Positions 1 to 64,000 of a DNA stretch of 64,000 nucleotides are shown in pieces. The notes under the pieces were generated by a model that was not told the DNA's origin, did not search any database, and saw only the letters and a program-made list of their open reading frames with translations. The stretch is from positions 1-64,000 of the forward strand of contig NZ_FOJM01000005.1 in assembly GCF_900111825.1 (NCBI RefSeq). Direction: 5' to 3'. The DNA comes from Pedobacter suwonensis (lineage in GTDB: Bacteria > Bacteroidota > Bacteroidia > Sphingobacteriales > Sphingobacteriaceae). Numbering within the stretch: position 1 is the stretch's first letter; each line of letters begins with the position of its first letter. The translations under genes were made by a program, and so were the position numbers.

Positions 1-586
1 GTCGAAGATTGGGGAATTCATTAACATTTGTGTTGTCATCCTGAGGGATAATTTATGATATAAAAATCAATATGATTGACGTTTTTTCCTTCGCACAATT
101 CTTGCCTCGGCTCACCGCCGCCGAAGGGCTCTTACTTTTTGGCATCAAAAAGTAACAAAAAATGCCGGCTGAAAATTTTTCTTTTAAAGCCAGTGTTATG
201 GCTAGAACAGTGCAGTCCGAAAAATTTATTAGGCCGGTTTTAAGTAGAACGGTGATACGGTGCTATGGCCTAGCTATACGGAAATGCATGATGCCGCATT
301 CTGCTCATTAATAGGTAATTACAAAATAACGTCAATGGTAGTGCAGCGAAGGATCTTTATAAAATAAATTGTATCATAACAGAGCTCTAAGAATGGCAAA
401 ATTGAAGCCCTTATGTTAAGGATTCTTCACTGCGTTCAGAATGACAGATTTTTTAAAAGGTTCTTAAAGAGTACCGAAAGAGATAAATCGTCATTGCGAG
501 GAGGAACGACGAAGCAATCTTACAACGGTCGCTAGTAGCCAGCGCATTAAGATTGCTTCGTGCCTCGCAATGACGAGACGTCGATA
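1..586. other. Gene-free region with intergenic repeats
   Basis: No convincing gene. It holds a 10-bp inverted repeat (132-141 with 146-155, TTACTTTTTG and its complement around GCAT), a short fragment at about 421-447 of the 'CTGCGTTCAGAATGACAG' type, and a long inverted repeat at 489-575 listed separately. These look like dispersed intergenic repeats of the host genome. Confidence 0.6.
489..575. repeat. Long inverted repeat, CGTCATTGCGAG family (copy 1)
   Basis: The arms read CGTCATTGCGAG then GACGAAGCAATCTTA on the left, and TAAGATTGCTTCG then CTCGCAATGACG on the right, so the segment can fold into one long hairpin. A second copy with the same arms and a different loop lies at 11852-11946. 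It sits downstream of the minus-strand operon that ends at 587, so it could act as a transcript 3' end. That role is inferred. Confidence 0.8.
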
Positions 587-1513
587 CTACAAAAAATTAT
601 CCTCAACTCTGTAAGCCGAAATAACAGCCATTTCGCCCTCTTTTCCACTTTTAGAATTACCATGCTCCATACCCATTACCCCTTTATAACCTTTGCTATG
701 CAGGTGTTTAAACAGGGTTTTATAATTGATTTCTCCGGTTGTAGGTTCTTTCCGTCCCGGATTATCTCCAATCTGGATGTAGGCAATTTCATCCCAGCAA
801 CGGTCGATGGTTTTAATTAAATCGCCTTCCGTACGCTGCATGTGGTAGATATCATATAGAATTTTACAGGAGGGACTGTTCACCGCTTTACAAACGGCAT
901 AGGTTTCATTCGTTTTTTGCAGGAAAAGCTCTGGCGTATCGCTCAGGGTTTCCAACACCATAATCAAACCATGGGGTTCAAAAATCTCAGCACCAGCACG
1001 CATGGCATCAATTACATTGGCAAACTGATTGCCATAAGGCAGGTTGCGCTCATAAAACCCAGGCACAACGGTAAGCCATTTGGCATTACAGCGTTTGGCA
1101 GCTTCTACAGATTTTTTGCAGGTTTCCACAAATTTATCTTTAAACTCTTTTTTCCCGGTTGTTAAAGAAGTTTTCCAGTTATCGCCACCATCTACCACGA
1201 AAACGCCCATGCGCATGCCTAGTTTCGCGAGTAAATTTCCGATTTTCTCCTGTTCTTCAACAGAACGGCCCAGGTAACCGTTATCTTCAATAGAGCGGAA
1301 ACCTTTATCGTACATAAACTGGATCTGATCTAAAAAGCTTTTGCCTGCATGATTTTGGAACATGCCCTGGTGCGGTGCATAATCGAGGTTGAAAGTTTTA
1401 TCGCTTAATGTATCATTTGTTTTTTCAGCAGCAAAAGTATTGTTCAATCCTGCTCCTGTGGTTATTGCTCCTGCAGTTAACAGGCTATTTCTTATAAACT
1501 CACTTCTTTTCAT
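587..1513 (-). CDS. Exported sugar phosphate isomerase/epimerase (TIM barrel)
   Basis: 308 residues in the xylose-isomerase-like TIM-barrel family that includes hydroxypyruvate isomerase. The N-terminus (residues 1-29) is an export signal with a KR-type twin-arginine-like start and an AFAA-like end. Likely metal ligands are Glu188 (VLETL), Asp221 (LYDIYH) and Glu283 (MEHG), and the IQIGDNPGR stretch near 247-254 is typical of the hydroxypyruvate isomerase branch. It is the last gene of a four-gene minus-strand operon, 20 bp after the ApbE gene. Its substrate is probably a sugar or keto acid, shared with the Gfo/Idh/MocA protein two genes upstream. The family is secure; the substrate is unknown. 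Confidence 0.85.
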   Translation of the reverse strand: MKRSEFIRNSLLTAGAITTGAGLNNTFAAEKTNDTLSDKTFNLDYAPHQGMFQNHAGKSFLDQIQFMYDKGFRSIEDNGYLGRSVEEQEKIGNLLAKLGMRMGVFVVDGGDNWKTSLTTGKKEFKDKFVETCKKSVEAAKRCNAKWLTVVPGFYERNLPYGNQFANVIDAMRAGAEIFEPHGLIMVLETLSDTPELFLQKTNETYAVCKAVNSPSCKILYDIYHMQRTEGDLIKTIDRCWDEIAYIQIGDNPGRKEPTTGEINYKTLFKHLHSKGYKGVMGMEHGNSKSGKEGEMAVISAYRVEDNFL

Positions 1514-1533
1514 CGGTTTAGTTTTAACAGATA

Positions 1534-2529
1534 TTAGTGTGTAATTAATTTTTTGAGTCCTGTAGTTAGCGTATCAGCTACTGTACCATCTTTTCGGTGG
1601 TATACAAAATAAGCTTCGAGGTTTTTTCTGCTTTCTACAAATGCCATGGCATCTTTAAGGTGCATCGCCATTAAGGCATTATCATATCCATCGGCTGTAA
1701 TGGCATCATTAGCATAAACGGTAACGCTGATCATTTCATTATCTAAAGGGTAGCCTGTTTGAGGATCAATCAGGTGTGAAATTTTTTTCTTTCCACTCTG
1801 GTGGAATTTCCGGTAGTTGCCAGAAGTGGTAATGGCACCAGCATTTATCGCGGCGATATGCCTGATTACCGGTGTTCCATCTTTATCCGGACCTTCAATG
1901 CCAATTTTCATGGTTTCTCCACTGGGTTTAGGTCCTGAAATGCGGATTTCACCGCCCAGTTCGGCTACATATTGCTTAATTCCTTTTTTCTCAAGATACG
2001 CAGCAATTAAATCTACACTATAACCTTGTGCAATTCCATTTAAATCGATTTGAATACAGGGTTTTGATTTAGTCAGTACCCTTTCTTTTAACTTTAGCTT
2101 CTGCATACCCACACAAGCCAATATTGATTTAATTATTGCCGGATCGGGTTCATTTTTAGCCTCTTTTGGGCCAAAACCCCAGGCTTGGACCAATGGCGCA
2201 ACGGTTATATCGAAAATGCCTTTTGTATCTTGATTGATTTCGAAACTTCGTTTAAGCACGTCGTTCATGAAACGATCGGTTTTAATTGCTTTTTCGGCTG
2301 CATTAAATTGATTTATCAATGATCCCTTTTTGTAAAGCGACATCGATAAATCAATTTCGTTTAATAAGCTATCTATGCCCGCTTTAGTCGCCACACTATC
2401 AATAGCATAGTACATAATGGCATAATCGGTTCCCTGTGCAAAACCATTAATTTTATACTGCTTTAACTCTTTTTTCAGGGAGAAAGCCAATATCAATGGT
2501 AAAATAAAAAGCAAAAGCCTATAGCGCAT
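1534..2529 (-). CDS. apbE: FAD:protein FMN transferase (ApbE family)
   Basis: 331 residues. ApbE enzymes move FMN from FAD onto a Ser/Thr of a target protein outside the cytoplasm. Visible family motifs are GIFDITVAPLVQAWGFGP (about 144-161), DLNGIAQGYSVD (about 183-194), AELGGEIRISG, AITTSGNYRKF and HLIDPQTGYP (substrate and Mg2+ site). Residues 1-17 form a hydrophobic export signal. It starts 10 bp after the Gfo/Idh/MocA gene. No obvious FMN-accepting RNF/NQR subunit is encoded nearby, so the target protein is unknown. The family call is strong. Confidence 0.9.
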   Translation of the reverse strand: MRYRLLLFILPLILAFSLKKELKQYKINGFAQGTDYAIMYYAIDSVATKAGIDSLLNEIDLSMSLYKKGSLINQFNAAEKAIKTDRFMNDVLKRSFEINQDTKGIFDITVAPLVQAWGFGPKEAKNEPDPAIIKSILACVGMQKLKLKERVLTKSKPCIQIDLNGIAQGYSVDLIAAYLEKKGIKQYVAELGGEIRISGPKPSGETMKIGIEGPDKDGTPVIRHIAAINAGAITTSGNYRKFHQSGKKKISHLIDPQTGYPLDNEMISVTVYANDAITADGYDNALMAMHLKDAMAFVESRKNLEAYFVYHRKDGTVADTLTTGLKKLITH

Positions 2530-2539
2530 CCATTTAGTT

Positions 2540-3859
2540 TTAGATCACCTTGGTTTGTCCGGGCATGGCGATAGGATAAAGGCCTTTTTCATCAGGCATT
2601 AACTTTGGATTAGCATCCCATGCAAAACGATCTGGCATTAAACTGATGTTCGAAGCTAAAGCCTCATCCCATTTGATCGTCTGGCCAGAGTAAGTAGCAT
2701 AACGGCCAATAATAGACGAAAATGTGCTGGTTGCAGCATAATCTACATTACTGAATTTATATTCTCCTTTAGAAACCGCATCGAAAAGTTCATCATGTTC
2801 AGTTTGGTATGGATTGGCGTTTCCTTTGGTATTGTGGTTATACAATTCTTTGCCGCTGTAATCTTTCATAATGGCCTGGTTACTGCCTGAAAGGTAAATT
2901 TTGCCTTTTGTACCCTGAAAAGTTTCATCCACACGGTTACTGATCCCTTCGAAATGGCGACACTGGCTATTGATTACCGCACCATCGGCATAGGTTAATT
3001 CGATAGAGTGGTTATCATAAATTTCTCCATAGTCTTTTCCTGTTCTCCAGGCACGGCTACCTGTTCCCTGCACCGAAACCGGATGTCCGTTTTTAATCCA
3101 GTTGGCGATATCGATATTATGCACATGTTGCTCCACAATATGATCGCCACATAACCAATTGAAATAATACCAGTTTCTCATCTGGTATTCCATTTCGGTC
3201 TGGTTTGCTGTACGCGGACGTACCCAAACGCCACCGCTGTTCCAGTATACCTGGCCCGACATGATATCGCCAATGGCGCCATCGTTAATGCGCTTCATCG
3301 ATTCGCGATAGTTGGTCTGGTAGCGGCGCTGTAAACCGACTACCACATTCAATTTTTTCTTTTTAGCTTCTTCGGCTGCGGCCAATACTTTTCTGATGCC
3401 CGGTGCATCTACAGCAACCGGTTTTTCCATGAAAATTTGTTTATTCTGCTTAACCGCTTCTTCGAAATGGATAGGGCGGAAGCCTGGAGGGGTGGTTAAC
3501 AGCACCACATCGGCTAATGGAATGGCTTTTAAATAAGCATCGAAGCCTACAAACTGGCGTTCTTTCGGAACATCCATTTTTGCTGCAAATTTAGAACTTA
3601 ACGATTGATAACTGCCATCTAAGCGATCCTGAAAGGCATCGGCCATGGCCACCAGTTTTAGATTAAATTTAGTGCTTAGCGCCTGGAAAGCTGCTCCGGT
3701 ACCACGATCGCCACAGCCTATTAAGGCAATTTTAATGGTGTCTGATCCTGAGGCATATGCACCGGCCAGTGGAATACTGCTGATCATGGCCCCGCCGGCC
3801 AGCATGGCGGTTGCTTTTAAAAAATCGCGACGATCTTGTTGGTTGATTGGTTTTTTCAT
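2540..3859 (-). CDS. Gfo/Idh/MocA family oxidoreductase with twin-arginine signal
   Basis: 439 residues. The N-terminus carries a textbook Tat signal (DRRDFLKAT, residues 9-17, then a hydrophobic stretch to about 36). The Rossmann fold starts with IALIGCGDRGTGA (45-57), and the family motif EKP is at 145-147. Such enzymes bind NAD(P) tightly and oxidise or epimerise sugars and cyclitols; Tat export implies that it folds with cofactor before leaving the cytoplasm. Upstream neighbour (36 bp) is a SUMF1-like protein; downstream (10 bp) is ApbE. The substrate is not deducible. Confidence 0.9.
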   Translation of the reverse strand: MKKPINQQDRRDFLKATAMLAGGAMISSIPLAGAYASGSDTIKIALIGCGDRGTGAAFQALSTKFNLKLVAMADAFQDRLDGSYQSLSSKFAAKMDVPKERQFVGFDAYLKAIPLADVVLLTTPPGFRPIHFEEAVKQNKQIFMEKPVAVDAPGIRKVLAAAEEAKKKKLNVVVGLQRRYQTNYRESMKRINDGAIGDIMSGQVYWNSGGVWVRPRTANQTEMEYQMRNWYYFNWLCGDHIVEQHVHNIDIANWIKNGHPVSVQGTGSRAWRTGKDYGEIYDNHSIELTYADGAVINSQCRHFEGISNRVDETFQGTKGKIYLSGSNQAIMKDYSGKELYNHNTKGNANPYQTEHDELFDAVSKGEYKFSNVDYAATSTFSSIIGRYATYSGQTIKWDEALASNISLMPDRFAWDANPKLMPDEKGLYPIAMPGQTKVI

Positions 3860-3895
3860 GTGTTTAGTTTTTTATTTTGGTTAGATAGTGTAGGG

Positions 3896-4861
3896 TTAAA
3901 AGTCTTTTATAGGTTGTTTGTTATAATAGGCATCTATTTCAGCTTTTGAAGGGGTTTTTACCGGGCGTACCAGGCGCATCCCAACAAAAGGCGCTTCAGG
4001 GAACCACCAGTTACTTTTTGGAATCTGCGGATCTAATTGTTTCCATGATGGATCAGAAGCTAATCTTGCTGTAGAGGTTAAATTGTTTGGTGTTTCGTCA
4101 TAAGAACCACCGCGCACTACATTTGGATATAGTTTTTCGGGTATGGCAACCGGGTTTTCTACTGTTTTATCTTTGCTCTTACTATAAAAATCAGGAAAGT
4201 ATTGGTCGTAAGTCCATTCGCTCACGTTTCCATACATATCAAATAAACCCCATGGATTTGGTTTTTTTTGGCCAACCTGGTGTGTTTTGTTATCGCTGTT
4301 ATCTTTATACCAGGCATAATCACCTAACTTAGAAGCATCATCACCGAAAGAATAGTTGCCTTCCGTTCCGGCTTTACAGGCATATTCCCATTCCGCTTCT
4401 GTTGGCAAACGATAAAAAACACCTGTACGCATATAAAGCCATTTACAAAACTGGATGGCGTTATATTGTGTCATGGCTACTGCAGGCTGGTTCGCTTTAC
4501 CCATGCCAAAAGTCATATCGAGATAGGGTTTTGTGGGCCTGGTAACGGCGTCTACTTCAGCCGGAATAGCGCTTGTACTGGCTTGTTTTTCATAATCGCG
4601 GTAAAGAAAAGGCTCAAAAATATCCCAGGTTACTTCATGTTTCCCCATCCAGAAGGCATCGAGTTTAACCTCATGAACGGGTTGCTCATCTGGTTTTCCT
4701 GTTTTACTGCCCATTTTAAATTTGCCTGCCGGTATAGCCTGCATATCGAATTTTAATTTGGTTCCATTGATGGATTGTGTGTACGATTCGTTGGTGGTTT
4801 GTGCTAAAATCTGCGCGCAAGGATAGATGATTAATGCTACGGCAATTAACTTTTTAAACAT
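3896..4861 (-). CDS. SUMF1/formylglycine-generating-enzyme-like secreted protein
   Basis: 321 residues with a signal peptide (1-20, ending ILAQ). The FGE-sulfatase fold is evident from KFKMGSKTGKPDEQPVHEV (about 48-66), RLPTEAEWEYACKAG, GNVSEWTYD and VVRGGSYDE. The C-terminal region around RGGSYDE lacks the Cys pair used by true formylglycine-generating enzymes, and the remaining Cys residues (in FCKWL and YACKAG) are elsewhere. It is therefore probably a non-catalytic or ligand-binding relative, like many Bacteroidota members including the GldJ/GldK type. It is the first gene of the operon that runs to 587. Confidence 0.82.
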   Translation of the reverse strand: MFKKLIAVALIIYPCAQILAQTTNESYTQSINGTKLKFDMQAIPAGKFKMGSKTGKPDEQPVHEVKLDAFWMGKHEVTWDIFEPFLYRDYEKQASTSAIPAEVDAVTRPTKPYLDMTFGMGKANQPAVAMTQYNAIQFCKWLYMRTGVFYRLPTEAEWEYACKAGTEGNYSFGDDASKLGDYAWYKDNSDNKTHQVGQKKPNPWGLFDMYGNVSEWTYDQYFPDFYSKSKDKTVENPVAIPEKLYPNVVRGGSYDETPNNLTSTARLASDPSWKQLDPQIPKSNWWFPEAPFVGMRLVRPVKTPSKAEIDAYYNKQPIKDF

Positions 4862-5500
4862 AATTATTGGTTAGATATGCTTGATCTGCTAGTGTTTATC
4901 TGGTGACTTTCTGAAACACTAAAGTAAATAACCACATTTAAAACAAAGAAATTTTATGTAACAATAAAGGTAGGTATAGTTATTTAAAGGTCAATTTGAC
5001 AATTAAAACCAATGTCAATTCTGAGGGAATTTTTTATAAAAATCAATGACAGGAGAATTTAAATGAATAGTATCGTCCTTTCGACTGAAGCTAACCGATT
5101 TTTCATCGGTAGCGTAATGGAGAAATCTTTTAAATCTGATTCAATAATCTGGTTTAAAAGATCTCTCCACTTCGCGTCGCTCCGGTCGAGATGACGATTA
5201 TTCTATTAGAATCTGTCAATGGTAACTTGCTTCTAGATCTATTTGGTTATAATTTTTAAGTTGATCTTAACTGCACTTATTTAAAGCGTATTGGCGAAAG
5301 GGCTTTTACCATATAAGGAATATAAGGTCATTTAGCTCCTTCTTAGCTGGAAAGAAACTGAAATAAATTGAGGGTGACGACCGCTTTAAATTTAAAGCAA
5401 ATTTAAGCTGCCAAAAAGTAATATAATTACCGGAGCCATGCTTATAATTATTTATCCATTTGATATATTATCATGATAGAGCGATCTTGCAATGGTACTG
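4862..5500. other. Gene-free spacer with a repeat of the TTTCGACTG family
   Basis: About 640 bp without a supportable gene between two minus-strand genes. The middle (5072-5197) is a dispersed repeat. The remainder is A/T-rich and must contain the promoter of the SUMF1-led operon, but no clear TAnnTTTG box was identified. Confidence 0.55.
5072..5197. repeat. Inverted repeat, TTTCGACTG/GGAGAAATC family (copy 1)
   Basis: Ends read ATCGTCCTTTCGACTG and GGTCGAGATGACGAT, with internal GGAGAAATCTTTTAAA and TTTAAAAGATCTCTCC arms. Related units lie at 9171-9260 and 51441-51550, and a decayed one at about 44817-44900. All are intergenic. Confidence 0.75.
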
Positions 5501-6778
5501 CTACCTTCTGTCTGAAACTTTATTGCTTAAATTGGTAAAACCGACCAGTGTATCCCAGCGTGCGCCCGGGCGTCGGTAATAAACAAAAATCTGATAACTG
5601 TTTTCGGTCTGGAAGAATGCGCCCTCAAAAGGTTTGGTTTCCAGTGTTTTGGTGTCATTGTTATACCAGGCAAATTCATAATCGTAAAGGCCTTGTTTAA
5701 GGATCACGTTGCCATAAAACTGTTTCCTGTTTGCATCATAAAGCAGTTTGTTTTCATTGCTCATGGTATAATTGTTAAACCGGCCAACTACATAAGCATC
5801 GCCATTAGGGCCAGGTGCAGGCGCATTCAGCGTAAATAAAACACTCATATACTCTGATTCTGTTTTATCATCGCGCCCGTCGGTATTGCGGATAAAAAAG
5901 TTTCCGTTTTCATCAAACTGGTTGGCAAAAGCACCTACTGTTCGGGGTGCATCCTGAAAAAGTATCACATTCACGGATGAGTTATCGCGGTAAATATCTT
6001 TTACGTTATCTGCTTTGTAGCGTAAACTTCTGGTATCAAACTTTCTAAACTCATTATCACCCCAAAAATCGTTGGTATTAAGGTCGTTATAAGCCAGTTG
6101 GTTTGGTCTCACGAATGCTGGTTTCGTATTAACCTGAATGGTATTGGTATTAAAATTCTGCATCGCTACCGCTTTTACATCCTGATAAGGATTAGGAATG
6201 GGGAAGGTATGATTAATGGTAAAATTGATTTTTTGTTTGTAGTTCCGGTTCTCCACCTGCATGGAATTGGTTATATCTGCTGCAACCGCCACCTGATTAT
6301 CGAGGATGTAAAACCGCTGTGAAATAACCGGTTTGTTTTTATCACCATCTAAATAAACTTTTAACACATAATTTCCACCAATTTTAGGCTGAATTTGGGT
6401 ATTCGGTAAGCTGATTTCGTAATGGGTATATTTTCTTACCGTGTTGGATGAATAGCGGTAATTGATGATACGGTCGTCGTTGAAACTTTCTAAATAATCG
6501 ATGCTTGAGATTTTGGAAGTTTCCCATTCTGCCGTACAATGCTCAATGGTATACCAGTAGTTTTGGGTGCCGGCAAGTAGATCATCAAAGGAAAAAGTTA
6601 TCGTTTCTGACGAATTTAGCATAATAACAGGCAAACTCTGCTCTTTATTGCTGTTATAGCAAAGTACAGTTTTAATATTGGGGAGATAGATTTTGTTCTC
6701 GTTGGTAAACGTTTTGTCGTTTTGCGCAAAGGCGGATATAGAGATGAAAAATAAAACCGTAAATACTATTTTCTGCAT
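5501..6778 (-). CDS. Type IX secretion system plug protein (DUF5103-like)
   Basis: 425 residues from the Met at 6778. That start is preferred over 6844 because it gives a clean signal peptide (QKIVFTVLFFISISAFAQ). The sequence matches the Bacteroidota family with an N-terminal domain of the ENKIYLPNIKTVLCYN type followed by a second beta domain (FTLNAPAPGPNGDAYVVGRFNNY, about 325-347) typical of the protein that plugs the T9SS outer-membrane pore when idle. Single gene, no SprA/PorV neighbour here. The T9SS cargo at 47891-49834 fits a working system. Recognised from memory of the family. Confidence 0.75.
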   Translation of the reverse strand: MQKIVFTVLFFISISAFAQNDKTFTNENKIYLPNIKTVLCYNSNKEQSLPVIMLNSSETITFSFDDLLAGTQNYWYTIEHCTAEWETSKISSIDYLESFNDDRIINYRYSSNTVRKYTHYEISLPNTQIQPKIGGNYVLKVYLDGDKNKPVISQRFYILDNQVAVAADITNSMQVENRNYKQKINFTINHTFPIPNPYQDVKAVAMQNFNTNTIQVNTKPAFVRPNQLAYNDLNTNDFWGDNEFRKFDTRSLRYKADNVKDIYRDNSSVNVILFQDAPRTVGAFANQFDENGNFFIRNTDGRDDKTESEYMSVLFTLNAPAPGPNGDAYVVGRFNNYTMSNENKLLYDANRKQFYGNVILKQGLYDYEFAWYNNDTKTLETKPFEGAFFQTENSYQIFVYYRRPGARWDTLVGFTNLSNKVSDRR

Positions 6779-7139
6779 GGCTAAAAGTAAAGTTTTATTG
6801 GGAAGGGACAAAATTGGGTTAGCGTTTGGTTGCCACGGAAACACTGATTAACACGGAAGTTTTTTGATGCGTCGGTAGAGGGATTTTATCGTGGTGTCAG
6901 ATATTACTATCTGACACAAGCTTATTTTCAGTCTGCACATAAATTCTATTTCTAAGAATTTACTTAAGGTCAGATGGTAACATCTGACTGCACATTAATA
7001 GGTTGCAGATGCTTCGTGCCTCAGCATGACAGAAAAAACGCTCTCCGTGGTTTTGTGCTTCCGTGGCAAAAAATAAAAAAGAAAGCCGTCCCGATTTTAC
7101 ATCAGAACGGCGTATATCTAAATAAATCTGTGTTTAAAA
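6779..7139. repeat. Intergenic spacer with two short palindromes and a CCACGGAAACAC element
   Basis: Contains GCCACGGAAACACTGATTA (from about 6832), a perfect 10-bp inverted repeat at 6894-6917 (GTGTCAGATA and its complement around TTAC), and an 8-bp one at 6969-6988 (GTCAGATG around GTAA). These are the same short elements that crowd 16260-17325. A terminator for the ABC-F gene lies at 7069-7111. Confidence 0.75.
7069..7111 (-). terminator. Intrinsic terminator of the ABC-F gene
   Basis: Read on the minus strand, GCCGTTCTGAT and ATCGGGACGGC pair (two G-U pairs) around a GTAAA loop, followed by a T-rich run. It starts about 30 bp after the ABC-F stop codon. Confidence 0.75.
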
Positions 7140-9047
7140 CTAACCTTCCAGCTCCATAATCTCAGCAGCCAGTGTTTCCCATTTAGTTTGGCTGTTATCT
7201 AAATCTTGTTTAGTGGCCAGATAACGTTTGTTGGCTTCAGCCAGTTTTTCGGCATTGCCATAAACATTTTCATCAGCCAGTTCTGCTTCAATACTTTTTA
7301 CGTTTTGCTCCAGTTCGGTAATCAGTTTTTCTGTTTTTTGCAGTTCGTCATTCAGTTTTTTTAACTGGTTGGCCGTGTTGGGTGTAACCGGTTTTGGCTG
7401 TTCTTTTTTTTTCTCCGGCATTTTAACCGGAATAGGTTTAGCTGCGGGAATTACCCTTTTGCTGTTCCATTCTTCGTATTCGGCATAAGTACCTGGATAT
7501 TGTTTAATTTTTCCGTTTTCGATAAACCAGATTTTATTGGCTACATTATCTAAGAAATACCGATCGTGGGATACGGTAATGAAAGTACCTTCAAATTGTT
7601 GTAAGGCCTGGATCAGGATATTTACCGATTGGATATCCAGGTGGTTGGTCGGCTCATCCAGAATCAGGAAATTTGAATCTGTTGTTAATGATTTAGCCAG
7701 GGCCACACGTGATTTTTCTCCTCCGGAAAGCACTTTGATCTTTTTGAAAACGTCATCACCGGTAAATAGGAAACACCCTAAAATACTCCGCAATTCGGTA
7801 TCAGTATGTTTGGGTGCAAATGCCTGTAACTCTTCCAAAATGGAGTTCTCCAGATGAAGCGACTCCAGCTGGTGCTGTGCGAAGAAAGTGGTGGTTACAT
7901 TATGACCGGTTTCGCAGATGCCTTCAAATTTTTCGGTTCCTGCAATCATTCTCAATAAAGTAGATTTACCTTTTCCGTTTGCACCGATCAGGGCAATTTT
8001 ATCACCTTTTTCGATTACTCCTTCTGCGTCATCTAAAATATGAACATTTGGATAACTTTTATGGGCATGCTCTATCCGTACCACATGTCTGCCCGATGGT
8101 TTGGAGAATTTGAAAGCAAAATTTACAGTTGGGTTGTCATCATCCACATCATCAATACGCTCCATCCTGTCTAAAGCTTTCATCCTCGACTGGGCCATTT
8201 TAGCTTTGCTCGCCTTGGCTTTAAAGCGTTCAATTAAACGTTCTTCCTGTTTAATTTTGGCCTGCTGGTTCTTAAATTCGCCCTTTTGGATTTCGCCACG
8301 CAGGGCTTTTTCTTCCACATAGAAGCTGTAGTTACCGGCATAAACGGTTAATTTACCTTTGCGCGATTCGACAGTACGGTTTACAATCTTATCCAGGAAA
8401 TATCTATCGTGCGATACAATTACAATGGCACCTTCAAAACTCATTAAATAGTTTTCCAGCCACTTAATGGAAGGTAAGTCCATGTGGTTGGTCGGCTCAT
8501 CCAGTAATAGGATATCTGGTGTTTGCAACAAGATTTTCGCGAGCATTACCCGCATCCGCCATCCCCCAGAAAAAGTATTTAGCGGTCTTAGCTGATCTGC
8601 CGGACTAAAACCTAAACCAGCCAGAATTTCGTTTGCCCTATATTCGATGTTATAACCGTCTAAAGCTTCAAACTCCTGCTGTTTATCACTTAATTTAAAT
8701 AAAACCTCTTCGCTGTAATCTGTTTCGATTTTTTTTAGCAGTTCTTCAATTTCATCATGCAACTGGTTCTGGCGCTCAAAAGCTTCCATGGCCACGTGCA
8801 AAATGCTATGGTGCGATTCGTAAGAAAGTAAATCCTGGTTTAAGTAGCCAATTTTCAGGTCTTTAGACATGGAAACCGTACCCGAACTTGGTGCGTACTC
8901 GCCTACAATTATTTTTAAAAGTGTTGATTTTCCTGTTCCATTGGCACCAATTAAACCAGCTCTGTCGCCAGGTTTGATGTGCCAGTTTGCGTCATCGTAT
9001 AAGGCCCTTGAGCCAATCAGGAAAGTTAAATTATTTATTGAAATCAT
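7140..9047 (-). CDS. ABC-F family ATP-binding cassette protein
   Basis: 635 residues from the Met at 9047 (ISINNLTFLIG follows). The longer frame to 9098 adds an atypical extension and is less likely. Two nucleotide-binding domains, no membrane segments: Walker A GANGTGKST and GANGKGKST, signatures FSGGWRMRV and LSGGEKSRV, Walker B LLLDEPTNHMD and LILDEPTNHLD, with an ABC-F linker rich in Lys/Arg between them. A charged coiled coil fills the last ~90 residues, as in the Uup/YheS type. These proteins act on ribosomes or DNA rather than transport. Which ABC-F subgroup is not certain. Confidence 0.92.
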   Translation of the reverse strand: MISINNLTFLIGSRALYDDANWHIKPGDRAGLIGANGTGKSTLLKIIVGEYAPSSGTVSMSKDLKIGYLNQDLLSYESHHSILHVAMEAFERQNQLHDEIEELLKKIETDYSEEVLFKLSDKQQEFEALDGYNIEYRANEILAGLGFSPADQLRPLNTFSGGWRMRVMLAKILLQTPDILLLDEPTNHMDLPSIKWLENYLMSFEGAIVIVSHDRYFLDKIVNRTVESRKGKLTVYAGNYSFYVEEKALRGEIQKGEFKNQQAKIKQEERLIERFKAKASKAKMAQSRMKALDRMERIDDVDDDNPTVNFAFKFSKPSGRHVVRIEHAHKSYPNVHILDDAEGVIEKGDKIALIGANGKGKSTLLRMIAGTEKFEGICETGHNVTTTFFAQHQLESLHLENSILEELQAFAPKHTDTELRSILGCFLFTGDDVFKKIKVLSGGEKSRVALAKSLTTDSNFLILDEPTNHLDIQSVNILIQALQQFEGTFITVSHDRYFLDNVANKIWFIENGKIKQYPGTYAEYEEWNSKRVIPAAKPIPVKMPEKKKEQPKPVTPNTANQLKKLNDELQKTEKLITELEQNVKSIEAELADENVYGNAEKLAEANKRYLATKQDLDNSQTKWETLAAEIMELEG

Positions 9048-9170
9048 TTCGGCTGCAAAAGTACGAATTTTAAAGGCTTTTTTCAGGTAGAAAGTCAAAT
9101 AGGGAAAACTGTTATTGTGATCAATATTAGTGACAGAAGAATCCTAGCGAAATGATCAGCCGCGAAAAGT

Positions 9171-9260
9171 CGTCATTTCGACCGCAGTGGAGAAATTTTT
9201 CTGCATAGTTCAAAGATTTCTCTCCCGAACGTTCGGGACTGCGCTACAGTCGAAAGGACG
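9171..9260. repeat. Inverted repeat, TTTCGACTG/GGAGAAATC family (copy 2)
   Basis: Begins CGTCATTTCGACCGCAGTGG and ends GACTGCGCTACAGTCGAAAG, with inner AAAGATTTCTC. It lies between the ABC-F and Rrf2 promoters. Same family as 5072-5197 and 51441-51550. Confidence 0.75.
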
Positions 9261-9327
9261 GAGATTTTTAAAATCAGTCAACGGTAGGGAAGTGAAGAGG
9301 CAGTTGTTGTGGAATTGAAAAATAAAT

Positions 9328-9357
9328 TTTGATTTCTATAAATCCTTTCTACCTTTG
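9328..9357 (+). promoter_or_regulatory. Promoter of the Rrf2 regulator gene
   Basis: TTTG at 9328-9331 and TACCTTTG at 9350-9357, 18 bp apart, match the Bacteroidota sigma-factor consensus (TTTG, about 19 bp, TAnnTTTG). The longer reading frame starting at 9355 would begin inside this promoter, so translation starts at 9382. Confidence 0.75.
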
Positions 9358-9359
9358 TA

Positions 9360-9380
9360 CTGTAATAAAAATAATTACAG
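9360..9380. promoter_or_regulatory. Putative Rrf2 operator O1
   Basis: Perfect inverted repeat CTGTAAT, 7 bp, ATTACAG, placed directly after the -7 box and over the expected transcription start. The same half-sites with the same 7-bp spacing recur at 9812-9831. The layout suggests autorepression by the regulator encoded at 9382. Confidence 0.75.
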
Positions 9381-9381
9381 A

Positions 9382-9795
9382 ATGAGCACCAGCAGGTTTC
9401 CGATTGCCTTACACATTTTAACCTTATTAAATGAGGCGAAAGGTAATGTGGTGAGTTCAGCATACCTGGCCGGAAGTATCAATGTCAATCCTGTTCTGAT
9501 ACGCAAGGAAATCATGAATTTACGTAAACATGGTTTCGTGGAGAGTAAAGAAGGTAAGGGGGGAGGCTCGTTTCTGGCTAAAAATGCCAAAGATATTAAT
9601 CTGGGCGAAGTTTATCAGTCGGTTAGAAGTGGCAATATGTTGTTGGGGCAGCATAAAAATGAACCGAATCCTAAATGTCCGGTCGGCAGGCAGATTAACC
9701 AACATTTAGATACGCTGTACAGCGCTGCAGAGCATGCGCTGATCGCAAATTTATCGAAACAGACATTGGCAGATTTTGCGGCCAGGTTTGAATAA
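9382..9795 (+). CDS. Rrf2 family transcriptional regulator (YwnA-like)
   Basis: 137 residues from the Met at 9382. Winged-helix Rrf2 fold: an N-terminal helix SRFPIALHILTLL, then the recognition segment VNPVLIRKEIMNLRKHGFVES and the wing GKGGGSFLAK. The [2Fe-2S] Cys triad of IscR/NsrR-type members is absent (only one Cys, in PKCPVG), so it is of the cofactor-free YwnA-like kind. It is followed by an NmrA/YwnB-like protein. In Bacillus subtilis ywnA and ywnB are neighbours too, which supports a regulator-target pair. The signal it senses is unknown. Confidence 0.88.
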   Translation: MSTSRFPIALHILTLLNEAKGNVVSSAYLAGSINVNPVLIRKEIMNLRKHGFVESKEGKGGGSFLAKNAKDINLGEVYQSVRSGNMLLGQHKNEPNPKCPVGRQINQHLDTLYSAAEHALIANLSKQTLADFAARFE

Positions 9796-9811
9796 TTTTT
9801 TTTGCATATAA

Positions 9812-9840
9812 CTGTAATAAAAAACATTACAATTTGTAAT
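9812..9840. promoter_or_regulatory. Putative Rrf2 operator O2 before the NAD(P)-binding protein gene
   Basis: CTGTAAT (9812-9818), 7 bp, ATTACAA (9826-9832) repeats the O1 architecture. A third half-site TGTAAT follows at 9835-9840. It lies 27-55 bp before the start codon at 9867. Confidence 0.7.
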
Positions 9841-9866
9841 AATACATAAACTAAAAATTAAATAAC

Positions 9867-10517
9867 ATGAAAGTAGCATTAATAGGCGCCTCCGGATTTG
9901 TAGGCAAAGCGATTTTAAACGAACTGGTAAGTCGTGGAAATGAAGTGATTGCCATTGCCCGCGATACCGCAAAAATTGAAAGTAACAATGAAAAAGTAAG
10001 TAAGACCGCAGTCGATGTTTTGGATACTGAAAAGTTAGCAGCAGTTTTAGCTGGTGCAGATGCCGTAGTAAGTGCTTTTAACGCGGGCTGGACCAACCCA
10101 AATTTATACAACGATACTTTAGCAGGTGCTAATGCCATTCAGGCGGCAGTTAAATTATCAGGTGTTAAACGTTATATTTTTATAGGTGGGGCAGGTACCT
10201 TGCAGATCGATGGTCACCAGATTGTAGACGGACCGGATTTTCCTGCCGAAATCAAGCCAGGCGCAACCGCAGTAAGGGATTATTTTAACACGCTGAAACA
10301 GGAGAAAGAACTGGATTGGTTATTTTTTAGTCCGGCAATTGAGATGCATCCAGGCATTACTACTGGCCGTACCGGGAAATATCGTTTAGGTAAAACCAGT
10401 CCGGTTTTTAATGAAGAAGGCCGTTCAATTTTATCCGTAGAAGATTTGGCGATTGTAATTGCTGATGAGCTGGAAAATAACGCGCACCACCAGGAGCAGT
10501 TTACGGCAGCATACTAA
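9867..10517 (+). CDS. NAD(P)-binding oxidoreductase, NmrA/YwnB-like
   Basis: 216 residues. Atypical short-chain dehydrogenase fold: GASGFVGKAI (8-17) is the dinucleotide-binding loop, VDVLDTEKLAAVLAGADAVVSAFN is the adenine-side beta-alpha unit, and YIFIGGAGTLQ follows the sixth strand. The classical YxxxK active site is not evident, as in NmrA/BLVRB-like proteins that bind NAD(P)H. The gene lies behind an operator identical in design to that of the adjacent Rrf2 gene, so it is probably that regulator's target. Substrate unknown. Confidence 0.85.
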   Translation: MKVALIGASGFVGKAILNELVSRGNEVIAIARDTAKIESNNEKVSKTAVDVLDTEKLAAVLAGADAVVSAFNAGWTNPNLYNDTLAGANAIQAAVKLSGVKRYIFIGGAGTLQIDGHQIVDGPDFPAEIKPGATAVRDYFNTLKQEKELDWLFFSPAIEMHPGITTGRTGKYRLGKTSPVFNEEGRSILSVEDLAIVIADELENNAHHQEQFTAAY

Positions 10518-10790
10518 GTAGTTCATTAGTCATTAGTTCATTGGTCATTGGTTGATGCACAAGTTCGCTAGGAATGATGGTTAACTGGTTAATGGTTTGA
10601 TCGTTCATGGTTGATTGCCCAATGTTATTGATAAGTGCTCGTATTTATGTTATAGTCAATAACGCGCTGGGTTATAGCTATTGGCTATCAAACCATCAAC
10701 TATGAACTATTGCCGGGACTAATGAACGAATGGCTATTGAACCAATTAACCTTTTTTCCATATTTACCTATAAGTTCTTATCTTCGTGGC
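10518..10790. repeat. Spacer of short-word repeats
   Basis: Degenerate copies of words such as TTAGTCATTAG, TTCATTGGTCATTGG and, complementary to GGTTGAT/GTTCATGG, ATCAAACC and ATCAACTATGAAC further on, so parts can base-pair. No gene is supported; the upstream extension of the pyrD frame (10710-10790) falls in this repeat and is unlikely to be coding. Confidence 0.55.
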
Positions 10791-11819
10791 ATGTATCGCC
10801 TTATTAAACCAATATTCTTCAAATTTGACCCTGAAAACGTACATTATTTTGTAGTCAAACGGTTAAAATGGTTTAATGATAATTTTCCGCTGGGCAAAAC
10901 CATTATCCGTAGCAGTTTTGATGTACATATCAAAGGTCTGGAACGGGAAGTTTTTGGCATAAAATTTAGAAATCCTGTTGGTTTGGCTGCCGGATTTGAT
11001 AAAAATGGCGAATACGTAGAGCCACTTAGTAATCTGGGCTTTGGATTTATCGAAGTAGGTACGGTAACACCAATGCCACAGCCTGGAAACGATAAACCCC
11101 GGATGTTCCGCCTGCCTAATGATGAAGCCTTAATTAACCGGATGGGCTTTAACAATAAGGGGGTTGATGTAATGGCAGAACGTTTGCGTCTGCTAAAAGA
11201 TAAACACCCTGATATTGTTGTGGGTGGAAATATCGGTAAAAATAAGGCAACTCCAAATGAAGATGCGGTAAGCGATTACATTAAATGTTTCGACCGTCTG
11301 TTTGATGTGGTAGATTATTTTGTGGTGAATGTAAGTTCGCCTAATACGCCAGGCTTACGCGAACTACAGGAAAAAGAGCCCCTTAAGAAAATTCTGAATA
11401 CCTTACAGGAGCGCAACCGAAAAAATGATATTTCTCGTCCGATTTTATTAAAAATTGCACCTGACTTAACTGACGCGCAATTAGATGATATCATCGAAAT
11501 TGTCGCAGAGACTAAAATAGCAGGTATTATTGCCACCAATACCACCATCAGTAGGGAGAACCTGGCTACGGAGCAGCATTTAAAAGCCGAAACAGGGGGA
11601 TTGAGTGGGAAACCAGTTAAAGAACGCTCTACTGAGGTGATCCGCTATCTTTCAGAAAAATCGAATAAAGCTTTCCCGATCATTGGGGTAGGTGGTATAC
11701 ACTCGGCCGAGGATGCACGGGAGAAACTGGATGCAGGCGCCAGTCTGATTCAGTTGTATACCGGTTTTATTTACGAAGGACCGGGGTTGATCAAAAGTAT
11801 CTGTAAAGCGCTGGTTTAG
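10791..11819 (+). CDS. pyrD: Dihydroorotate dehydrogenase (quinone), class 2
   Basis: 342 residues from the Met at 10791. This fits the usual length of class 2 enzymes and starts with the amphipathic membrane-associating helix ([19 protein letters not shown]). The enzyme oxidises dihydroorotate to orotate with FMN and passes electrons to quinone at the inner membrane. Motifs: [45 protein letters not shown] (catalytic Ser), [20 protein letters not shown] and GVGGIHS near the FMN phosphate. It stands alone, away from other pyr genes. Confidence 0.95.
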
Positions 11820-11851
11820 TCGCAATTCGGCTTTGTCTCTCCTCACAGGGT

Positions 11852-11946
11852 CGTCATTGCGAGAAGGCTTTTTCAGCCGACGAAGCAATCTTTAAAGTAA
11901 TATTTTCCGGTATAAGATTGCTTCGTCGTTTCTCCTCGCAATGACG
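11852..11946. repeat. Long inverted repeat, CGTCATTGCGAG family (copy 2)
   Basis: Arms CGTCATTGCGAGAAGG with GACGAAGCAATCTT, and AAGATTGCTTCGTCG with CTCGCAATGACG. It forms one long hairpin about 30 bp downstream of pyrD. Same family as 489-575, with a different central loop. The rest of 11820-12090 holds a GTCAGTCTGAGCCTGTCGA fragment and no gene. Confidence 0.8.
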
Positions 11947-12085
11947 AATAGATTGTAACCAGTAAATGGTAGCGCGTTAAAGAATTTATTTAATGTGATA
12001 TTCCATTTTATAGCCACCCTTCCGGTAATATGTCCTGATTAAGCTTTGTCAGTCTGAGCCTGTCGAAGACCATTAGCAGCCGTAA

Positions 12086-12120
12086 ACAAAAAAAGCATCC
12101 TTTGATCAGAAGGATGCTTT
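12086..12120 (-). terminator. Intrinsic terminator after the small basic protein gene
   Basis: AAAGCATCCTT (12092-12102) pairs perfectly with AAGGATGCTTT (12110-12120) around a 7-base loop. On the minus strand the stem is followed by a run of seven T. It closes the tRNA-Cys/small-protein transcript. Confidence 0.85.
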
Positions 12121-12146
12121 AAATTTTTTAGAAGAATTTCTAAAAA

Positions 12147-12317
12147 CTATTTTGCCAAAGCAGCTAAAACAGCGTTGTTTTTAGCTAATTGATCGTTTTT
12201 AGGTTGTGCAGAGCGGCTTCCTAACTCAATGTTAGTTGCTCTTTTTAAAAATGCTACCTCTTGGTGAGCTGTATTTTTATTTCTTCTGTCTTTTCTTTTT
12301 AATCTGGTAACTGCCAT
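12147..12317 (-). CDS. Small basic conserved-looking protein, possibly ribosomal
   Basis: 56 residues, below the length usually reported. It starts MAVTRLKRKDRRNKN and ends NNAVLAALAK. The N-terminal third is strongly basic (Lys/Arg in 8 of residues 5-14), the rest is helical and alanine-rich. It has its own stop, a strong terminator 30 bp downstream, and lies 36 bp after tRNA-Cys on the same strand, so it is almost certainly expressed. The composition suggests an RNA-binding or ribosomal protein. Bacteroidota have an additional ribosomal protein described as bL38, and this is a guess at that, not a recognised match. No internal Cys or His. Confidence 0.7.
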   Translation of the reverse strand: MAVTRLKRKDRRNKNTAHQEVAFLKRATNIELGSRSAQPKNDQLAKNNAVLAALAK

Positions 12318-12352
12318 GGTAATAACCTTTTTAATTATTTTATTTGTACAAA

Positions 12353-12426
12353 TGGAGGTCGAGAGCGGATTCGAACCGCTGTAGAAGGTTTTGCAGACCT
12401 CTGCCTAGCCACTCGGCCACTCGACC
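12353..12426 (-). tRNA. tRNA-Cys (GCA)
   Basis: Acceptor stem GGTCGAG (12426-12420) pairs with CTCGACC (12363-12357). The anticodon loop CTGCAAA has anticodon GCA, the T loop is GGTTCGAATCC, and the discriminator base is T as expected for Cys tRNA. CCA is encoded in the DNA (12355-12353). The gene is 74 nt including CCA. Confidence 0.96.
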
Positions 12427-12495
12427 TTAAATTCAAGGCTGCAAAAATAGCAATTATTAGTTAGCGCGCAAACATTATTTTAATAATTATCTAAT

Positions 12496-13254
12496 TTAAT
12501 TGCGAACTCGCACTAATTCAGCACAAAAGATTGCTGCACTTACTGCTACGTTTAATGATTCGGCTGCTCCAACTCTTGGAATTGTGACCGGCTTATTTAT
12601 TTTTTTGATCACCTCTGCCGATATGCCCTTTCCTTCATTACCTAAAATTACCAGTCCTTCCGTTCCCCATTGCGTTTTGTAGATCGATTCGCCATCTAAC
12701 AGCGCACCGAATACAGGGATGGTATTGTTCTCCAATAATGCCGGTAAATCTGCTTCATGGATATTTATCCTGGCCAAAGAGCCCATGGTGGCCTGTACCG
12801 TTTTCGGATTGAATACCTCTACACAGTCAGGAGAACAGATGATATTTTTAAAGCCAAACCAATCTGCCGTACGGATAATAGTGCCCATATTGCCCGGATC
12901 CTGAATGCCATCTAATACCAAAGTAAACTGATTTTCTAGCTCTTTTAGTGCCAATTCTTTATTTTTAGGAATGTGAACAAGCGCTAAAAAGCCCTGTGGT
13001 GTTTGCAGCGTACTAATCTTCTCTAATTCGGCGTTCTTTACTTCAAATAAGTTTATATTTGCAGGCAATTTGGGTAACAAATGATATTGCTCGCTGTTAT
13101 AAAATATAGTGTGGATCTGGTAGCTTGATTGAAAAAATTCTTGTATGGATTTTATACCTTCAACAATAAACAAACCATGTTCTTTACGATATTTTTTTTG
13201 ATGTAACGATTTTATAAAACTAATCTGTGATTTTGAAAGCATACCAAAACTCAA
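12496..13254 (-). CDS. TrmH/SpoU-type RNA methyltransferase
   Basis: 252 residues. An N-terminal substrate-binding domain (KIKSLHQKKYR-like start, FIVEGIKSI) is followed by a SPOUT knot with the three motifs: LVLDGIQDPGNMGTIIRTADWFG (about 132-154, catalytic Arg), VILGNEGKGIS and VTIPRVGAAESLNVAVSAAI. Such enzymes 2'-O-methylate rRNA or tRNA with S-adenosylmethionine. The start at 13254 (or Met5 at 13242) overlaps the 5' end of the divergent outer-membrane gene. The exact target RNA cannot be told. Confidence 0.9.
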   Translation of the reverse strand: MSFGMLSKSQISFIKSLHQKKYRKEHGLFIVEGIKSIQEFFQSSYQIHTIFYNSEQYHLLPKLPANINLFEVKNAELEKISTLQTPQGFLALVHIPKNKELALKELENQFTLVLDGIQDPGNMGTIIRTADWFGFKNIICSPDCVEVFNPKTVQATMGSLARINIHEADLPALLENNTIPVFGALLDGESIYKTQWGTEGLVILGNEGKGISAEVIKKINKPVTIPRVGAAESLNVAVSAAIFCAELVRVRN

Positions 13255-15656
13255 TAAATATTAAACTGAAAAGCACTGCAATATTACTATTTATTATTGT
13301 TTTAATTCAGGCCTGCTCATCAACTAAGTATATTGCAGACTATCAGTCGATAGTGAAAAAGGTAACTATCGATAGTGTGGATGCTAAATTTGAAGAACAG
13401 GCTTACAATTATGTGCAGAAAGATATCAGACCGGCTTCTAAGCTAAGTATCCAGGTACCATTATACAACCTGTTTAATACTAAAGATGGCCGGTATAAAA
13501 CGAGCGATATCAAACCCTTTGGTACGCCACCCGCCATTCTGGATAGTACGCTGGTCGAGATTTCGAGAACACAGATACAGAAGTTTTTAAAAAGCAAAGG
13601 CTACCGCCGGGCCGATGTAAAGGCAGCGATAAAGGTTGCAGATAAAAAAGCCGAAATTGTGTTCACGGCAAAACCAGGACCTGCTTATTTTTTAGATAAA
13701 ATTTCCGATTCGATACCCAATGCGAACATTAAAAACCTTTACGAATCGAATAAAGCGAAAATAAGCCATCTGCACACCGGGATGCAGTACGATGAAGATT
13801 CTTTAACGTATGAAAGGGAACAGATTTACCGCATCATGAAAGAAAACGGTTATTTCTATTTCTTAAGACCATATGTTAATTTTGATGTTTATGGTGCCGA
13901 ACCTACTTCAAAAACCAATAAAATTGACCTGAACCTGAATGTAACCAACCCTAACAACGGCGAACATAGGCAGTTCAATATTGGATATACGCATATGATT
14001 ATTGCGCCTAACCCGGATGGCTTCCCGGATTCGGTACGTTATAAGCTCAATAAAGACACCATTAACGGTATCATTTTTACCGATTTTTCTAAGCGCTACC
14101 GCAGAAACCCTATTGTAAGGTATGATTTTTTGAAACAGGGCGATCTTTATGATATCCGAAATGAAAACCTTACTTACGATCGGTTGTATGAACTCAATAT
14201 TTTTAAAAATGTAAAGATTGATTATTACCGTAGAGATAGTACTTCAAACAAAATAAATACGGTAATTCAGCTTATTCCACAAAAGGTGATGAGTAACCGC
14301 GTGGAAGGGGAGGTGCCTTTTAATGGCGGTACGGTAGGTTTTACCATTGGAAATACGTATACCAATAACAATATTTTCAGAGGGGCCGAACGATTTGAAC
14401 TTCAGGTAAAAGGTGGTTTGCAATCAAGGATTGGCAACGGTGCCAAACCCTTTAGCGATATTTATCAGCGTGATTTTTCAATCAGTTCGAGTATCACCGT
14501 ACCACGGTTGATGATTCCTTTCTATAATCCGGTTTTAGGAGGGAACGGCATGCCGCACACTACTTTTGCATCAAGCTACATTTATGCGCTGCAGAAAGAT
14601 GTATCGGTTAGAAGGATCTTTATCAATTCAATTACTTACGATTGGTTTGAAACCAAATCTAAATTACATTCGTTTACGCCTTTAAATTTCGAATACCGTT
14701 TTGGCTATTTAGACCCTAATGTTGATCAGCAAACCGTATTGAACAACCTTTATTATTCCACCTTATTAGGCCGTAAAGATTTAACACTGGGCATGAAATA
14801 TACCTATACCCTAAATGCAAATAAATTAAATGAATACCGGTCTTTTGTTTATTTACGGGCCGGAATGGACATCGCAGGAAATATGTTGCAGGGAATATCC
14901 GGATTGATCGGGAAAAAAGGTGATCCTGCAAACAACAATCCAGCAAGAATACTGGGCCTGCCATTTAACCAATACATGCGTCCTGAAGTTGATTTAAGGT
15001 GGTATAAACATTTAGGCGGTGATCGGCAGTTTATTGCGCGTTTAAATGCAGGCGTAGCTTATGCTTATGGAAATTCAGTATTAACCGGTATACCTTTTGA
15101 GAAGCAGTTTTTTGCTGGTGGATCAAGCGGGATAAGAGCCTGGCAGGCGAGAACCATCGGGCCCGGTAACTATGATAGAGGTCTTTTACGGAGTGATACG
15201 CTAAGGAGGGCATTTTTTGGACTCGACCAACTCGGAACCATGCGGATTGAAACCAATTTTGAATACCGTTTTACCGTTGCGAAGAAGTTTCTAGGTGCGA
15301 CTTTAAAAGGTGCTGCATTTGTTGATATCGGTAATGTATGGAACCTGAGGAAGGGCGAGTCAATTCTTGTTGCCAATCCTTCACTTGACGAGCAAACCAT
15401 ATTTAGATTGAGTAAATTGGCGCAACAGTTAGCCGTTGGTACAGGTGTAGGGCTGAGATATGATGTGCAATATTTTGTTTTCAGGTTTGATGTGGGATTA
15501 AAACTTAAAGATCCCCAGTTCGCAGGTTCGGATCAATGGGTCATCGGCAAGTTTTTATCCGGAGCAAGGGATTTTAAAAATACTTATAACGCCACGCATG
15601 GGCCTGATACCTATCGTTTTATACAATACAATTTTGGTATCGGAATGCCGTTTTAA
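13227..15656 (+). CDS. BamA/TamA-family outer-membrane protein, lipoprotein form
   Basis: 809 residues. The N-terminus is a lipoprotein signal (ILLFIIVLIQACSS, Cys at about 30). POTRA-like segments span about 35-370 (for example IEISRTQIQKFLKSKGYRRADV and LYELNIFKNVKIDY). A 16-strand barrel of the D15/BamA type fills the C-terminus, with the GGSSGIRAWQARTIGPG loop (about 630) and an aromatic last strand ending FGIGMPF. The frame opens with GTG at 13227 or TTG at 13233; there is no ATG before the signal peptide. The 5' end overlaps the divergent methyltransferase gene by 16-28 bp. Probably a TamA-like assembly factor of the phylum. Confidence 0.88.
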   Translation: MILKAYQNSINIKLKSTAILLFIIVLIQACSSTKYIADYQSIVKKVTIDSVDAKFEEQAYNYVQKDIRPASKLSIQVPLYNLFNTKDGRYKTSDIKPFGTPPAILDSTLVEISRTQIQKFLKSKGYRRADVKAAIKVADKKAEIVFTAKPGPAYFLDKISDSIPNANIKNLYESNKAKISHLHTGMQYDEDSLTYEREQIYRIMKENGYFYFLRPYVNFDVYGAEPTSKTNKIDLNLNVTNPNNGEHRQFNIGYTHMIIAPNPDGFPDSVRYKLNKDTINGIIFTDFSKRYRRNPIVRYDFLKQGDLYDIRNENLTYDRLYELNIFKNVKIDYYRRDSTSNKINTVIQLIPQKVMSNRVEGEVPFNGGTVGFTIGNTYTNNNIFRGAERFELQVKGGLQSRIGNGAKPFSDIYQRDFSISSSITVPRLMIPFYNPVLGGNGMPHTTFASSYIYALQKDVSVRRIFINSITYDWFETKSKLHSFTPLNFEYRFGYLDPNVDQQTVLNNLYYSTLLGRKDLTLGMKYTYTLNANKLNEYRSFVYLRAGMDIAGNMLQGISGLIGKKGDPANNNPARILGLPFNQYMRPEVDLRWYKHLGGDRQFIARLNAGVAYAYGNSVLTGIPFEKQFFAGGSSGIRAWQARTIGPGNYDRGLLRSDTLRRAFFGLDQLGTMRIETNFEYRFTVAKKFLGATLKGAAFVDIGNVWNLRKGESILVANPSLDEQTIFRLSKLAQQLAVGTGVGLRYDVQYFVFRFDVGLKLKDPQFAGSDQWVIGKFLSGARDFKNTYNATHGPDTYRFIQYNFGIGMPF

Positions 15657-16223
15657 TTAATCAAAAAGCGTTAAAGTTTTAGGTTTTGTATCGGGATCTT
15701 TAAAAGGCAATTCTTTAAAGGGTTGCCATCTTTTATCCACGTGCTTATAAACAGAAAAAGATGAAACCTCAAATTCCCGTTTAAATTTGCGGTCTTTAAA
15801 TTCCGCGCAGATCTGTTTGAAAACGGGTTTTATGTCCCTGAATGCCAAAGTTAAATGTGGATTGAATTTTTCTTTTTTCCCGATCAGTTTTAAAGGTTGT
15901 AAGGTTTTGGTTATCTGTTTTTCCAGCAACATCAATCCTTCGTTTTGTTCAACATCTAGGTAAAAGGTATGTTCGGGGAAGGAGTTAAAATTTCGGAGTA
16001 CCTGTGTAAATGGCTGATTAAAGGAGGCATCTGTCAGCGCTTTGAAAAAACGCTCTTCTGCATCATATCCTGAAAGTTTTACCGGAGGATATAAAGTAAT
16101 GTGTGGCGGACGCTTTAATGATTCACGCACATTAAATTTATCTGCAATGTAGGTCCTAATCTCGTCGATATCTTCTGCAATAGAAACAGGAGGAACTAGG
16201 CATATCAAAAAAAGATTTTCCAT
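15657..16223 (-). CDS. 2'-5' RNA ligase/2H phosphoesterase family protein
   Basis: 188 residues. The two HxT motifs that define 2H phosphoesterases are present: PPHITLYPP (His41) and NPHLTLAF (His123), spaced about 80 residues as usual. These proteins hydrolyse or form cyclic or 2'-5' phosphodiester bonds in RNA or nucleotides. Its TAA stop directly abuts the TAA of the convergent BamA-like gene, leaving no spacer. Upstream lies the repeat-dense block 16224-17327. Substrate unknown. Confidence 0.88.
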   Translation of the reverse strand: MENLFLICLVPPVSIAEDIDEIRTYIADKFNVRESLKRPPHITLYPPVKLSGYDAEERFFKALTDASFNQPFTQVLRNFNSFPEHTFYLDVEQNEGLMLLEKQITKTLQPLKLIGKKEKFNPHLTLAFRDIKPVFKQICAEFKDRKFKREFEVSSFSVYKHVDKRWQPFKELPFKDPDTKPKTLTLFD

Positions 16224-16302
16224 AAAGCAAATTTACTAAAAATTTTAGTAAAAATTGGATGGTTTTATGAAATGTTTATTGGCGCTTAAAATAACCAATT
16301 CC

Positions 16303-16326
16303 GTGGTCTGTGTCCTCACAGATTAC
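16303..16326. repeat. GGTCTGTG-type hairpin (member 1)
   Basis: GTGGTCTGTG pairs with CACAGATTAC (two G-U pairs) around a 4-base loop. First of four related hairpins in this block. Confidence 0.65.
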
Positions 16327-16411
16327 TTAAGTTTTTAGCCGCGGAAACACGGATTGGCACGGAGAAATTCGATAGCATAACAAACTCAAGTTTAATAAAC
16401 CAGACCGACAG

Positions 16412-16463
16412 CGTTACCCCGATTTTATTGGAATTTAATTATAGAACATTTATCGGGGTTAAG
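16412..16463. repeat. Copy A long-range stem CCCCGAT/ATCGGGG
   Basis: GTTACCCCGAT on the left and ATCGGGGTTAAGC on the right, enclosing about 30 A/T-rich bases. The equivalent stem in copy B has a G-C pair where this one has A-T. Confidence 0.6.
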
Positions 16464-16630
16464 CAAAGGGCGGGGCTAGCGAAAACGAAGTGTCACAGGT
16501 ATTGCTGTTCTATAAAAGATGGAGATTGTATTAGACCTTTTGTAATAAGCAATGAAGTTAATCGTTAAAAGCGATTTGCTATTTTCACACTCGTTGGAAA
16601 CGAGCGTGAGCATGAATTTTTATTACTACC

Positions 16631-16654
16631 ATGGTTCTTGTCTTCACGAACCAT
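16631..16654. repeat. GGTTCTTG-type hairpin (member 2)
   Basis: ATGGTTCTTG and CACGAACCAT pair at 9 of 10 positions around a 4-base loop. Compared with members 1 and 3, the stem base changes are compensated on the other arm (GTTC with GAAC). Confidence 0.65.
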
Positions 16655-16730
16655 CTTATTTTGAAATAACTGACCTTGATTTACAACCTAATTGAATGCC
16701 CAACTTTTTTACTAGCTAATTGCTGCTTTT

Positions 16731-16800
16731 TGTGTCAGATGGTAACATCAGACACCACGAATATTGCTTTTGTGTCAGTTGGAACAATCTGACGCCACAA
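16731..16800. repeat. Two tandem TGTCAG palindromes
   Basis: 16731-16759 reads TGTGTCAGATGGTAACATC then AGACACCACGA; 16771-16800 reads TGTGTCAGTTGGAACAATC then TGACGCCACAA. Each is an imperfect hairpin followed by the same CCAC tail. The family also occurs at 6894, 6969, 17155 and 17294. Confidence 0.75.
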
Positions 16801-16868
16801 ATGATTTTTGCCACGGAAACACGGATTAGCACGGAGAAATTTTTATATCAATGGTTTGGTCCCATTCC

Positions 16869-16890
16869 ATGGTTTGTGTCTGCACAAACC
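16869..16890. repeat. GGTTTGTG hairpin (member 3)
   Basis: Perfect 8-bp stem GGTTTGTG (16871-16878) and CACAAACC (16883-16890) with loop TCTG, followed by a short T run. Confidence 0.65.
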
Positions 16891-16935
16891 CTTTTTATTT
16901 CGTTAACTGACCCGTGTTAACTAAACCCGACCGGC

Positions 16936-16992
16936 AGCGTTACCCCGGTTTAAGCGGAATTTAATTTATCCAAGATTTACCGGGGTTAAGCA
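16936..16992. repeat. Copy B long-range stem ACCCCGGT/ACCGGGGT
   Basis: GTTACCCCGGT and ACCGGGGTTAAGC enclose about 30 bases. It corresponds to 16412-16463 with a compensated base-pair change. Confidence 0.6.
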
Positions 16993-17154
16993 AAGGGCGG
17001 GGCTAGCGGAACCGAAGCACCATAGGTACTGCTTTTCTAAAAAAAATAGAAACTTTCGTAATAAACAATAATGTTAATCGTTAAAAGCGATTTGCTATTT
17101 TCACACTCGTTAAAAGGAGCATGAGCATGAGTTTGTGATGATTATAACTGTTTT

Positions 17155-17184
17155 TGTGTCAGTTGGTAACAACTGACACCACAA
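17155..17184. repeat. TGTCAG palindrome, perfect stem
   Basis: TGTCAGTT pairs with AACTGACA around GGTAAC, then ACCACAA. Against the TGTCAGAT/ATCTGACA copies, the changed base is compensated on the other arm. Confidence 0.75.
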
Positions 17185-17206
17185 ATAAAAACTAAAGTCT
17201 AATGCT

Positions 17207-17230
17207 GTGGTCTGTATGCTCACAGATCAC
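17207..17230. repeat. GGTCTGT-type hairpin (member 4)
   Basis: GTGGTCTGT pairs with ACAGATCAC (one G-U pair) around a short loop. Confidence 0.6.
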
Positions 17231-17327
17231 TATTCAATAGATTTTTACCGGAAGGTAATCTCTTTTTGAGCTTGTGATGGTTATAGCTGTTTTTGCGCCA
17301 GATGGAAACATCAGCCACCACAGATCG

Positions 17328-17858
17328 TCAGACCAGATTCTTCAAGCCGTCAAAAATACTTTCGAAAAAAGTAGAAAGATTTAATCCGTTACTATGGTTG
17401 AAATATACAAATACCAGGAGCACGATTATCACAAATATGATAAGTTTACGGAAGGCGAAAGCGATGATAATCAGTGCGATAGGGATGATGAATAACCATA
17501 AACTGTTGATGGTGTAAGGACTTAAATCGGTATCTTTTTTATAAACATACACGAGTTTGCTATGTGTACCGGCGTCGTTTTGGTGTTTGATATAAACAAA
17601 AGTAGATTTATCGATCGGTAAAGGCAGCACCGCTATGCCATCATTAAATTTTAATACCTGGGTAAAGCCACTTACACTAAAGGTATAGGTTCCGTTAATG
17701 CTCTCGTTGGGGTTGTTCAAAGAATCGGCTGCTATGATGGCCAGTTTACTGTTTTTTAGCAAATTCTCTTTTACCAGGAAATTATTGATTGATGCGTTTT
17801 GTGCAAAGCCGAAAAGGCCGTTTATACACAGCAAAAACAAGAGTACGATTCGTTTCAT
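17328..17858 (-). CDS. Small exported membrane protein of unknown function
   Basis: 176 residues, not recognised. Residues 1-20 are a signal peptide ending FGFAQ. A beta-rich domain follows (GTYTFSVSGFTQVLKFNDG), then two adjacent hydrophobic segments near the C-terminus (SLWLFIIPIALIIIAFAF and LIIFVIIVLLVFVYF) and a short tail. Its start codon overlaps the stop of the patatin gene by 4 bp (17855-17858), so the two are probably translationally coupled and may act together at the envelope. Confidence 0.75.
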   Translation of the reverse strand: MKRIVLLFLLCINGLFGFAQNASINNFLVKENLLKNSKLAIIAADSLNNPNESINGTYTFSVSGFTQVLKFNDGIAVLPLPIDKSTFVYIKHQNDAGTHSKLVYVYKKDTDLSPYTINSLWLFIIPIALIIIAFAFRKLIIFVIIVLLVFVYFNHSNGLNLSTFFESIFDGLKNLV

Positions 17859-20173
17859 TCGATAGAACGTTTATTGTAAATTAAATAACCGATATGCAAT
17901 AATACGCCATTTCTTTTAATAGCATCATTATATAAATTATAACTTAGGCTAACCGGGCCCAGAGGTGAATGATAAACCAGACCAGCGGTACCTGCATAAC
18001 GTAATTTTGTAATGGCCTTTGCATAACTGATGTCCTGGAAATTATTCAGCTCAAATTCTTTATGCGGTAAAAATAAATAACCCTCTAATCTAAAATCAAG
18101 GTTTTTTTTAACATTATAAATGTTTTTTATTCCGCCAGCGGCATAGGTGGTCGCCCTAAATTTATCCAGGAACAGCGAGCGGCTATCTTGCAGTGGGTAA
18201 AAGGCCGGAGCGGTTAAAAGCGTTGCGTAATAGTTGCTAAATAAGGGCTGATTCGAAATTACACCTTCAACAATGTAACCCAGCGTATATTTGTTGAGGT
18301 GTAAAAAATAGTTCTCCTGCGTAAGCTTAATACTGGCCCAATGGCGTAGCTGGCTACTGCCCGGGATTTTCACAAAACCAGGGGTATTCCGGAAAATGTT
18401 ACCGGGATTATAATTTTCGCGACCGGTGGTGTAATTAAAACTTAACGAAAAGCTTTGGCCATTGGTGGCGTATTGTTTTCTGTTCAGCGAATTCTTTTCC
18501 AGGTTTAACGAGCCCCTGAAGCCATTAAATATAGTTTGATCTAAGAAATCGCCTACTGCAAAGGTATTATTTGGACTGTACCGGTCATTATTGTTGATAA
18601 AGTTAGCATGGAGCACAATTTTGGTGTTGTAATTTAATGGCATTCCCATCATCAGATCGATCTTCCGGTCTGACTGTTCGATATAAATGGGGCGTGGGTT
18701 TTCAATAAAAATCTGACTGGTATTATAAAAATTCCAGTGGTTATAGGTTAGCTCTGCGGCAAGAAACAGGGGGAGCCTGGTTGGATAATCTACCCGTCCA
18801 TTCACTTGTACTGATTCGTAAAAACGACCGGAGTAAAAGCTGGTTCCGAAAGTGTAGGATTTGCGGTTGAGGTAATTGTATTGCGCACCTAAAAAAACAT
18901 TACTGATGGGCCTGGTTGAAATATTGCCACCCAACTCGAGCTTAAAACTCTTTTTGGGCTGTGCCACTACTTCAAAGGTATAGCTGTCTGTTGCAGCCTG
19001 ATAAGAAATTTTGGGATATACCGTTTCAAAAGTTTGGTCGGCAACAAGTTTGTAATACCCACGTTTAACATCTTGCAGGTTAAAAGTAGTTTTATCGCTT
19101 TTGAAAAGCCTTTCTACATATCTTTTTTGCTGGTTGTTTACACCGGTTACGATGATACTACTGAATCTGAGATCTGGTTTTTTCGAATTGAATTTTTCCC
19201 TTTTCTGCGCCAGTTCTTCATCGCTCACCCTTCTGCTGATCAAAGCTTTAATCCTTGGCATATCAGCCATGGTGGCATCATATCCTTTTTTGATCAGCTC
19301 TGCTACCGGAGCGAAGTTGGTTACGCTGTAAGTGGCTAAATCTGGCTGGATATATACACCGTTTTTACCGATCATGGTAGAGTCTGATTTAGATAAGAAC
19401 ATGTATACCAGAAAGCGGTTCATTAAACGATCGTCGATGTTTTTAGGATATTCGTTATAGGTTTTGGAAGAAACATTGGCCCCAATCATATAATCGGGCT
19501 TAAAATCTCTTTCCATTACGTCTGCCGGGAAATTATTGTAAAGGCCACCGTCAAAAACATACTTGCCATCTAATTTAATTGGCCTGTAGATAATGGGTAC
19601 CGTCATGGTGGCCCTTACGGCTTCAGCCAAACTTCCTTTACTTACCGTGATGCTTTTTTGCGAAAGCACATCGGCAACCATACAGCGATAGGGAACAAAC
19701 AGGTTGTCGAAATTATCTTTGGAAACGGCTGAGGCCTGTGAAAAAAGCTCCAGAAAAGCAAAATTCAAGGGAATATCATTAATCAGATTGGAACGGAAGC
19801 TAAAATGAAAACCCGTATCAATAGCCACTTTTGCGGTAAGCATGGAGGCATTGGGTGTATTTTTCTGGAAATAATACGTATAATCACTTGTGTAACGTCC
19901 GTTTACCCAGTTCTGAAAGTCGTTACTCAGGGCTATTTCCTCAATCTGTTTTGGACTATAGCCAGCCGCATACATGGCGCCAACGATCCCGCCCATAGAG
20001 GTGCCGGTAATGTAATCGATTGGAATGTGGTTTTCTTCAAGGGCCTTTAGCGTACCAATGTGCGACAATCCTTTAGCACCACCGCCACTAAATACGAGAC
20101 CTACTTTTTGCGCCTGCAATTGGCTACAACACAGAACGAACAGGATCAGCAAATATCTTTTAAAAGTTACCAC
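17855..20173 (-). CDS. Patatin-like phospholipase with POTRA and outer-membrane barrel
   Basis: 772 residues. Signal peptide 1-22 (ending LQAQ). The patatin domain has the oxyanion loop GGGAKGLSHIG (30-40), nucleophile motif GTSMGG with Ser59, and the second dyad residue in VFDGGLYNN near 210. A POTRA-like unit follows (FSSIIVTGVNNQQKRYVERLF, about 340) and then a long beta-rich C-terminus ending in a barrel strand (LLHIGYLIYNK). This is the PlpD-type layout, in which the barrel anchors or exports the lipase. It is the first of a two-gene unit with the protein at 17328. Confidence 0.9.
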   Translation of the reverse strand: MVTFKRYLLILFVLCCSQLQAQKVGLVFSGGGAKGLSHIGTLKALEENHIPIDYITGTSMGGIVGAMYAAGYSPKQIEEIALSNDFQNWVNGRYTSDYTYYFQKNTPNASMLTAKVAIDTGFHFSFRSNLINDIPLNFAFLELFSQASAVSKDNFDNLFVPYRCMVADVLSQKSITVSKGSLAEAVRATMTVPIIYRPIKLDGKYVFDGGLYNNFPADVMERDFKPDYMIGANVSSKTYNEYPKNIDDRLMNRFLVYMFLSKSDSTMIGKNGVYIQPDLATYSVTNFAPVAELIKKGYDATMADMPRIKALISRRVSDEELAQKREKFNSKKPDLRFSSIIVTGVNNQQKRYVERLFKSDKTTFNLQDVKRGYYKLVADQTFETVYPKISYQAATDSYTFEVVAQPKKSFKLELGGNISTRPISNVFLGAQYNYLNRKSYTFGTSFYSGRFYESVQVNGRVDYPTRLPLFLAAELTYNHWNFYNTSQIFIENPRPIYIEQSDRKIDLMMGMPLNYNTKIVLHANFINNNDRYSPNNTFAVGDFLDQTIFNGFRGSLNLEKNSLNRKQYATNGQSFSLSFNYTTGRENYNPGNIFRNTPGFVKIPGSSQLRHWASIKLTQENYFLHLNKYTLGYIVEGVISNQPLFSNYYATLLTAPAFYPLQDSRSLFLDKFRATTYAAGGIKNIYNVKKNLDFRLEGYLFLPHKEFELNNFQDISYAKAITKLRYAGTAGLVYHSPLGPVSLSYNLYNDAIKRNGVLLHIGYLIYNKRSIE

Positions 20174-20202
20174 CCCTAAAAATAAGTGTTTTTCTTTTAA
20201 AA

Positions 20203-20676
20203 TCAGTTCAATATGAAAATGTTATAAGTTAAAAATGTAGCAAAACTTACCCACATGATGTATGGGATAAAAAGTATTCCGGCCCATTTATTGATTTTAT
20301 AAAAAGTGATGGCATTAATAACGATCACAAGCAACAGTAAAATGATTTCTGCCAGCGCAAAACCTATTTCATGCAGATAAAAGAAAATGAACGACCAGGC
20401 GAGATTCAAAATCAGCTGGATGAGGTAAATGGCTACAGTACGAGGGAAATGAACAATTTTATCGCGTCTTACCCAAACGAGATAGGCCGCAATACCTATT
20501 AAGATATAAAGGCTGGTCCAAACCGGTGCAAAAAGCCAATCTGGCGGATTAAACGATGGTTTATTTAATGTTGGGTACCAGGTTTTGACCGATTGAGCAG
20601 TAGCCCATCCGCCTAAGGCGCCAACACCCAGTGTAATGGCAATGTTAATAATAAAGGCCAGCGGTTTGAATTTCAT
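20203..20676 (-). CDS. tspO: TspO/MBR family tryptophan-rich sensory protein
   Basis: 157 residues, five hydrophobic helices. Family features: GALGGWAT near residue 20, W-Y-P-T-L-N-K-P-S-F-N-P-P-D-W (about 33-47), FAPVWTSLYILIGIAAYLVW (about 49-68) and NLAWSFIFF. TspO proteins bind and help turn over porphyrins and related ligands in the membrane. Single gene between the patatin and M28 genes. Confidence 0.93.
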   Translation of the reverse strand: MKFKPLAFIINIAITLGVGALGGWATAQSVKTWYPTLNKPSFNPPDWLFAPVWTSLYILIGIAAYLVWVRRDKIVHFPRTVAIYLIQLILNLAWSFIFFYLHEIGFALAEIILLLLVIVINAITFYKINKWAGILFIPYIMWVSFATFLTYNIFILN

Positions 20677-20721
20677 GTGATAAATTTGAGTTTAAATACG
20701 GATAAAACCAAAATATTTTAA

Positions 20722-22071
20722 TTATCTGCCTATACCGGGTACTACGGGTAAACTCTCATTACCATCATTTCCAACACTCTGAACGGCGAATAAATAATTG
20801 TCTTTACTGTAGGGCAATCTTAATTCAGTAGCGGAAGTGAAAAATTTCTTTTCCCAGACAGCGCTACTGGTTTCGCGCATTAATACATAATAGCCTTTCA
20901 CCGTACCAATAAGGGGGGCTTTCCAATATAAAAGGGTAGAGTTGCTCAGGTTTTTAACGTCAACCTTTACTTCGGTTGGGCTTGAAGGGGCTTTGGCCAG
21001 ATTGGCTAAAACAGCAATATTTACACCTGTGTTTTTGCGTAAATATTCAAAATCCATAAATTCCTGCAGATCGCCATACCGCACACCATTTTCTGTTCTC
21101 AGGTCTTGATGCTGGTGATCGAAGTTTTCGTTCATTTCGGTGATGCGTACGGCTGTAAAACCATTTTCTACGAATGGGGTATGGTCTCCGCCACGTAGAA
21201 ACCGGTCGTTTCTGTAAATTAATTTAACTTCTAACTGATCTACATAACGCTCGCCTATTTCTTTAACATAACGTGCCAACTGACGGCTTTTACCATCGTT
21301 CTCCAAGCCAAACTGGCGGATACTTTTGGCATTTTTATCCAGATCGAAACTGGGTAAACCCTCGCTAAATACACGCAGCCTTGTATTATCAATAATTTGT
21401 GTTTCGCTGCTATTGTTACTGCCAATCATATCATTGTTCAGCATGGCATCTAAGCTCCAGTTTTCTTTTTTAGCTTTCGATGCCATAAAACCAGAACCCA
21501 GTAGAGATTGTTCTTCTCCGCTTACGGCTACAAATATGATGGTTGCCGGAAATTTATACTGACTCATAATCCTGGCGGCCTCTATTACGCCTGCTACTCC
21601 GCTGCCATCATCGTTAGCGCCCGGCGCATCACTGGTTCTGTTCATCACATCCGTAACACGGCTATCCAGGTGTCCGCTTACTACATAAACCCGTTTATCA
21701 TTGGCATCCGTGCCTTTTAATATCGCTACGGCATTGCCTAAAAGTGTAGGCTGATCTACTCTTTTACCGTCAGGTTTGAGGGTAATGGTATCCAGGTACG
21801 CAGTAAGCCTGCCATCACTTTGCTTTGCAAACTGGTTAAATTTACTCAGCACCCAATTTCTTGCGGCTCCAATTCCTTTTGTTTTACTTTTAATGTCGCT
21901 AAGCGTATTTCTGGTTCCGAAAGAAACCATTTTACTGATATAAGATTTTAGCGAATCGGGATTTACAGCCTTGACCATTTTATCGATATCCTGATTTCGG
22001 TTAACCACAACCTGGGCCTGTAGCGATAAACTAATGGCAATAAAAGTAAGTAGGATATAGGCTCTTTTCAT
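20722..22071 (-). CDS. Secreted M28-family zinc aminopeptidase
   Basis: 449 residues with a signal peptide (1-20, ending LQAQ). The five zinc ligands of the co-catalytic M28 site can be assigned: His134 (SGHLDS), Asp154 (GANDDGSG), Glu187 following the general base Glu186 (SGEEQ), Asp214 (NNDMIG) and His297 (GGDHTPF). A C-terminal fibronectin-III-like module starts near residue 368 (SSPTEVKVDVKNLSNSTLLYW). Probably an exported peptidase that trims peptides in the periplasm or outside. Single gene. Confidence 0.9.
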   Translation of the reverse strand: MKRAYILLTFIAISLSLQAQVVVNRNQDIDKMVKAVNPDSLKSYISKMVSFGTRNTLSDIKSKTKGIGAARNWVLSKFNQFAKQSDGRLTAYLDTITLKPDGKRVDQPTLLGNAVAILKGTDANDKRVYVVSGHLDSRVTDVMNRTSDAPGANDDGSGVAGVIEAARIMSQYKFPATIIFVAVSGEEQSLLGSGFMASKAKKENWSLDAMLNNDMIGSNNSSETQIIDNTRLRVFSEGLPSFDLDKNAKSIRQFGLENDGKSRQLARYVKEIGERYVDQLEVKLIYRNDRFLRGGDHTPFVENGFTAVRITEMNENFDHQHQDLRTENGVRYGDLQEFMDFEYLRKNTGVNIAVLANLAKAPSSPTEVKVDVKNLSNSTLLYWKAPLIGTVKGYYVLMRETSSAVWEKKFFTSATELRLPYSKDNYLFAVQSVGNDGNESLPVVPGIGR

Positions 22072-22177
22072 TTGAGGAGGCTTTTTTGGAAACTAATGAT
22101 TTTATTTATAACGAAGATATTAAATGATTGCCGGAATGTGAATGGCTAAAAATTAAAGGCATGTAACAATTCGGCGT

Positions 22178-22208
22178 AAAAAAGCCCTTTGAAAATGATT
22201 CAAAGGGC
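22178..22208 (-). terminator. Intrinsic terminator
   Basis: GCCCTTTGAA (22184-22193) pairs with TTCAAAGGGC (22199-22208). On the minus strand it is followed by six T. It ends the gene at 22273-22770. Its stem closely resembles the terminator at 22975. Confidence 0.85.
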
Positions 22209-22272
22209 GTTAACTTATACAAAGTAATGATTTTTCGTCTGAGATATACTATAATATTGTAGATCAGTAATA

Positions 22273-22770
22273 TCAATTATATTCTTTTTTGTCGTATTGA
22301 ATAACAATTGTGTCCAGATTTAAATACCCTTCTGGATCTGTAGTTATGTTGCCAATTATTTTGGGGATGGCATAAACATCGATCATTTTTGAGTTATTAT
22401 CTGATGATAAAACGATAACAACTACTTTCACCTGCACACCCTTATAACCTTTAGAAACTATCTCGGAATAATCCAGTTTAGCGATCTTCGTTTTGTCAAG
22501 AAATACAGCATCGATAAGAGGATTATTGATATTTACATCCGAATTAATTTTTCCAGCTATTTTTTTTAGCGCCACTGCTAGGGTAAAACTATAAACCGCT
22601 GTTGAGTCTTTAAGTTTATTGAATGCGATACAGTTATCAATTATTTTACTAAAACTGGAAATATCTGCTTTACGTTCCTGGGCATTTAATGAACCGACCC
22701 CAAGGAATATCGCCAAAAAAAATGTAAGTATTGATTGTGCAGCGGTTTTCCTTTTTGGTTGACGATACAT
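22273..22770 (-). CDS. Exported hypothetical protein
   Basis: About 165 residues from the Met at 22770; the frame is open to 22818. Not recognised. A basic stretch (YRQPKRKTAAQ) precedes a hydrophobic signal ending SLNAQ. The mature part is a mixed alpha/beta domain of about 120 residues with hydrophobic strands (VQVKVVVIVLSS and LNLDTIVIQYDKKEY). Single transcription unit with its own terminator at 22178. No Cys in the mature region. Confidence 0.65.
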   Translation of the reverse strand: MYRQPKRKTAAQSILTFFLAIFLGVGSLNAQERKADISSFSKIIDNCIAFNKLKDSTAVYSFTLAVALKKIAGKINSDVNINNPLIDAVFLDKTKIAKLDYSEIVSKGYKGVQVKVVVIVLSSDNNSKMIDVYAIPKIIGNITTDPEGYLNLDTIVIQYDKKEYN

Positions 22771-22974
22771 TGCGTACTGTTCAGATTTACAACTTGGTTT
22801 TATCATTAATGGCATCACTCCTAAGCAAATGGACAGCAGAATTGCTTAGGCTAATTCTCATCATTTTATGCTTGGATTAACGAAGGATACAAAATACATT
22901 ATATGTGCAAGTTAGTTAATTAAACCATCAAAAAATAAAGCTTTTTATTTTTAAAAAAGTAGCATTTGGACCTG

Positions 22975-23005
22975 AAAAAGGCCCTTTGAAACGAATCAAA
23001 TGGCC
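22975..23005 (-). terminator. Intrinsic terminator of the M16-like gene
   Basis: GGCCCTTTGA (22980-22989) pairs with TCAAATGGCC (22996-23005) with one mismatch, then T5 on the minus strand. Located 18 bp after the stop codon. Confidence 0.75.
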
Positions 23006-23022
23006 TTGACTTAATTTCAATA

Positions 23023-23643
23023 TTACTTTGTAACAGCTGATGTTAGTTCGTGTGTCCGGCTCCAATTGCCAAAAGCTTTTTTTGCTGAAGCTTTAGCTGT
23101 ATTTAAATCAATATCGCCTGCAATGGTCAGAAATGTTTTTTCAGGAGAAATCTGGTTATAAAAGTTTTTAACATCGGCCAGTGTTAAGGCGTTGATCGAA
23201 TTTTCATTTACCGTTTGATCATAATCATGATCTTGTTGCTTGATGCTGGCCATCAATTTAGTTTTTGCCACTTCAAAGGTAAGTTGATCAAAGCTAGCGT
23301 TTTGAATTACCGAAGCCATCTGTATCAGGTCTTTCTCCAGGTCAGTATTTAACGTAGCCAGCTTACCACTGTTGTCTTTAAAACTGATGTTCGGGCTTTT
23401 ACTTTCATTTTCATTTAGCACGGCATTTAATAGCTCAACTATACCATCTTTTTTAGTGTCAAATGCTTTGATATCCAAGGTGAAACTGGAATAAGCCTTC
23501 GGCGATTTATTATTTTCTGAAATAATAATGTTCATGCCATTCTTAAGTTTGTAACCCACCGGCTCTTTAAAAGTCTGTGCTTCGACTGTAAAAACGGAAA
23601 GGACAGCAACAGTAGAAAGTACAATTGTTTTGATTTTGTTCAT
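23023..23643 (-). CDS. Short degenerate M16 (insulinase-like) protein
   Basis: 206 residues with a signal peptide (1-22, ending VEAQ). The start resembles an M16 N-terminal strand (YKLKNGMNIIISEN, as in 'LdNGlkvi') and the end resembles the M16 substrate-binding half (LADVKNFYNQISPEKTFLTIAGDIDLNTAKASAKKAFGNW). The zinc motif HxxEH is absent and the protein is half the usual ~430 residues. The middle of a normal M16 domain appears deleted, so it cannot be a zinc peptidase. It may be a remnant or a partner protein. It has a good signal peptide and a terminator, so it is probably expressed. Confidence 0.7.
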   Translation of the reverse strand: MNKIKTIVLSTVAVLSVFTVEAQTFKEPVGYKLKNGMNIIISENNKSPKAYSSFTLDIKAFDTKKDGIVELLNAVLNENESKSPNISFKDNSGKLATLNTDLEKDLIQMASVIQNASFDQLTFEVAKTKLMASIKQQDHDYDQTVNENSINALTLADVKNFYNQISPEKTFLTIAGDIDLNTAKASAKKAFGNWSRTHELTSAVTK

Positions 23644-24105
23644 TTTGTTTTTTTATTGATAATAAGGATAATCGTCAGTAGATCTTTTGGCATGACAAAT
23701 CATTGATTTTTCAATGAATTGAGCATAAATGGTGAGATTTACAAGAACTGGCCTATATACGTTGCTACATCCGCAATGGATTTTGGCAAACGGATATTTT
23801 ATTCATTTCGTTCATTATGCTGTTCTGAATTATTTGCGCGCACTAATTATATTATTTCAGACAGCGACCTTTAAGGTTCATAGTTAGCAAAAAGTTGATT
23901 CGCCTTTAGAAACTGGTTGACAAAGACGAAATATCAAGAGGACGGGAGGAGTCGGGCTACTATAGCGCGTACTGTGCATCCCTGTTATTGGATAATGGAA
24001 TATTAACAATAGGTTGTTTTTCCAAAGGCAGGAGGATTGCCTGGTTCATTCAAACAAAATTACAACAATACAACAATTTAGGCGCGCAATATTTATCAAT
24101 AAAAG
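23644..24105. other. Gene-free spacer, nothing recognised
   Basis: About 460 bp between divergent genes. It should contain the M16-like gene promoter and ends at the ccmB promoter. The longer ccmB frame from 24014 overlaps it but lacks family similarity. No repeat family of the window was seen. Confidence 0.5.
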
Positions 24106-24113
24106 TATCTTTG
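24106..24113 (+). promoter_or_regulatory. ccmB -7 promoter element
   Basis: TATCTTTG, a full match to TAnnTTTG, ending only 5 bp before the ATG at 24119. The transcript would have almost no 5' leader. It also rules out the upstream start at 24014. Confidence 0.6.
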
Positions 24114-24118
24114 CGGCT

Positions 24119-24784
24119 ATGCAATTGGCCAAAGAGGTTAAATATTTAATTCACAAGGAAGTATTGTTAGAGTGGCGCTCCAAATATACCATTAACGGTG
24201 TATTGCTTTATGTGGTCTCTACCATTTTTACATGTTACCTCTCTTTTGTTAGCCTTGGCGATAAATTAACCTGGAACGCACTCTTTTGGATCATTATGCT
24301 TTTTGCCTCGATTAATGGCGTATCGAAAAGTTTTTTACAGGAAACCAAAGGTCAGCAGTTATATAGTTATGTATTGGCCAGTCCGGCTGCAGTGTTAATA
24401 TCCAAAACGGTGTACAATACAATACTGATGTTGGTGCTTACTACTATTGCTTTAGGTTTTTACACTTTGGTTTTTGATTCTTTTACGCCGCCCGATTTAT
24501 TGATGTATTATGTAGCTGTATTATTGGGTAGTATCAGTTTTTCTACTGTATTTACCATGGTTTCGGCCATAGCGAGCAAAGCGGGTAATGGTGGGATGCT
24601 GATGGCTATTTTAAGCTTTCCGATCATTATCCCGGTATTGATTCTGCTAATTAAACTGGCTAAAAATGCGGTTGATGGTCTGCCATGGGAGAATAGTTAC
24701 GATGAAATAACGATGTTGCTGGTGGTAAATGTACTTGTGGTGGCAACCTCTTTACTGTTATTTCCTTACCTTTGGAGGGATTAA
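24119..24784 (+). CDS. ccmB: Heme exporter subunit CcmB
   Basis: 221 residues from the Met at 24119, the normal CcmB length. Six hydrophobic segments, starting after KEVKYLIHKEVLLEWRSKYTINGVLLY; SKSFLQETKGQQLYSYVLASPAAVL (about 66-90) is the family signature. With CcmA and CcmC it loads heme onto CcmE. The ATPase gene ccmA is not in this window. ccmC follows after 81 bp. Confidence 0.92.
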   Translation: MQLAKEVKYLIHKEVLLEWRSKYTINGVLLYVVSTIFTCYLSFVSLGDKLTWNALFWIIMLFASINGVSKSFLQETKGQQLYSYVLASPAAVLISKTVYNTILMLVLTTIALGFYTLVFDSFTPPDLLMYYVAVLLGSISFSTVFTMVSAIASKAGNGGMLMAILSFPIIIPVLILLIKLAKNAVDGLPWENSYDEITMLLVVNVLVVATSLLLFPYLWRD

Positions 24785-24865
24785 TATGGAAGATGGGAAA
24801 TGGAAGATGGAACAAAGAAACATTAACTAATTCAATCATTTAAAATTCGATAATTAAATATAAAT

Positions 24866-25528
24866 ATGCATAAAACTTGGTGGAAAATTTTAGGTTCGGT
24901 TTTGGTAATTTATACGGCAATTGCAGGTTTATTACTTCACGTACCGCGTTTACCAATATTAAATGAAACGATTAGAAATCTGTATTTTCATGTGCCCATG
25001 TGGTTTTCGATGATTGTACTTTTTTCGATCTCAGTCTTTTATAGTATAAAATCGTTGAGTACGAAAAGTGAAATTGATGATATGAAGGCTGTAGAGAGTG
25101 TAAATGCAGGAATTATTTTTGGTCTTTTGGGTTTGGTTACCGGCGCCATCTGGGCTAAATATTGCTGGGGAGAATTTTGGAGCTTTGACCCCAAACAAAA
25201 TTTTGCCGCTATTTCTGTTTTATTATACTTTGCCTATCTCATTCTCCGGAATGCAATTGACGAAGAACAAAAAAGAGCAAAGATTTCTGCCATTTACAAT
25301 ATTTTTGCCTTTCCGATGATGGTGGTCTTGCTTTTTGTTTTACCCCGGCTAAAAGATTCCTTACATCCGGGCAATGGCGGTAACCCTGGTTTTAACAGTT
25401 ACGATTTGGATAGTCGCATGCGCATGGTGTTTTACCCTGCCTGTTTGGGCTGGATCCTGATTGGCTATTGGGTATATACCATCCGTTTCAGAATACGTAC
25501 TATTGAGAACAAACAACAACATAACTAA
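24866..25528 (+). CDS. ccmC: Cytochrome c biogenesis protein CcmC
   Basis: 220 residues, six hydrophobic segments. The WWD heme-handling motif is WGEFWSFDPKQN (about 107-118), with flanking conserved His in LLHVPRLP (near 25) and YFHVPMW (near 44). CcmC attaches heme to CcmE at the periplasmic face. It ends 1 bp before the ccmD-like gene. Confidence 0.92.
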   Translation: MHKTWWKILGSVLVIYTAIAGLLLHVPRLPILNETIRNLYFHVPMWFSMIVLFSISVFYSIKSLSTKSEIDDMKAVESVNAGIIFGLLGLVTGAIWAKYCWGEFWSFDPKQNFAAISVLLYFAYLILRNAIDEEQKRAKISAIYNIFAFPMMVVLLFVLPRLKDSLHPGNGGNPGFNSYDLDSRMRMVFYPACLGWILIGYWVYTIRFRIRTIENKQQHN

Positions 25529-25529
25529 A

Positions 25530-25751
25530 ATGAAGAAAATATTTTTCTCCCTGATATTAATGATGGCTACTATGCAGTTATTTGCACAAGATAATGGCGT
25601 AGAAATGGCCGATAGTCTTCGTAGCAATGGAAAAATTTACGTGGTGGTTATCTGCATCGTAATTATTCTGGTAGGTTTGCTCGCATACCTTTTCTCCATC
25701 GATAGAAGATTAAAGAAAATCGAAAAAGAAAACCACATCAGTGATAAATAA
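25530..25751 (+). CDS. ccmD: CcmD-family small membrane protein
   Basis: 73 residues from the Met at 25530. Signal-like first segment (KKIFFSLILMMATMQLFAQ), then one transmembrane helix (KIYVVVICIVIILVGLLAYLF) and a charged cytoplasmic end (DRRLKKIEKE). Together with its place directly after ccmC this identifies the CcmD family, which helps release heme-loaded CcmE. A terminator follows at 25789. Confidence 0.82.
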   Translation: MKKIFFSLILMMATMQLFAQDNGVEMADSLRSNGKIYVVVICIVIILVGLLAYLFSIDRRLKKIEKENHISDK

Positions 25752-25788
25752 AGGATCGTAATTGCGATAGTCCGGATAATTTTTCAGA

Positions 25789-25818
25789 GGAGATCAATAT
25801 CAGTTGATCTCCTTTTTT
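25789..25818 (+). terminator. Intrinsic terminator after ccmBCD
   Basis: GGAGATCAA (25789-25797) and TTGATCTCC (25804-25812) form a perfect 9-bp stem, followed by six T. Confidence 0.88.
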
Positions 25819-26181
25819 ATGTCTTGTTTTTTGGTCTGAAATTATGATATTGATAATTTCAGCTGTTTTTTTGTTTATTGATTAATCAGTATCGTAAAAA
25901 AACAGACCTGTGGATATTTTTTTTATAATTTTTTTTCGTCAGATTAAGCCACGAAAAAACCTATTAAATTAGTCGTTTTATTCCTGTCGAAGGATGGGTA
26001 TATAGCTGTTTAAACCTATTTAAATATCGTTTTTGAACAGACCTTCATCATCGGTATAGCGCCTTTTACATGCGCTATATAAGGTGGTGTTAGCTGTACA
26101 CTAAGTATTTTTGCATTTGGATATGTGCATTTTTTTTAGGCAATTTTGCACCGAAAACTTATTCAATATAAAAAATAAATA
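25819..26181 (+). promoter_or_regulatory. gdhA upstream region
   Basis: A/T-rich, no gene. TATTTTTG at 26106-26113 fits TAnnTTTG and would give a leader of about 60 nt. No clear -33 TTTG at the right distance. The inverted pair GCGCCTTTTACATGCGC near 26060 is short. Confidence 0.4.
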
Positions 26182-27603
26182 ATGGCTAATCTAGCAGACG
26201 AGAACAAGTTCTTTGCAGATGTTTGTAAGAACTTTGACAGTGCGGCTCAATTTACCAATCATCCTGAAGGTTTATTGAACCAGATTAAAACATGTAATAG
26301 TGTATATCGTTTCCAGTTCCCCATCCGCCGTGGAAATGGTTTTGAAGTAATTGATGCCTGGCGCGTAGAACACTCTCACCACATGAGCCCTACAAAAGGG
26401 GGGATCCGTTACAGTGAAATGGTAAACGAAGATGAGGTTATGGCGCTGGCTGCCCTGATGACTTACAAATGTGCTATTGTTAACGTTCCATTTGGCGGTG
26501 CAAAAGGCGGTATTAAAATCAACACCAAACAATATAGTGTTGCCGAACTCGAAACCATTACCCGTCGTTATACTACTGAATTAATTAAGAAAAACTTTAT
26601 CGGTCCCGGCATTGATGTTCCTGCTCCTGATTATGGATCTGGTGAACGCGAAATGAGCTGGATTGCCGATACTTATATGACCATGAATCCTGGTCAGCTC
26701 GATGCTTTGGGCTGCGTTACCGGTAAGCCGATCGCTTTGCACGGTATCCGTGGCCGTAAAGAAGCTACCGGTCGTGGTGTAGCTTATGCCGTACGTGAAT
26801 GTGTTGAAGTTGCAGAAGATATGGCTAAGTTAGGCTTTAAAGCCGGTTTGGGCGATAAAAGGGTAATTGTTCAGGGATTAGGTAACGTGGGTTATCACTC
26901 TGCTAAATTCTTGTCTGAATTTGGAGCAACCATTGTAGGCCTTTGTGAATTTGAAGGTGCGATTTACAATCCTGATGGATTAAACGTTGATGAGGTTTTT
27001 GCACACCGTAAAAACACAGGTTCAATTTTAGATTTTCCAGGTGCCACCAGCTTTAAAAATTCAATGGAAGGTTTAGAGCAGGACTGCGATATCATTGTTC
27101 CGGCAGCTTTGGAAAACCAATTTACAGAACTTAATATCCGCAACATTAAAGCGAAAATTATTGCAGAAGGTGCTAACGGACCAACTACACCAGAAGCTGA
27201 AGCCATTTTTACCGAAATGGGTGGTATCATCATTCCTGATATGTATTGCAATGCGGGCGGTGTTACGGTTTCTTATTTCGAATGGTTGAAAAACCTTTCT
27301 CACGTAGCTTTTGGTCGTATGGAGAACCGCTATGCAGCTAACTCAAATGCGAATCTGATCAATACGTTAGAAAACCTGACCGGTAAAACCATTCTTCCTG
27401 AACACCGTTTGATGATTGTTAAAGGCGCATCTGAAATGGAACTGGTTAATTCTGGTTTAGAAGATACGATGATCCATTCGTACCACGAAATCCGTGAAAC
27501 GTTGATGACAAAACCTGGTACCAAAACATTAAGAACGGCTGCTTTTGTTAATTCGATTGATAAAATTGCGGTTTCTTACATGAATCTAGGTGTTTGGCCA
27601 TAA
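26182..27603 (+). CDS. gdhA: Glutamate dehydrogenase (Glu/Leu/Phe/Val dehydrogenase family)
   Basis: 473 residues. Catalyses the reversible amination of 2-oxoglutarate to glutamate. Conserved segments: GGIRYSEMVNEDEVMALAALMTYK (catalytic Lys region), NVPFGGAKGGIKI, GPGIDVPAPDYGSGEREMSWI, GRGVAYAVRE, VIVQGLGNVGYHSAKFLSE (dinucleotide fold) and PAALENQFTELN. The length and motifs fit the hexameric class found in Bacteroidota. It stands alone with its own terminator and interrupts the ccm locus. Confidence 0.95.
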   Translation: MANLADENKFFADVCKNFDSAAQFTNHPEGLLNQIKTCNSVYRFQFPIRRGNGFEVIDAWRVEHSHHMSPTKGGIRYSEMVNEDEVMALAALMTYKCAIVNVPFGGAKGGIKINTKQYSVAELETITRRYTTELIKKNFIGPGIDVPAPDYGSGEREMSWIADTYMTMNPGQLDALGCVTGKPIALHGIRGRKEATGRGVAYAVRECVEVAEDMAKLGFKAGLGDKRVIVQGLGNVGYHSAKFLSEFGATIVGLCEFEGAIYNPDGLNVDEVFAHRKNTGSILDFPGATSFKNSMEGLEQDCDIIVPAALENQFTELNIRNIKAKIIAEGANGPTTPEAEAIFTEMGGIIIPDMYCNAGGVTVSYFEWLKNLSHVAFGRMENRYAANSNANLINTLENLTGKTILPEHRLMIVKGASEMELVNSGLEDTMIHSYHEIRETLMTKPGTKTLRTAAFVNSIDKIAVSYMNLGVWP

Positions 27604-27637
27604 GGGCGCAAAGCTGAAAGACTAAAGCTTAAAGCGA

Positions 27638-27675
27638 AAATCCCTGCAGATGTAACATTTGCAGGGATTTTTTTT
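27638..27675 (+). terminator. Intrinsic terminator of gdhA
   Basis: AAATCCCTGCA (27638-27648) and TGCAGGGATTT (27660-27670), then a run of eight or more T. Confidence 0.9.
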
Positions 27676-27745
27676 ACTTGCCAGTTTTGCTTACTGTTCT
27701 TTAACAACCAGACGTTTTCTATTTAGTCGGCTTTTAAAACAAGCA

Positions 27746-29350
27746 CTAAGAAATAATACTCAACTCTTCTAAATCCAGCCTCCATTCTTCTTTTCTGATC
27801 ACTTCGTCATCGTATTTTTTGTTGCGTTTTAAATGATGTAACTCATCGCGCTGAATTTGAATTAAGGCCAGCACGATTTCCCGGTAGGCTTTTAAATCTT
27901 CTTTATCAATCTCGCCTCTTCTATAAGCGTGGATATTATCCCTTTTTTCTTTTAAAGCATGTTGTAACTCTGCTTTTAGGTTAACCATTAACTCATTGTG
28001 AGTGCATTGGTGCTGATAATCGGCATTTAATTTATCTAAGGAAAGGTCAATCAATTTTAGTTTAATCTGATTTGTCTGCTCCTGTTCCGTTAATTTGCTC
28101 TTAGGCTCCGGAATTTTGAGCCATTTGATTACCAGGGGAAGGGTAAGTCCCTGCAAAACCAACGTAATGAAAATGACCACAAAAGTGATGAATAAAATCA
28201 GGTTCCTTAAAGGGAAAGCCACCGAATCAGAAATCATAACCGGAATGGAAAGTGCCGCGGCTAAAGATACCACGCCTCTCATCCCCGCGTAAATGATCAC
28301 TACATATGAATGCCAGGTCATATCCCGGTAACGTATTCGTGTTTTTTTATTAAAGAGCAGTGTTATCTGAGCGGTTGAAACCAACCATATCATGCGGACA
28401 AAAAGTGCCAGTATACTAATCCCGAATCCGTAACCGATAGCTTTGGTTATCGGATAGTCAGGCCCCAAGCCGTTTACAATGTCTGGTAGGGCCAGGCCAA
28501 TTAATATAAATACAACACCGTTGAGCATAAATATTAATGATGACCATACGTTAACCGTTTTTATTCTGGAACTTGAGGTTAAGATGATATGTGATTGACT
28601 GGAGAGTAACAAGCCTCCTGATACAACTGCCATTACGCCAGACGCTTCAAAATGCTCGGCAGTGATGTACATAAAGTATGGTGTAAGTAAGGTCAGTACG
28701 GTATCAATATTATCGGTTGTTGGTAACCAACGGTGGATCACATAAAAAATGCCGCCAACAGCAAGACCGATTAAAATACCAAGGCCAGCAACAGTAACGA
28801 AGCTTACCGCGGCATCCTGCATTACAAATGTGCCGCTAACTATAGTAGCTAATGCAAATTTAAACACAATTAAACTGGAAGCATCATTTACCAAACTCTC
28901 TCCTTCCAGTAAAGTACTTACCACCTTTGGAATCTTCATGCCTTTTAATACCGCTGCTGCGGCAACGGCATCTGGTGGCGAAACAATGCCCCCCAATAAA
29001 AAACCTAACGCCAGGGTAAAACCAGGTATAAACATTACAGATGCATAAGCAACAGCCACCGAGGTAATAAAAACCAAACCCACGGCCATTAAAAATATAC
29101 CACCCTTAAATTCCCAAAAGTCTTTCCATGAGGTAAACCAGGCAGCTTCATAAAGTAAAGGCGGTAAAAAAAGCAGGAAAACAAGATCGGGATCAATTTT
29201 GATATGTGGAATACCCGGAATAAAGCCAATAAGTAAGCCGGCCAATACCAAAAAAATAGGATAGGAGATTTTGATCTTCTGGCCAACCATTACCAACAGG
29301 GTTACGCCTAAAAGTAAAACCAAAATAAGAATCAAATTATCATGAAGCAT
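27746..29350 (-). CDS. Na+/H+ antiporter, CPA1 family
   Basis: 534 residues, about 12 hydrophobic helices in the first 400 residues and a charged cytoplasmic tail (about 410-534). The ion-site signatures GGIVSPPDAVAAAAVLKGM (about 121-139) and LEGESLVNDASSLIVFKFAL (about 148-167) place it in the bacterial CPA1 group annotated as TIGR00831-like. It exchanges cytoplasmic Na+ (or K+) for external protons. It lies in the same direction as the three envelope genes upstream, about 105 bp away. Confidence 0.9.
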   Translation of the reverse strand: MLHDNLILILVLLLGVTLLVMVGQKIKISYPIFLVLAGLLIGFIPGIPHIKIDPDLVFLLFLPPLLYEAAWFTSWKDFWEFKGGIFLMAVGLVFITSVAVAYASVMFIPGFTLALGFLLGGIVSPPDAVAAAAVLKGMKIPKVVSTLLEGESLVNDASSLIVFKFALATIVSGTFVMQDAAVSFVTVAGLGILIGLAVGGIFYVIHRWLPTTDNIDTVLTLLTPYFMYITAEHFEASGVMAVVSGGLLLSSQSHIILTSSSRIKTVNVWSSLIFMLNGVVFILIGLALPDIVNGLGPDYPITKAIGYGFGISILALFVRMIWLVSTAQITLLFNKKTRIRYRDMTWHSYVVIIYAGMRGVVSLAAALSIPVMISDSVAFPLRNLILFITFVVIFITLVLQGLTLPLVIKWLKIPEPKSKLTEQEQTNQIKLKLIDLSLDKLNADYQHQCTHNELMVNLKAELQHALKEKRDNIHAYRRGEIDKEDLKAYREIVLALIQIQRDELHHLKRNKKYDDEVIRKEEWRLDLEELSIIS

Positions 29351-29456
29351 TTAACATGTTTTTAGGTGATCAACTTACGAATATACCAACGTTTGATTAA
29401 GAAAATAAAGAACAGATACAACAGCGTATATATATGCTTTTATTTCGGGAGTGATT

Positions 29457-30851
29457 TTACTTGCGTGCCGGAATATCAACAGATAAATTAAAATTTAAAG
29501 AGCTGTTGAAGCCATTTTTAAACATTTTTAAAAGTTGAATGAGGGCATTGGCATCCTTGTTTAAAAATAAAAGTTCCGATTCAAGTTTAATTTTGTCTTT
29601 CCCTGCGCTTTTTGCTTTAATCTCCAACTGACTAAAAGTACCCAGTTTGTCTGCAATCAATGGTATTGATGTTTGTTTAATTAACTTTTTGAAATCTACT
29701 TTAAAATAAAAGAAATCAGCAGATGATACCCTTTTTGAATCAGGTTTAGCATCCTTAACGGTAGTGAATAAAACGTTGCCGTTACCGCCTTTAAAATAAA
29801 CCTGGTACAATGGAATCATTAAACTGCTAATCTTTCCGGTAGATTGATCCAGCGCACCCAGCGATTTCAGATAATTGCCTACTGCCTGATCATCGGCACT
29901 CAGATTGACCTTAACCGAAGGAATCTTATGGTCCTGAAGTATTTTTTTCTCCACTTGCTCAAAGTTTTCATTGTATTCGTAGCCTACGATGGTATCTACC
30001 TGTGTAATGGTTTTTGTCCATTCAAAATCCATATAATCTTTGTAAAACCTGAAAAAACTATCCTTTGATAGTAACGAAGGATTTACGGTTTGATTTTTTT
30101 TAATTAAATCCGGTCTGATTTTTCCGTTTAACCATATACCCACTGTACTTTCGGAATTTAACTTCCGATGCCTGGGTTGTACAGCAGGCTCTATCCATTT
30201 ATTCTCGAATTCACCGCTGAAATCAATTTTTCCATCTGTAAAATTAATCCTGCTTAAATTTTCTGCATTTTGAAAAGAGAGGTGATCGGAAAGACTGGTC
30301 ATTTGTGCAAACTTGCTATCACTAATTTTAACCATATTTTTCTGATCCTGGATCTCGTACAGTATGTTTTTTACCGGCTCCTTCGCCATGGTGAAGGCGA
30401 AGCTTACAGTTGTTTTGTTAAACAGGACACAAAATGTTGAGTCTGCAGATTGAAAAAAATGGGCATCCTTTTTTAACAATATAAGCTTTTTCTGAATAAA
30501 AGTATCAAATGCCAAACTATCGGCTATTTCTAAACGGGTGTAAAAAGTATTTACAGCTTTTCCTTTTAAGTTGTATAGGTAAATGTTTGCGGGGATTTTT
30601 AAACCTGTATTTAAATCATTAATCTTTTCTCTGATCCCTTTCTTGTCCGTTCCGGAATATTGACTGGGATGTTTCAGGTAACTAACAGCCAGGGTCTTGT
30701 ATAGTTCATCTACATTTATTTTTAATAAAGTCTGGGTAGTAACAGGAATTAATATTTTACCGGCCTGGATTTGCCTGTATTTAAACAAGCCAAAATAAAA
30801 AACAAGCAGCAATAGAATTATCGCTGCTGTTATTTTTAAAAATTTCTTCAT
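29457..30851 (-). CDS. Membrane-anchored protein of unknown function
   Basis: 464 residues, not recognised. One N-terminal membrane anchor (ITAAIILLLLVFYFGLFKY), the rest predicted periplasmic and rich in beta strands and Lys. It resembles the 677-residue neighbour at 30942 in layout: a pseudo-symmetric beta-rich protein with an FDTFIQKK/FESLIQNK segment and a C-terminal SADFFYFKVDF stretch. Third gene of a cassette with 33036 and 30942. No catalytic motif visible. Confidence 0.72.
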   Translation of the reverse strand: MKKFLKITAAIILLLLVFYFGLFKYRQIQAGKILIPVTTQTLLKINVDELYKTLAVSYLKHPSQYSGTDKKGIREKINDLNTGLKIPANIYLYNLKGKAVNTFYTRLEIADSLAFDTFIQKKLILLKKDAHFFQSADSTFCVLFNKTTVSFAFTMAKEPVKNILYEIQDQKNMVKISDSKFAQMTSLSDHLSFQNAENLSRINFTDGKIDFSGEFENKWIEPAVQPRHRKLNSESTVGIWLNGKIRPDLIKKNQTVNPSLLSKDSFFRFYKDYMDFEWTKTITQVDTIVGYEYNENFEQVEKKILQDHKIPSVKVNLSADDQAVGNYLKSLGALDQSTGKISSLMIPLYQVYFKGGNGNVLFTTVKDAKPDSKRVSSADFFYFKVDFKKLIKQTSIPLIADKLGTFSQLEIKAKSAGKDKIKLESELLFLNKDANALIQLLKMFKNGFNSSLNFNLSVDIPARK

Positions 30852-30941
30852 GAGAATGGTTAACTGTATAATTGGTTAACTGTGTCGTAGCCAACCGGAA
30901 ATTATTAACTGGCCATTGCCAACTGAAAACTGCCAACTTAA
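30852..30941. repeat. Short-word spacer hairpin
   Basis: GGTTAACTG twice on the left, and AACTGGCCATTGCC, AACTGAAAACTGCCAACTT on the right. One of several intergenic spacers made of repeated words in this window. Confidence 0.5.
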
Positions 30942-32975
30942 TTACTTAGCTGCATTTTCAATTAACGAGAATAAATACTTCAAAGCATTTTCGTGGCCGT
31001 TCGGAATTTCTGCACTGATATCTGCTGATACCAGCTTCCCTTTGATCGGGTTAGATTTCATGTATACATTGCCCATTTTTTCCAGAGTGCTGTTGAATTT
31101 CTTCGCCGTTTCGTCTCCACCCATTTCAGAAGCAGGCACTTTTCCCACCAGGTTTTTAGCATTAAATAAAAAGCTGAAATTGTTTTTGCTCAATAGTTGC
31201 TTATGCATTTTATTTAATTTATAACTTCCGTATTGATTGTTTTGAATGCCCTGCATTTCGGTTAAAGAATTGCCAAAAAACACGATACCATCTTTAATTT
31301 GTAAATAAACATCAATCGGACTTTTCTTTTCCATTAGTTTATAAATGTTGCCCTCAGCTGTTACGAAATTTTTGTTTATACCGTATTTAATCAGTTTATT
31401 AATCAATCTGGTATCATCAGATGAGAACATGAAAAGGAAATCAGGTAACACTTCATTTTTGGTTTTTGTTACTTCTTTTTGTTTGTAATCGTCGTCATAC
31501 TCGTAAGCGGTATAAGTAACTTCCTTTGTATTTAATCCATTGATTACAAATAATGCGTCGCCCTTGATTACTTTGCTTACGGCTTCTTCGTCTAGCAATA
31601 GCGAAATCAGATCGGCACCCAGGTCCATTTCTTCGTCCATTTTAGCCCCCATAAAAGAACCATAGGTTTGTTTCAATAATTTGGGGAATTCTTCCAGGTA
31701 TGCTTTGGTATCGATTGAATAGCTCATGAAACCAAGTGCTTTCTCGCTGTTCACATATTTCAGAAATTTTTTGTTTAACTTTCTGTTCAGGATTTTTTTA
31801 TAAGAATCTGCCTGTTCCTGTGATAGTTCTAAGCCTGTGGAGATGCGAAAGCTCTTGTTGTCCATAAAAAGTTTTGCATTCAGGCTGCCGTAACCTTTCA
31901 TCAAACCTGCTTTACCATAAGTACCAAAACCCGGCGCGATGATATTGTATGCATCCTGAAGGCTTGAAATCCAAAGTTCTGCAATAGCCTTGTCATCTAA
32001 ACTTGCTGCGTACGATTTATTGTTTTCGATAGATTGATAATTTCCATTGAAAATTTGATCAGCCTGAGCGGTCATCCAAACTAGCGCGAGCCTTTTTTTC
32101 TTGGCATCCTGTTCTGCACGTTCTTGCTGATACGTATCATATTGTGCATCAATATTAACTTTGGCGGTTGCAGTAGAATCAACAACTTCTTCGCTGGGAT
32201 CTGCTTCCATTTCAAACTCGACGTTCTGCGTCCATGTTACTTTCTTTGGTTTAACAGCTTTTTTCTTTCCTGTTTTTTTCTTTATGCTTCTTTTTTTTGA
32301 TGTTTTGCCAGGAGACGCTTTTTTCTGAACTCTTGCTTTTTCAATAATTGGGGGGGCAGCTACCTCTACCATCGGTTCGGCTGTGGTGGTGTAAACAGTA
32401 TCTGACACAACAACACTACTATCTGCAATGGCTACATCGTCATAATTGTTCTGAAACCTGATTTCTTTTATTCCATAACGTGCAGATTTGGTAGAATCGG
32501 AAAAGAAAGAACTGTTAATGCTGCCTGCTACAAAATAGAGCATGTCGTTATTCCATTTAATTATGCTCGTGCTATCGGGCAAAACCATTGTACGGATATC
32601 ACCCTGTTGGGTAAATTTTTTCTCTTTGTTTTGAATCAGGCTTTCAAATTTCCTGGCGTCCTTTATCGGGATCAGAAAACAGTTGTAGGTAATACTATCG
32701 CTTAACTGGTTAAAGTAATACATGTTTTTCTCCACGTTAATTCCAAAATCTTCTATGCTGGTAAAATTTTGATCAAGTGATTTTGATGTTTCGGTCAGCA
32801 ATTTCCTGCCCAGAAAAGATTCGTTAAAATCCTTAACAAACATGAGCTTAAAAACATTATCGCCTTTAATGGTAGCCACAGTGAAAGCATTTAAAGGGAT
32901 TTTTTTAACCAGATCTTGTGCCCGGGTCACATTAAACGATAAAAAAAGGAAGATAGCAATTAGAATTTTTTTCAT
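30942..32975 (-). CDS. Large exported protein with internal Lys-rich linker, unknown function
   Basis: 677 residues, signal peptide 1-20 (ending VTRAQ). An N-terminal domain (about 21-175) is followed by a Pro/Val-rich hinge and an extremely basic linker at about 213-246 (KKASPGKTSKKRS and KKKTGKKKAVKPKK). The C-terminal two thirds (about 250-677) have repeated beta/alpha units including GYGSLNAKLFMDNKS and NGIVFFGNS-like strands. It resembles secreted DUF4836-type Bacteroidota proteins, but I cannot confirm the family. Middle gene of the cassette with 33036 and 29457. The basic linker could bind an anionic surface polymer (inference). Confidence 0.72.
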   Translation of the reverse strand: MKKILIAIFLFLSFNVTRAQDLVKKIPLNAFTVATIKGDNVFKLMFVKDFNESFLGRKLLTETSKSLDQNFTSIEDFGINVEKNMYYFNQLSDSITYNCFLIPIKDARKFESLIQNKEKKFTQQGDIRTMVLPDSTSIIKWNNDMLYFVAGSINSSFFSDSTKSARYGIKEIRFQNNYDDVAIADSSVVVSDTVYTTTAEPMVEVAAPPIIEKARVQKKASPGKTSKKRSIKKKTGKKKAVKPKKVTWTQNVEFEMEADPSEEVVDSTATAKVNIDAQYDTYQQERAEQDAKKKRLALVWMTAQADQIFNGNYQSIENNKSYAASLDDKAIAELWISSLQDAYNIIAPGFGTYGKAGLMKGYGSLNAKLFMDNKSFRISTGLELSQEQADSYKKILNRKLNKKFLKYVNSEKALGFMSYSIDTKAYLEEFPKLLKQTYGSFMGAKMDEEMDLGADLISLLLDEEAVSKVIKGDALFVINGLNTKEVTYTAYEYDDDYKQKEVTKTKNEVLPDFLFMFSSDDTRLINKLIKYGINKNFVTAEGNIYKLMEKKSPIDVYLQIKDGIVFFGNSLTEMQGIQNNQYGSYKLNKMHKQLLSKNNFSFLFNAKNLVGKVPASEMGGDETAKKFNSTLEKMGNVYMKSNPIKGKLVSADISAEIPNGHENALKYLFSLIENAAK

Positions 32976-33035
32976 TTAGATAGATTTTAGAGATAAGCCC
33001 ATGCATTGCCTGTTCGACAAAATACAGGGGGAAGT

Positions 33036-33716
33036 TTATTTAGAAAGTTGGATAGTATTGGATACGTTAACTTTTCCATTTATTAAATCGGTAATGCTGC
33101 TTTTTAACATGACTGCTTTTTTAGATTTAGATACATTTGATGCCGGATTGCTGCTACTTGTTACAGCCGACTCGAAACGATAGATGCTGGTGTAGGTGGC
33201 GCCGTTAAAAACAGATTTGTCTTTTGCTTTTAACTTATTGAATGCTGTTTTGGCATTGCCGATGGCCTGGTATTTACGGCTAAAGGTTTTGCTGGCCTTA
33301 TTATAGAGGTAAGGTGAAGTATTGGTTGCCTTTATTTTTTGCCTCGCCAGAATGTTTTTGGTGATGTTGTTGATATTGGAAACATCTTTGAAAGAGAAAC
33401 TAACGGTTGCAATGTAATTATTAAAATCGCTTGTGCTTTTTACATTAGCAATACCTTCAGATTTTTTTAAATAAGCCACGGCTTCGTTTAGTTCCTGCTG
33501 TATTTTTTGTTTACTGGGTACTTTGTAACCCTGTACACTATCTAACAGCATGACCGAAGCTACTTTGGTTTTACTTTGACTTAGGTTGATAGTCAGCACA
33601 ACATCTCCGGTTCCATCGTTTTTTATCGAAATCTCTTCAATTACCTCAAAGCACGAGCTTAAAAGCGGTATCAAAGCAATAAAGAACAAAAGTTTATAAA
33701 ACTGTTTCAAGTTCAT
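33036..33716 (-). CDS. Lipoprotein of unknown function
   Basis: 226 residues. Lipoprotein signal with LPLLSSC (Cys at about 22). The mature domain begins with a beta hairpin (EISIKNDGTGDVVLTINLSQSK) seen in many small envelope lipoproteins that report to or bind beta-rich partners, then a Lys-rich helix-strand domain. First gene of the three-gene minus-strand cassette (33716 down to 29457). Function not known. Confidence 0.75.
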   Translation of the reverse strand: MNLKQFYKLLFFIALIPLLSSCFEVIEEISIKNDGTGDVVLTINLSQSKTKVASVMLLDSVQGYKVPSKQKIQQELNEAVAYLKKSEGIANVKSTSDFNNYIATVSFSFKDVSNINNITKNILARQKIKATNTSPYLYNKASKTFSRKYQAIGNAKTAFNKLKAKDKSVFNGATYTSIYRFESAVTSSSNPASNVSKSKKAVMLKSSITDLINGKVNVSNTIQLSK

Positions 33717-33935
33717 ATTAATCCGGTTAATGTTTTACGGTAAAATGCGCAAAGAAATGGTTATCTGAAAGGCCAAACTTAATAATTTCGATACAAACTT
33801 TTAAATGATTTCAAATATTCGTTTAGATTGATTATAAATACCTGGTCCGGAAAAAATATTTAGTCTCAAAAATCAGCTGATTGTCAATATAAAGACAAGA
33901 AAAATGTAAAAGAATGCTGGCTAAGCCTATTTTTC

Positions 33936-33943
33936 TATCTTTG
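33936..33943 (+). promoter_or_regulatory. ccmE -7 promoter element
   Basis: TATCTTTG, the same octamer as before ccmB, 27 bp before the ATG at 33971. It lies inside the longer frame starting at 33914, so that start is not used. Confidence 0.6.
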
Positions 33944-33970
33944 TTGCCAGTTTTTACAACCAGTATAACC

Positions 33971-34405
33971 ATGAAAAAAAGTGCCATCATTGGATTGATT
34001 ACCATCGCAATTTCTGTAGGAATTTTATTTAGCTTGAATGCGAATACTGATACCTATTCTAATTTTAAACAGGCAGCCCTTTCTGAAAAAGAAGAGCACG
34101 TGATGGGCTATTGGGTAAAATCGATGGGTACGCATTATGATGCAGTACAGGATGCGAACCGCTTTTCTTTCCATATGAAAGATGAGAAAGGAGAAGTGAG
34201 GGAGGTTGTTTACGCAGGTACCAAACCGCAGGATTTCGAAAAATCAGAAAAATTGGTGCTTATCGGTAAAATGGATAAGGACAAATTTTACGCTTCAAAA
34301 ATTTTAATGAAATGCCCTTCTAAGTATAATGATAATCTGGTAGAGATTAATAAAGATGGCAAAGTAGACACTGTAGGTAAGTACGGCGAGAAAAAATATA
34401 ACTAA
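33971..34405 (+). CDS. ccmE: Cytochrome c maturation heme chaperone CcmE, CxxxY type
   Basis: 144 residues from the Met at 33971. N-terminal membrane anchor (IIGLITIAISVGILFSL) and an OB-fold beta domain (VMGYWVKSM, VVYAGTKPQDFEKSEKLVLIGKM). The heme-attachment site is Cys115-Pro-Ser-Lys-Tyr119, that is CxxxY instead of the usual HxxxY. CxxxY CcmE proteins are known from some Desulfovibrio and archaeal systems. A Lys-rich tail follows. It leads directly into ccmF (5 bp). Confidence 0.9.
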   Translation: MKKSAIIGLITIAISVGILFSLNANTDTYSNFKQAALSEKEEHVMGYWVKSMGTHYDAVQDANRFSFHMKDEKGEVREVVYAGTKPQDFEKSEKLVLIGKMDKDKFYASKILMKCPSKYNDNLVEINKDGKVDTVGKYGEKKYN

Positions 34406-34410
34406 TTTTA

Positions 34411-36876
34411 ATGGATATTCAATTTGTAGGCGAGCACCTGTTACCAGGTAAAATCGGGCAGTTTTTTATTGTACTGGCTTTTAGTGCATCATTACTATCA
34501 ACTATATCGTACTTTTTTGCCAGTCGCGATAAAAACTTAACAGAAAAATCCTGGCGTAACTTAGGCCGGATAGGATATCTGATTAATTTTGCCAGTATTA
34601 TCTGCATCGGTGCCGTGTTATTCTACCTGGTACTTGGTCATTATTTTGAATACTATTATGTTCAATCCCATTCTTCTAAACAACTTCCGGTATACTATAT
34701 CATATCCGCCTTTTGGGAAGGACAGGAAGGTAGTTTTTGGCTTTGGGCTTTCTGGCAATCCTTTTTAGGTACATTATTGATCTGGAAGGCTAAATCATGG
34801 GAAAGCCCTGTGATGACCGTTGTTGCTTTCTCTCAGGTTTTTTTAACCTCTATGCTTTTAGGTGTAGAGATTTTTGGCGAGCGCATCGGAAGTTCTCCAT
34901 TTATCCTGTTAAGAGATGCATTAGATTTAAAAGCACAGGCACCTGTAGTTTTTGCAAATCCTGAAAATTATAAAAACTACCTGAAGTTCATTACCGACGG
35001 AAAAGGGTTAAATCCATTGTTGCAGAATTATTGGATGGTGATTCACCCGCCAACCTTGTTTTTAGGTTTTGCGAGCATGGTTGTTCCTTTTGCTTACGGG
35101 ATTGCAGCCTTGTGGCAAAAAAGATATAAAGAATGGATCAAGCCTGCTATGCCATGGACGCTTTTTGCGGTGATGGTTTTAGGAACAGGTATTATCATGG
35201 GCTCTTTCTGGGCTTATGAGGCGTTAAACTTTGGTGGTTTCTGGGCTTGGGATCCTGTTGAAAACGCTTCATTGATTCCGTGGTTAACCTTAATTGGTGC
35301 AGTACACGTGATGATTGCGTATAAAAATACCGGGCACGCTTATTTCACTGCAATTGCTTTGGTATTCCTAAGTTTTTTATTGGTATTGTATGCGTCTTTT
35401 TTAACCCGAAGCGGAATTTTAGGAGATACTTCAGTTCACTCATTTACCGATATGGGGATGTTTGGCCATTTGGTGTTATACAATGTGGTTTTCGCGGTTT
35501 TAGCTGTTGCTTTGATTATCAAGCGTTGGAAAGAATTGCCGATCACGACCAAGGATGAGGAAACCTATTCGCGCGAATTCTGGATGTTTATTGGTGCTTT
35601 GGTGGTAACCATTGCTTGTATCCAGGTTATTTTTTCTACTTCGGTTCCGGTATTTAACAAGGCCTTTGGTACTAATTTTACCCCGCCTGTTGATGCTGTT
35701 AAATATTATAATCAGTGGCAGGCACCTTTCGCAATGGTAATTACCCTGATTTCGGGTTTTTCTCAGTACTTAAAATACAAGAGAACCGATCCGCGCAAAT
35801 TTTATAGCAGTCTGGTATCTGTAATTGCTTTTTCTATCGTATTAACAGCAGGTTTAGTGTATGTGGCTGAAATTTACACCAATACCATGTACATCCTGAT
35901 TACTTTCAGCTGTTTATTTGCGGTGCTTTCAAATGCTGGCGTATTGTACCAGGCCTTTGGTGGCAAGGCAAAGTTAGCAGGCTCGGCGATTGCGCATATC
36001 GGTTTTGCTTTCCTGATTCTGGGTGCTTTAATTTCTGCTGCTACGAATAAACCTTTATCTATTAATGCCAATAATTTTATTCCGGTAAAGGATTTTGAAA
36101 AAACAGAAAAGCCTGGAGAGAATATCATGTTGTATAAAAATGAGCCTAAAAAAATGGGCAAGTACACGGTAACTTATGTTAGCGATACTACTCAGGCTCC
36201 AAATACTTTTTATACACTTAATTTTAAGGTTGTAGATAAAGACGGTAAGATTAAGGAAGATTTTAATTTGCACCCTCATACTCAGGATAATGAAAAAATG
36301 GGTTTAATTGCTTCTCCTGATACCAAACATTATCTTACCTATGATGTGTACACGCACATTACCAGTGCAGCAGTTAAACAAACTGCTCATGACGATCATG
36401 AAGGACATTCTGATGATGAGAATTATAAAGCACCACGTATTGTTAAGGTTTCGGTAGGTGATACCATTCATACCTCCAGCGGAGTGGTTACGGTTAAAGA
36501 TTTGGATAGAAAACCAACAGCCAAAGATTTAGCACTTGCACAAGGCGATTATGCTGTGGGTTTACCTTTAGAAATTAACGCTGCAGGAAAAATTTATAAC
36601 ACAGAGCCTATTTTCTTAATTAAAGGCAACAATACTTTTGATTTTGCACGTAAGATAGATGAATTAGATCTGAAATTCCGTTTCTCGAATGTATTACCTG
36701 ATGAGAAAAAAGTAGAGCTTCAAATTTTTGAGAAACCACAACAGGCTAAAGACTGGGTAGTTTTCAAAGCCATAGAATTTCCTTTTATCAATTTATACTG
36801 GGCTGGAACCATTGTAATGGTGGTGGGTTTCTTGCTTTCAATTTTCAGAAGGAGAAAAGAGGCCAAAACTGTATAA
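34411..36876 (+). CDS. ccmF: Cytochrome c heme lyase CcmF/CcsA family
   Basis: 821 residues, longer than the ~650 of Proteobacterial CcmF. It has about 14 hydrophobic segments. The WWD motif is FWAYEALNFGGFWAWDPVEN (near 265), with YWMVIHPPTLFLGF (near 208) carrying a heme-ligand His and SFLTRSGILGDTSVHSF (near 330) another. A large extracytoplasmic domain (about 545-790), with His/Asp clusters (HDDHEGHSDDEN), lies before the last helix. It should transfer heme from CcmE to apocytochrome c. Confidence 0.92.
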   Translation: MDIQFVGEHLLPGKIGQFFIVLAFSASLLSTISYFFASRDKNLTEKSWRNLGRIGYLINFASIICIGAVLFYLVLGHYFEYYYVQSHSSKQLPVYYIISAFWEGQEGSFWLWAFWQSFLGTLLIWKAKSWESPVMTVVAFSQVFLTSMLLGVEIFGERIGSSPFILLRDALDLKAQAPVVFANPENYKNYLKFITDGKGLNPLLQNYWMVIHPPTLFLGFASMVVPFAYGIAALWQKRYKEWIKPAMPWTLFAVMVLGTGIIMGSFWAYEALNFGGFWAWDPVENASLIPWLTLIGAVHVMIAYKNTGHAYFTAIALVFLSFLLVLYASFLTRSGILGDTSVHSFTDMGMFGHLVLYNVVFAVLAVALIIKRWKELPITTKDEETYSREFWMFIGALVVTIACIQVIFSTSVPVFNKAFGTNFTPPVDAVKYYNQWQAPFAMVITLISGFSQYLKYKRTDPRKFYSSLVSVIAFSIVLTAGLVYVAEIYTNTMYILITFSCLFAVLSNAGVLYQAFGGKAKLAGSAIAHIGFAFLILGALISAATNKPLSINANNFIPVKDFEKTEKPGENIMLYKNEPKKMGKYTVTYVSDTTQAPNTFYTLNFKVVDKDGKIKEDFNLHPHTQDNEKMGLIASPDTKHYLTYDVYTHITSAAVKQTAHDDHEGHSDDENYKAPRIVKVSVGDTIHTSSGVVTVKDLDRKPTAKDLALAQGDYAVGLPLEINAAGKIYNTEPIFLIKGNNTFDFARKIDELDLKFRFSNVLPDEKKVELQIFEKPQQAKDWVVFKAIEFPFINLYWAGTIVMVVGFLLSIFRRRKEAKTV

Positions 36877-36879
36877 ACC

Positions 36880-37644
36880 ATGAAAATCGTTTTATTGGGG
36901 TCGGGTAATGTTGCCACAAACCTGGCAAAAGCACTTAAAGCAAATGGTGAAGATGTAATACAGGTGTACAGCCCGAATTTAGACCATGCAAGATCATTGG
37001 CTGATTTAATAGGGGCTGTTGGTATAAACGATCTCACGGAACTTGAACAACAGGCTGATTTGTATATCATCTCGGTAAAGGATGATGCGATTGAAAGCGT
37101 TGCAAAATCATTGAAACATGTTACGGGCTTGGTGGTGCATACCTCTGGTACTACCGATATCGATATTTTATCATCACAAGTTCAGCACGCCGGCGTTTTT
37201 TATCCCCTGCAAACTTTCTCAAAAGATAGAGAAGTTTTATTTGAAAACGTTCCGCTTTGTATTGAAGCAAACGGCGAAAAGCAATTCATGATTTTAAAAA
37301 ATCTCGCAGCTAAAATGAGTCGGGAGGTGTATGAGTTAAATGGAGAGAAGCGGAAAGTATTGCACCTTGCGGCGGTTTTTACCTGTAATTTCCCTAATCA
37401 CCTGTACGCCCTCGCCAATAAAATTTTAAGCCGGAATGAGTTGGACTTCGAAATCATCAGGCCACTGATTGCAGAAACAGCCAATAAGGTAATGAGCAAC
37501 CTGCCGGGAGATGTGCAAACCGGGCCAGCAATCAGAGCTGACGAAAGTACATTAAATAAGCATTTGAGCATGTTAACTGATATGCCCGAATTGCAGAACA
37601 TTTATCAAACATTGAGCAATAGCATAAAATTAACGCTGAAATAG
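36880..37644 (+). CDS. Rossmann-like/DUF2520 domain protein
   Basis: 254 residues. N-terminal dinucleotide fold (IVLLGSGNVATNLAKAL, residues 3-19; LYIISVKDDAI) and a C-terminal helical DUF2520 domain (YELNGEKRKVLHLAAVFTCNFPNHLYALA). Related to short-chain reductases of the ProC/F420 type. The start is 3 bp after ccmF. In Bacteroidota this gene commonly precedes kdsC and maf; here ferredoxin and iscX are in between. Confidence 0.88.
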   Translation: MKIVLLGSGNVATNLAKALKANGEDVIQVYSPNLDHARSLADLIGAVGINDLTELEQQADLYIISVKDDAIESVAKSLKHVTGLVVHTSGTTDIDILSSQVQHAGVFYPLQTFSKDREVLFENVPLCIEANGEKQFMILKNLAAKMSREVYELNGEKRKVLHLAAVFTCNFPNHLYALANKILSRNELDFEIIRPLIAETANKVMSNLPGDVQTGPAIRADESTLNKHLSMLTDMPELQNIYQTLSNSIKLTLK

Positions 37645-37666
37645 CATAATTACGGCTTTTGCTTAT

Positions 37667-37674
37667 TACTTTTG
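37667..37674 (+). promoter_or_regulatory. -7 promoter element of the [2Fe-2S] ferredoxin gene
   Basis: TACTTTTG fits TAnnTTTG and ends 10 bp before the ATG at 37685. No well-placed -33 TTTG was seen. Confidence 0.45.
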
Positions 37675-37684
37675 CAAAATAATT

Positions 37685-38017
37685 ATGAGCATTTTTAAAC
37701 TGAAAATAAATTTTGAAGAAGCAGATCACGAATCTATTGAATTACCAATAGCCGCAGGAGAATCTGTTTTAGATGTTTGCCTTGATAATGGGATCGAATT
37801 ACAGCACAACTGCGGAGGCGTTTGCGGTTGCAGTACCTGCCATGTGTATGTAACTAAGGGAATGGATAATATCGAAGAGATTTCTGATAAGGAAGAAGAC
37901 TTTATTGATAGGGCTGTTCGTCCGAAAATTACTTCGCGTTTAGGTTGCCAGTGTGTGGTAATAAACGGCGATATTGAAGTAACCATTCCAGATCAGTCTG
38001 GTTTTATGGGACACTAG
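37685..38017 (+). CDS. fdx: [2Fe-2S] ferredoxin, adrenodoxin type
   Basis: 110 residues. Ligands Cys43-x5-Cys49-x2-Cys52 and Cys88 (HNCGGVCGCSTC and RLGCQC) match the ISC/adrenodoxin-type ferredoxin; two further Cys (47, 90) lie beside them. It supplies electrons for Fe-S cluster assembly in ISC systems, and iscX follows after about 100 bp. The cysteine desulfurase and scaffold genes are not in this window. Confidence 0.92.
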   Translation: MSIFKLKINFEEADHESIELPIAAGESVLDVCLDNGIELQHNCGGVCGCSTCHVYVTKGMDNIEEISDKEEDFIDRAVRPKITSRLGCQCVVINGDIEVTIPDQSGFMGH

Positions 38018-38114
38018 TTTTAGTCCTGAGTCCAAAGTCCTTAGTCGGTAGTCGATTAGCCAATTTAAATAGTTAACCGATTAACCAATTTCAACAATTA
38101 ACCAACAAAACAAG
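38018..38114. repeat. Short-word spacer
   Basis: Made of AGTCCTGAGTCCAAAGTCC and GTCGGTAGTCG, followed by AGTTAACCGATTAACCAATT and AATTAACCAAC. No gene. Confidence 0.45.
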
Positions 38115-38357
38115 ATGAATAACGATAAATTTGCTTTACCTTTTTACTGGAATGATTATGAAGACATTGCCATGTCTTTATATGAGAAATTCGGTGATGA
38201 TTTTACAGAAGCCAGGATCTACCGCGTTCGCTTTACCGAACTTTTAGAATGGGTTTTATCTTTGCCTAATTTTAAAGGAACCCGTGAAGAAAGCAACGAA
38301 GGCCATTTGGAGCAAATTCAATCTGCCTGGGTTTACGAATGGAGAGATAACCAGTAA
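38115..38357 (+). CDS. iscX: Fe-S assembly protein IscX
   Basis: 80 residues. The family pattern is present: FYWNDYEDIAMSLYEKFG, VRFTELLEWVLSLPNF, and the C-terminal EESNEGHLEQIQSAWVYEW. IscX binds IscS and iron and tunes cluster formation. It stands behind the [2Fe-2S] ferredoxin, the usual ISC partner, although the rest of isc is elsewhere. Confidence 0.93.
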   Translation: MNNDKFALPFYWNDYEDIAMSLYEKFGDDFTEARIYRVRFTELLEWVLSLPNFKGTREESNEGHLEQIQSAWVYEWRDNQ

Positions 38358-38434
38358 CTTAGTTTGGAGTAAAGAGTTTGGAGTCTAGAGCGCCATTCTA
38401 CTCTTAACTCCAAGCCCCAAACTCCCAGTTAAAT
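38358..38434. repeat. Short-word spacer hairpin
   Basis: AGTTTGGAGT and GAGTTTGGAGTC on the left, AACTCCAAGCC and CCAAACTCCCAGTT on the right. The arms are complementary over most of their length, giving a hairpin between iscX and kdsC. Confidence 0.55.
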
Positions 38435-38962
38435 ATGTTTCTTCAGAAATTAAAAGAAATCACCACTTTCATTTTTGACGTCGATGGAGTGCTTACAGAT
38501 GGATCAGTTCAGGTTACTGATAGCGGTCAATCTTTACGCACTTTTAACATTAAAGATGGTTATGCCCTGCAGCTGGCCGTTAAAAAGGGCTATAATGTTT
38601 GCATTATATCTGGTGGCGATGGTATCGCCATGGGAAAGCGTTTCTTAAATCTGGGTATCACCGATGTTTTCCTGGGGACGGGAGATAAGGTTGCCGTTTT
38701 TAATCAGTATCTTCAGGATAAGAACATCACTTCAGGGGAAGTGCTTTACATGGGCGACGATATTCCTGATTTAAAAGTGATGAAACTGGTAGGCCTTCCA
38801 ACATGCCCGGCTGATGCCGTGGAAGAAATAAAAGCAATATCCACATTCATTTCTCCTTACAAAGGCGGCAAAACTGCTGTGCGTGATATAATCGAAAAGG
38901 TAATGAAAGTTCAGGGCAGATGGCACGACGAAAATCCAAATGCTGCCGATTCAGGAAAATAG
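38435..38962 (+). CDS. kdsC: 3-deoxy-D-manno-octulosonate 8-phosphate phosphatase (KdsC, HAD family)
   Basis: 175 residues. HAD motifs: FIFDVDGVLTDG with Asp15 and Asp17, IISGG (motif II), and MGDDIPDLKVM (motif IV) with no cap domain, as in KdsC tetramers. It makes Kdo for lipopolysaccharide inner core. It follows the DUF2520 gene cluster as in other Bacteroidota. Confidence 0.9.
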   Translation: MFLQKLKEITTFIFDVDGVLTDGSVQVTDSGQSLRTFNIKDGYALQLAVKKGYNVCIISGGDGIAMGKRFLNLGITDVFLGTGDKVAVFNQYLQDKNITSGEVLYMGDDIPDLKVMKLVGLPTCPADAVEEIKAISTFISPYKGGKTAVRDIIEKVMKVQGRWHDENPNAADSGK

Positions 38963-39074
38963 AATGATTAACCATTGTTGACTTCAATTTGATCGTTACA
39001 AAGGTAGAATGACGCTACCATTATAAATCTCTACATCCAAAATTTGCAATACATCACATTATAAACGAAATTTG

Positions 39075-39108
39075 TTTAATCAATTTAATCAATCGATTGA
39101 TTAAATTG
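39075..39108. promoter_or_regulatory. 28-bp perfect palindrome with TTTAATCAA half-sites
   Basis: 39081-39108 is a perfect palindrome with no loop (centre ATCAATCGATTGAT). It can be read as half-sites TTTAATCAA at 39075 and 39084 and the inverted TTGATTAAA at 39097. It lies 26 bp before the universal stress protein gene, a good place for an operator. The regulator is unknown. Confidence 0.7.
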
Positions 39109-39134
39109 TGTTTTAAAAACGTAATTTTTATGAT

Positions 39135-39965
39135 ATGAGTAAGTACCTTGTACCTGTCGATTTTTCCAAAACAGCCGATCATGCTGCGAAATATGCGGCC
39201 AGATTAAGTTTCGCAATGGCGAACGCTAAAATTATACTGCTTAATGCTTATTATGTTTCGACATACGAAAGCATCCTGCCGACCCCGGATTTAATTGTCA
39301 CCACAGACGAAAATATTGCTGATGAAACGGCACGCAGGCTTGAAGCGCTTGAAAAACTGAAGTTAAAAATGTTGGAGATTAATCCAGATGCGGAAATTGA
39401 GGTTTCTTTAACTAGGGAAACCATATTGAGATCAATCATCAATCGGGTTAATAAGGAAGAAATAGATTTGATTATTATTGGCAGCAATGGAAAAAAAGCC
39501 AAAGATGAGAGTGATATAGGTTCTAATGCCATTAAAATCTCCAAATCCAGCCCGGTGCCGGTTTTGGTCGTACCGCCTAAAGCCGATTATCATTCTATCC
39601 GTAAAGCTGTTTTAGCCTGCGATTTTAAAAAAGTTAAAGAAGTAATGCCTGTACAGTCGTTAAAAAATATCTTAAGCAAACACGCCCTAAAACTTCTGGT
39701 ACTCAATATCAACTCTGGTCAAGCTATTGACTTGCAGGAAGAACATATTTTACATGAAATGTTAAAAGATTTTTCACCTGATTACCATTACGCCGATCAT
39801 CAGGATACCATTAAAGGAATTGTAAAATTTGCAAAAAGCGAAGAAGCGCAGTTGATCATTGCACTTCCAAAGAAATATAGTTTTTTTGAAAGCCTGTTGC
39901 ACGAAAGTGTATCACAGAAGTTAACTATTAAGTCGCACGTACCCGTGTTATTGTTAAAAGATTAG
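39135..39965 (+). CDS. Tandem universal stress protein
   Basis: 276 residues with two UspA-like domains. The first ends in the ATP-binding pattern GSNGKKAKDESDIGSNAIKISKSSPVPVLVVPP (about 116-148); the second (about 152-276) ends LTIKSHVPVLLLKD and lacks the full glycine loop, so it may not bind nucleotide. Such proteins respond to low oxygen or starvation. A perfect 28-bp palindrome lies just upstream. Confidence 0.88.
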   Translation: MSKYLVPVDFSKTADHAAKYAARLSFAMANAKIILLNAYYVSTYESILPTPDLIVTTDENIADETARRLEALEKLKLKMLEINPDAEIEVSLTRETILRSIINRVNKEEIDLIIIGSNGKKAKDESDIGSNAIKISKSSPVPVLVVPPKADYHSIRKAVLACDFKKVKEVMPVQSLKNILSKHALKLLVLNINSGQAIDLQEEHILHEMLKDFSPDYHYADHQDTIKGIVKFAKSEEAQLIIALPKKYSFFESLLHESVSQKLTIKSHVPVLLLKD

Positions 39966-40065
39966 CCTTTTTTTGCAACAGCTAAGTTACATGTTGTCGT
40001 TAAACTTTCATTTTCTTTTCCACTCCAATAAACTCAATTTGAACCAAAAATAACAAAAGAACAAA

Positions 40066-40455
40066 ATGAAAAAATTAATGATGATTTGCGGACTAATGCT
40101 AGGTATAGCGGGTTTCGCTAATGCACAACAAGGTGGTGGACCAGGTAGAATGATGATGAAACCTGAAGAAAGGGTAAAACTGATGGATGAAAAGTTAAAG
40201 TTATCTGATGATCAGAAAACGAAACTCACCGCTGTTTTTACCGAGCAGGCCGAAACCATGAAAAAAATGCGCGAAGAAATGCAGGGTGGTGGCGATCGGG
40301 ATGCAATGAGAGAGAAAATGCAAAAAATGCGTGCTGATAATGATGCAAAAGTAAATGCAGTATTAACTGATGATCAGAAAAAGACTTACGAAGCCTGGCA
40401 AAAAGAACAACGTGCTGAAATGGAAAAACGTAGGCAAGGTGGTGGAAATAACTAA
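40066..40455 (+). CDS. Periplasmic Spy/CpxP-like (DUF4890-type) protein
   Basis: 129 residues. Signal peptide 1-20 (ending FANAQ), then Met/Lys/Glu-rich helices with two LSDDQKTKL/LTDDQKKTYEAW motifs typical of this family (comparable to LTxxQ of Spy). Gly-Gly-rich flanks. Probably a small periplasmic chaperone. It ends with a strong stem-loop at 40471. Confidence 0.85.
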   Translation: MKKLMMICGLMLGIAGFANAQQGGGPGRMMMKPEERVKLMDEKLKLSDDQKTKLTAVFTEQAETMKKMREEMQGGGDRDAMREKMQKMRADNDAKVNAVLTDDQKKTYEAWQKEQRAEMEKRRQGGGNN

Positions 40456-40470
40456 TCCTGGTAAAATATC

Positions 40471-40508
40471 AAATAAGAAAAGCGGCTTTATGTCGCTTTT
40501 CTTATTTT
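40471..40508 (+). terminator. Intrinsic terminator
   Basis: AAATAAGAAAAGCG (40471-40484) pairs with CGCTTTTCTTATTT (40494-40507). Both arms carry A/T tails, so it can work on either strand. Confidence 0.85.
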
Positions 40509-40524
40509 AGCAGAAAAATAAAAT

Positions 40525-41091
40525 ATGCCAGTTCAGTTTCCGCCAATCATTTTAGCCTCTAAATCGCCCCGCAGGCAAGAACTTTTAACACTTATGGGCT
40601 TAAATTTTAAAGTTGAACTGAAAGATGTGGACGAAAGCTATCCTGGTGATTTAAGCCCGGCAGAGATTGCGGTTTATATTGCTGAAAAAAAAGCAAAAGC
40701 CTTTACAGCTGATGGCGAAATTGTGATCACTGCTGATACCATTGTGGCCTTAAACGGTGAAATTTTGGGTAAACCAGCGGATAGGAAACATGCACAGGAA
40801 ATGTTAACTAAGCTATCGGGCAGTAAACACGAGGTTTTTACCGGGGTAACGCTTGCCAGGGAAGGCCAGATCCATTCATTTTATGATCGTACCATAGTTT
40901 ACTGCAGGGCCGTTACAGCCGCAGAAATTGATTTCTATATCGATCATTATAAACCTTTTGATAAGGCGGGTAGCTATGGCGTACAAGATTGGTGGGGTAT
41001 TGTCGTAGTGGAACGCATAGAAGGCTCGTATACAAATGTAATGGGCTTGCCAACAGAAAAGCTTTATAATGAACTCCTGAAGTTTATTTAA
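40525..41091 (+). CDS. maf: Maf-family nucleoside triphosphate pyrophosphatase
   Basis: 188 residues. Motifs ASKSPRRQELLTLMG, ITADTIVALNGEILGKP, LSGSKHEVFTGVTL and AGSYGVQDWWG. Maf enzymes hydrolyse non-canonical or modified NTPs to monophosphates. Belongs with the nearby DUF2520 and kdsC genes in many Bacteroidota. Confidence 0.93.
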   Translation: MPVQFPPIILASKSPRRQELLTLMGLNFKVELKDVDESYPGDLSPAEIAVYIAEKKAKAFTADGEIVITADTIVALNGEILGKPADRKHAQEMLTKLSGSKHEVFTGVTLAREGQIHSFYDRTIVYCRAVTAAEIDFYIDHYKPFDKAGSYGVQDWWGIVVVERIEGSYTNVMGLPTEKLYNELLKFI

Positions 41092-41350
41092 AAAGCCTTT
41101 GTGAAATTTTCTTGAGATTTCATCATATAAGAAAACTACAGCATGAAAACTATAGATTTGATAAAATGATACGTTCATCAATATATAATTGTAAATAAAG
41201 TTAAAGGTCGATTCAGAAGTTTTGGAACGAGTTGTCGAAGTATCTCAATTGAATTGAATGTATCATATCAAAGTACTTTCTCCATCTTGTTCTGCTCACT
41301 ATAGACTAAGTTTAACGCGATATTATAGGCGGAATTATGACTTTTGATAT

Positions 41351-42265
41351 TTACATCATGCTGGCAAGAATCCCCATTTTTAAATCATAGGAAGAGAGCA
41401 TTAGCCGGTTTATTTTAGCTCTTCCCAATACATAATTCGTAATTAAGGCCGCTATAACGATCATATCAACCCTTAATGGAATGATACCTGGCATTTCTAC
41501 GCGCTGCTGGTGTGTAGAGTTGATCAGCTTTAATGAAATATCAATATAATCATCATAGTTAAACAGGTACGTTTTTAACTGCTCAACGGCGATATTTTGG
41601 TGATGCTTTCCGGAAACCAATTCGGCAAATGTTTCGAATGCACCTGCTGAGCCAATTAACATTTGTGGTTTATATTTTTCGCAGATTGCGAAAAGATCTG
41701 TCAGTTGTTGCTGGATGTGAAAAAGGATGTGCTGTTTATCTGTATCGGAAAGAGGATCAGAATTAAAGAATTTTTGCATTAACCTTGCTGCACCGATGTT
41801 ATAACTTTTCTTCCAGATTAATTTTTCGCTGTCGCACAGAATAAACTCCACACTGCCGCCACCAATATCCATAATTAATGATGGCTGCTGTATAGCACCG
41901 CTCAGTTTTACGCCTTGATAAATCAGTTCAGCCTCCTCATCACCGCTAATTATTTCGATCTTTATTCCGGCCTGTTCTTTTACGGCATTAACAAAATCTT
42001 TCCCGTTTTCAGCGCTCCTGACGGCTGATGTTGCCGTTGCCCTCACCAAATCAACCTGATAGTTAACAATGGTTTTGCTGAAATCTTTAAGGCAATCAAT
42101 TCCCCTTTTAAACGCTGCCGGAATGATCGTGTTATCGTTGATTCTCCCTTCTCCTAATTTGACAGGTACATTGGTTTTATATAAAATTTCTGGCTGCTCT
42201 TCTGCCGTTTCAGCAATGAGTAGGTGGAAGGTATTGGTTCCAAGATCGATAACGGCAACACGCAT
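41351..42265 (-). CDS. Ppx/GppA phosphatase family protein
   Basis: 304 residues, one ASKHA-fold phosphatase module without the C-terminal HD domain. VIDLGTNTFHLLIAE (4-18) and IMDIGGGSVEFILCD are the two nucleotide/phosphate loops. Family members hydrolyse polyphosphate or guanosine pentaphosphate; the short form is common in Bacteroidota. Confidence 0.92.
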   Translation of the reverse strand: MRVAVIDLGTNTFHLLIAETAEEQPEILYKTNVPVKLGEGRINDNTIIPAAFKRGIDCLKDFSKTIVNYQVDLVRATATSAVRSAENGKDFVNAVKEQAGIKIEIISGDEEAELIYQGVKLSGAIQQPSLIMDIGGGSVEFILCDSEKLIWKKSYNIGAARLMQKFFNSDPLSDTDKQHILFHIQQQLTDLFAICEKYKPQMLIGSAGAFETFAELVSGKHHQNIAVEQLKTYLFNYDDYIDISLKLINSTHQQRVEMPGIIPLRVDMIVIAALITNYVLGRAKINRLMLSSYDLKMGILASMM

Positions 42266-42511
42266 ATTTTTTGTTTTATTTTTTAGAAAGCAGTTACAGT
42301 AATGCTTCGGTTTTGATAGTCCTGCTATCCGTTAAATTTCGTTAATGTTCGTGCTAAATTAAGGTTTAGTAAAGCGAAATACCACTACTATCAGGTTTAT
42401 TTTATGCGGGTTTGTGGGTTTTAGGCAAAAATAGCCGGGTACCTTCTAAAATGCTGCTTTATTCATATGATCGAAGGAGCCAAATAGTAACATCTAACGC
42501 CACAAACAGGC

Positions 42512-43225
42512 CTATTTCACTAAGTCTTGCAATTGTTTTGCATTATGCAATGCCCCAAAACCCCAGGTATTGTTAAAATAAACAAATACTTCATTACCAT
42601 CATTAATCTGATTTTTGAATTCCTTAATTGTGTTCAGATCATATTCAGATTTGTACAATACAGGTTTTCCGTGAAAACGGTAATAAATAGTGTCTGTATT
42701 CTGGATTGTCTCGTCTGGCAGGGCAGAAGGATAACTCTGTCCGCTAAAGGTAATGTTGTTTTTTGCTAATTTTTGATAAATTTCTTCATCAAACCAACTG
42801 ATGTGACGAAATTCTACCACATTTTTAAAATCGGTTTTTAAATTTTCAATTAATAAATTTAACCGTTCTACATTGTACTCAAACTTTGGTGGAAACTGAA
42901 AGAGTACACAGCCCAATTTTTGCTTTAGTCCGGCTTGAATCGTCTCGTAAAAATCAATTAAGAGTTGTTGGCATTCATGAAGCTGTTTGTAATGTGTAAT
43001 TAATCTCGGGACCTTAATCGTAAATAAAAAATCATCCGGACTTTCCTCGTACCACTTACTGAACGATTTTTGAGTGGGCATTTTGTAAAAAGTGGAATTA
43101 ATTTCTATGGTGTTAAAATGCGAACAATAGTATTTAAACCAATTTTTTTGTGCCAGGCCTTTTGGATAAAAAACCTCTTTCCATTCACGGTAATAAAAAC
43201 CTGAACAACCAATTCTCCATTTCAT
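42512..43225 (-). CDS. DUF72 family TIM-barrel protein
   Basis: 237 residues. DUF72 pattern: WRIGCSGFYYREWKEVFYPKGL, FNTIEINSTFYKMP, FLFTIKVPRLITH, FQFPPKFEYN and VYFNNTWGFGALHNAKQL. Function of the family is not established. Separate single gene. Confidence 0.92.
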   Translation of the reverse strand: MKWRIGCSGFYYREWKEVFYPKGLAQKNWFKYYCSHFNTIEINSTFYKMPTQKSFSKWYEESPDDFLFTIKVPRLITHYKQLHECQQLLIDFYETIQAGLKQKLGCVLFQFPPKFEYNVERLNLLIENLKTDFKNVVEFRHISWFDEEIYQKLAKNNITFSGQSYPSALPDETIQNTDTIYYRFHGKPVLYKSEYDLNTIKEFKNQINDGNEVFVYFNNTWGFGALHNAKQLQDLVK

Positions 43226-43255
43226 ATGTAGAAAACAGGCTTTAGAAAGAAAGGT

Positions 43256-43564
43256 TTATAAGCCGTTAGATATAGCCATAAAAAGGGCAGAACTGATACC
43301 AATATAAGCAGATAGTTTTAAATAAATGTTGTTTTTTTTACCTGTAAAACCTAAAGTAAGATTGATAAGGAAGTAAAATACAGATACTGTAAATAGTCCT
43401 GCAGTAGGATTGTGCTGACCTTTCTGATACGTAAATTTTTCTGATGGTGCATCAAGAAAAACCATACCGGCTAAGGGTAAAAGCCATCCAACAACAAAAA
43501 TTATAAATAGTGTCCAGGCAATGGGATGCTTTTTAAAGGCTTTGCAAAATTCTTCCATATTCAT
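43256..43564 (-). CDS. Small membrane protein of unknown function
   Basis: 102 residues with three hydrophobic segments (IAWTLFIIFVVGWLLPLAGM, AGLFTVSVFYFLINLTLGF, LSAYIGISSALFMAI). Not recognised. Lies 30 bp upstream of the DUF72 gene on the same strand. Confidence 0.65.
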   Translation of the reverse strand: MNMEEFCKAFKKHPIAWTLFIIFVVGWLLPLAGMVFLDAPSEKFTYQKGQHNPTAGLFTVSVFYFLINLTLGFTGKKNNIYLKLSAYIGISSALFMAISNGL

Positions 43565-43724
43565 TAATACCCTCTTGCCGTTTTAGTAACCTTAATCGTA
43601 ATCAATTTAAATAATTGGAAGACAGCAACAAGATACCAAAATCATAAAACTCTTGATTTTTTACAGCTTTTTGGTTTAAAAATTGCTTTGATCGGGGATC
43701 AGATTTATGAAAACAATTTATACT

Positions 43725-44675
43725 ATGAAAACGATCTTAAAATTAACAGCGCTTGCGCTTACCCTTTCTTTTACGGCCTGTAAAAATGATAAGAAAAAAG
43801 ACGATAATGCTAAAACTGCTTACGCCGAAGCAGATGAAAAAGATGTAAATGCCATTATTGAATATAATAATGTAATGGTAAGTTTTACCGATAAAAACAA
43901 CGATTACATCAAACGTATCGAAAATAACATCGTTAAAATTGAAAAAGGGCTGCAAAATCCAGGCGATCATTTTGCTTTCATTGGTTTAATCCAGCCTTTT
44001 TCGATACCAACAATCAGCAGCAACAAGCTAAAGCCTGATACCCCGCCTAATGCGCTAAATAAAGATGATCAGAAATTTTTTAAGGAAAATGTAACCGCGA
44101 TGACCAGTTTATTGGATAAGATCAAAGAAACGTACAAATCTTTAGATGAATACATCAAGGCAGAAGACTGGAAGGATGATAAAGGGACTAAGGGAAAGAC
44201 CTTGGTAGATTCTATTTACAGCATGGGTAAAAAGTACTATACATATGATGATTTGGTTTTGGCCAAGCTAAACCTGATCGGAGATGATGCAGAGCGGGTA
44301 ATTTTAAAAACGCATCCCTTAAAGGAATATATATATGCGCTGAAGGACGACCGTAGTGCGACCGCTGCGTTTACCAAATTAATGGCAGGCACTAAAAATT
44401 ATAAATCCATAGAGGCCAGGGCTAAAGCCGCTTATCAGGCCCTTGAGGAACAGCATCAAAAACATGCTGCTATGGCTGCACCAGATGCAACAAAATATCC
44501 TGGGAAGGATGGCTATTTTAAAAATTTTAATGAACGATTAAATGACTATTTAATTGCTGCACGAAAAATGATGCGCGATGCTTCCGCTTCTGGTCAGCTA
44601 ACTGATTACAATATCGAAGAATTGGTTCGCCACCAGGATAATATGCGTTCTGCTTACAACAATTTTGTGGATTAG
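43725..44675 (+). CDS. DUF3829 lipoprotein (YiiG-like)
   Basis: About 316 residues from the Met at 43725; an alternative Met is at 43707. Lipoprotein signal ending SFTAC, with a Lys-rich stretch after it. The mature part is all-helical with the DUF3829 pattern (NAIIEYNNVMVSFTDKNN, LNERLNDYLIAARKMMRD, YNIEELVRHQDNMRSAYNNFV). Function unknown. Single gene. Confidence 0.82.
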   Translation: MKTILKLTALALTLSFTACKNDKKKDDNAKTAYAEADEKDVNAIIEYNNVMVSFTDKNNDYIKRIENNIVKIEKGLQNPGDHFAFIGLIQPFSIPTISSNKLKPDTPPNALNKDDQKFFKENVTAMTSLLDKIKETYKSLDEYIKAEDWKDDKGTKGKTLVDSIYSMGKKYYTYDDLVLAKLNLIGDDAERVILKTHPLKEYIYALKDDRSATAAFTKLMAGTKNYKSIEARAKAAYQALEEQHQKHAAMAAPDATKYPGKDGYFKNFNERLNDYLIAARKMMRDASASGQLTDYNIEELVRHQDNMRSAYNNFVD

Positions 44676-44816
44676 CCTTTAAAAAAGATTGGGTAATAAA
44701 TCCTGCTTCCTGATAACTTTGTTATGTTATCGTTAGATTACACTGAGCTTGAAGAAAAATTTAAAACTCTTAAAAATGAAGTTAAAGCAAGCTACGAATG
44801 ATAAACTTAGATGGGA

Positions 44817-44900
44817 TCGTCCTCTCGATCGGGCAACGCGGAGTGGAGAGATCTTTGTACTGAGTTATCCAACGAATTTAAAAGATTTTGCTTCGCAGCG
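44817..44900. repeat. Decayed TTTCGACTG/GGAGAGATC repeat
   Basis: Contains GTCCTCTCGATCGGGCAACG and CGGAGTGGAGAGATCTTTG, related to the repeats at 5072, 9171 and 51441. The short reading frame over it (44749-44958) is produced by the repeat. Confidence 0.55.
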
Positions 44901-44939
44901 TCTTCCGGCTTACAATAAAACTTTTAAACATAATTTAAA

Positions 44940-44970
44940 AACAAAAAGCCGATGCTAAAAACATCGGCTT
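44940..44970 (-). terminator. Intrinsic terminator of dnaJ
   Basis: AAGCCGATG (44946-44954) and CATCGGCTT (44962-44970), T-rich on the minus strand, 20 bp beyond the dnaJ stop. Confidence 0.88.
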
Positions 44971-44989
44971 CTCCATTATATTGGATTAA

Positions 44990-46153
44990 TTACTCAAAGT
45001 ATTCTTTCATTCTTTCGAAAAAGCTCTTATCATTTTTACCTGGCTGAGGCTTAAAGTTTGGCGATTCGCGTAATTTCTCCAGAACATTCCGTTCATCGCT
45101 GCTTAAAGCTTTCGGTGTCCAGATATTGATATGGATAATCTCATCGCCTCTATGGTAAGAATTAACCTCTGGTAAACCCTTGCCTTTTAAACGCAATAAT
45201 TTTCCGCTTTGGGTACCAGGGTCGATTTTAATTTTGGCTTTACCATCAATAGTTGGTACTTCGATGCTCATACCTAAAGCAGCATCAACAAAACTTAAAT
45301 GCAAATCGTAAACTACGTTATTACCTTCGCGTTTTAAAGTTTCGTGTGGAATTTCTTCAATTAAGATAATTAAATCGCCCGGAATGCCGCCATTTGGTGC
45401 CGCATTTCCTTTGCCGCTCATGCTAAGTTGCATACCTTCACTTACACCTGCAGGGATATTGATGGTAATGGTTTCTTCGCCACGCACAACACCGTCGCCA
45501 TGGCATACATTACATTTGGCAGTAATTTGCTGGCCGCTTCCGTTACAGGTAGGGCAGGTAGAAGCAGTTTGCATCTGACCTAAAATGGTATTGGTTACCC
45601 TGCGTACCTGGCCGCTGCCACCGCAGGTGCCACAGGTACTTACAGACGATTTATCTTTTGCTCCGGAACCGTCGCAGGTTTTACAAACGATCAGTTTATT
45701 AACCTTGATTTTCTTTTCCGCACCATGGGCAATTTCTTCAAGCGTTAATTTAACTTTGATGCGCAGGTTAGAACCTTTAGCTACTCTACGTCCGCCACGT
45801 TGCTGGCCACCGCCGCCGCCACCAAAAAAGCTCTCGAATGGGTTATGGCCACCAAAAATATCTCCAAAATTACTGAAGATATCATCCATGTTCATGTTTC
45901 CACCGCCGTAACCGCCCGAGGCACTGCTGCCTACACCGGCATGGCCAAACTGATCATAACGCTGTTTTTTTTCAGGGCTGCTTAACACTTCGTATGCTTC
46001 TGCAGCTTCTTTAAATTTATCCTCAGCAGCTTTATCTCCCGGGTTTTTATCCGGGTGATATTTGATCGCCATTTTACGGTAAGCCTTCTTAATCTCGTCA
46101 GCACCTGCGCTTTTGGTTACGCCCAATACGTCGTAATAATCTCTTTTACTCAT
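44990..46153 (-). CDS. dnaJ: Chaperone DnaJ
   Basis: 387 residues. J domain with HPD at 33-35, a Gly/Phe- and Gly-Ser-rich linker (about 75-125, including [21 protein letters not shown] as two short runs), four CxxCxGxG zinc repeats ([32 protein letters not shown], about 158-215), and the C-terminal substrate domains. Works with DnaK; grpE lies 88 bp upstream in the same direction. Confidence 0.97.
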
Positions 46154-46164
46154 CTTTTTTTATA

Positions 46165-46234
46165 AAATGATTGAATGATTGAGTGATGGAATGAAAGAAT
46201 ATCAATTCAATCATTCAAATTCGGTCATTCAATA
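46165..46234. repeat. Intergenic hairpin ATTGAATGATTGA
   Basis: TGATTGAATGATTGAGTGAT on the left and TCAATTCAATCATTCAAAT, GGTCATTCAAT on the right pair, between grpE and dnaJ. One of the short-word spacer hairpins. Confidence 0.55.
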
Positions 46235-46241
46235 ATTATTT

Positions 46242-46823
46242 TTATGCTCCAACTACTACTTTCGCGAAGCGGATCACATTATCATTTAAGGTATATCCTT
46301 TTTCAACCTCGTCTATAACTTTACCCTTTAAATCTTCGGTAGGAGCAGGGATATTGGTAATAGCTTCATGGAAATCCGTGTTAAAAGGCTGGTTAATGCT
46401 TTCTACATCTTTTAAGCCTTTCTGTGCTAAAGTGCTTTTCAATTTATTGTTCACCAATAAAATACCTTCTTTAACAGGAGCCACTTCCGTAGCGCTTTCC
46501 ATTGCCTTTAATGCGCGGTCAAAATCATCTAAAATAGGTAAAAGCGAAACAATTACATCTTTACCGGCAGTTTGTAACAACTCTACACGCTCTTTTTGTG
46601 TACGGCGTTTGTAATTGTCGAATTCTGCATATAAACGCAGGTATTTATCGTTAAGCTGTTGGACCTCCGCCTGCAATTTCTCTTCGGCGGTCAATTCCGG
46701 TGCTTGCTCAGTCTCATTTGCGGTGGCATCAGTATTTTCTACGTTTTCCGTAGCATTTTCTGATGTGTTTTCAGGATTCATTATATTTTCTTCTTTATCG
46801 TTATTTTTCTTCTTATTAAACAT
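46242..46823 (-). CDS. grpE: Nucleotide exchange factor GrpE
   Basis: 193 residues. An acidic, Asn/Thr-rich N-terminus (1-55), long coiled coil (KLQAEVQQLNDKYLRLYAEFDNYKRRTQKE, as the family's), and the C-terminal beta wing with LPILDDFDRAL, FHEAITNIPAP and VDEVEKGYTLNDNVIRFAKVVVG. Partner of DnaK, operon with dnaJ. Confidence 0.96.
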   Translation of the reverse strand: MFNKKKNNDKEENIMNPENTSENATENVENTDATANETEQAPELTAEEKLQAEVQQLNDKYLRLYAEFDNYKRRTQKERVELLQTAGKDVIVSLLPILDDFDRALKAMESATEVAPVKEGILLVNNKLKSTLAQKGLKDVESINQPFNTDFHEAITNIPAPTEDLKGKVIDEVEKGYTLNDNVIRFAKVVVGA

Positions 46824-46950
46824 AATATAAGGCTGAATTTTTTTGTGTTAATCTCAACTATTTTGCCATAAACGTAAATCAGCCAAGCTGTCAGATTTAT
46901 GGATGATTATCTGAACAGATTGGCTGATTAGCTGACGGATGTCAGAATTT

Positions 46951-47634
46951 TTATGCTATTTGTGCATCTTCATGTACTATGCCATTTTCGCATTTGATGA
47001 TGCGTGAAGGAAAAGTGCGGATGATGTGGTAATCATGTGTGGCCATTAAAACCGCCGTTCCGGCCTGACTGATCTGTTTTAAAAGCGTTACGATTTCTTC
47101 GGAAGTTTCTGGATCTAAGTTCCCCGTTGGCTCATCTGCAAGGATAATTTCCGGATCGTTAAGCAAAGCCCTTGCAATTACAATACGCTGCTGTTCGCCA
47201 CCAGAAATTTCGTGTGGCATTTTTTTGATCTTAGAACGCAGGCCTACTTTGTCTAAAACATCTTTAATACGCTCGCTAATCAACTTTTCGTCTTTCCAGC
47301 CGGTTGCTTTAAGTACAAACTCAAGGTTTTTTTCTATCGTCCGGTCGGTGAGTAACTGAAAATCCTGAAAAACAACCCCTAACTTACGACGTAAAAAGGG
47401 TACCTGGCTTTCTTTAAGGTTTTTAAGATCAAACCCCGCGATATTGCCATCGCCATTACCAATATGCAAATCGCCGTATAATATTTTAAGCAGGCTGCTT
47501 TTTCCAGAACCTGTTTGGCCAATCAGGAATACAAATTCATCTTTTTCGATGTGTAAATTTACATTGGAGAGGACTAAATGTTTTTGTTGAAAAACATCAA
47601 CATTACTTAAATGAATTACTGAGTTGCCTGCCAT
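46951..47634 (-). CDS. ABC transporter ATP-binding protein, FtsE-like
   Basis: 227 residues. Walker A GQTGSGKSS, signature EISGGEQQR, Walker B IILADEPTGNLD, D-loop DPETS and H-loop MATHDYHII. The short size, and LDKVGLRSKIKKMPHEISGGE, resemble FtsE, which with FtsX activates cell-wall hydrolases. ftsX is not adjacent; a 67-residue protein precedes it, 1 bp apart. Confidence 0.85.
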   Translation of the reverse strand: MAGNSVIHLSNVDVFQQKHLVLSNVNLHIEKDEFVFLIGQTGSGKSSLLKILYGDLHIGNGDGNIAGFDLKNLKESQVPFLRRKLGVVFQDFQLLTDRTIEKNLEFVLKATGWKDEKLISERIKDVLDKVGLRSKIKKMPHEISGGEQQRIVIARALLNDPEIILADEPTGNLDPETSEEIVTLLKQISQAGTAVLMATHDYHIIRTFPSRIIKCENGIVHEDAQIA

Positions 47635-47635
47635 A

Positions 47636-47839
47636 TTATATTTCTAATTTTGCAATCTGCCCGAAAGGCAAATCTTTAACCATTTCCATAATGTATTCTT
47701 GCTTGTCGCCAAGTCCCAGTTTTTCCAGCGATTTATCAGGTCTGTCTACCCTAAAATAAGCTAAAAGTGTAAACTTGTCATCTCTTAACTGTACGTAATC
47801 CGGAATTTTGGCTATGCCTTTGACTTTTACGATATACAT
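47636..47839 (-). CDS. Small conserved-looking protein before the FtsE-like gene
   Basis: 67 residues from the Met at 47839 (YIVKVKGIAKIPDYVQLRDD follows). Not recognised. Mixed alpha/beta, no membrane segment or Cys. Its stop is 1 bp before the FtsE start, so the two form an operon and are likely linked. Confidence 0.68.
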   Translation of the reverse strand: MYIVKVKGIAKIPDYVQLRDDKFTLLAYFRVDRPDKSLEKLGLGDKQEYIMEMVKDLPFGQIAKLEI

Positions 47840-47890
47840 TGTGCCCAAAAATAGCATTTCCAAATGATAAGCGGAAGTTTGAATCCTTTT

Positions 47891-49834
47891 TTATCTGACT
47901 AACATAAGCCACCCTGTGTAGGTTTGAAATTTTTCATTTAAATAAACCGAATAATAATACACCGCAGGCGGAAGGTCTTTTCCGTTCATTTTGCCATCCC
48001 ATGGTTTAAAAGGGCCGGTACTTTGGTACACCACGCTGCCGTAGCGGTTAGTAATTTTAATTTTGGGGTTTGGAAATAATGCCGCTGCCGGGATATTCCA
48101 GGTATCGTTTACGTTGTCGCCATTTGGAGAAAAAGTATTTGGAATAACTACTTGTGGATAAACGGTTATATTTACCTCGTCGCTACTGCTGCTACAGCCT
48201 GATTTGGAAGTGGCCTGTAAGGTATAGGTGATATTGCGTGGTGGCGTGGCAATTGGATTCAGTTTGGTAGGGTCGTCCAGATAGCTGGCAGGTGTCCATG
48301 TATAAGTGACATCGCCTGATACTTTCCCATTTAAGGTTATTTTTTGTCCGCTTACGATTTCTTGGTCAGCACCAGCATCTGTCGTCGCATTTTTATTGAC
48401 CTTTACCGTGATTTGTGCGGTTTTGGAACATGCACCTTGACTAACAGTTACTGTATAGGTAGTAGTTTCGGTCGGGGCAGCAATGGGATTGGCGCTTTTG
48501 CGATCTGAAAGACCATTTGCCGGCGACCAAAGATACGCCGTTCCACCTGATGCACTTAATTGCACTGATTTACCTTCACAAATGCTAATTTCCTGAACAT
48601 TTGTGCCAATCGATATCGGGTCATTGACCTGTACATGGGTTATTGCATTTAATGAACAGCCATTTGTAGTGACGGTAACGATGTATTCACCTTCCATGGC
48701 TTTAGTTGCATTGATGATTGTTGGGTTTTGGGCTGTAGAGTTATAACCGTTTGGCCCTCTCCAGTTATAGCTTGTTCCTCCAGATGCCTGTAACTGAATA
48801 TTGTTGCCTACGCAGAATGGGCCAGAATTATTAGCTTCTGCAAGGGGTAAGGGAGTTACGTTTACGGTGATGGGGTCTGAAACTGCTCTGCAGTTAACTT
48901 TGTCTATATTACCGTTAATGGCCGTAATTAAACGATATAGATAAGTACCTTTAGGCTGGTTTAAGAAGTTGATGGTTGCCTGCTTTGTTGTTGCCCCAAC
49001 GATATCAACCCAACCGGTACCTTTGTTTTCCTGCCATTGATAAACCGGATTGATATACTCCGGCAAAATATCAGCGTTTACTATAAAGCTTTTGGTGTTT
49101 CCCTCGCACATATTTAGTGATGTATCATCCAGGTTAAAAAAAGGTGTGATGTAAGGACCACAGGCCTGTACCGTAATGTCATCCAAAGCAAAATCGTTAC
49201 CGCTGTCGGTAGAGGTATCATTAACGAGTTGCAGGGTCACAGTAGAGTTGTTTCCGTTGCTAAAATCAAGCGTGTATTGGTGCCACATCCCATCTGCTGT
49301 TACATTGCCGGTTGATGTATTGCCAAGGAAGTTACCATTGGGGTCAATCACCTTTAAAATCATCTTTGGAGGTGGGGCATTTGCTGCTGCTGAGTTGGTG
49401 TTCAGTACCCAGATCGATAAACGCAAAATTGTATTTGGGCAAAGATTGTCCATTTTCTGTTCGAAAAAAACAGTAGGGGTCGAAATGCCATCTATCAAAA
49501 GCATTAAGCCATTGCTATCTCCGGTATGATCTGTATGGTGCTGCCAGTAAATGGGGTAGGGATTGTCAGGTGTAGCAGGCGTTTTAACTAAGCCCGACTG
49601 GTTTGGTGCTAAAGCTCTTGGGTTTTGCCCCGGAGGCCCCTTAAAAGTGGTAAAGGTAGTTGCACCCGGAGCATATTGTGCTAAGGGACCATACCAGTTA
49701 TCCGCATTGTTGCCCTGCCCAAAAGTCTGGTTAATTAAAGGTTGTCCGAAAGTGCCGGTACATACCTGCGCCCTAACAAAATTCGCAAAGATCACGATAT
49801 AAAGAAAGGATAGCGCTTTTATTAAAGGATACAT
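47891..49834 (-). CDS. Secreted T9SS cargo with type B sorting domain
   Basis: About 647 residues. Signal peptide ending NFVRAQ, a lectin/carbohydrate-binding-like N-terminal part (about 25-230, one beta-sandwich with DDITV), PKD/Ig-like repeats with CEGKSVQLSASGGTAYLWSP and CVGNNIQLQASGGTSYNWRG, then the gliding-motility-associated C-terminal domain: NTFSPNGDNVNDTWNIP, ITNRYGSVVYQS, PWDGKMNGKDLPPAVYYYSV. It is exported by T9SS and probably anchored to the cell surface or released. No enzymatic domain seen. The function is likely adhesion. Confidence 0.88.
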   Translation of the reverse strand: MYPLIKALSFLYIVIFANFVRAQVCTGTFGQPLINQTFGQGNNADNWYGPLAQYAPGATTFTTFKGPPGQNPRALAPNQSGLVKTPATPDNPYPIYWQHHTDHTGDSNGLMLLIDGISTPTVFFEQKMDNLCPNTILRLSIWVLNTNSAAANAPPPKMILKVIDPNGNFLGNTSTGNVTADGMWHQYTLDFSNGNNSTVTLQLVNDTSTDSGNDFALDDITVQACGPYITPFFNLDDTSLNMCEGNTKSFIVNADILPEYINPVYQWQENKGTGWVDIVGATTKQATINFLNQPKGTYLYRLITAINGNIDKVNCRAVSDPITVNVTPLPLAEANNSGPFCVGNNIQLQASGGTSYNWRGPNGYNSTAQNPTIINATKAMEGEYIVTVTTNGCSLNAITHVQVNDPISIGTNVQEISICEGKSVQLSASGGTAYLWSPANGLSDRKSANPIAAPTETTTYTVTVSQGACSKTAQITVKVNKNATTDAGADQEIVSGQKITLNGKVSGDVTYTWTPASYLDDPTKLNPIATPPRNITYTLQATSKSGCSSSSDEVNITVYPQVVIPNTFSPNGDNVNDTWNIPAAALFPNPKIKITNRYGSVVYQSTGPFKPWDGKMNGKDLPPAVYYYSVYLNEKFQTYTGWLMLVR

Positions 49835-49899
49835 TGGCTGCGTCAAGTCAACACGCTAATATCCAAATAAAAAAAGTGTAATCCAATTGCTTATGGCAA

Positions 49900-50916
49900 T
49901 CAATTTAGCGAGTTTAAAAAACTGATGGTATTTACATTATCCGCATAATCCCAAAGTTTTGGGTGCTGGCTTTGGCCAAAATCAAAACTCATAATGTTTA
50001 TTGGCGATTTGGTAACCACACACTGAATATCTGCTGTTTTATCATTCAGTTTATTTTCTACGTCTTTCAGGTTTTCGTATTCTTCATAGTAAAGTACAGC
50101 CAGTGGCGAAGCTAAACTCTGATCTTCTTTTAACAGCAAAAAACCATTATCAAAATGTTTGGCAGCATTTACCAGATAAATGGATTTATTGTAATCGTAA
50201 TTATTCTGATATTTGAAATGGTTAATAATGGGCTGAAAACTTTCTATGCCCTCGTAGAAATTAGCAATCTCATATCCTTTTGGAAGATACAGCTTGGAAA
50301 CATTTCTGCAGCCCAGTCCAAAATAATCAAAAATATCGTTTCCCAGGCTTTGGATTTCCTCTTTAGTTTCTGTACCATCTAAAACTGCTACACTATTTCT
50401 GTTTTTCCGTATGATATTGGGCACTTTACTAAAATAATAGTCAAAATACCTGGATGAATTATTACTTCCGGTAGCAATTACAGCATCGAAATCTTTTAAG
50501 CGTTCCACGTATTCAATGTGATCTGCAAAAGCCGGTTCAATATTGATCAATTCAGCAAGAACAGTTTTAATCAATTGATCATCTGAAGACGAAAGTTTGA
50601 TTAAGGCTATGTTCCCTGTCGCTAAAACGCATAAAACATCATGTAGGCCCACCAAAGGAATGTTTCCTGCTAAGATCAAACCAATCTTTTTTGGAGATGT
50701 ATTGAATTGAATTGATTTGAACCAAAGAAGCAAATCGGTCTCATTTAACATTTCTGCAAATGATAGGATAGACTTTTTAATATTTTCTTCAGTGAACCAT
50801 GCATTAGCGTTTCCGGCACTATAAAGTATATTTCCTAGTATGTCAGCAGGGCTTGTAAGCTTTTGGCCGAGTTTACCGAATGCAATTATTGCTTTTTCTT
50901 GAGTTAATGCTGACAT
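49900..50916 (-). CDS. Acyl-CoA reductase (LuxC-like)
   Basis: 338 residues in the LuxC/acyl-CoA reductase family related to aldehyde dehydrogenases: LAGNIPLVGLHDVLCVLATGN, IATGSNNSSRYFDYYFSKVP, NRNSVAVLDG, and LGCRNVSKLYLPKG containing the catalytic Cys. It reduces acyl-CoA to aldehyde with NAD(P)H. It is divergent from the adjacent 4Fe-4S ferredoxin, a pairing common in Bacteroidota, though the physiological product is not known. Confidence 0.87.
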   Translation of the reverse strand: MSALTQEKAIIAFGKLGQKLTSPADILGNILYSAGNANAWFTEENIKKSILSFAEMLNETDLLLWFKSIQFNTSPKKIGLILAGNIPLVGLHDVLCVLATGNIALIKLSSSDDQLIKTVLAELINIEPAFADHIEYVERLKDFDAVIATGSNNSSRYFDYYFSKVPNIIRKNRNSVAVLDGTETKEEIQSLGNDIFDYFGLGCRNVSKLYLPKGYEIANFYEGIESFQPIINHFKYQNNYDYNKSIYLVNAAKHFDNGFLLLKEDQSLASPLAVLYYEEYENLKDVENKLNDKTADIQCVVTKSPINIMSFDFGQSQHPKLWDYADNVNTISFLNSLN

Positions 50917-50946
50917 ATTTAGAATTATTATTAATGGATTATATCT

Positions 50947-50954
50947 TATATTTG
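50947..50954 (+). promoter_or_regulatory. -7 promoter element of the 4Fe-4S ferredoxin gene
   Basis: TATATTTG matches TAnnTTTG, 41 bp before the ATG at 50996. The -33 element is not clear. Confidence 0.5.
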
Positions 50955-50995
50955 CAGGCGCAAAGGTAAACTAAGCAAAAGAATTAGACGAAAAC

Positions 50996-51346
50996 ATGGC
51001 AATTAAAATAACAGATGAGTGTATAAATTGTGGGGCATGTGAACCAGAATGTCCAAATAACGCGATTTACGATGCCGGAACTGCATGGCGTTTTTCTGAT
51101 GGTACGAATTTAGAAGGTATCATTGATTTTGGTAATCAAAAAATTGAAGCTGATGCTGCTCAGGAGGCAGTTTCAGATGAGGTATATTATATCGTATCCG
51201 ATAAGTGTACTGAGTGTAAAGGTTTTCATGATGAGCCACAATGTGCGGCAGTATGCCCGGTTGATTGTTGTGTAGATGATGAGGATATCCGCGAAACAGA
51301 AGAAGAATTATTGGCTAAGAAAGCCTGGTTGCACCAGGAAGGATAG
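50996..51346 (+). CDS. Dicluster 4Fe-4S ferredoxin
   Basis: 116 residues. Two ferredoxin motifs, ECINCGACEPECPNNAI (about 8-24, complete) and DKCTECKGFHDEPQCAAVCPVDC (about 64-86), the second with the long insertion of the Azotobacter-type low-potential ferredoxin. A C-terminal tail of about 30 residues. Electron carrier for a redox reaction of the neighbourhood. Confidence 0.93.
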   Translation: MAIKITDECINCGACEPECPNNAIYDAGTAWRFSDGTNLEGIIDFGNQKIEADAAQEAVSDEVYYIVSDKCTECKGFHDEPQCAAVCPVDCCVDDEDIRETEEELLAKKAWLHQEG

Positions 51347-51370
51347 TCTTGACCAGATATTAAGAAGGAG

Positions 51371-51397
51371 GTCTCGCTTAAGGTGAGACTTTTTTTA
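51371..51397 (+). terminator. Intrinsic terminator of the ferredoxin gene
   Basis: GTCTCGC and GTGAGAC pair (one G-U) around TTAAG, then eight T, 24 bp after the stop. Confidence 0.85.
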
Positions 51398-51440
51398 TTT
51401 GTGAAGTTTTGGTTTGATGCTACAGACTCCACTGGTTTGC

Positions 51441-51550
51441 TCGTCATCTTGACTGTAGCGCAGTCCCCACATTAAGTCAGAAGAGAGATCTTTGAACCAA
51501 ATTATTAAACGCTAGTTTAAAAGATTTCTCCACTGCAGTCGAAACGATAT
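51441..51550. repeat. Inverted repeat, TTTCGACTG/GGAGAAATC family (copy 3)
   Basis: CGTCATCTTGACTGTAGCGC on the left and TTTCTCCACTGCAGTCGAAA on the right, inner AGAGATCTTTGAACC. Intergenic, with short A/T-rich flanks. Confidence 0.7.
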
Positions 51551-51640
51551 TTCGAGAAGATTCTAACTCTTTATACCCTGTAATTTATTTTTTTGTAAAC
51601 TAATTTTTCTTAATGAAGACAATTGTTTAGGTTAAACCAA

Positions 51641-52093
51641 TTAATCAACATCGCTCTTATTAGGAATAATCAAAACCGGGCAGGCAGATTTTCTCGCTAC
51701 GTGTTCGGCTACGCTTCCCATTAAAAAGTGGTATAAACCAGTTCGGCCATAAGTGCCTATCACGATTAAATCCGATCCCCATTCGTCTGATTGTTGGATG
51801 ATACCATGTGCAGCGGTATCAATAACGCTTAGGTAAGTGGTAGCTATCCCGTTTCCGTATTTAGTCTCCATTTCTTTTAGTAAAATGTGGCTGTTCTCTT
51901 CGCTGTTATCATAAGTTTCCAGGAAAACAGGGGCCAGCGTTAGGTCTGCATTCACATTGGCTGGTACAGGCTCAATAATGTTAACCAGTGCTACTTCCGC
52001 CCCAAATTTTTCAGCCATATCGTAACCGGCTTTTGCCGCTTTTTCTGAGCAGGTACTATTATCAACAGCAATTAATATTTTTTTAAAATTCAT
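51641..52093 (-). CDS. Universal stress protein, single domain
   Basis: 150 residues from the Met at 52093 (NFKKILIAVDNSTCSEKAAKAG follows). ATP-binding pattern GTYGRTGLYHFLMGSVAEHVARKSACPVLIIP near the C-terminus. Probably binds ATP. Divergent from the NlpC/P60 gene. Confidence 0.92.
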   Translation of the reverse strand: MNFKKILIAVDNSTCSEKAAKAGYDMAEKFGAEVALVNIIEPVPANVNADLTLAPVFLETYDNSEENSHILLKEMETKYGNGIATTYLSVIDTAAHGIIQQSDEWGSDLIVIGTYGRTGLYHFLMGSVAEHVARKSACPVLIIPNKSDVD

Positions 52094-52200
52094 GGCGGGC
52101 TTATTTAAAAATGAACACCATAAAAATAACAAATTTGTATGGAAAATGTTAGGTAATAGCGGTAATTTATTAGTTTTACATCATTTCACGAGCAGATTAT

Positions 52201-52986
52201 ATGGAAAATCAATATGGTATTTGTAGAGTAGCAGTAGCCCCTTTAAGAGCAGATGCATCAGACCGAGCAGAAATTGTTTCACAATTGTTATTTGGTGATC
52301 ATGTTGAAATTATCCAGAAAGAAGAACGTTGGTGGCTGATTCAGAATGGCTATGATGGTTATCAGGGCTGGATAGATTTCAGGCAGCTGGCCGCCATTAA
52401 CCAGGACCAGTTTGCGGAAATGCAAGATTGTCATTTGTTGGCGCCTTTAAGTTTCAATAACGTGTTAACCGCCAATGATGGAAGTTTATATCATTTAAGT
52501 CCGGCAAGTAATCTACCCTTTGTAAAAGATGGATATTGTTATGCGGGAGAAGAAAGATTTAAACTGAATTTTGAACCATACGATAACAATACGGTGAATT
52601 TTACGGATAAAGTAACCGAAACAGCCAAATTTTTTCAGAACATCCCCTACTTATGGGGCGGAAGGCATTTATTTGGCTTAGATTGCTCAGGTTTTACGCA
52701 AACCGTTTTTAAAATGTTGGGTGTAAAGTTAAACCGCGATGCTGCTCAGCAGGCGGAACAAGGTGAACTGGTTGGTTTTCTCGCCGAGTGTAAGCCAGGT
52801 GATGTTGCGTTTTTCGATAATGAGGAAGGCCGGATTACACACGTGGGTATTATGTTGAGTCCAAGTGAGATCATCCATTCCTCTGCAAAGGTTAAAATTG
52901 ATCCAATTGATGATCAGGGGATTTTTAATAAAGAACTGGGAAAATATTCTCATAAATTGAGAATTATTAAACGTTTTGTGGAATAA
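52201..52986 (+). CDS. NlpC/P60 (C40) peptidoglycan endopeptidase with SH3 domain
   Basis: 261 residues. N-terminal SH3b (GICRVAVAPLRADASDRAEIVSQLLFGD) and C-terminal peptidase with Cys162 (LDCSGF), His214 (THVGIM) and His226 (third residue). It cleaves stem-peptide bonds such as D-Glu-dibasic acid. No signal peptide is visible, so it may act on cytoplasmic recycled muropeptides, as the YkfC type does. Confidence 0.9.
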   Translation: MENQYGICRVAVAPLRADASDRAEIVSQLLFGDHVEIIQKEERWWLIQNGYDGYQGWIDFRQLAAINQDQFAEMQDCHLLAPLSFNNVLTANDGSLYHLSPASNLPFVKDGYCYAGEERFKLNFEPYDNNTVNFTDKVTETAKFFQNIPYLWGGRHLFGLDCSGFTQTVFKMLGVKLNRDAAQQAEQGELVGFLAECKPGDVAFFDNEEGRITHVGIMLSPSEIIHSSAKVKIDPIDDQGIFNKELGKYSHKLRIIKRFVE

Positions 52987-53026
52987 TGGCTAAAAATGTA
53001 TCTTATTATAAGCAATACATTTCTTT

Positions 53027-53749
53027 ATGCCATCTAAATTTAAAATTAAAATCCCTGATCCTTGCCAAGAACAATGGGAAGTGATGCAACCACATGAAAA
53101 TGGTAAATTTTGTGATTCCTGTCAAAAATCAGTTATTGATTTTACCAATTTCTCTGATCGCGACCTACAGGAGTGGTTTACCAAAAATCAGGGAAATAGC
53201 TGTGGAAGGTTAAAACCGGAGCAGCTTGACCGGTTAATACACGTGAAATCGAATTTTGCAATTTGCCGATTTAAGCCAAACCTGATTGCAGCGTCTTTAT
53301 TTGCTTTTTTGAGTTTTCCGAAATTTGGTAATGCAAATATTTTTTCCTCGTATCCAACCTTTCAAACCTATAATAAAAAATCTTTAACAGATAATGTTTT
53401 AGAAGGAAATTCTGAAGATGGATTTGTTACGGTACAAGGCATGGTTACTGATGGGGATGAGAAACTTCCAATTATAGGTGCAACTGTAACGATTACAGGT
53501 TCGAAAATTACAACCGTTACAGATCGAAATGGAAAATTCGAGTTTAAGCTGAATAGAAAGGAATTTAAGAATAAGATTTTCCTGGATTTAAGATATATTG
53601 GCTATGAAACTAAACATGTAAAAGTAAAGCTGGTGAGAGATGGAGTTATTTTTATAAAAATGAAGATGGATAGTTATGTTTTAGGAGGATTGGCCATTAT
53701 TGAGCAACCTACATTTTTAGAGCGAATAAGTCAGTTGTTAAGTGGCTAG
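53027..53749 (+). CDS. Cys-rich N-terminal domain plus CarboxypepD_reg-like protein
   Basis: 240 residues. N-terminal segment (about 1-75) with DPCQEQW, GKFCDSCQKSVIDFTNFSD, SCGRLKP: a Bacteroidota zinc-ribbon-like module. One hydrophobic segment (about 88-104). Then a carboxypeptidase-regulatory beta-sandwich (VQGMVTDGDEKLPIIGATVTI, DRNGKFEF, LDLRYIGYETKHVKV), normally seen at the N-terminus of TonB-dependent receptors. The combination is known from several Bacteroidota; function unclear. Confidence 0.82.
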   Translation: MPSKFKIKIPDPCQEQWEVMQPHENGKFCDSCQKSVIDFTNFSDRDLQEWFTKNQGNSCGRLKPEQLDRLIHVKSNFAICRFKPNLIAASLFAFLSFPKFGNANIFSSYPTFQTYNKKSLTDNVLEGNSEDGFVTVQGMVTDGDEKLPIIGATVTITGSKITTVTDRNGKFEFKLNRKEFKNKIFLDLRYIGYETKHVKVKLVRDGVIFIKMKMDSYVLGGLAIIEQPTFLERISQLLSG

Positions 53750-53755
53750 TTAAAC

Positions 53756-54652
53756 CTACTCCATCTCCCAAACCATTATCTGTCGGTCATCACCTGTAGA
53801 AATGAGGTGTTTACCATCATGGCTCCAAATAATTTTATTGATAGAATGGGTATGGCCTATACCCGCTTTTTCCAGGCTTAATATTTTGTAGAGTTTAAAA
53901 TTCTCTGCATCCCAAAGTTTAATGCTTTTATCTTGGCTGCATGTTGCAAAATAGGGTAGAGAAGGGTGGAAAGCAATATCATAAATGGTAAACATATGTG
54001 CCGGTACGGTTTCCCTTAACTCGTAATTTGGTATATCCCATATCTTTAATTGTGCATCCCGGCTCCCTGAAATCAGGTATTTACCTGTTGGGTGATAGGC
54101 CAAAGACGTAACCGGAAGTTTATGTCCTTCGAGATTTTGCTTCAGGCTATAATCTTGGAGATTATAAATTTTAATCAGTTGATCTTTACAGCCAAATGCA
54201 ATTTCCGTTTCGTCAGGAGACAAGGCAATGGTTCTTACAGTGTCGTAAGCTGTCTGAAAGCGGTAAATTTCCTTAAAATCATTTAACGACCAAACCGCTA
54301 CGGTTCCATCTTCGCCAGTGGTTAAAAGCTCATTTTTACTTTTTACCGTTTGTATATCGAAAATAGGTTTGATGTGTGCATTAACCCTTACAATTACCTT
54401 TTGTTCTTTCAGGTCGTAAACACTAAAAGCACCACTTCTTTCGCCAACAAATAATTGATCTTTATGGTAATGCAGACAATAAACGGAGCTTTGTACGGGC
54501 ATTTTAACCTTAACAAAAGCCATTTCCGCTAACGACCATTCTACAATGCCTTTGTCGTTACCCGCACTAAAAAATAATTCATCCTGATCCGAGTGGGCAA
54601 GGGCATAAACAGGGTTTTGGTGGCCAGGAAGTGTTTTGATGTGTTTGAGCAT
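53756..54652 (-). CDS. WD40 repeat protein
   Basis: 298 residues with about seven WD40 units (LPGHQNPVYALAHSDQDELFFSAGNDKGIVEWS, LEGHKLPVTSLAYHPTGKYLISGSRDAQLKIWD, FATCSQDKSIKLWDAEN). No signal peptide; a cytoplasmic scaffold or binding protein. It lies just after the his operon on the same strand, but a spacer with a hairpin separates them, so it is not obviously part of it. Confidence 0.92.
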   Translation of the reverse strand: MLKHIKTLPGHQNPVYALAHSDQDELFFSAGNDKGIVEWSLAEMAFVKVKMPVQSSVYCLHYHKDQLFVGERSGAFSVYDLKEQKVIVRVNAHIKPIFDIQTVKSKNELLTTGEDGTVAVWSLNDFKEIYRFQTAYDTVRTIALSPDETEIAFGCKDQLIKIYNLQDYSLKQNLEGHKLPVTSLAYHPTGKYLISGSRDAQLKIWDIPNYELRETVPAHMFTIYDIAFHPSLPYFATCSQDKSIKLWDAENFKLYKILSLEKAGIGHTHSINKIIWSHDGKHLISTGDDRQIMVWEME

Positions 54653-54733
54653 GTGAAGAGGGTTGGAAGGAGTGGAGGTGGAAGGTTGGAAGGCCGATGG
54701 ATATTCATACCCTCAACCTTCCTGCCTTCTACC
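54653..54733. repeat. Short-word hairpin after the his operon
   Basis: GGAGGTGGAAGGTTGGAAGG on one side and CCTCAACCTTCC, TGCCTTCTACC on the other pair. It may end the his transcript. Confidence 0.5.
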
Positions 54734-55336
54734 TTATTTATGCCTTTTCTCTAAATTTTTTGCGATGTCTTGAATCGACAGTCCTTTTTCTTTCAATAAA
54801 AATAAGAGGTGGAAAACAAGATCTGAAGCTTCTCCGATAAGTTCTTCTTCCGATTCTGCCAATGCGGCAATTACCGTTTCTACACCTTCTTCGCCAACCT
54901 TTTGAGCAATTTTATTTAAACCTTTGTTGCGCATTTTGTTGATGTAAGAACCTTCAACCGGATTTTCATAACGATCATTAATGATGTTTTCGAGCTCGAA
55001 AATGAAATTCTGGTTGAAATCTGTTTTGAAGCAGCTGCGGTTACCGGTATGACAAGTTGGGCCAACAGGATCTGCCTTAATCAGGATGGTATCATTATCG
55101 CAATCCACAAAAAGCTCCTTCACATAAAGGAAGTTATTGCTGGTTTCGCCTTTTGTCCAAAGGCGGTTTTTGGAACGTGAAAAGAAAGTTACTTTACCCT
55201 CAGCCTGGGTTTTTTCCAAAGCCTCTGCATTCATATAACCCAACATTAAAACTTCTAAAGTTTTGTGATCCTGAATAATTACAGGTAGTAAGCCTGCAGT
55301 TTTATCCCAATCAAGGGAATTAATATCAATTATCAT
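54734..55336 (-). CDS. hisIE: Bifunctional phosphoribosyl-AMP cyclohydrolase/phosphoribosyl-ATP pyrophosphatase
   Basis: 200 residues. HisI domain (about 1-110) with FFSRSKNRLWTKGETS, the acidic metal site DCDNDTILIKADPVGPTCHTGNRSCF; HisE domain (about 110-200) with GLNKIAQKVGEEGVETVIAA. Second and third steps of His synthesis. Last gene of the operon. Confidence 0.96.
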   Translation of the reverse strand: MIIDINSLDWDKTAGLLPVIIQDHKTLEVLMLGYMNAEALEKTQAEGKVTFFSRSKNRLWTKGETSNNFLYVKELFVDCDNDTILIKADPVGPTCHTGNRSCFKTDFNQNFIFELENIINDRYENPVEGSYINKMRNKGLNKIAQKVGEEGVETVIAALAESEEELIGEASDLVFHLLFLLKEKGLSIQDIAKNLEKRHK

Positions 55337-55397
55337 TTTATTTTTTTATTTCGGAAAAAGCAGACTCATTGGCATGGACTGCTGACCCCGGACTTAT

Positions 55398-56594
55398 TTA
55401 TATCCTTACCGGAATTTGGTTTCTTTTCAATTCTTGTTTCAAATCAGGAATCAGGATTTCGCCATAATGAAATACGGAAGCGGCCAATGCGGCATCAACA
55501 TTTGCTTTCTGGAATACTTCAGTAAAATGATCCATGTTGCCGGCACCGCCCGAAGCGATGATCGGAATATTAATCATTTGGTTTACTTTACCTAATAATC
55601 CACAATCAAAGCCAGCCTTGGTGCCATCGTGGTCCATTGAGGTTAATAAAATCTCACCAGCGCCTAAATCTTCAGCCTGTTTAATCCATTTTTCGGTTTC
55701 CAGTTCGGTAATTAACCTTCCTCCATTTAAATGAACCATATTTTTGCCGTCTACCTGTTTGGTATCAACGGCCAAAACCACAAACTGTACACCGAAGGCT
55801 TTGGCCAGTTCTTCAATCAGTTTAGGATTGCGTACGGCTGCAGAGTTAATACTGATTTTATCGGCACCTGCATTTAAAAGTGCATCAGCATCTGCGATTT
55901 CGGTGATCCCACCACCAATGGTAAAAGGGATGTTTAGCTGCCTAGCCACCGATTTAATCATTTCGATCATGGTTTTGCGACGCTCGTGTGTTGCGGTAAT
56001 ATCGAGGAAAACCAATTCGTCCGCCCCTTGTTGCGCATACTGCGCAGCCAGTTCAACCGGGTCCCCTGCATCGCGTAAATCAACAAAGTTTACGCCTTTT
56101 ACCGTACGGCCGTCTTTAACGTCTAAACAGGGGATTATTCTTTTTGAAAGCCCCCCGCCCCCTGAAGGGGGAGTAGCAAATTGATTTGCCGATATGGCAT
56201 CTTTTATCTTTTCCAAAACTGAGTTTAAATTATTATATAGTTCAGTATTCTTAAATCTAATTACCGTTATTCCAAATGCTTCGAGTACCTTTTGTCTATT
56301 AATGTCGTTATTCATAACCTCTGGTAGATCATGTATACTTCCATCTAATTCAATAATTAATTTTGCTTCATGACAATAAAAGTCAGCTATAAAACATGAA
56401 ATCGGGTGTTGTCTTCTAAATTTAACTCCTAATTGTTTATTGCTAATTACTTGCCATAATAAACTTTCTGCCTCGGTTACCTTGATTCGTAATTTCTTAG
56501 CATTTTCAAAAATTATGGGTGATGCTCCATAAAACATATTAGGCTCGTTGAGTTCAAAAAAGTCTGAATCATCCCTATCTATTTTATAGTTCAT
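55398..56594 (-). CDS. hisF: DUF559 endonuclease-like domain fused to HisF
   Basis: 398 residues. Residues 36-133 form a complete DUF559 domain, a very-short-patch-repair-like nuclease fold, with [45 protein letters not shown] and ITVIRFKN. Residues 138-148 are a G/P-rich linker ([11 protein letters not shown]) made by the right inverted repeat. HisF starts at Leu149 ([19 protein letters not shown]) and is complete, including the catalytic Asp in CLDV and [10 protein letters not shown]. HisF normally begins [12 protein letters not shown]; here the Met codon is gone and no in-frame start lies between. Translation must give the fusion. HisF with HisH makes imidazole glycerol phosphate. Confidence 0.93.
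56151..56173. repeat. Right 23-bp inverted repeat of the DUF559 insert
   Basis: CCCCCCGCCCCCTGAAGG then GGGAG. It is complementary to 56614-56636 at 22 of 23 positions. It encodes the linker SGGGG of the fusion. Each repeat also folds on itself (CCCCCTTCAGGGGG). Confidence 0.88.
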
Positions 56595-56613
56595 ACGCCA
56601 TTATTCTGATTAG

Positions 56614-56636
56614 CTCCCCCTTTAGGGGGCGGGGGG
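56614..56636. repeat. Left 23-bp inverted repeat of the DUF559 insert
   Basis: CTCCCCCTTTAGGGGGCG then GGGGG. It begins directly after the TAA of hisA (56637-56639, on the minus strand). Confidence 0.88.
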
Positions 56637-57386
56637 TTATATGCTACTTAGCGCCTTCAAATTCCACTCTTTAATTTCTTCAATAGTAATCCTGTCTTCG
56701 TAAATGGCTTTTCCAACTACTACACTTCTAATTGGATATTTGGCCAGTTCGTAAATATCTTCCATTGAGCTTACACCACCAGAAGCAATTAATTTGATCA
56801 TTGGTGAGTGTTCCAGTAATTTTTGATATAATTCAATCGCTGCGCCACCTAATTTCCCGTCTTTACTGATATCGGTACATAAGAAGCGGAAAAATCCCAG
56901 CGAAAGGCATTTATCTACGTAATCCATTAGCTTAATAGGTGAGCTTTCCATCCAGCCCGAGTACTTAATCACTTCGTCTAAAACGTCAATTGCAATAACA
57001 ATGCGGTTGGCATAATCGTCTTTTTTAGCAAAAGCCTCGCTCAACTGAGGCAAGAAATCAGGGTTGGTAATGGCTTGTGTACCTACAATTACCCGATGGA
57101 TCCCGGCATCAAGCAAGTTAGTCACTTGTTCAATTGTTCTGATACCACCACCATACTGCACCTTCATGTCGGTTTTTTTGATGATTTCAAAAAGTGCTTT
57201 TTGATTGCTAAAATCACCTTTAGCCCCGTTTAAGTCAATAATATGGATAAAATCTGTACCATTAGAGCGGTATTTTTCTATCATTTCGGGAATGGAAACA
57301 TCATATTCCGTTTTCTGGTTGTAATCTCCTTCACGCAGACGGACCACTTTTCCATCCAAGATATCAATAGCAGGTATTATGTACAT
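56637..57386 (-). CDS. hisA: HisA, ProFAR isomerase
   Basis: 249 residues. Half-barrel repeats with IPAIDILDGKVVRLREGDY (Asp8), VQYGGGIRTIEQV, VIVGTQAI, YSGWMESS, TDISKDGKLGGAA (Asp of the second half) and IASGGVSSMEDI. Fourth step in His synthesis. It starts 1 bp after hisH. Confidence 0.96.
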   Translation of the reverse strand: MYIIPAIDILDGKVVRLREGDYNQKTEYDVSIPEMIEKYRSNGTDFIHIIDLNGAKGDFSNQKALFEIIKKTDMKVQYGGGIRTIEQVTNLLDAGIHRVIVGTQAITNPDFLPQLSEAFAKKDDYANRIVIAIDVLDEVIKYSGWMESSPIKLMDYVDKCLSLGFFRFLCTDISKDGKLGGAAIELYQKLLEHSPMIKLIASGGVSSMEDIYELAKYPIRSVVVGKAIYEDRITIEEIKEWNLKALSSI

Positions 57387-57387
57387 T

Positions 57388-57981
57388 TTATAAGCTTAAG
57401 TTTGAAAAATTTTTTAATATTAGTTCGCCGGCTTTTCCCGATTTTTCGGGATGAAATTGAACGCCGTAAAAATTATCTTTTTGTACCGCTGCCGAAAACT
57501 TTAAACCATAATCAGCAGATGCGATATCAAAAGTAGGGTTATATTCAATAAAGTACGAATGCACGAAGTAAAATTGTGTATTATCTTCAACACCTTCAAA
57601 TAAAGAATTGCTTTTTGGGGTCACGGCATTCCAGCCCATGTGTGGGATTTTGATGTTCAGCGACTTATCGAATTTTTTGGTTTTAACCGGAACGATATTT
57701 AGAAGCGCGGCATCACCCTCTTCAGAATGTTCGGTAATAAGCTGCATGCCCACACAGATGCCCAGTACAGGTTTGGTTAGCTTTTTTATGGCTTCAACCA
57801 GGCCGGTACCCTTTAATTTTTCCATGGCCGCAGCCGCATGGCCAACACCCGGGATGATGATGTGGCTGTATTTTTCGAGGTCATTTTCTCTATTTACCAT
57901 GCCGTAGGTCACACTTAAGCGGTCTAAAGCTGCGGTAAGAGAGAAAATATTGCCTGCTCCATAGTTTATAATTCCAACCAT
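57388..57981 (-). CDS. hisH: HisH, glutamine amidotransferase subunit
   Basis: 197 residues. Nucleophile in GICVGMQLI (Cys near 76), then GVQFHPEKSG with the catalytic His and Glu, and GAGNIFSL near the start. It supplies NH3 to HisF, so it must interact with the fused protein. Confidence 0.95.
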   Translation of the reverse strand: MVGIINYGAGNIFSLTAALDRLSVTYGMVNRENDLEKYSHIIIPGVGHAAAAMEKLKGTGLVEAIKKLTKPVLGICVGMQLITEHSEEGDAALLNIVPVKTKKFDKSLNIKIPHMGWNAVTPKSNSLFEGVEDNTQFYFVHSYFIEYNPTFDIASADYGLKFSAAVQKDNFYGVQFHPEKSGKAGELILKNFSNLSL

Positions 57982-58163
57982 AATTTAATAATTAACATTC
58001 TTTTTTTATAGGTTTGAAAATGAAAGTCAGTTTTTCATCGCGCCTGTAGTCCCGTTATCGCTTATAGTCCTCGCTACGCTGCGGGCTATTCCGCTCTATC
58101 GGGTTTATTTAACAGCGGATGGGCGTTACCCTCCGCCTTAAACCTTTCAGCCTTCCACTTCTC
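57982..58163. repeat. Repeat insertion between hisB and hisH
   Basis: 182-bp gap in an otherwise tight operon. It includes TCGCTACGCTGCGGGCTA and GATGGGCGTTACCCTCCGCC, with a GGGCGTTACCC hairpin. GCGTTACCC also occurs in the two core units of 16224-17327. It looks like an intra-operon repeat that is transcribed. Confidence 0.55.
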
Positions 58164-59297
58164 TTACAACATTCCTTTGGTACTCGGCAATACCATTTTC
58201 TCTGCATCACGTTTTATAGCCATTTTAATGGCTTTTGCAAATGCTTTAAAAATGGCTTCAATTTTATGGTGCTCGTTATCACCTTCCGCTTTTATATTTA
58301 GATTGCATTTTGCAGCGTCACTAAACGACTTAAAGAAATGATAAAACATCTCTGTTGGCATATCACCCACTTTTTCGCGTTTAAATTCAGCATCCCAAAC
58401 GATCCAGTTTCTTCCACCAAAATCAATGGCTACCTGTGCCAGGCAATCGTCCATTGGTAAGCAAAAACCATACCTCTCAATGCCGAGTTTATTCCCCAGT
58501 CCTTTAGCAAAGGCTTCTCCCAGTGCAATACCGGCATCTTCTATCGTGTGGTGTTCATCAATATGTAAATCACCTTTAGCCATTACTTCTAAATCAACAC
58601 TGCCGTGTCTGGCGATCTGATCAAGCATGTGATCGAAAAAGTTTAAACCGGTCTCGATTTTGGCTTTCCCGGTTCCGTCCAGATCAAGCTTGATGGTGAT
58701 GTCGGTTTCATTGGTTTTGCGCTCATGATGGATTTTCCTGCTCCCTGCTTTAAGCAGGTTATAGATATCTTCCCATTTTTTGGTTTCCAAAATGATAACA
58801 TCTAAGAGTGTTTCATGCTTATCCAGCGCTTCTGTAGAGCCTAATGCATCATTCTGGCGAAGAAAAATGGCTTTTGCACCTAAATTTTTGGCCAAAACTA
58901 CATCATTCAAACGGTCGCCGATAACGAAAGAGTTTTTCAGGTCGTAATCTTCGCTAAAATATTTTGTCAATAAAGCCGTGCCTGGTTTACGGGTAGGAGC
59001 ATTGTCTTTTGCGAAAGTTCTATCAATTACAATCTCGCTAAAATGTACGCCTTCACCTTCAAAAGTCTCCAGCATGAAATTATGGATCGGCCAGAAATTT
59101 TCTTCCGGATTTGAAAGTGTACCCAAGCCATCCTGGTTGGTAACCATTACGAGTTCGTAATCCAGTTCGGCTGCAATTTTCGATAAATAATATAACGAAC
59201 GTGGATAAAACTTAAGCTTTGCAAAACTATCTACCTGTTCATCATCTGGCTCGATATTTAAAGTGCCATCCCTATCTATAAATAATACCTTTTTCAT
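58164..59297 (-). CDS. hisB: Bifunctional HisB (phosphatase/dehydratase)
   Basis: 377 residues. N-terminal HAD phosphatase (about 1-170: [36 protein letters not shown]) and C-terminal imidazoleglycerol-phosphate dehydratase (about 190-377: [47 protein letters not shown]). Sixth and eighth steps. Confidence 0.96.
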
Positions 59298-59298
59298 T

Positions 59299-60339
59299 TT
59301 AGAAATTTTCTAGAACAGTTAATAGTTTGTCGTTTTCTTCTTTTGTACCCACAGTGATCCTTAAACAACCTTCGCATAAAGTTACTTTAGAACGGTCGCG
59401 TACGATGATGCCTTGCTCTACTAAAGTATCATAAATTTTTAGCGCATCTGTAACTTCTGTGAGAATAAAATTTGCATCAGAAGGATATACTTTTTTTACA
59501 ATATTTATTGCACTTAATGCCTTGCTTAAACGATCTCTTTCTGCAACAGATTCTTTAATCCATTCGTTTACTTGTGCAATGTTTTTTAAGGCTTCAAATG
59601 CTAAATCCTGGGTGGCCTGGTTGATGTTATAAGGTGGCTTAATTTTGTTCAAAACATCAATCACTTTTGTGGAAGAAAAGGCCATGCCTAAACGTAACGC
59701 AGCGAGTCCCCAGGCCTTCGAAAAAGTTTGCAAAACCACAAGGTTTGCGTACTCAGTTAACTCCTGAATAAAGGTCTTCTGACGGGCATAATTAATGTAC
59801 GCTTCATCCACTACAACGATGCCGTTAAAGTTGGCTAAAATGGTTTCAATATCTTCCCGGTTTATCGAATTTCCGGTTGGATTATTTGGCGAGCAAATGA
59901 AAATTATTTTCGTGTTTTTATCGATCGTTTCTGCGATCTTTTCCATGTCTAACTGGAAGTCCGGAAGCAGGCTTACTTTGCGTATTTCTACATCATTTAT
60001 GTTGGCCGAAACTTCGTACATTCCGTAAGTTGGAGGCAGCACAATTACATTGTCTTTTCCGGGATTACAGAAAGCGCGAAATAACAAATCTATTGCTTCG
60101 TCACTACCGTTTCCTAAAAAAGTATTCTCAATTGGCACGCCCTTTATTTTACTGATGGCATCTTTCAGGTCCAGCTGTAAAGGATCTGGATAGCGGTTAT
60201 AATTGGCGGGCAGCGGTGAGCCATAACTGTTCTCGTTTGCATCTAAAAAAACAGATGCCTGACCTTTAAATTCGTCCCTTGCGGTAGAGTAGGGGCGAAG
60301 GTTTTTTATGTTTTCTCTTACTAAATCGTTAATGTCCAT
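59299..60339 (-). CDS. hisC: Histidinol-phosphate aminotransferase
   Basis: 346 residues from the Met at 60339; the longer frame starts at 60360. PLP enzyme: [46 protein letters not shown] (Schiff-base Lys) and [18 protein letters not shown]. The stop is 1 bp before hisB. Confidence 0.96.
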
Positions 60340-60355
60340 TATTATATTTTTATTC

Positions 60356-60420
60356 GTCACCCTGAATTTATTTCAGGGTCTTTTACTGTTATAGATGCTG
60401 AAATAAATTCAGCATGACGT
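60356..60420. repeat. Inverted repeat between hisD and hisC
   Basis: CGTCACCCTGAATTTATTTC then AGGGTCT, and CTGAAATAAATTCAGCATG then ACG. The two arms are near-complementary (CTGAATTTATTTCAG around an 18-base loop). Confidence 0.75.
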
Positions 60421-60437
60421 ATTGCGAAGATGTTTAT

Positions 60438-61718
60438 CTAATTTTTAATTCGTATACTCACAGCATTTTTATGCGCTTCTAGACCCTCTGCTGCTGCAAG
60501 GATCTCTACTGTTTTGCCAATATTGTTCAAGCCTTCCTGAGATAAGTGCTGGAAAGTGATTTTTTTCAAAAACGCATCTGTTGATACGCCTGAATAAGCC
60601 TTTGCAAAGCCACTGGTGGGTAAGGTATGGTTGGTTCCCGAAGCATAATCGCCCACACTTTCTGGTGTAAGATTGCCTAAAAAAACAGATCCTGCATTTA
60701 CAATCAGGGGGATAATACTTTCAAAGTTTTCCGTGGCCAATATTAAGTGCTCTGGTGCATATTCATTTGAAAATAACATCGCTTCATCCAGGTTTTTAGT
60801 TAAAACAGCATAAGAATTAGCAATGGCCTTGGCTGCTATCTCTTTTCTAGGAAGAATAGTAAGCTGACTTTCAATTTCTTTTAATGTTTCAGCTATGATT
60901 TGATTAGAGGTAGATACCAAAATAGCCTGGCTATCAGTTCCATGTTCTGCCTGTGCAAGTAGGTCTGCAGCAATAAATGACGGATTGGCAGTCTCATCTG
61001 CAATGACCAGTACCTCCGATGGTCCGGCAGGCATGTCAATAGCCACCTTATTTTGAACCATGGTTTTCGCTGTGGTTACGTAGCGATTGCCGGGGCCGAA
61101 GATCTTATATACCTGTGGCACACTTTCCGTTCCAAAAGCCATAGCTGCTACAGCCTGTGCGCCTCCAATCAGAAATAATTTTTCGATACCCAATAACACT
61201 GCGCAGTAAGCCAGGTAACAATTTGTTTTACCATCACTTTGCGGTGGAGAGCATACGATGATTTCTTTACAGCCTGCAATAAGCGCTGGTGTTGCCAGCA
61301 TTAAAAAAGTGCTTGGTAATACTGCAGTTCCCCCCGGAATATACAATCCGACCTTTTCAATTGCCCTGCTTTCGCGCCAGCAAACTACGCCTGGCATGGT
61401 CTCTACTTTATCTTCTTTTTTTAACTGAGACAAGTGAAAATTTTTAATGTTTTCATACGCCGTATCAATCGCTTTTTTTGCTTCATCAGGGATAGTTGCT
61501 GCAATAGCTTTTAACTCCGCTCCATCTAGAAAAAGTTTTTCCAGTTCCACCTTATCAAAGGTTTTGGCAAAATCAAAAAGGGCTTTGTCGCCATCTGTTT
61601 TTACTGATTTTACAATGTCGGCAACACGACTTTCCACCAACTTATCATCCTCAATCTGTCTGGAACATAGTTCTTCAATTTTTGATTTAGATAAATCTGT
61701 ATAATTATAGATTTTCAA
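60438..61718 (-). CDS. hisD: Histidinol dehydrogenase
   Basis: 426 residues. GGTAVLPSTFLMLATPA, IFGPGNRYVTTAK, DMPAGPSEVLVIAD, LLAQAEHGTDSQAI (His-Gly-Thr), NEYAPEHLIL, GSVFLGNLTPESVGDYASGTNHTLPT. Zn-dependent, last two steps of His synthesis. Follows hisG by 49 bp. Confidence 0.97.
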   Translation of the reverse strand: MKIYNYTDLSKSKIEELCSRQIEDDKLVESRVADIVKSVKTDGDKALFDFAKTFDKVELEKLFLDGAELKAIAATIPDEAKKAIDTAYENIKNFHLSQLKKEDKVETMPGVVCWRESRAIEKVGLYIPGGTAVLPSTFLMLATPALIAGCKEIIVCSPPQSDGKTNCYLAYCAVLLGIEKLFLIGGAQAVAAMAFGTESVPQVYKIFGPGNRYVTTAKTMVQNKVAIDMPAGPSEVLVIADETANPSFIAADLLAQAEHGTDSQAILVSTSNQIIAETLKEIESQLTILPRKEIAAKAIANSYAVLTKNLDEAMLFSNEYAPEHLILATENFESIIPLIVNAGSVFLGNLTPESVGDYASGTNHTLPTSGFAKAYSGVSTDAFLKKITFQHLSQEGLNNIGKTVEILAAAEGLEAHKNAVSIRIKN

Positions 61719-61767
61719 TGATTTATATTTTTAAATTAACTAATAGTTAATATGAAATTTTAAAAAT

Positions 61768-62619
61768 TTATCTGATTATTTTCTCAATAGGCATCACTAA
61801 AATACCTTCGGCTCCGGCAGCTTTTAAACTGTTTATTTTATCCCAGAAATCTTCTTCTGCAATTACCGAATGTACGGCTACCCAGTTAGGTTCGAAGAGT
61901 GGAACTACCGTAGGACTTTTTACGCCGGGCAGTAAATCAACCACTTTTTGAAGGTTATCTTTCGATACATTCAGTACTACATATTTGTTTGATTTTGCAC
62001 TAAGTACAGAGCGGATGCGTTGCAATAATTCTGCTACCTCCGGATTGTCGGCGATAGATTTGTTTCCGATTAAAACAGCTTCAGATTGCATGACATCAGC
62101 GAAAGGTTTTAAGCCATTACTTTTTAATGTTCCACCTGTTGAAACGATATCGAAAATGGCGTCACTTAATCCCAAACCCGGACCAATTTCTACCGATCCT
62201 GAAATGGTTCTGATATCAGATTGTATTCCTTTTTCCTGTAGAAATTTTTCGAGAATTACCGGATAAGAAGTTGCAATGGCCTTGCCGTTTAACTCTTCCA
62301 ATTGTTGGATGTTGCTGGTGGCCTGAACGGCGATTTTTAAGGTGCATTTTCCAAAACCTAATTTTTGAAGATAGTCTACCTCGGCTTTGGTTTCTACAAT
62401 CACATTTTCGCCCACTATACCTAAATCGGCGATGCCGTCCTGTACGTATTCCGGAATATCATCATCGCGCAGGAAAAGAATTTCTAAAGGAAAATTGGTA
62501 ACAGTTGAGATGAGTGAACTTTTGTAGTTTTCGAAAGATAAACCACAATTTTTAAGTATTTCTACAGATTTTTCGTTTAACCTACCCGATTTTTGGATAG
62601 CAATTTTAAGTGTTTTCAA
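61768..62619 (-). CDS. hisG: ATP phosphoribosyltransferase, long form
   Basis: 283 residues. IAIQKSGRLNEKSVEILKNCGL, DLGIVGENVI and the PRPP loop IVSTGGTLKSNGLKP (near 160). The ~280-residue length includes the C-terminal ACT-like domain that binds His for feedback inhibition, so no HisZ is needed. First enzyme and first structural gene of the operon. Confidence 0.96.
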   Translation of the reverse strand: MKTLKIAIQKSGRLNEKSVEILKNCGLSFENYKSSLISTVTNFPLEILFLRDDDIPEYVQDGIADLGIVGENVIVETKAEVDYLQKLGFGKCTLKIAVQATSNIQQLEELNGKAIATSYPVILEKFLQEKGIQSDIRTISGSVEIGPGLGLSDAIFDIVSTGGTLKSNGLKPFADVMQSEAVLIGNKSIADNPEVAELLQRIRSVLSAKSNKYVVLNVSKDNLQKVVDLLPGVKSPTVVPLFEPNWVAVHSVIAEEDFWDKINSLKAAGAEGILVMPIEKIIR

Positions 62620-62657
62620 AGTATTGAATATAGAGTGAACAAGAAATTATTTTACGG

Positions 62658-62680
62658 AAAAAAGTTTTGAAGTACAAAAC
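62658..62680 (-). terminator. his attenuator terminator
   Basis: GTTTTG and CAAAAC (62664-62669 and 62675-62680) around AAGTA, then six T on the minus strand, about 40 bp before hisG. The stem is only 6 bp. Used for attenuation, in combination with the leader peptide. Confidence 0.55.
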
Positions 62681-62691
62681 AAACATATCAT

Positions 62692-62707
62692 ATCGCCTAT
62701 CGGCGAT
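62692..62707 (-). promoter_or_regulatory. Hairpin at the end of the his leader peptide
   Basis: ATCGCC and GGCGAT around a 4-base loop, overlapping the last codons of the leader, so a ribosome stalled on the His codons would affect its folding. Confidence 0.6.
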
Positions 62708-62744
62708 GGTGTAAATGTAAGTGATGGTTCAAAGTTAAGTTCAT
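62697..62744 (-). CDS. hisL: his operon leader peptide
   Basis: 15 residues: MNLTLNHHLHLHHRR. Five of the seven residues 7-13 are His (CAT, CAC, TTA, CAT, TTA, CAC, CAT). Located 78 bp before hisG and after a good promoter. Its stop TAG lies in a hairpin and a weak terminator follows. It reads as a classic ribosome-mediated attenuator, like hisL of enterobacteria (MTRVQFKHHHHHHHPD). Confidence 0.88.
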   Translation of the reverse strand: MNLTLNHHLHLHHRR

Positions 62745-62788
62745 AAATTATTTCTGCCAGTATCAATACGTTAGCTGATAAGCGCTGG

Positions 62789-62818
62789 CAAATATAGTGT
62801 TTGATTTGTGAAAACAAA
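62789..62818 (-). promoter_or_regulatory. Promoter of the his operon
   Basis: Reverse strand: TTTG (62818-62815), 18 bp, TATATTTG (62796-62789). Full match to the phylum consensus. The transcript would begin near 62783, about 40 nt before the leader ATG. Confidence 0.75.
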
Positions 62819-62894
62819 AAATAATGGCACTTAATTTGCCATTATGCTGTTTTTATTGTCATTAACCGTTAATTTATATTAAAATTTTACGCTT

Positions 62895-64000
62895 TTGAAA
62901 AAGTTTCACCTTCTTATTCTGCCATTTATTTTATTTATATCTGCTTGTGGGTGGTTTAAAAGCCCGCCTGAGATTGGGCAAGTGCTATCTGAACATTTCA
63001 AGAATAAAATCTATAAAGATTTTGATACTGTAGCTTACGATAGTGTTTTTGTGAAAACAATGGACAGTCTTTCAGGTAAATTCGTAAATCCCAAAGCCAT
63101 AAAAGCGTTTTATAAGAATAATAATACTCAGCCTAAACTGGTTACACAATTTTACATTAATGGCCAGTTAGACTCACTGGTGAGTTATTTAGATCAAAGC
63201 ACGGTACATGGCTTTAATCCAAAAATCTTTAAGGGAGATGAAATTAAAGGTTTATTGACTGTGTTAACGGCCAATAAGTTTAAGAAGGTAGAGGAAAGTT
63301 ATCCTATAATTGCTAAACTGGAACTTCTGTCTGCAAATGCTTATCTAAATTATAACAATTATCTAAAATATGGAGTCGTAAATCCGCGGACCATTTTTTC
63401 GCGTTATTACATTAAAGTGAAGCGTCCGGATAGCTTGGGTATGATTAATCTTTTAAAGGGCAAAAGCCTTATAGATACCCTAAAATCCGTTCAGCCAAAG
63501 TCGGCTCAATATAAGGCTTTACAAGCTGCTTATTTAAATACAGATTCGCAAAGTGAAAAGCGGATTTTATTGTTGAATATGGAACGTTTCCGCTGGAAAA
63601 TGCCGGAGACAGGAGACAACTATGTACAGGTAAATATTCCTGATTTTAGGTTGACCTGGTTCGATAAAAAAGATACCTTAATCACGATGAAAGTATGTGT
63701 GGGCGGCAAGCGTGAAAATAGTTACGAAGAGAAGCTTAAAGCCTTTTCGAAATCACGCAATTTAGATGACAAACCGAAGAATCATGAGACACCATTATTG
63801 TTCAGTAAAATCAACTCTATTCAGGCCAATCCGGTGTGGAATATTCCGGTAAGTATTGCTCAGAGTGAGATCTATTGGATGGCAAGAAAAGACCCTTATT
63901 ATTTATCGAACAGTAACATCAAAGTTTACTATAAAGATCGGCTGATTGGTGAACCTGATACCATCAACTGGAGCAGGTATTCACGAGATAAATTACCTTT
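62895..64000 (+). CDS. L,D-transpeptidase (YcbB-like) lipoprotein, 3' end missing
   Basis: 368 codons to the window edge. It starts with TTG at 62895 (TTGAAAAAG, M-K-K-F), a start that ORF finders restricted to ATG would miss. Lipoprotein signal ILPFILFISAC (Cys at about 18). The order matches YcbB/LdtD enzymes: an N-terminal scaffold, peptidoglycan-binding-like helices (STVHGFNPKIFKGDEI) and the start of the YkuD catalytic domain (NMERFRWKMPETGDNYVQVN, IPDFRLTWF, KVCVGGK, TPLLFSKINSIQANPVWNIP). The catalytic SHGC lies beyond the edge. It likely makes 3-3 crosslinks. Divergent from the his operon. Confidence 0.85.
   Translation, partial: MKKFHLLILPFILFISACGWFKSPPEIGQVLSEHFKNKIYKDFDTVAYDSVFVKTMDSLSGKFVNPKAIKAFYKNNNTQPKLVTQFYINGQLDSLVSYLDQSTVHGFNPKIFKGDEIKGLLTVLTANKFKKVEESYPIIAKLELLSANAYLNYNNYLKYGVVNPRTIFSRYYIKVKRPDSLGMINLLKGKSLIDTLKSVQPKSAQYKALQAAYLNTDSQSEKRILLLNMERFRWKMPETGDNYVQVNIPDFRLTWFDKKDTLITMKVCVGGKRENSYEEKLKAFSKSRNLDDKPKNHETPLLFSKINSIQANPVWNIPVSIAQSEIYWMARKDPYYLSNSNIKVYYKDRLIGEPDTINWSRYSRDKLP

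Follow-up and report, generated by a model that had tools for sequence, protein, structure and literature searches.

The stretch of DNA analysed here, 64,000 nucleotides of Pedobacter suwonensis (contig NZ_FOJM01000005.1) and referred to below as the window, carries a gene-free block at positions 16224-17327. As described in an initial annotation of this DNA, the block is placed between a 2H phosphoesterase-like gene and the gene of a small membrane protein. The open reading frames offer no convincing gene inside the block, which again agrees with that annotation. Repeat analysis of positions 16000-17500, along with BLAST against the organism's own genome (5.8 Mb, 40 contigs), resolves it into a mosaic of five repeat families, here called A, B, C, D and R. 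D, of about 130 nt, is present twice and is followed each time by R, while B is present four times, C three times with one more copy recognised by eye, and A twice.

15657-16223, minus strand: flanking gene, 2H phosphoesterase-like (best NCBIfam match TIGR02258, 45 bits, below the cut-off of 65.7)
16297-16327, no strand assigned: C hairpin REP copy 1, CCGTGGTCTGTGTCCTCACAGA (repeat analysis)
16333-16369, plus strand: A repeat copy 1, TTTTAGCCGCGGAAACACGGATTGGCACGGAGAAATT (repeat analysis, block BLAST)
16392-16523, plus strand: D element copy 1, a Flavo-1-type structured repeat (model span 16395-16514)
16557-16616, plus strand: R two-hairpin REP copy 1, ATCGTTAAAAGCGAT and CACTCGTT..AACGAG (repeat analysis, BLAST; ends by eye)
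16629-16655, no strand assigned: C-like hairpin, CCATGGTTCTTGTCTTCACGAACCATC (by eye)
16732-16758, no strand assigned: B hairpin REP copy 1, GTGTCAGATGGTAACATCAGACAC (repeat analysis; ends by eye)
16772-16798, no strand assigned: B hairpin REP copy 2 (repeat analysis; ends by eye)
16805-16841, plus strand: A repeat copy 2 (repeat analysis, block BLAST)
16863-16893, no strand assigned: C hairpin REP copy (repeat analysis)
16918-17050, plus strand: D element copy 2 (model span 16921-17041)
17073-17131, plus strand: R two-hairpin REP copy 2 (repeat analysis, BLAST; ends by eye)
17156-17182, no strand assigned: B hairpin REP copy 3 (repeat analysis, block BLAST; ends by eye)
17201-17231, no strand assigned: C hairpin REP copy (repeat analysis)
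17295-17322, no strand assigned: B hairpin REP copy 4, degenerate (repeat analysis, block BLAST; ends by eye)
17328-17858, minus strand: flanking gene, small membrane protein without an NCBIfam match, used as synteny anchor

The two copies and their parts

The initial annotation had described two diverged copies, with cores at about 16402-16625 and 16926-17135, and this observation is confirmed. The block holds two copies of a composite unit that are 81% alike. When core 1 was compared with the own genome, 12 matches including itself were obtained; core 2 was found at E=1e-52 (81%), so their likeness is not due to chance, and the rest were shorter and dispersed. For the whole block, there were at least 58 matches among the best 40 of 117 candidates. 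The alignment of the two cores is piecewise, at 79-93% (direct-repeat families), and each core is better split into a D element and a separate R behind it. The 59-nt piece at 93% contains the identical GTTAATCGTTAAAAGCG... stretch of both cores. An identical stretch of about 40 bp had been pointed out earlier; it is indeed present and belongs to R, a separate REP after D.

The paired change from CCCCGAT/ATCGGGG to CCCCGGT/ACCGGGG is a real two-sided change of one pair (A-T to G-C). It had been assigned to an outer stem, but it is located in the inner, apical stem, and D possesses outer helices beyond it. The two further families of short hairpins recognised in the initial annotation correspond to B and C, to which the dispersed repeat A has to be added.

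R was found within 300 nt of D only at the two copies in the window and at none of the 8 other D copies found. A tree of the D copies has little support; in it, the window copies are about as distant from each other as from the D of other species, and therefore the duplication is either old or a mosaic. A and B adjoin again at window positions 6830-6919, as they do in the block, and the same neighbourhood recurs at C29:100512-100622; A may thus be part of a composite with B.

The D element and its kinship with Flavo-1

In the own genome, D is present by pattern at ten places, two of them degenerate, in the loci found by core and whole-block BLAST. Its fold consists of a 3-4 bp stem, a 2 bp stem and a GC step, with small internal loops between them, and an apical stem with a variable loop. 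The 3' tail ends near TTGCTTTYCWAAA. Rfam gives no match over the block, either at gathering scores or at E<=1, and D copies from seven loci stay unmatched even at E<=10. In the own genome, the best 150 of 1241 candidates gave 82 Flavo-1 matches at E<=10, of which 37 exceed the gathering score; the ten D places are all absent from them, and no D copy reaches the gathering score of RF01705.

Nevertheless, a covariance model built from D alone finds Flavo-1, whereas the Rfam profile fails to find D. This model, R1, was built from 13 D sequences (9 from the own genome and 4 from relatives), and it matches Flavo-1 elements; at E<=0.5 it gives 57 places, spread over 41 sources, of which the last two match only in part and in antisense. 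D shares with Flavo-1 (RF01705; Weinberg et al. 2010, PMC2864571) the order of short helices and loops seen in its alignment, the small internal loops and the variable apical hairpin. By eye, the 3' tails are similar as well, including that of a sub-threshold Flavo-1 match (L012, 27.2 bits), but the internal loops are unlike those of D. Hence, D is an unrecognised relative of Flavo-1 that has, in this genome, the look of DNA-level repeat material. In the open-access literature covered (titles, abstract openings and passages), no study describes Flavo-1 as mobile DNA or likens it to REPs.

A joint model, R2, was built from 65 matches (alignment A5, in which one row, L005:1553-1610, is spurious). 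At E<=0.001 it yields at least 143 matches in the own genome; these come from the best 150 of 3041 first-look candidates, so the true number is probably larger. Two more elements of the same superfamily are present in the window itself.

42281-42400, minus strand: another element of the same superfamily (R1 72.2 bits; Rfam Flavo-1 40.3 bits, below the cut-off of 42)
58012-58108, minus strand: another element of the same superfamily, the fourth Flavo-1-type element in the window (R2 44.7 bits)

The arrangement of these elements was studied at 49 fully scanned places with 92 R2 matches: three in the window, seven D loci and 39 Flavo-1 loci (of 40 retrieved). Neighbours at most 450 nt apart form 41 pairs, of which 34 are inverted (24 head-to-head and 10 tail-to-tail) and 7 are direct, with a binomial p of 2.5e-5 that treats pairs within an array as independent though they are not. 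The head-to-head gaps measure 31-85 nt, and alternating arrays such as minus-plus-minus-plus recur. Genome-wide, among the best 150 candidates, inverted neighbours make up 29 of 52 at distances up to 450 nt (p=0.49); this list misses weak partners, and the spacing of many of its same-strand pairs is what a missed weak partner between them would leave. At gaps of up to 100 nt, 26 of 28 are inverted. The two D copies of the window have the same orientation. The elements are mainly intergenic: 8 of 78 matches (out of the 92) overlap mechanically called open reading frames, against 51.7 expected.

MITEs are short, non-coding and dispersed elements with paired inverted halves. D/Flavo-1 resembles them in all these respects, but no parent transposon and no target duplication was found for D, the empty sites being too diverged for reading by eye. 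A parallel may also be drawn with REPs, REPINs and BIMEs (PMC6006769, PMC3116915). The inverted pairs and alternating arrays of D/Flavo-1 are the likeness; the differences are the larger size (matches of about 80-170 nt per half), the several helices and the fact that no cognate REP-associated tyrosine transposase (RAYT) was found.

Transposases and the history of the site

The initial annotation had suggested looking for a REP-type tyrosine transposase elsewhere in the genome, and such genes are present. The own genome has 8 Y1_Tnp matches, 7 of them above the cut-off. The NCBIfam model NF047646 for RAYTs is over its cut-off in 5 of the 7 proteins tested (a near-duplicate at L015 was left out); the protein on C23 is just below it (78.3 against 80), and that at C15:192318 is of the IS200 type. 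R-like double hairpins surround the RAYT gene at C35:164732-164983, B copies lie on both sides of that at C33:175802-176038, and inverted C-like copies surround that at C23:248036-248185; the C of the block has GGTCTGTGTCCTCACAGA, 18 identical bases, in common with a copy beside the C23 gene. Thus, three families of the block have a RAYT in the genome. B, C and R are short, imperfect and multicopy palindromes, with copies on the flanks of a RAYT gene in their own genome, and in this they are like known REPs. B is known from about 30 places in the own genome, while R and C have a few matches each, which are lower bounds (best 40 of 117 candidates). The conserved tetranucleotide tag expected at one end of such REPs falls into GTAG and CGTC classes (PMC3733652). 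For A, no transposase was found in the own genome.

Two tandem RAYT genes at L014:1410-2393 (C15:106489-107382), about 97% identical over 300 nt and 684 nt apart, have a hairpin family of their own, GGTCCGGATT..AATCCGGACC. The RAYT genes at L014 and L016-L020 differ in the repeat families of their flanks; by a reading of these flanks, there are six RAYT/REP systems in one genome.

It may be asked whether D/Flavo-1, too, is a REP family that a RAYT mobilises in trans. A candidate would be the Bacteroidetes TnpA-REP subclass 2.6, which is bordered by atypical secondary structures that recur at other places (PMC6006769). The REPIN-like pairs speak for such a relation. So does co-occurrence: among 60 same-genus genomes, 35 have both D-type matches and Y1_Tnp, 2 have D only, 3 Y1 only and 20 neither, but this association is confounded by descent. 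Among 236 genomes of the same class, Flavo-1 is present in 67 (19 candidates scored in each) and Y1_Tnp in 168; 57 have both, 10 Flavo-1 only, 111 Y1 only and 58 neither (odds ratio 3, p=0.004). In addition, about 1.4 kb and one other gene (accA-like, as judged by eye) separate the C35 RAYT gene from a Flavo-1-type array at C35:162629-163233.

Against this, no transposase tied to D was found when the own Y1 genes and the loci of relatives were scanned. None of the 8 own Y1 genes has a D/Flavo-1 element within 1.5 kb of either end (L015 being left out of the repeat scan with R2). The 29 best-scoring Y1 loci of relatives, which are mostly of the IS200 type and cover a minority of the RAYTs of these relatives, gave one element, about 1.2 kb from a Y1 gene. 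D was accordingly rejected as the REP of a RAYT for want of adjacency in the loci scanned. Furthermore, in the ten Flavo-1-positive genomes that have no Y1 match, a RAYT is over the cut-off in none and weakly matched in four. Three genomes (G208, G027 and G262) have 18, 18 and 19 Flavo-1 matches out of 19 scored, with no Y1 or RAYT match; a strict dependence of Flavo-1 on RAYTs is not borne out, as Flavo-1-rich genomes of this kind exist. The three are good places to seek the mobiliser of Flavo-1. Mobilisation of D/Flavo-1 by a RAYT is, on the whole, unlikely, though a chance of it worth reckoning with is left.

The site was also followed among relatives. Relatives of the 2H protein are present in 10 of 31 genomes, and the R1 scan of the 60 same-genus genomes (up to the 59 best candidates scored in each) gave matches at E<=1e-4 in 37. 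From these, 13 genomes that have both flanking genes were compared. In 11 of them D is present in the same orientation, four having it twice, a share that is biased because 6 of the 11 entered the comparison through their own D match; the other two have spacers of 44 and 58 nt. An inverted Flavo-1-type partner of D, here called E, is recognisable in 7 of the 11. A search with only the membrane protein gave 66 loci; R2 matches, 41 in total, are present in 26 of them, and the D-E head-to-head pairs at such loci are often exactly 32 nt apart.

In the protein tree, 17 of the 18 rows of one clade (97 SH-aLRT), which includes the window, carry D; the P. borealis record, one of the 17, ends before the 2H gene. 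The sole exception, P. rhizosphaerae, has a different neighbour gene. The nearest rows to the window are Pedobacter of the P. terrae group. A sister trio (P. soli, P. kyungheensis and P. ghigonis) has 156-159 nt at the site, with B-like and R-like hairpins by eye and no R2 match. Three more distant relatives in which the neighbour genes are unchanged (P. rhodius, P. paludis and P. mendelii) have a site of 46-55 nt; in most of the remaining rows the neighbour gene is another one. The tree requires occupancy to have changed at least 7 times. In a P. agri-like group, it is a different Flavo-1-type element that lies directly against the membrane-protein stop codon. Five related Pedobacter genomes (L216, L217, L221, L223 and L268) have a Flavo-1-type element that starts only a few bases from this codon, and so do L210 and L214.

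The retention of D in 17 of 18 rows would also fit a useful, conserved function, and it counts against the reading of D as a mobile repeat. D would most simply have arrived once at this locus, by a past transposition in the ancestor of the 18-row Pedobacter clade. Several relatives still have the inverted partner E next to it; the lineage of the window lacks E and has two copies of D with R.

Folding as DNA or as RNA

Folding of the whole copies as RNA gives z values of -0.63 and -1.74, which are not exceptional; therefore, the evidence for structure is covariation and not free energy. Among the cells of the 13 D sequences, 93.3% are paired as the structure requires; two-sided cells number 9 against 3.1 after shuffling, while the 3 pairs with a two-sided change are not exceptional (79 of 500 shuffles). 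The search of the genome and of relatives with a covariance model, as proposed in the initial annotation, brought further copies, and the signal in them is strong. In A5, two-sided changes affect 15 of the 16 pairs and 220 cells, against 59 cells after shuffling, and the covariation score is 0.478, against 0.139 shuffled and at most 0.117 for slid controls. Both A5 and a further alignment, A6, were fitted to a model, and A5 leans towards it.

Covariation of this kind is what a structured non-coding RNA, either a trans-acting sRNA or a cis element, would also leave, and the block would then hold two paralogous RNA genes. The retention of D throughout nearly the whole clade (17 of 18 rows) and the Rfam type of Flavo-1, 'Gene; sRNA', go in the same direction. 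A comparison of G-T pairs with A-C mismatches is a simple test that separates structure at the DNA level from structure at the RNA level. Among 364 cells of 52 distinct Rfam-defined Flavo-1 hits, read at fixed offsets, 350 are Watson-Crick, 4 are G-T and 10 are other (6 A-C). Alignment A3 has 4 G-T and 5 A-C in 208 cells, A5 has 10 and 22 in 874, and A6 has 8 and 10 in 640. The B REP hairpins with no fewer than 5 of 8 Watson-Crick pairs (31 of 43) have 2 G-T and 8 A-C in 248 cells. By comparison, the tRNAs of this genome (22 distinct ones, from 30 of 47 matches) have 38 G-T and no A-C in 474 cells, the zero being less telling than the 38 since ARAGORN may bracket only pairs that are able to form.

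Thus, G-T is not commoner than A-C on the listed strand and is rarer than in the tRNAs; if the opposite strand is considered, the A-C cells of A5 amount to 2.5% wobble, below the 8% of the tRNAs. Compensatory changes are present, but the G-U intermediates that are expected of a structured RNA are not enriched. An RNA from either strand would be expected to show an excess of G-T on that strand; the listed strand has none and the opposite one stays below the tRNAs, which suggests that the folding of DNA, and not of RNA, was selected in D/Flavo-1. The evidence on D points to DNA, contrary to the sRNA type of Flavo-1 in Rfam. The internal-loop motif GNA is present on both strands in 43 of the 52 Rfam-defined hits, a partly circular count because the Rfam model itself asks for GNA; in the second internal loop it is found in only 18 of 52 on each side. 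GNA/GNA loops suit DNA. A search for literature on this point, in open-access titles, returned nothing useful.

The genomic context, too, speaks against an RNA. At 35 places with mechanically called open reading frames, 22 are in tandem, 7 in convergent and 6 in divergent contexts, against 24, 5 and 7 for the window background, so there is no context preference. A single genome with at least 143 matches, and the inverted head-to-head pairs, are likewise at odds with RNA genes. In a Flavobacterium transcriptome study (PMC9723704), the Flavo-1 hits of F. psychrophilum are indistinctly sense or antisense to transcribed regions, with many outside them, although several coincide with 5' transcribed regions. 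A non-coding RNA pair, which the initial annotation had offered as one of two possibilities, is disfavoured by the scarce wobble, the context and this study, and we regard the RNA reading as improbable. A role of the elements as transcription terminators, or in stabilising mRNA 3' ends, is very improbable indeed: their intergenic location and the element abutting the stop codon in the P. agri-like group would suit such a role, but they are not enriched between convergent reading frames (7 against 5 at those 35 places), the D consensus has, by eye, no T-run right after the stem, and the lack of orientation bias rules against it.

The other possibility in the initial annotation, a mobile repeat that needs structure or a non-autonomous element, is supported by the dispersed copies, the covariation, the occupied and empty sites and the RAYTs flanked by three of the families; its interpretation is, in this way, partly supported. 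We consider it likely that the block is a pile-up of mobile hairpin-repeat DNA in which D is a Flavo-1-type half-unit, REPIN/BIME-like and selected as folded DNA. The site would be a gene-free landing place where non-autonomous DNA hairpin repeats accumulate. B, C and R would be REPs served by three different RAYTs encoded elsewhere in the genome, or relics of them. D would be half of a larger Flavo-1-type element, the halves of which often form inverted head-to-head pairs about 30-85 nt apart, and sometimes alternating arrays, as REPINs and BIMEs do; its structure would be selected as folded DNA rather than RNA. A wider proposal is more tentative, and we give it somewhat less than an even chance: that Flavo-1 and D together are a REPIN/BIME-like class of mobile DNA across Bacteroidia, with an enzyme other than a RAYT to move it and with selection acting on the folded single strand of DNA, the sRNA entry in Rfam being a misfiling.

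One kilobase of this genome thus shows the REPs of three RAYTs and a Flavo-1-type element stacked where more distant relatives have about 45-60 nt. Catalogues file Flavo-1 as an sRNA, with no function assigned to it. Should these elements be DNA-level repeats, the Flavo-1 'sRNA genes' annotated in Bacteroidia are not RNA genes, and a common, structured, REPIN-like element is without a known mobiliser.
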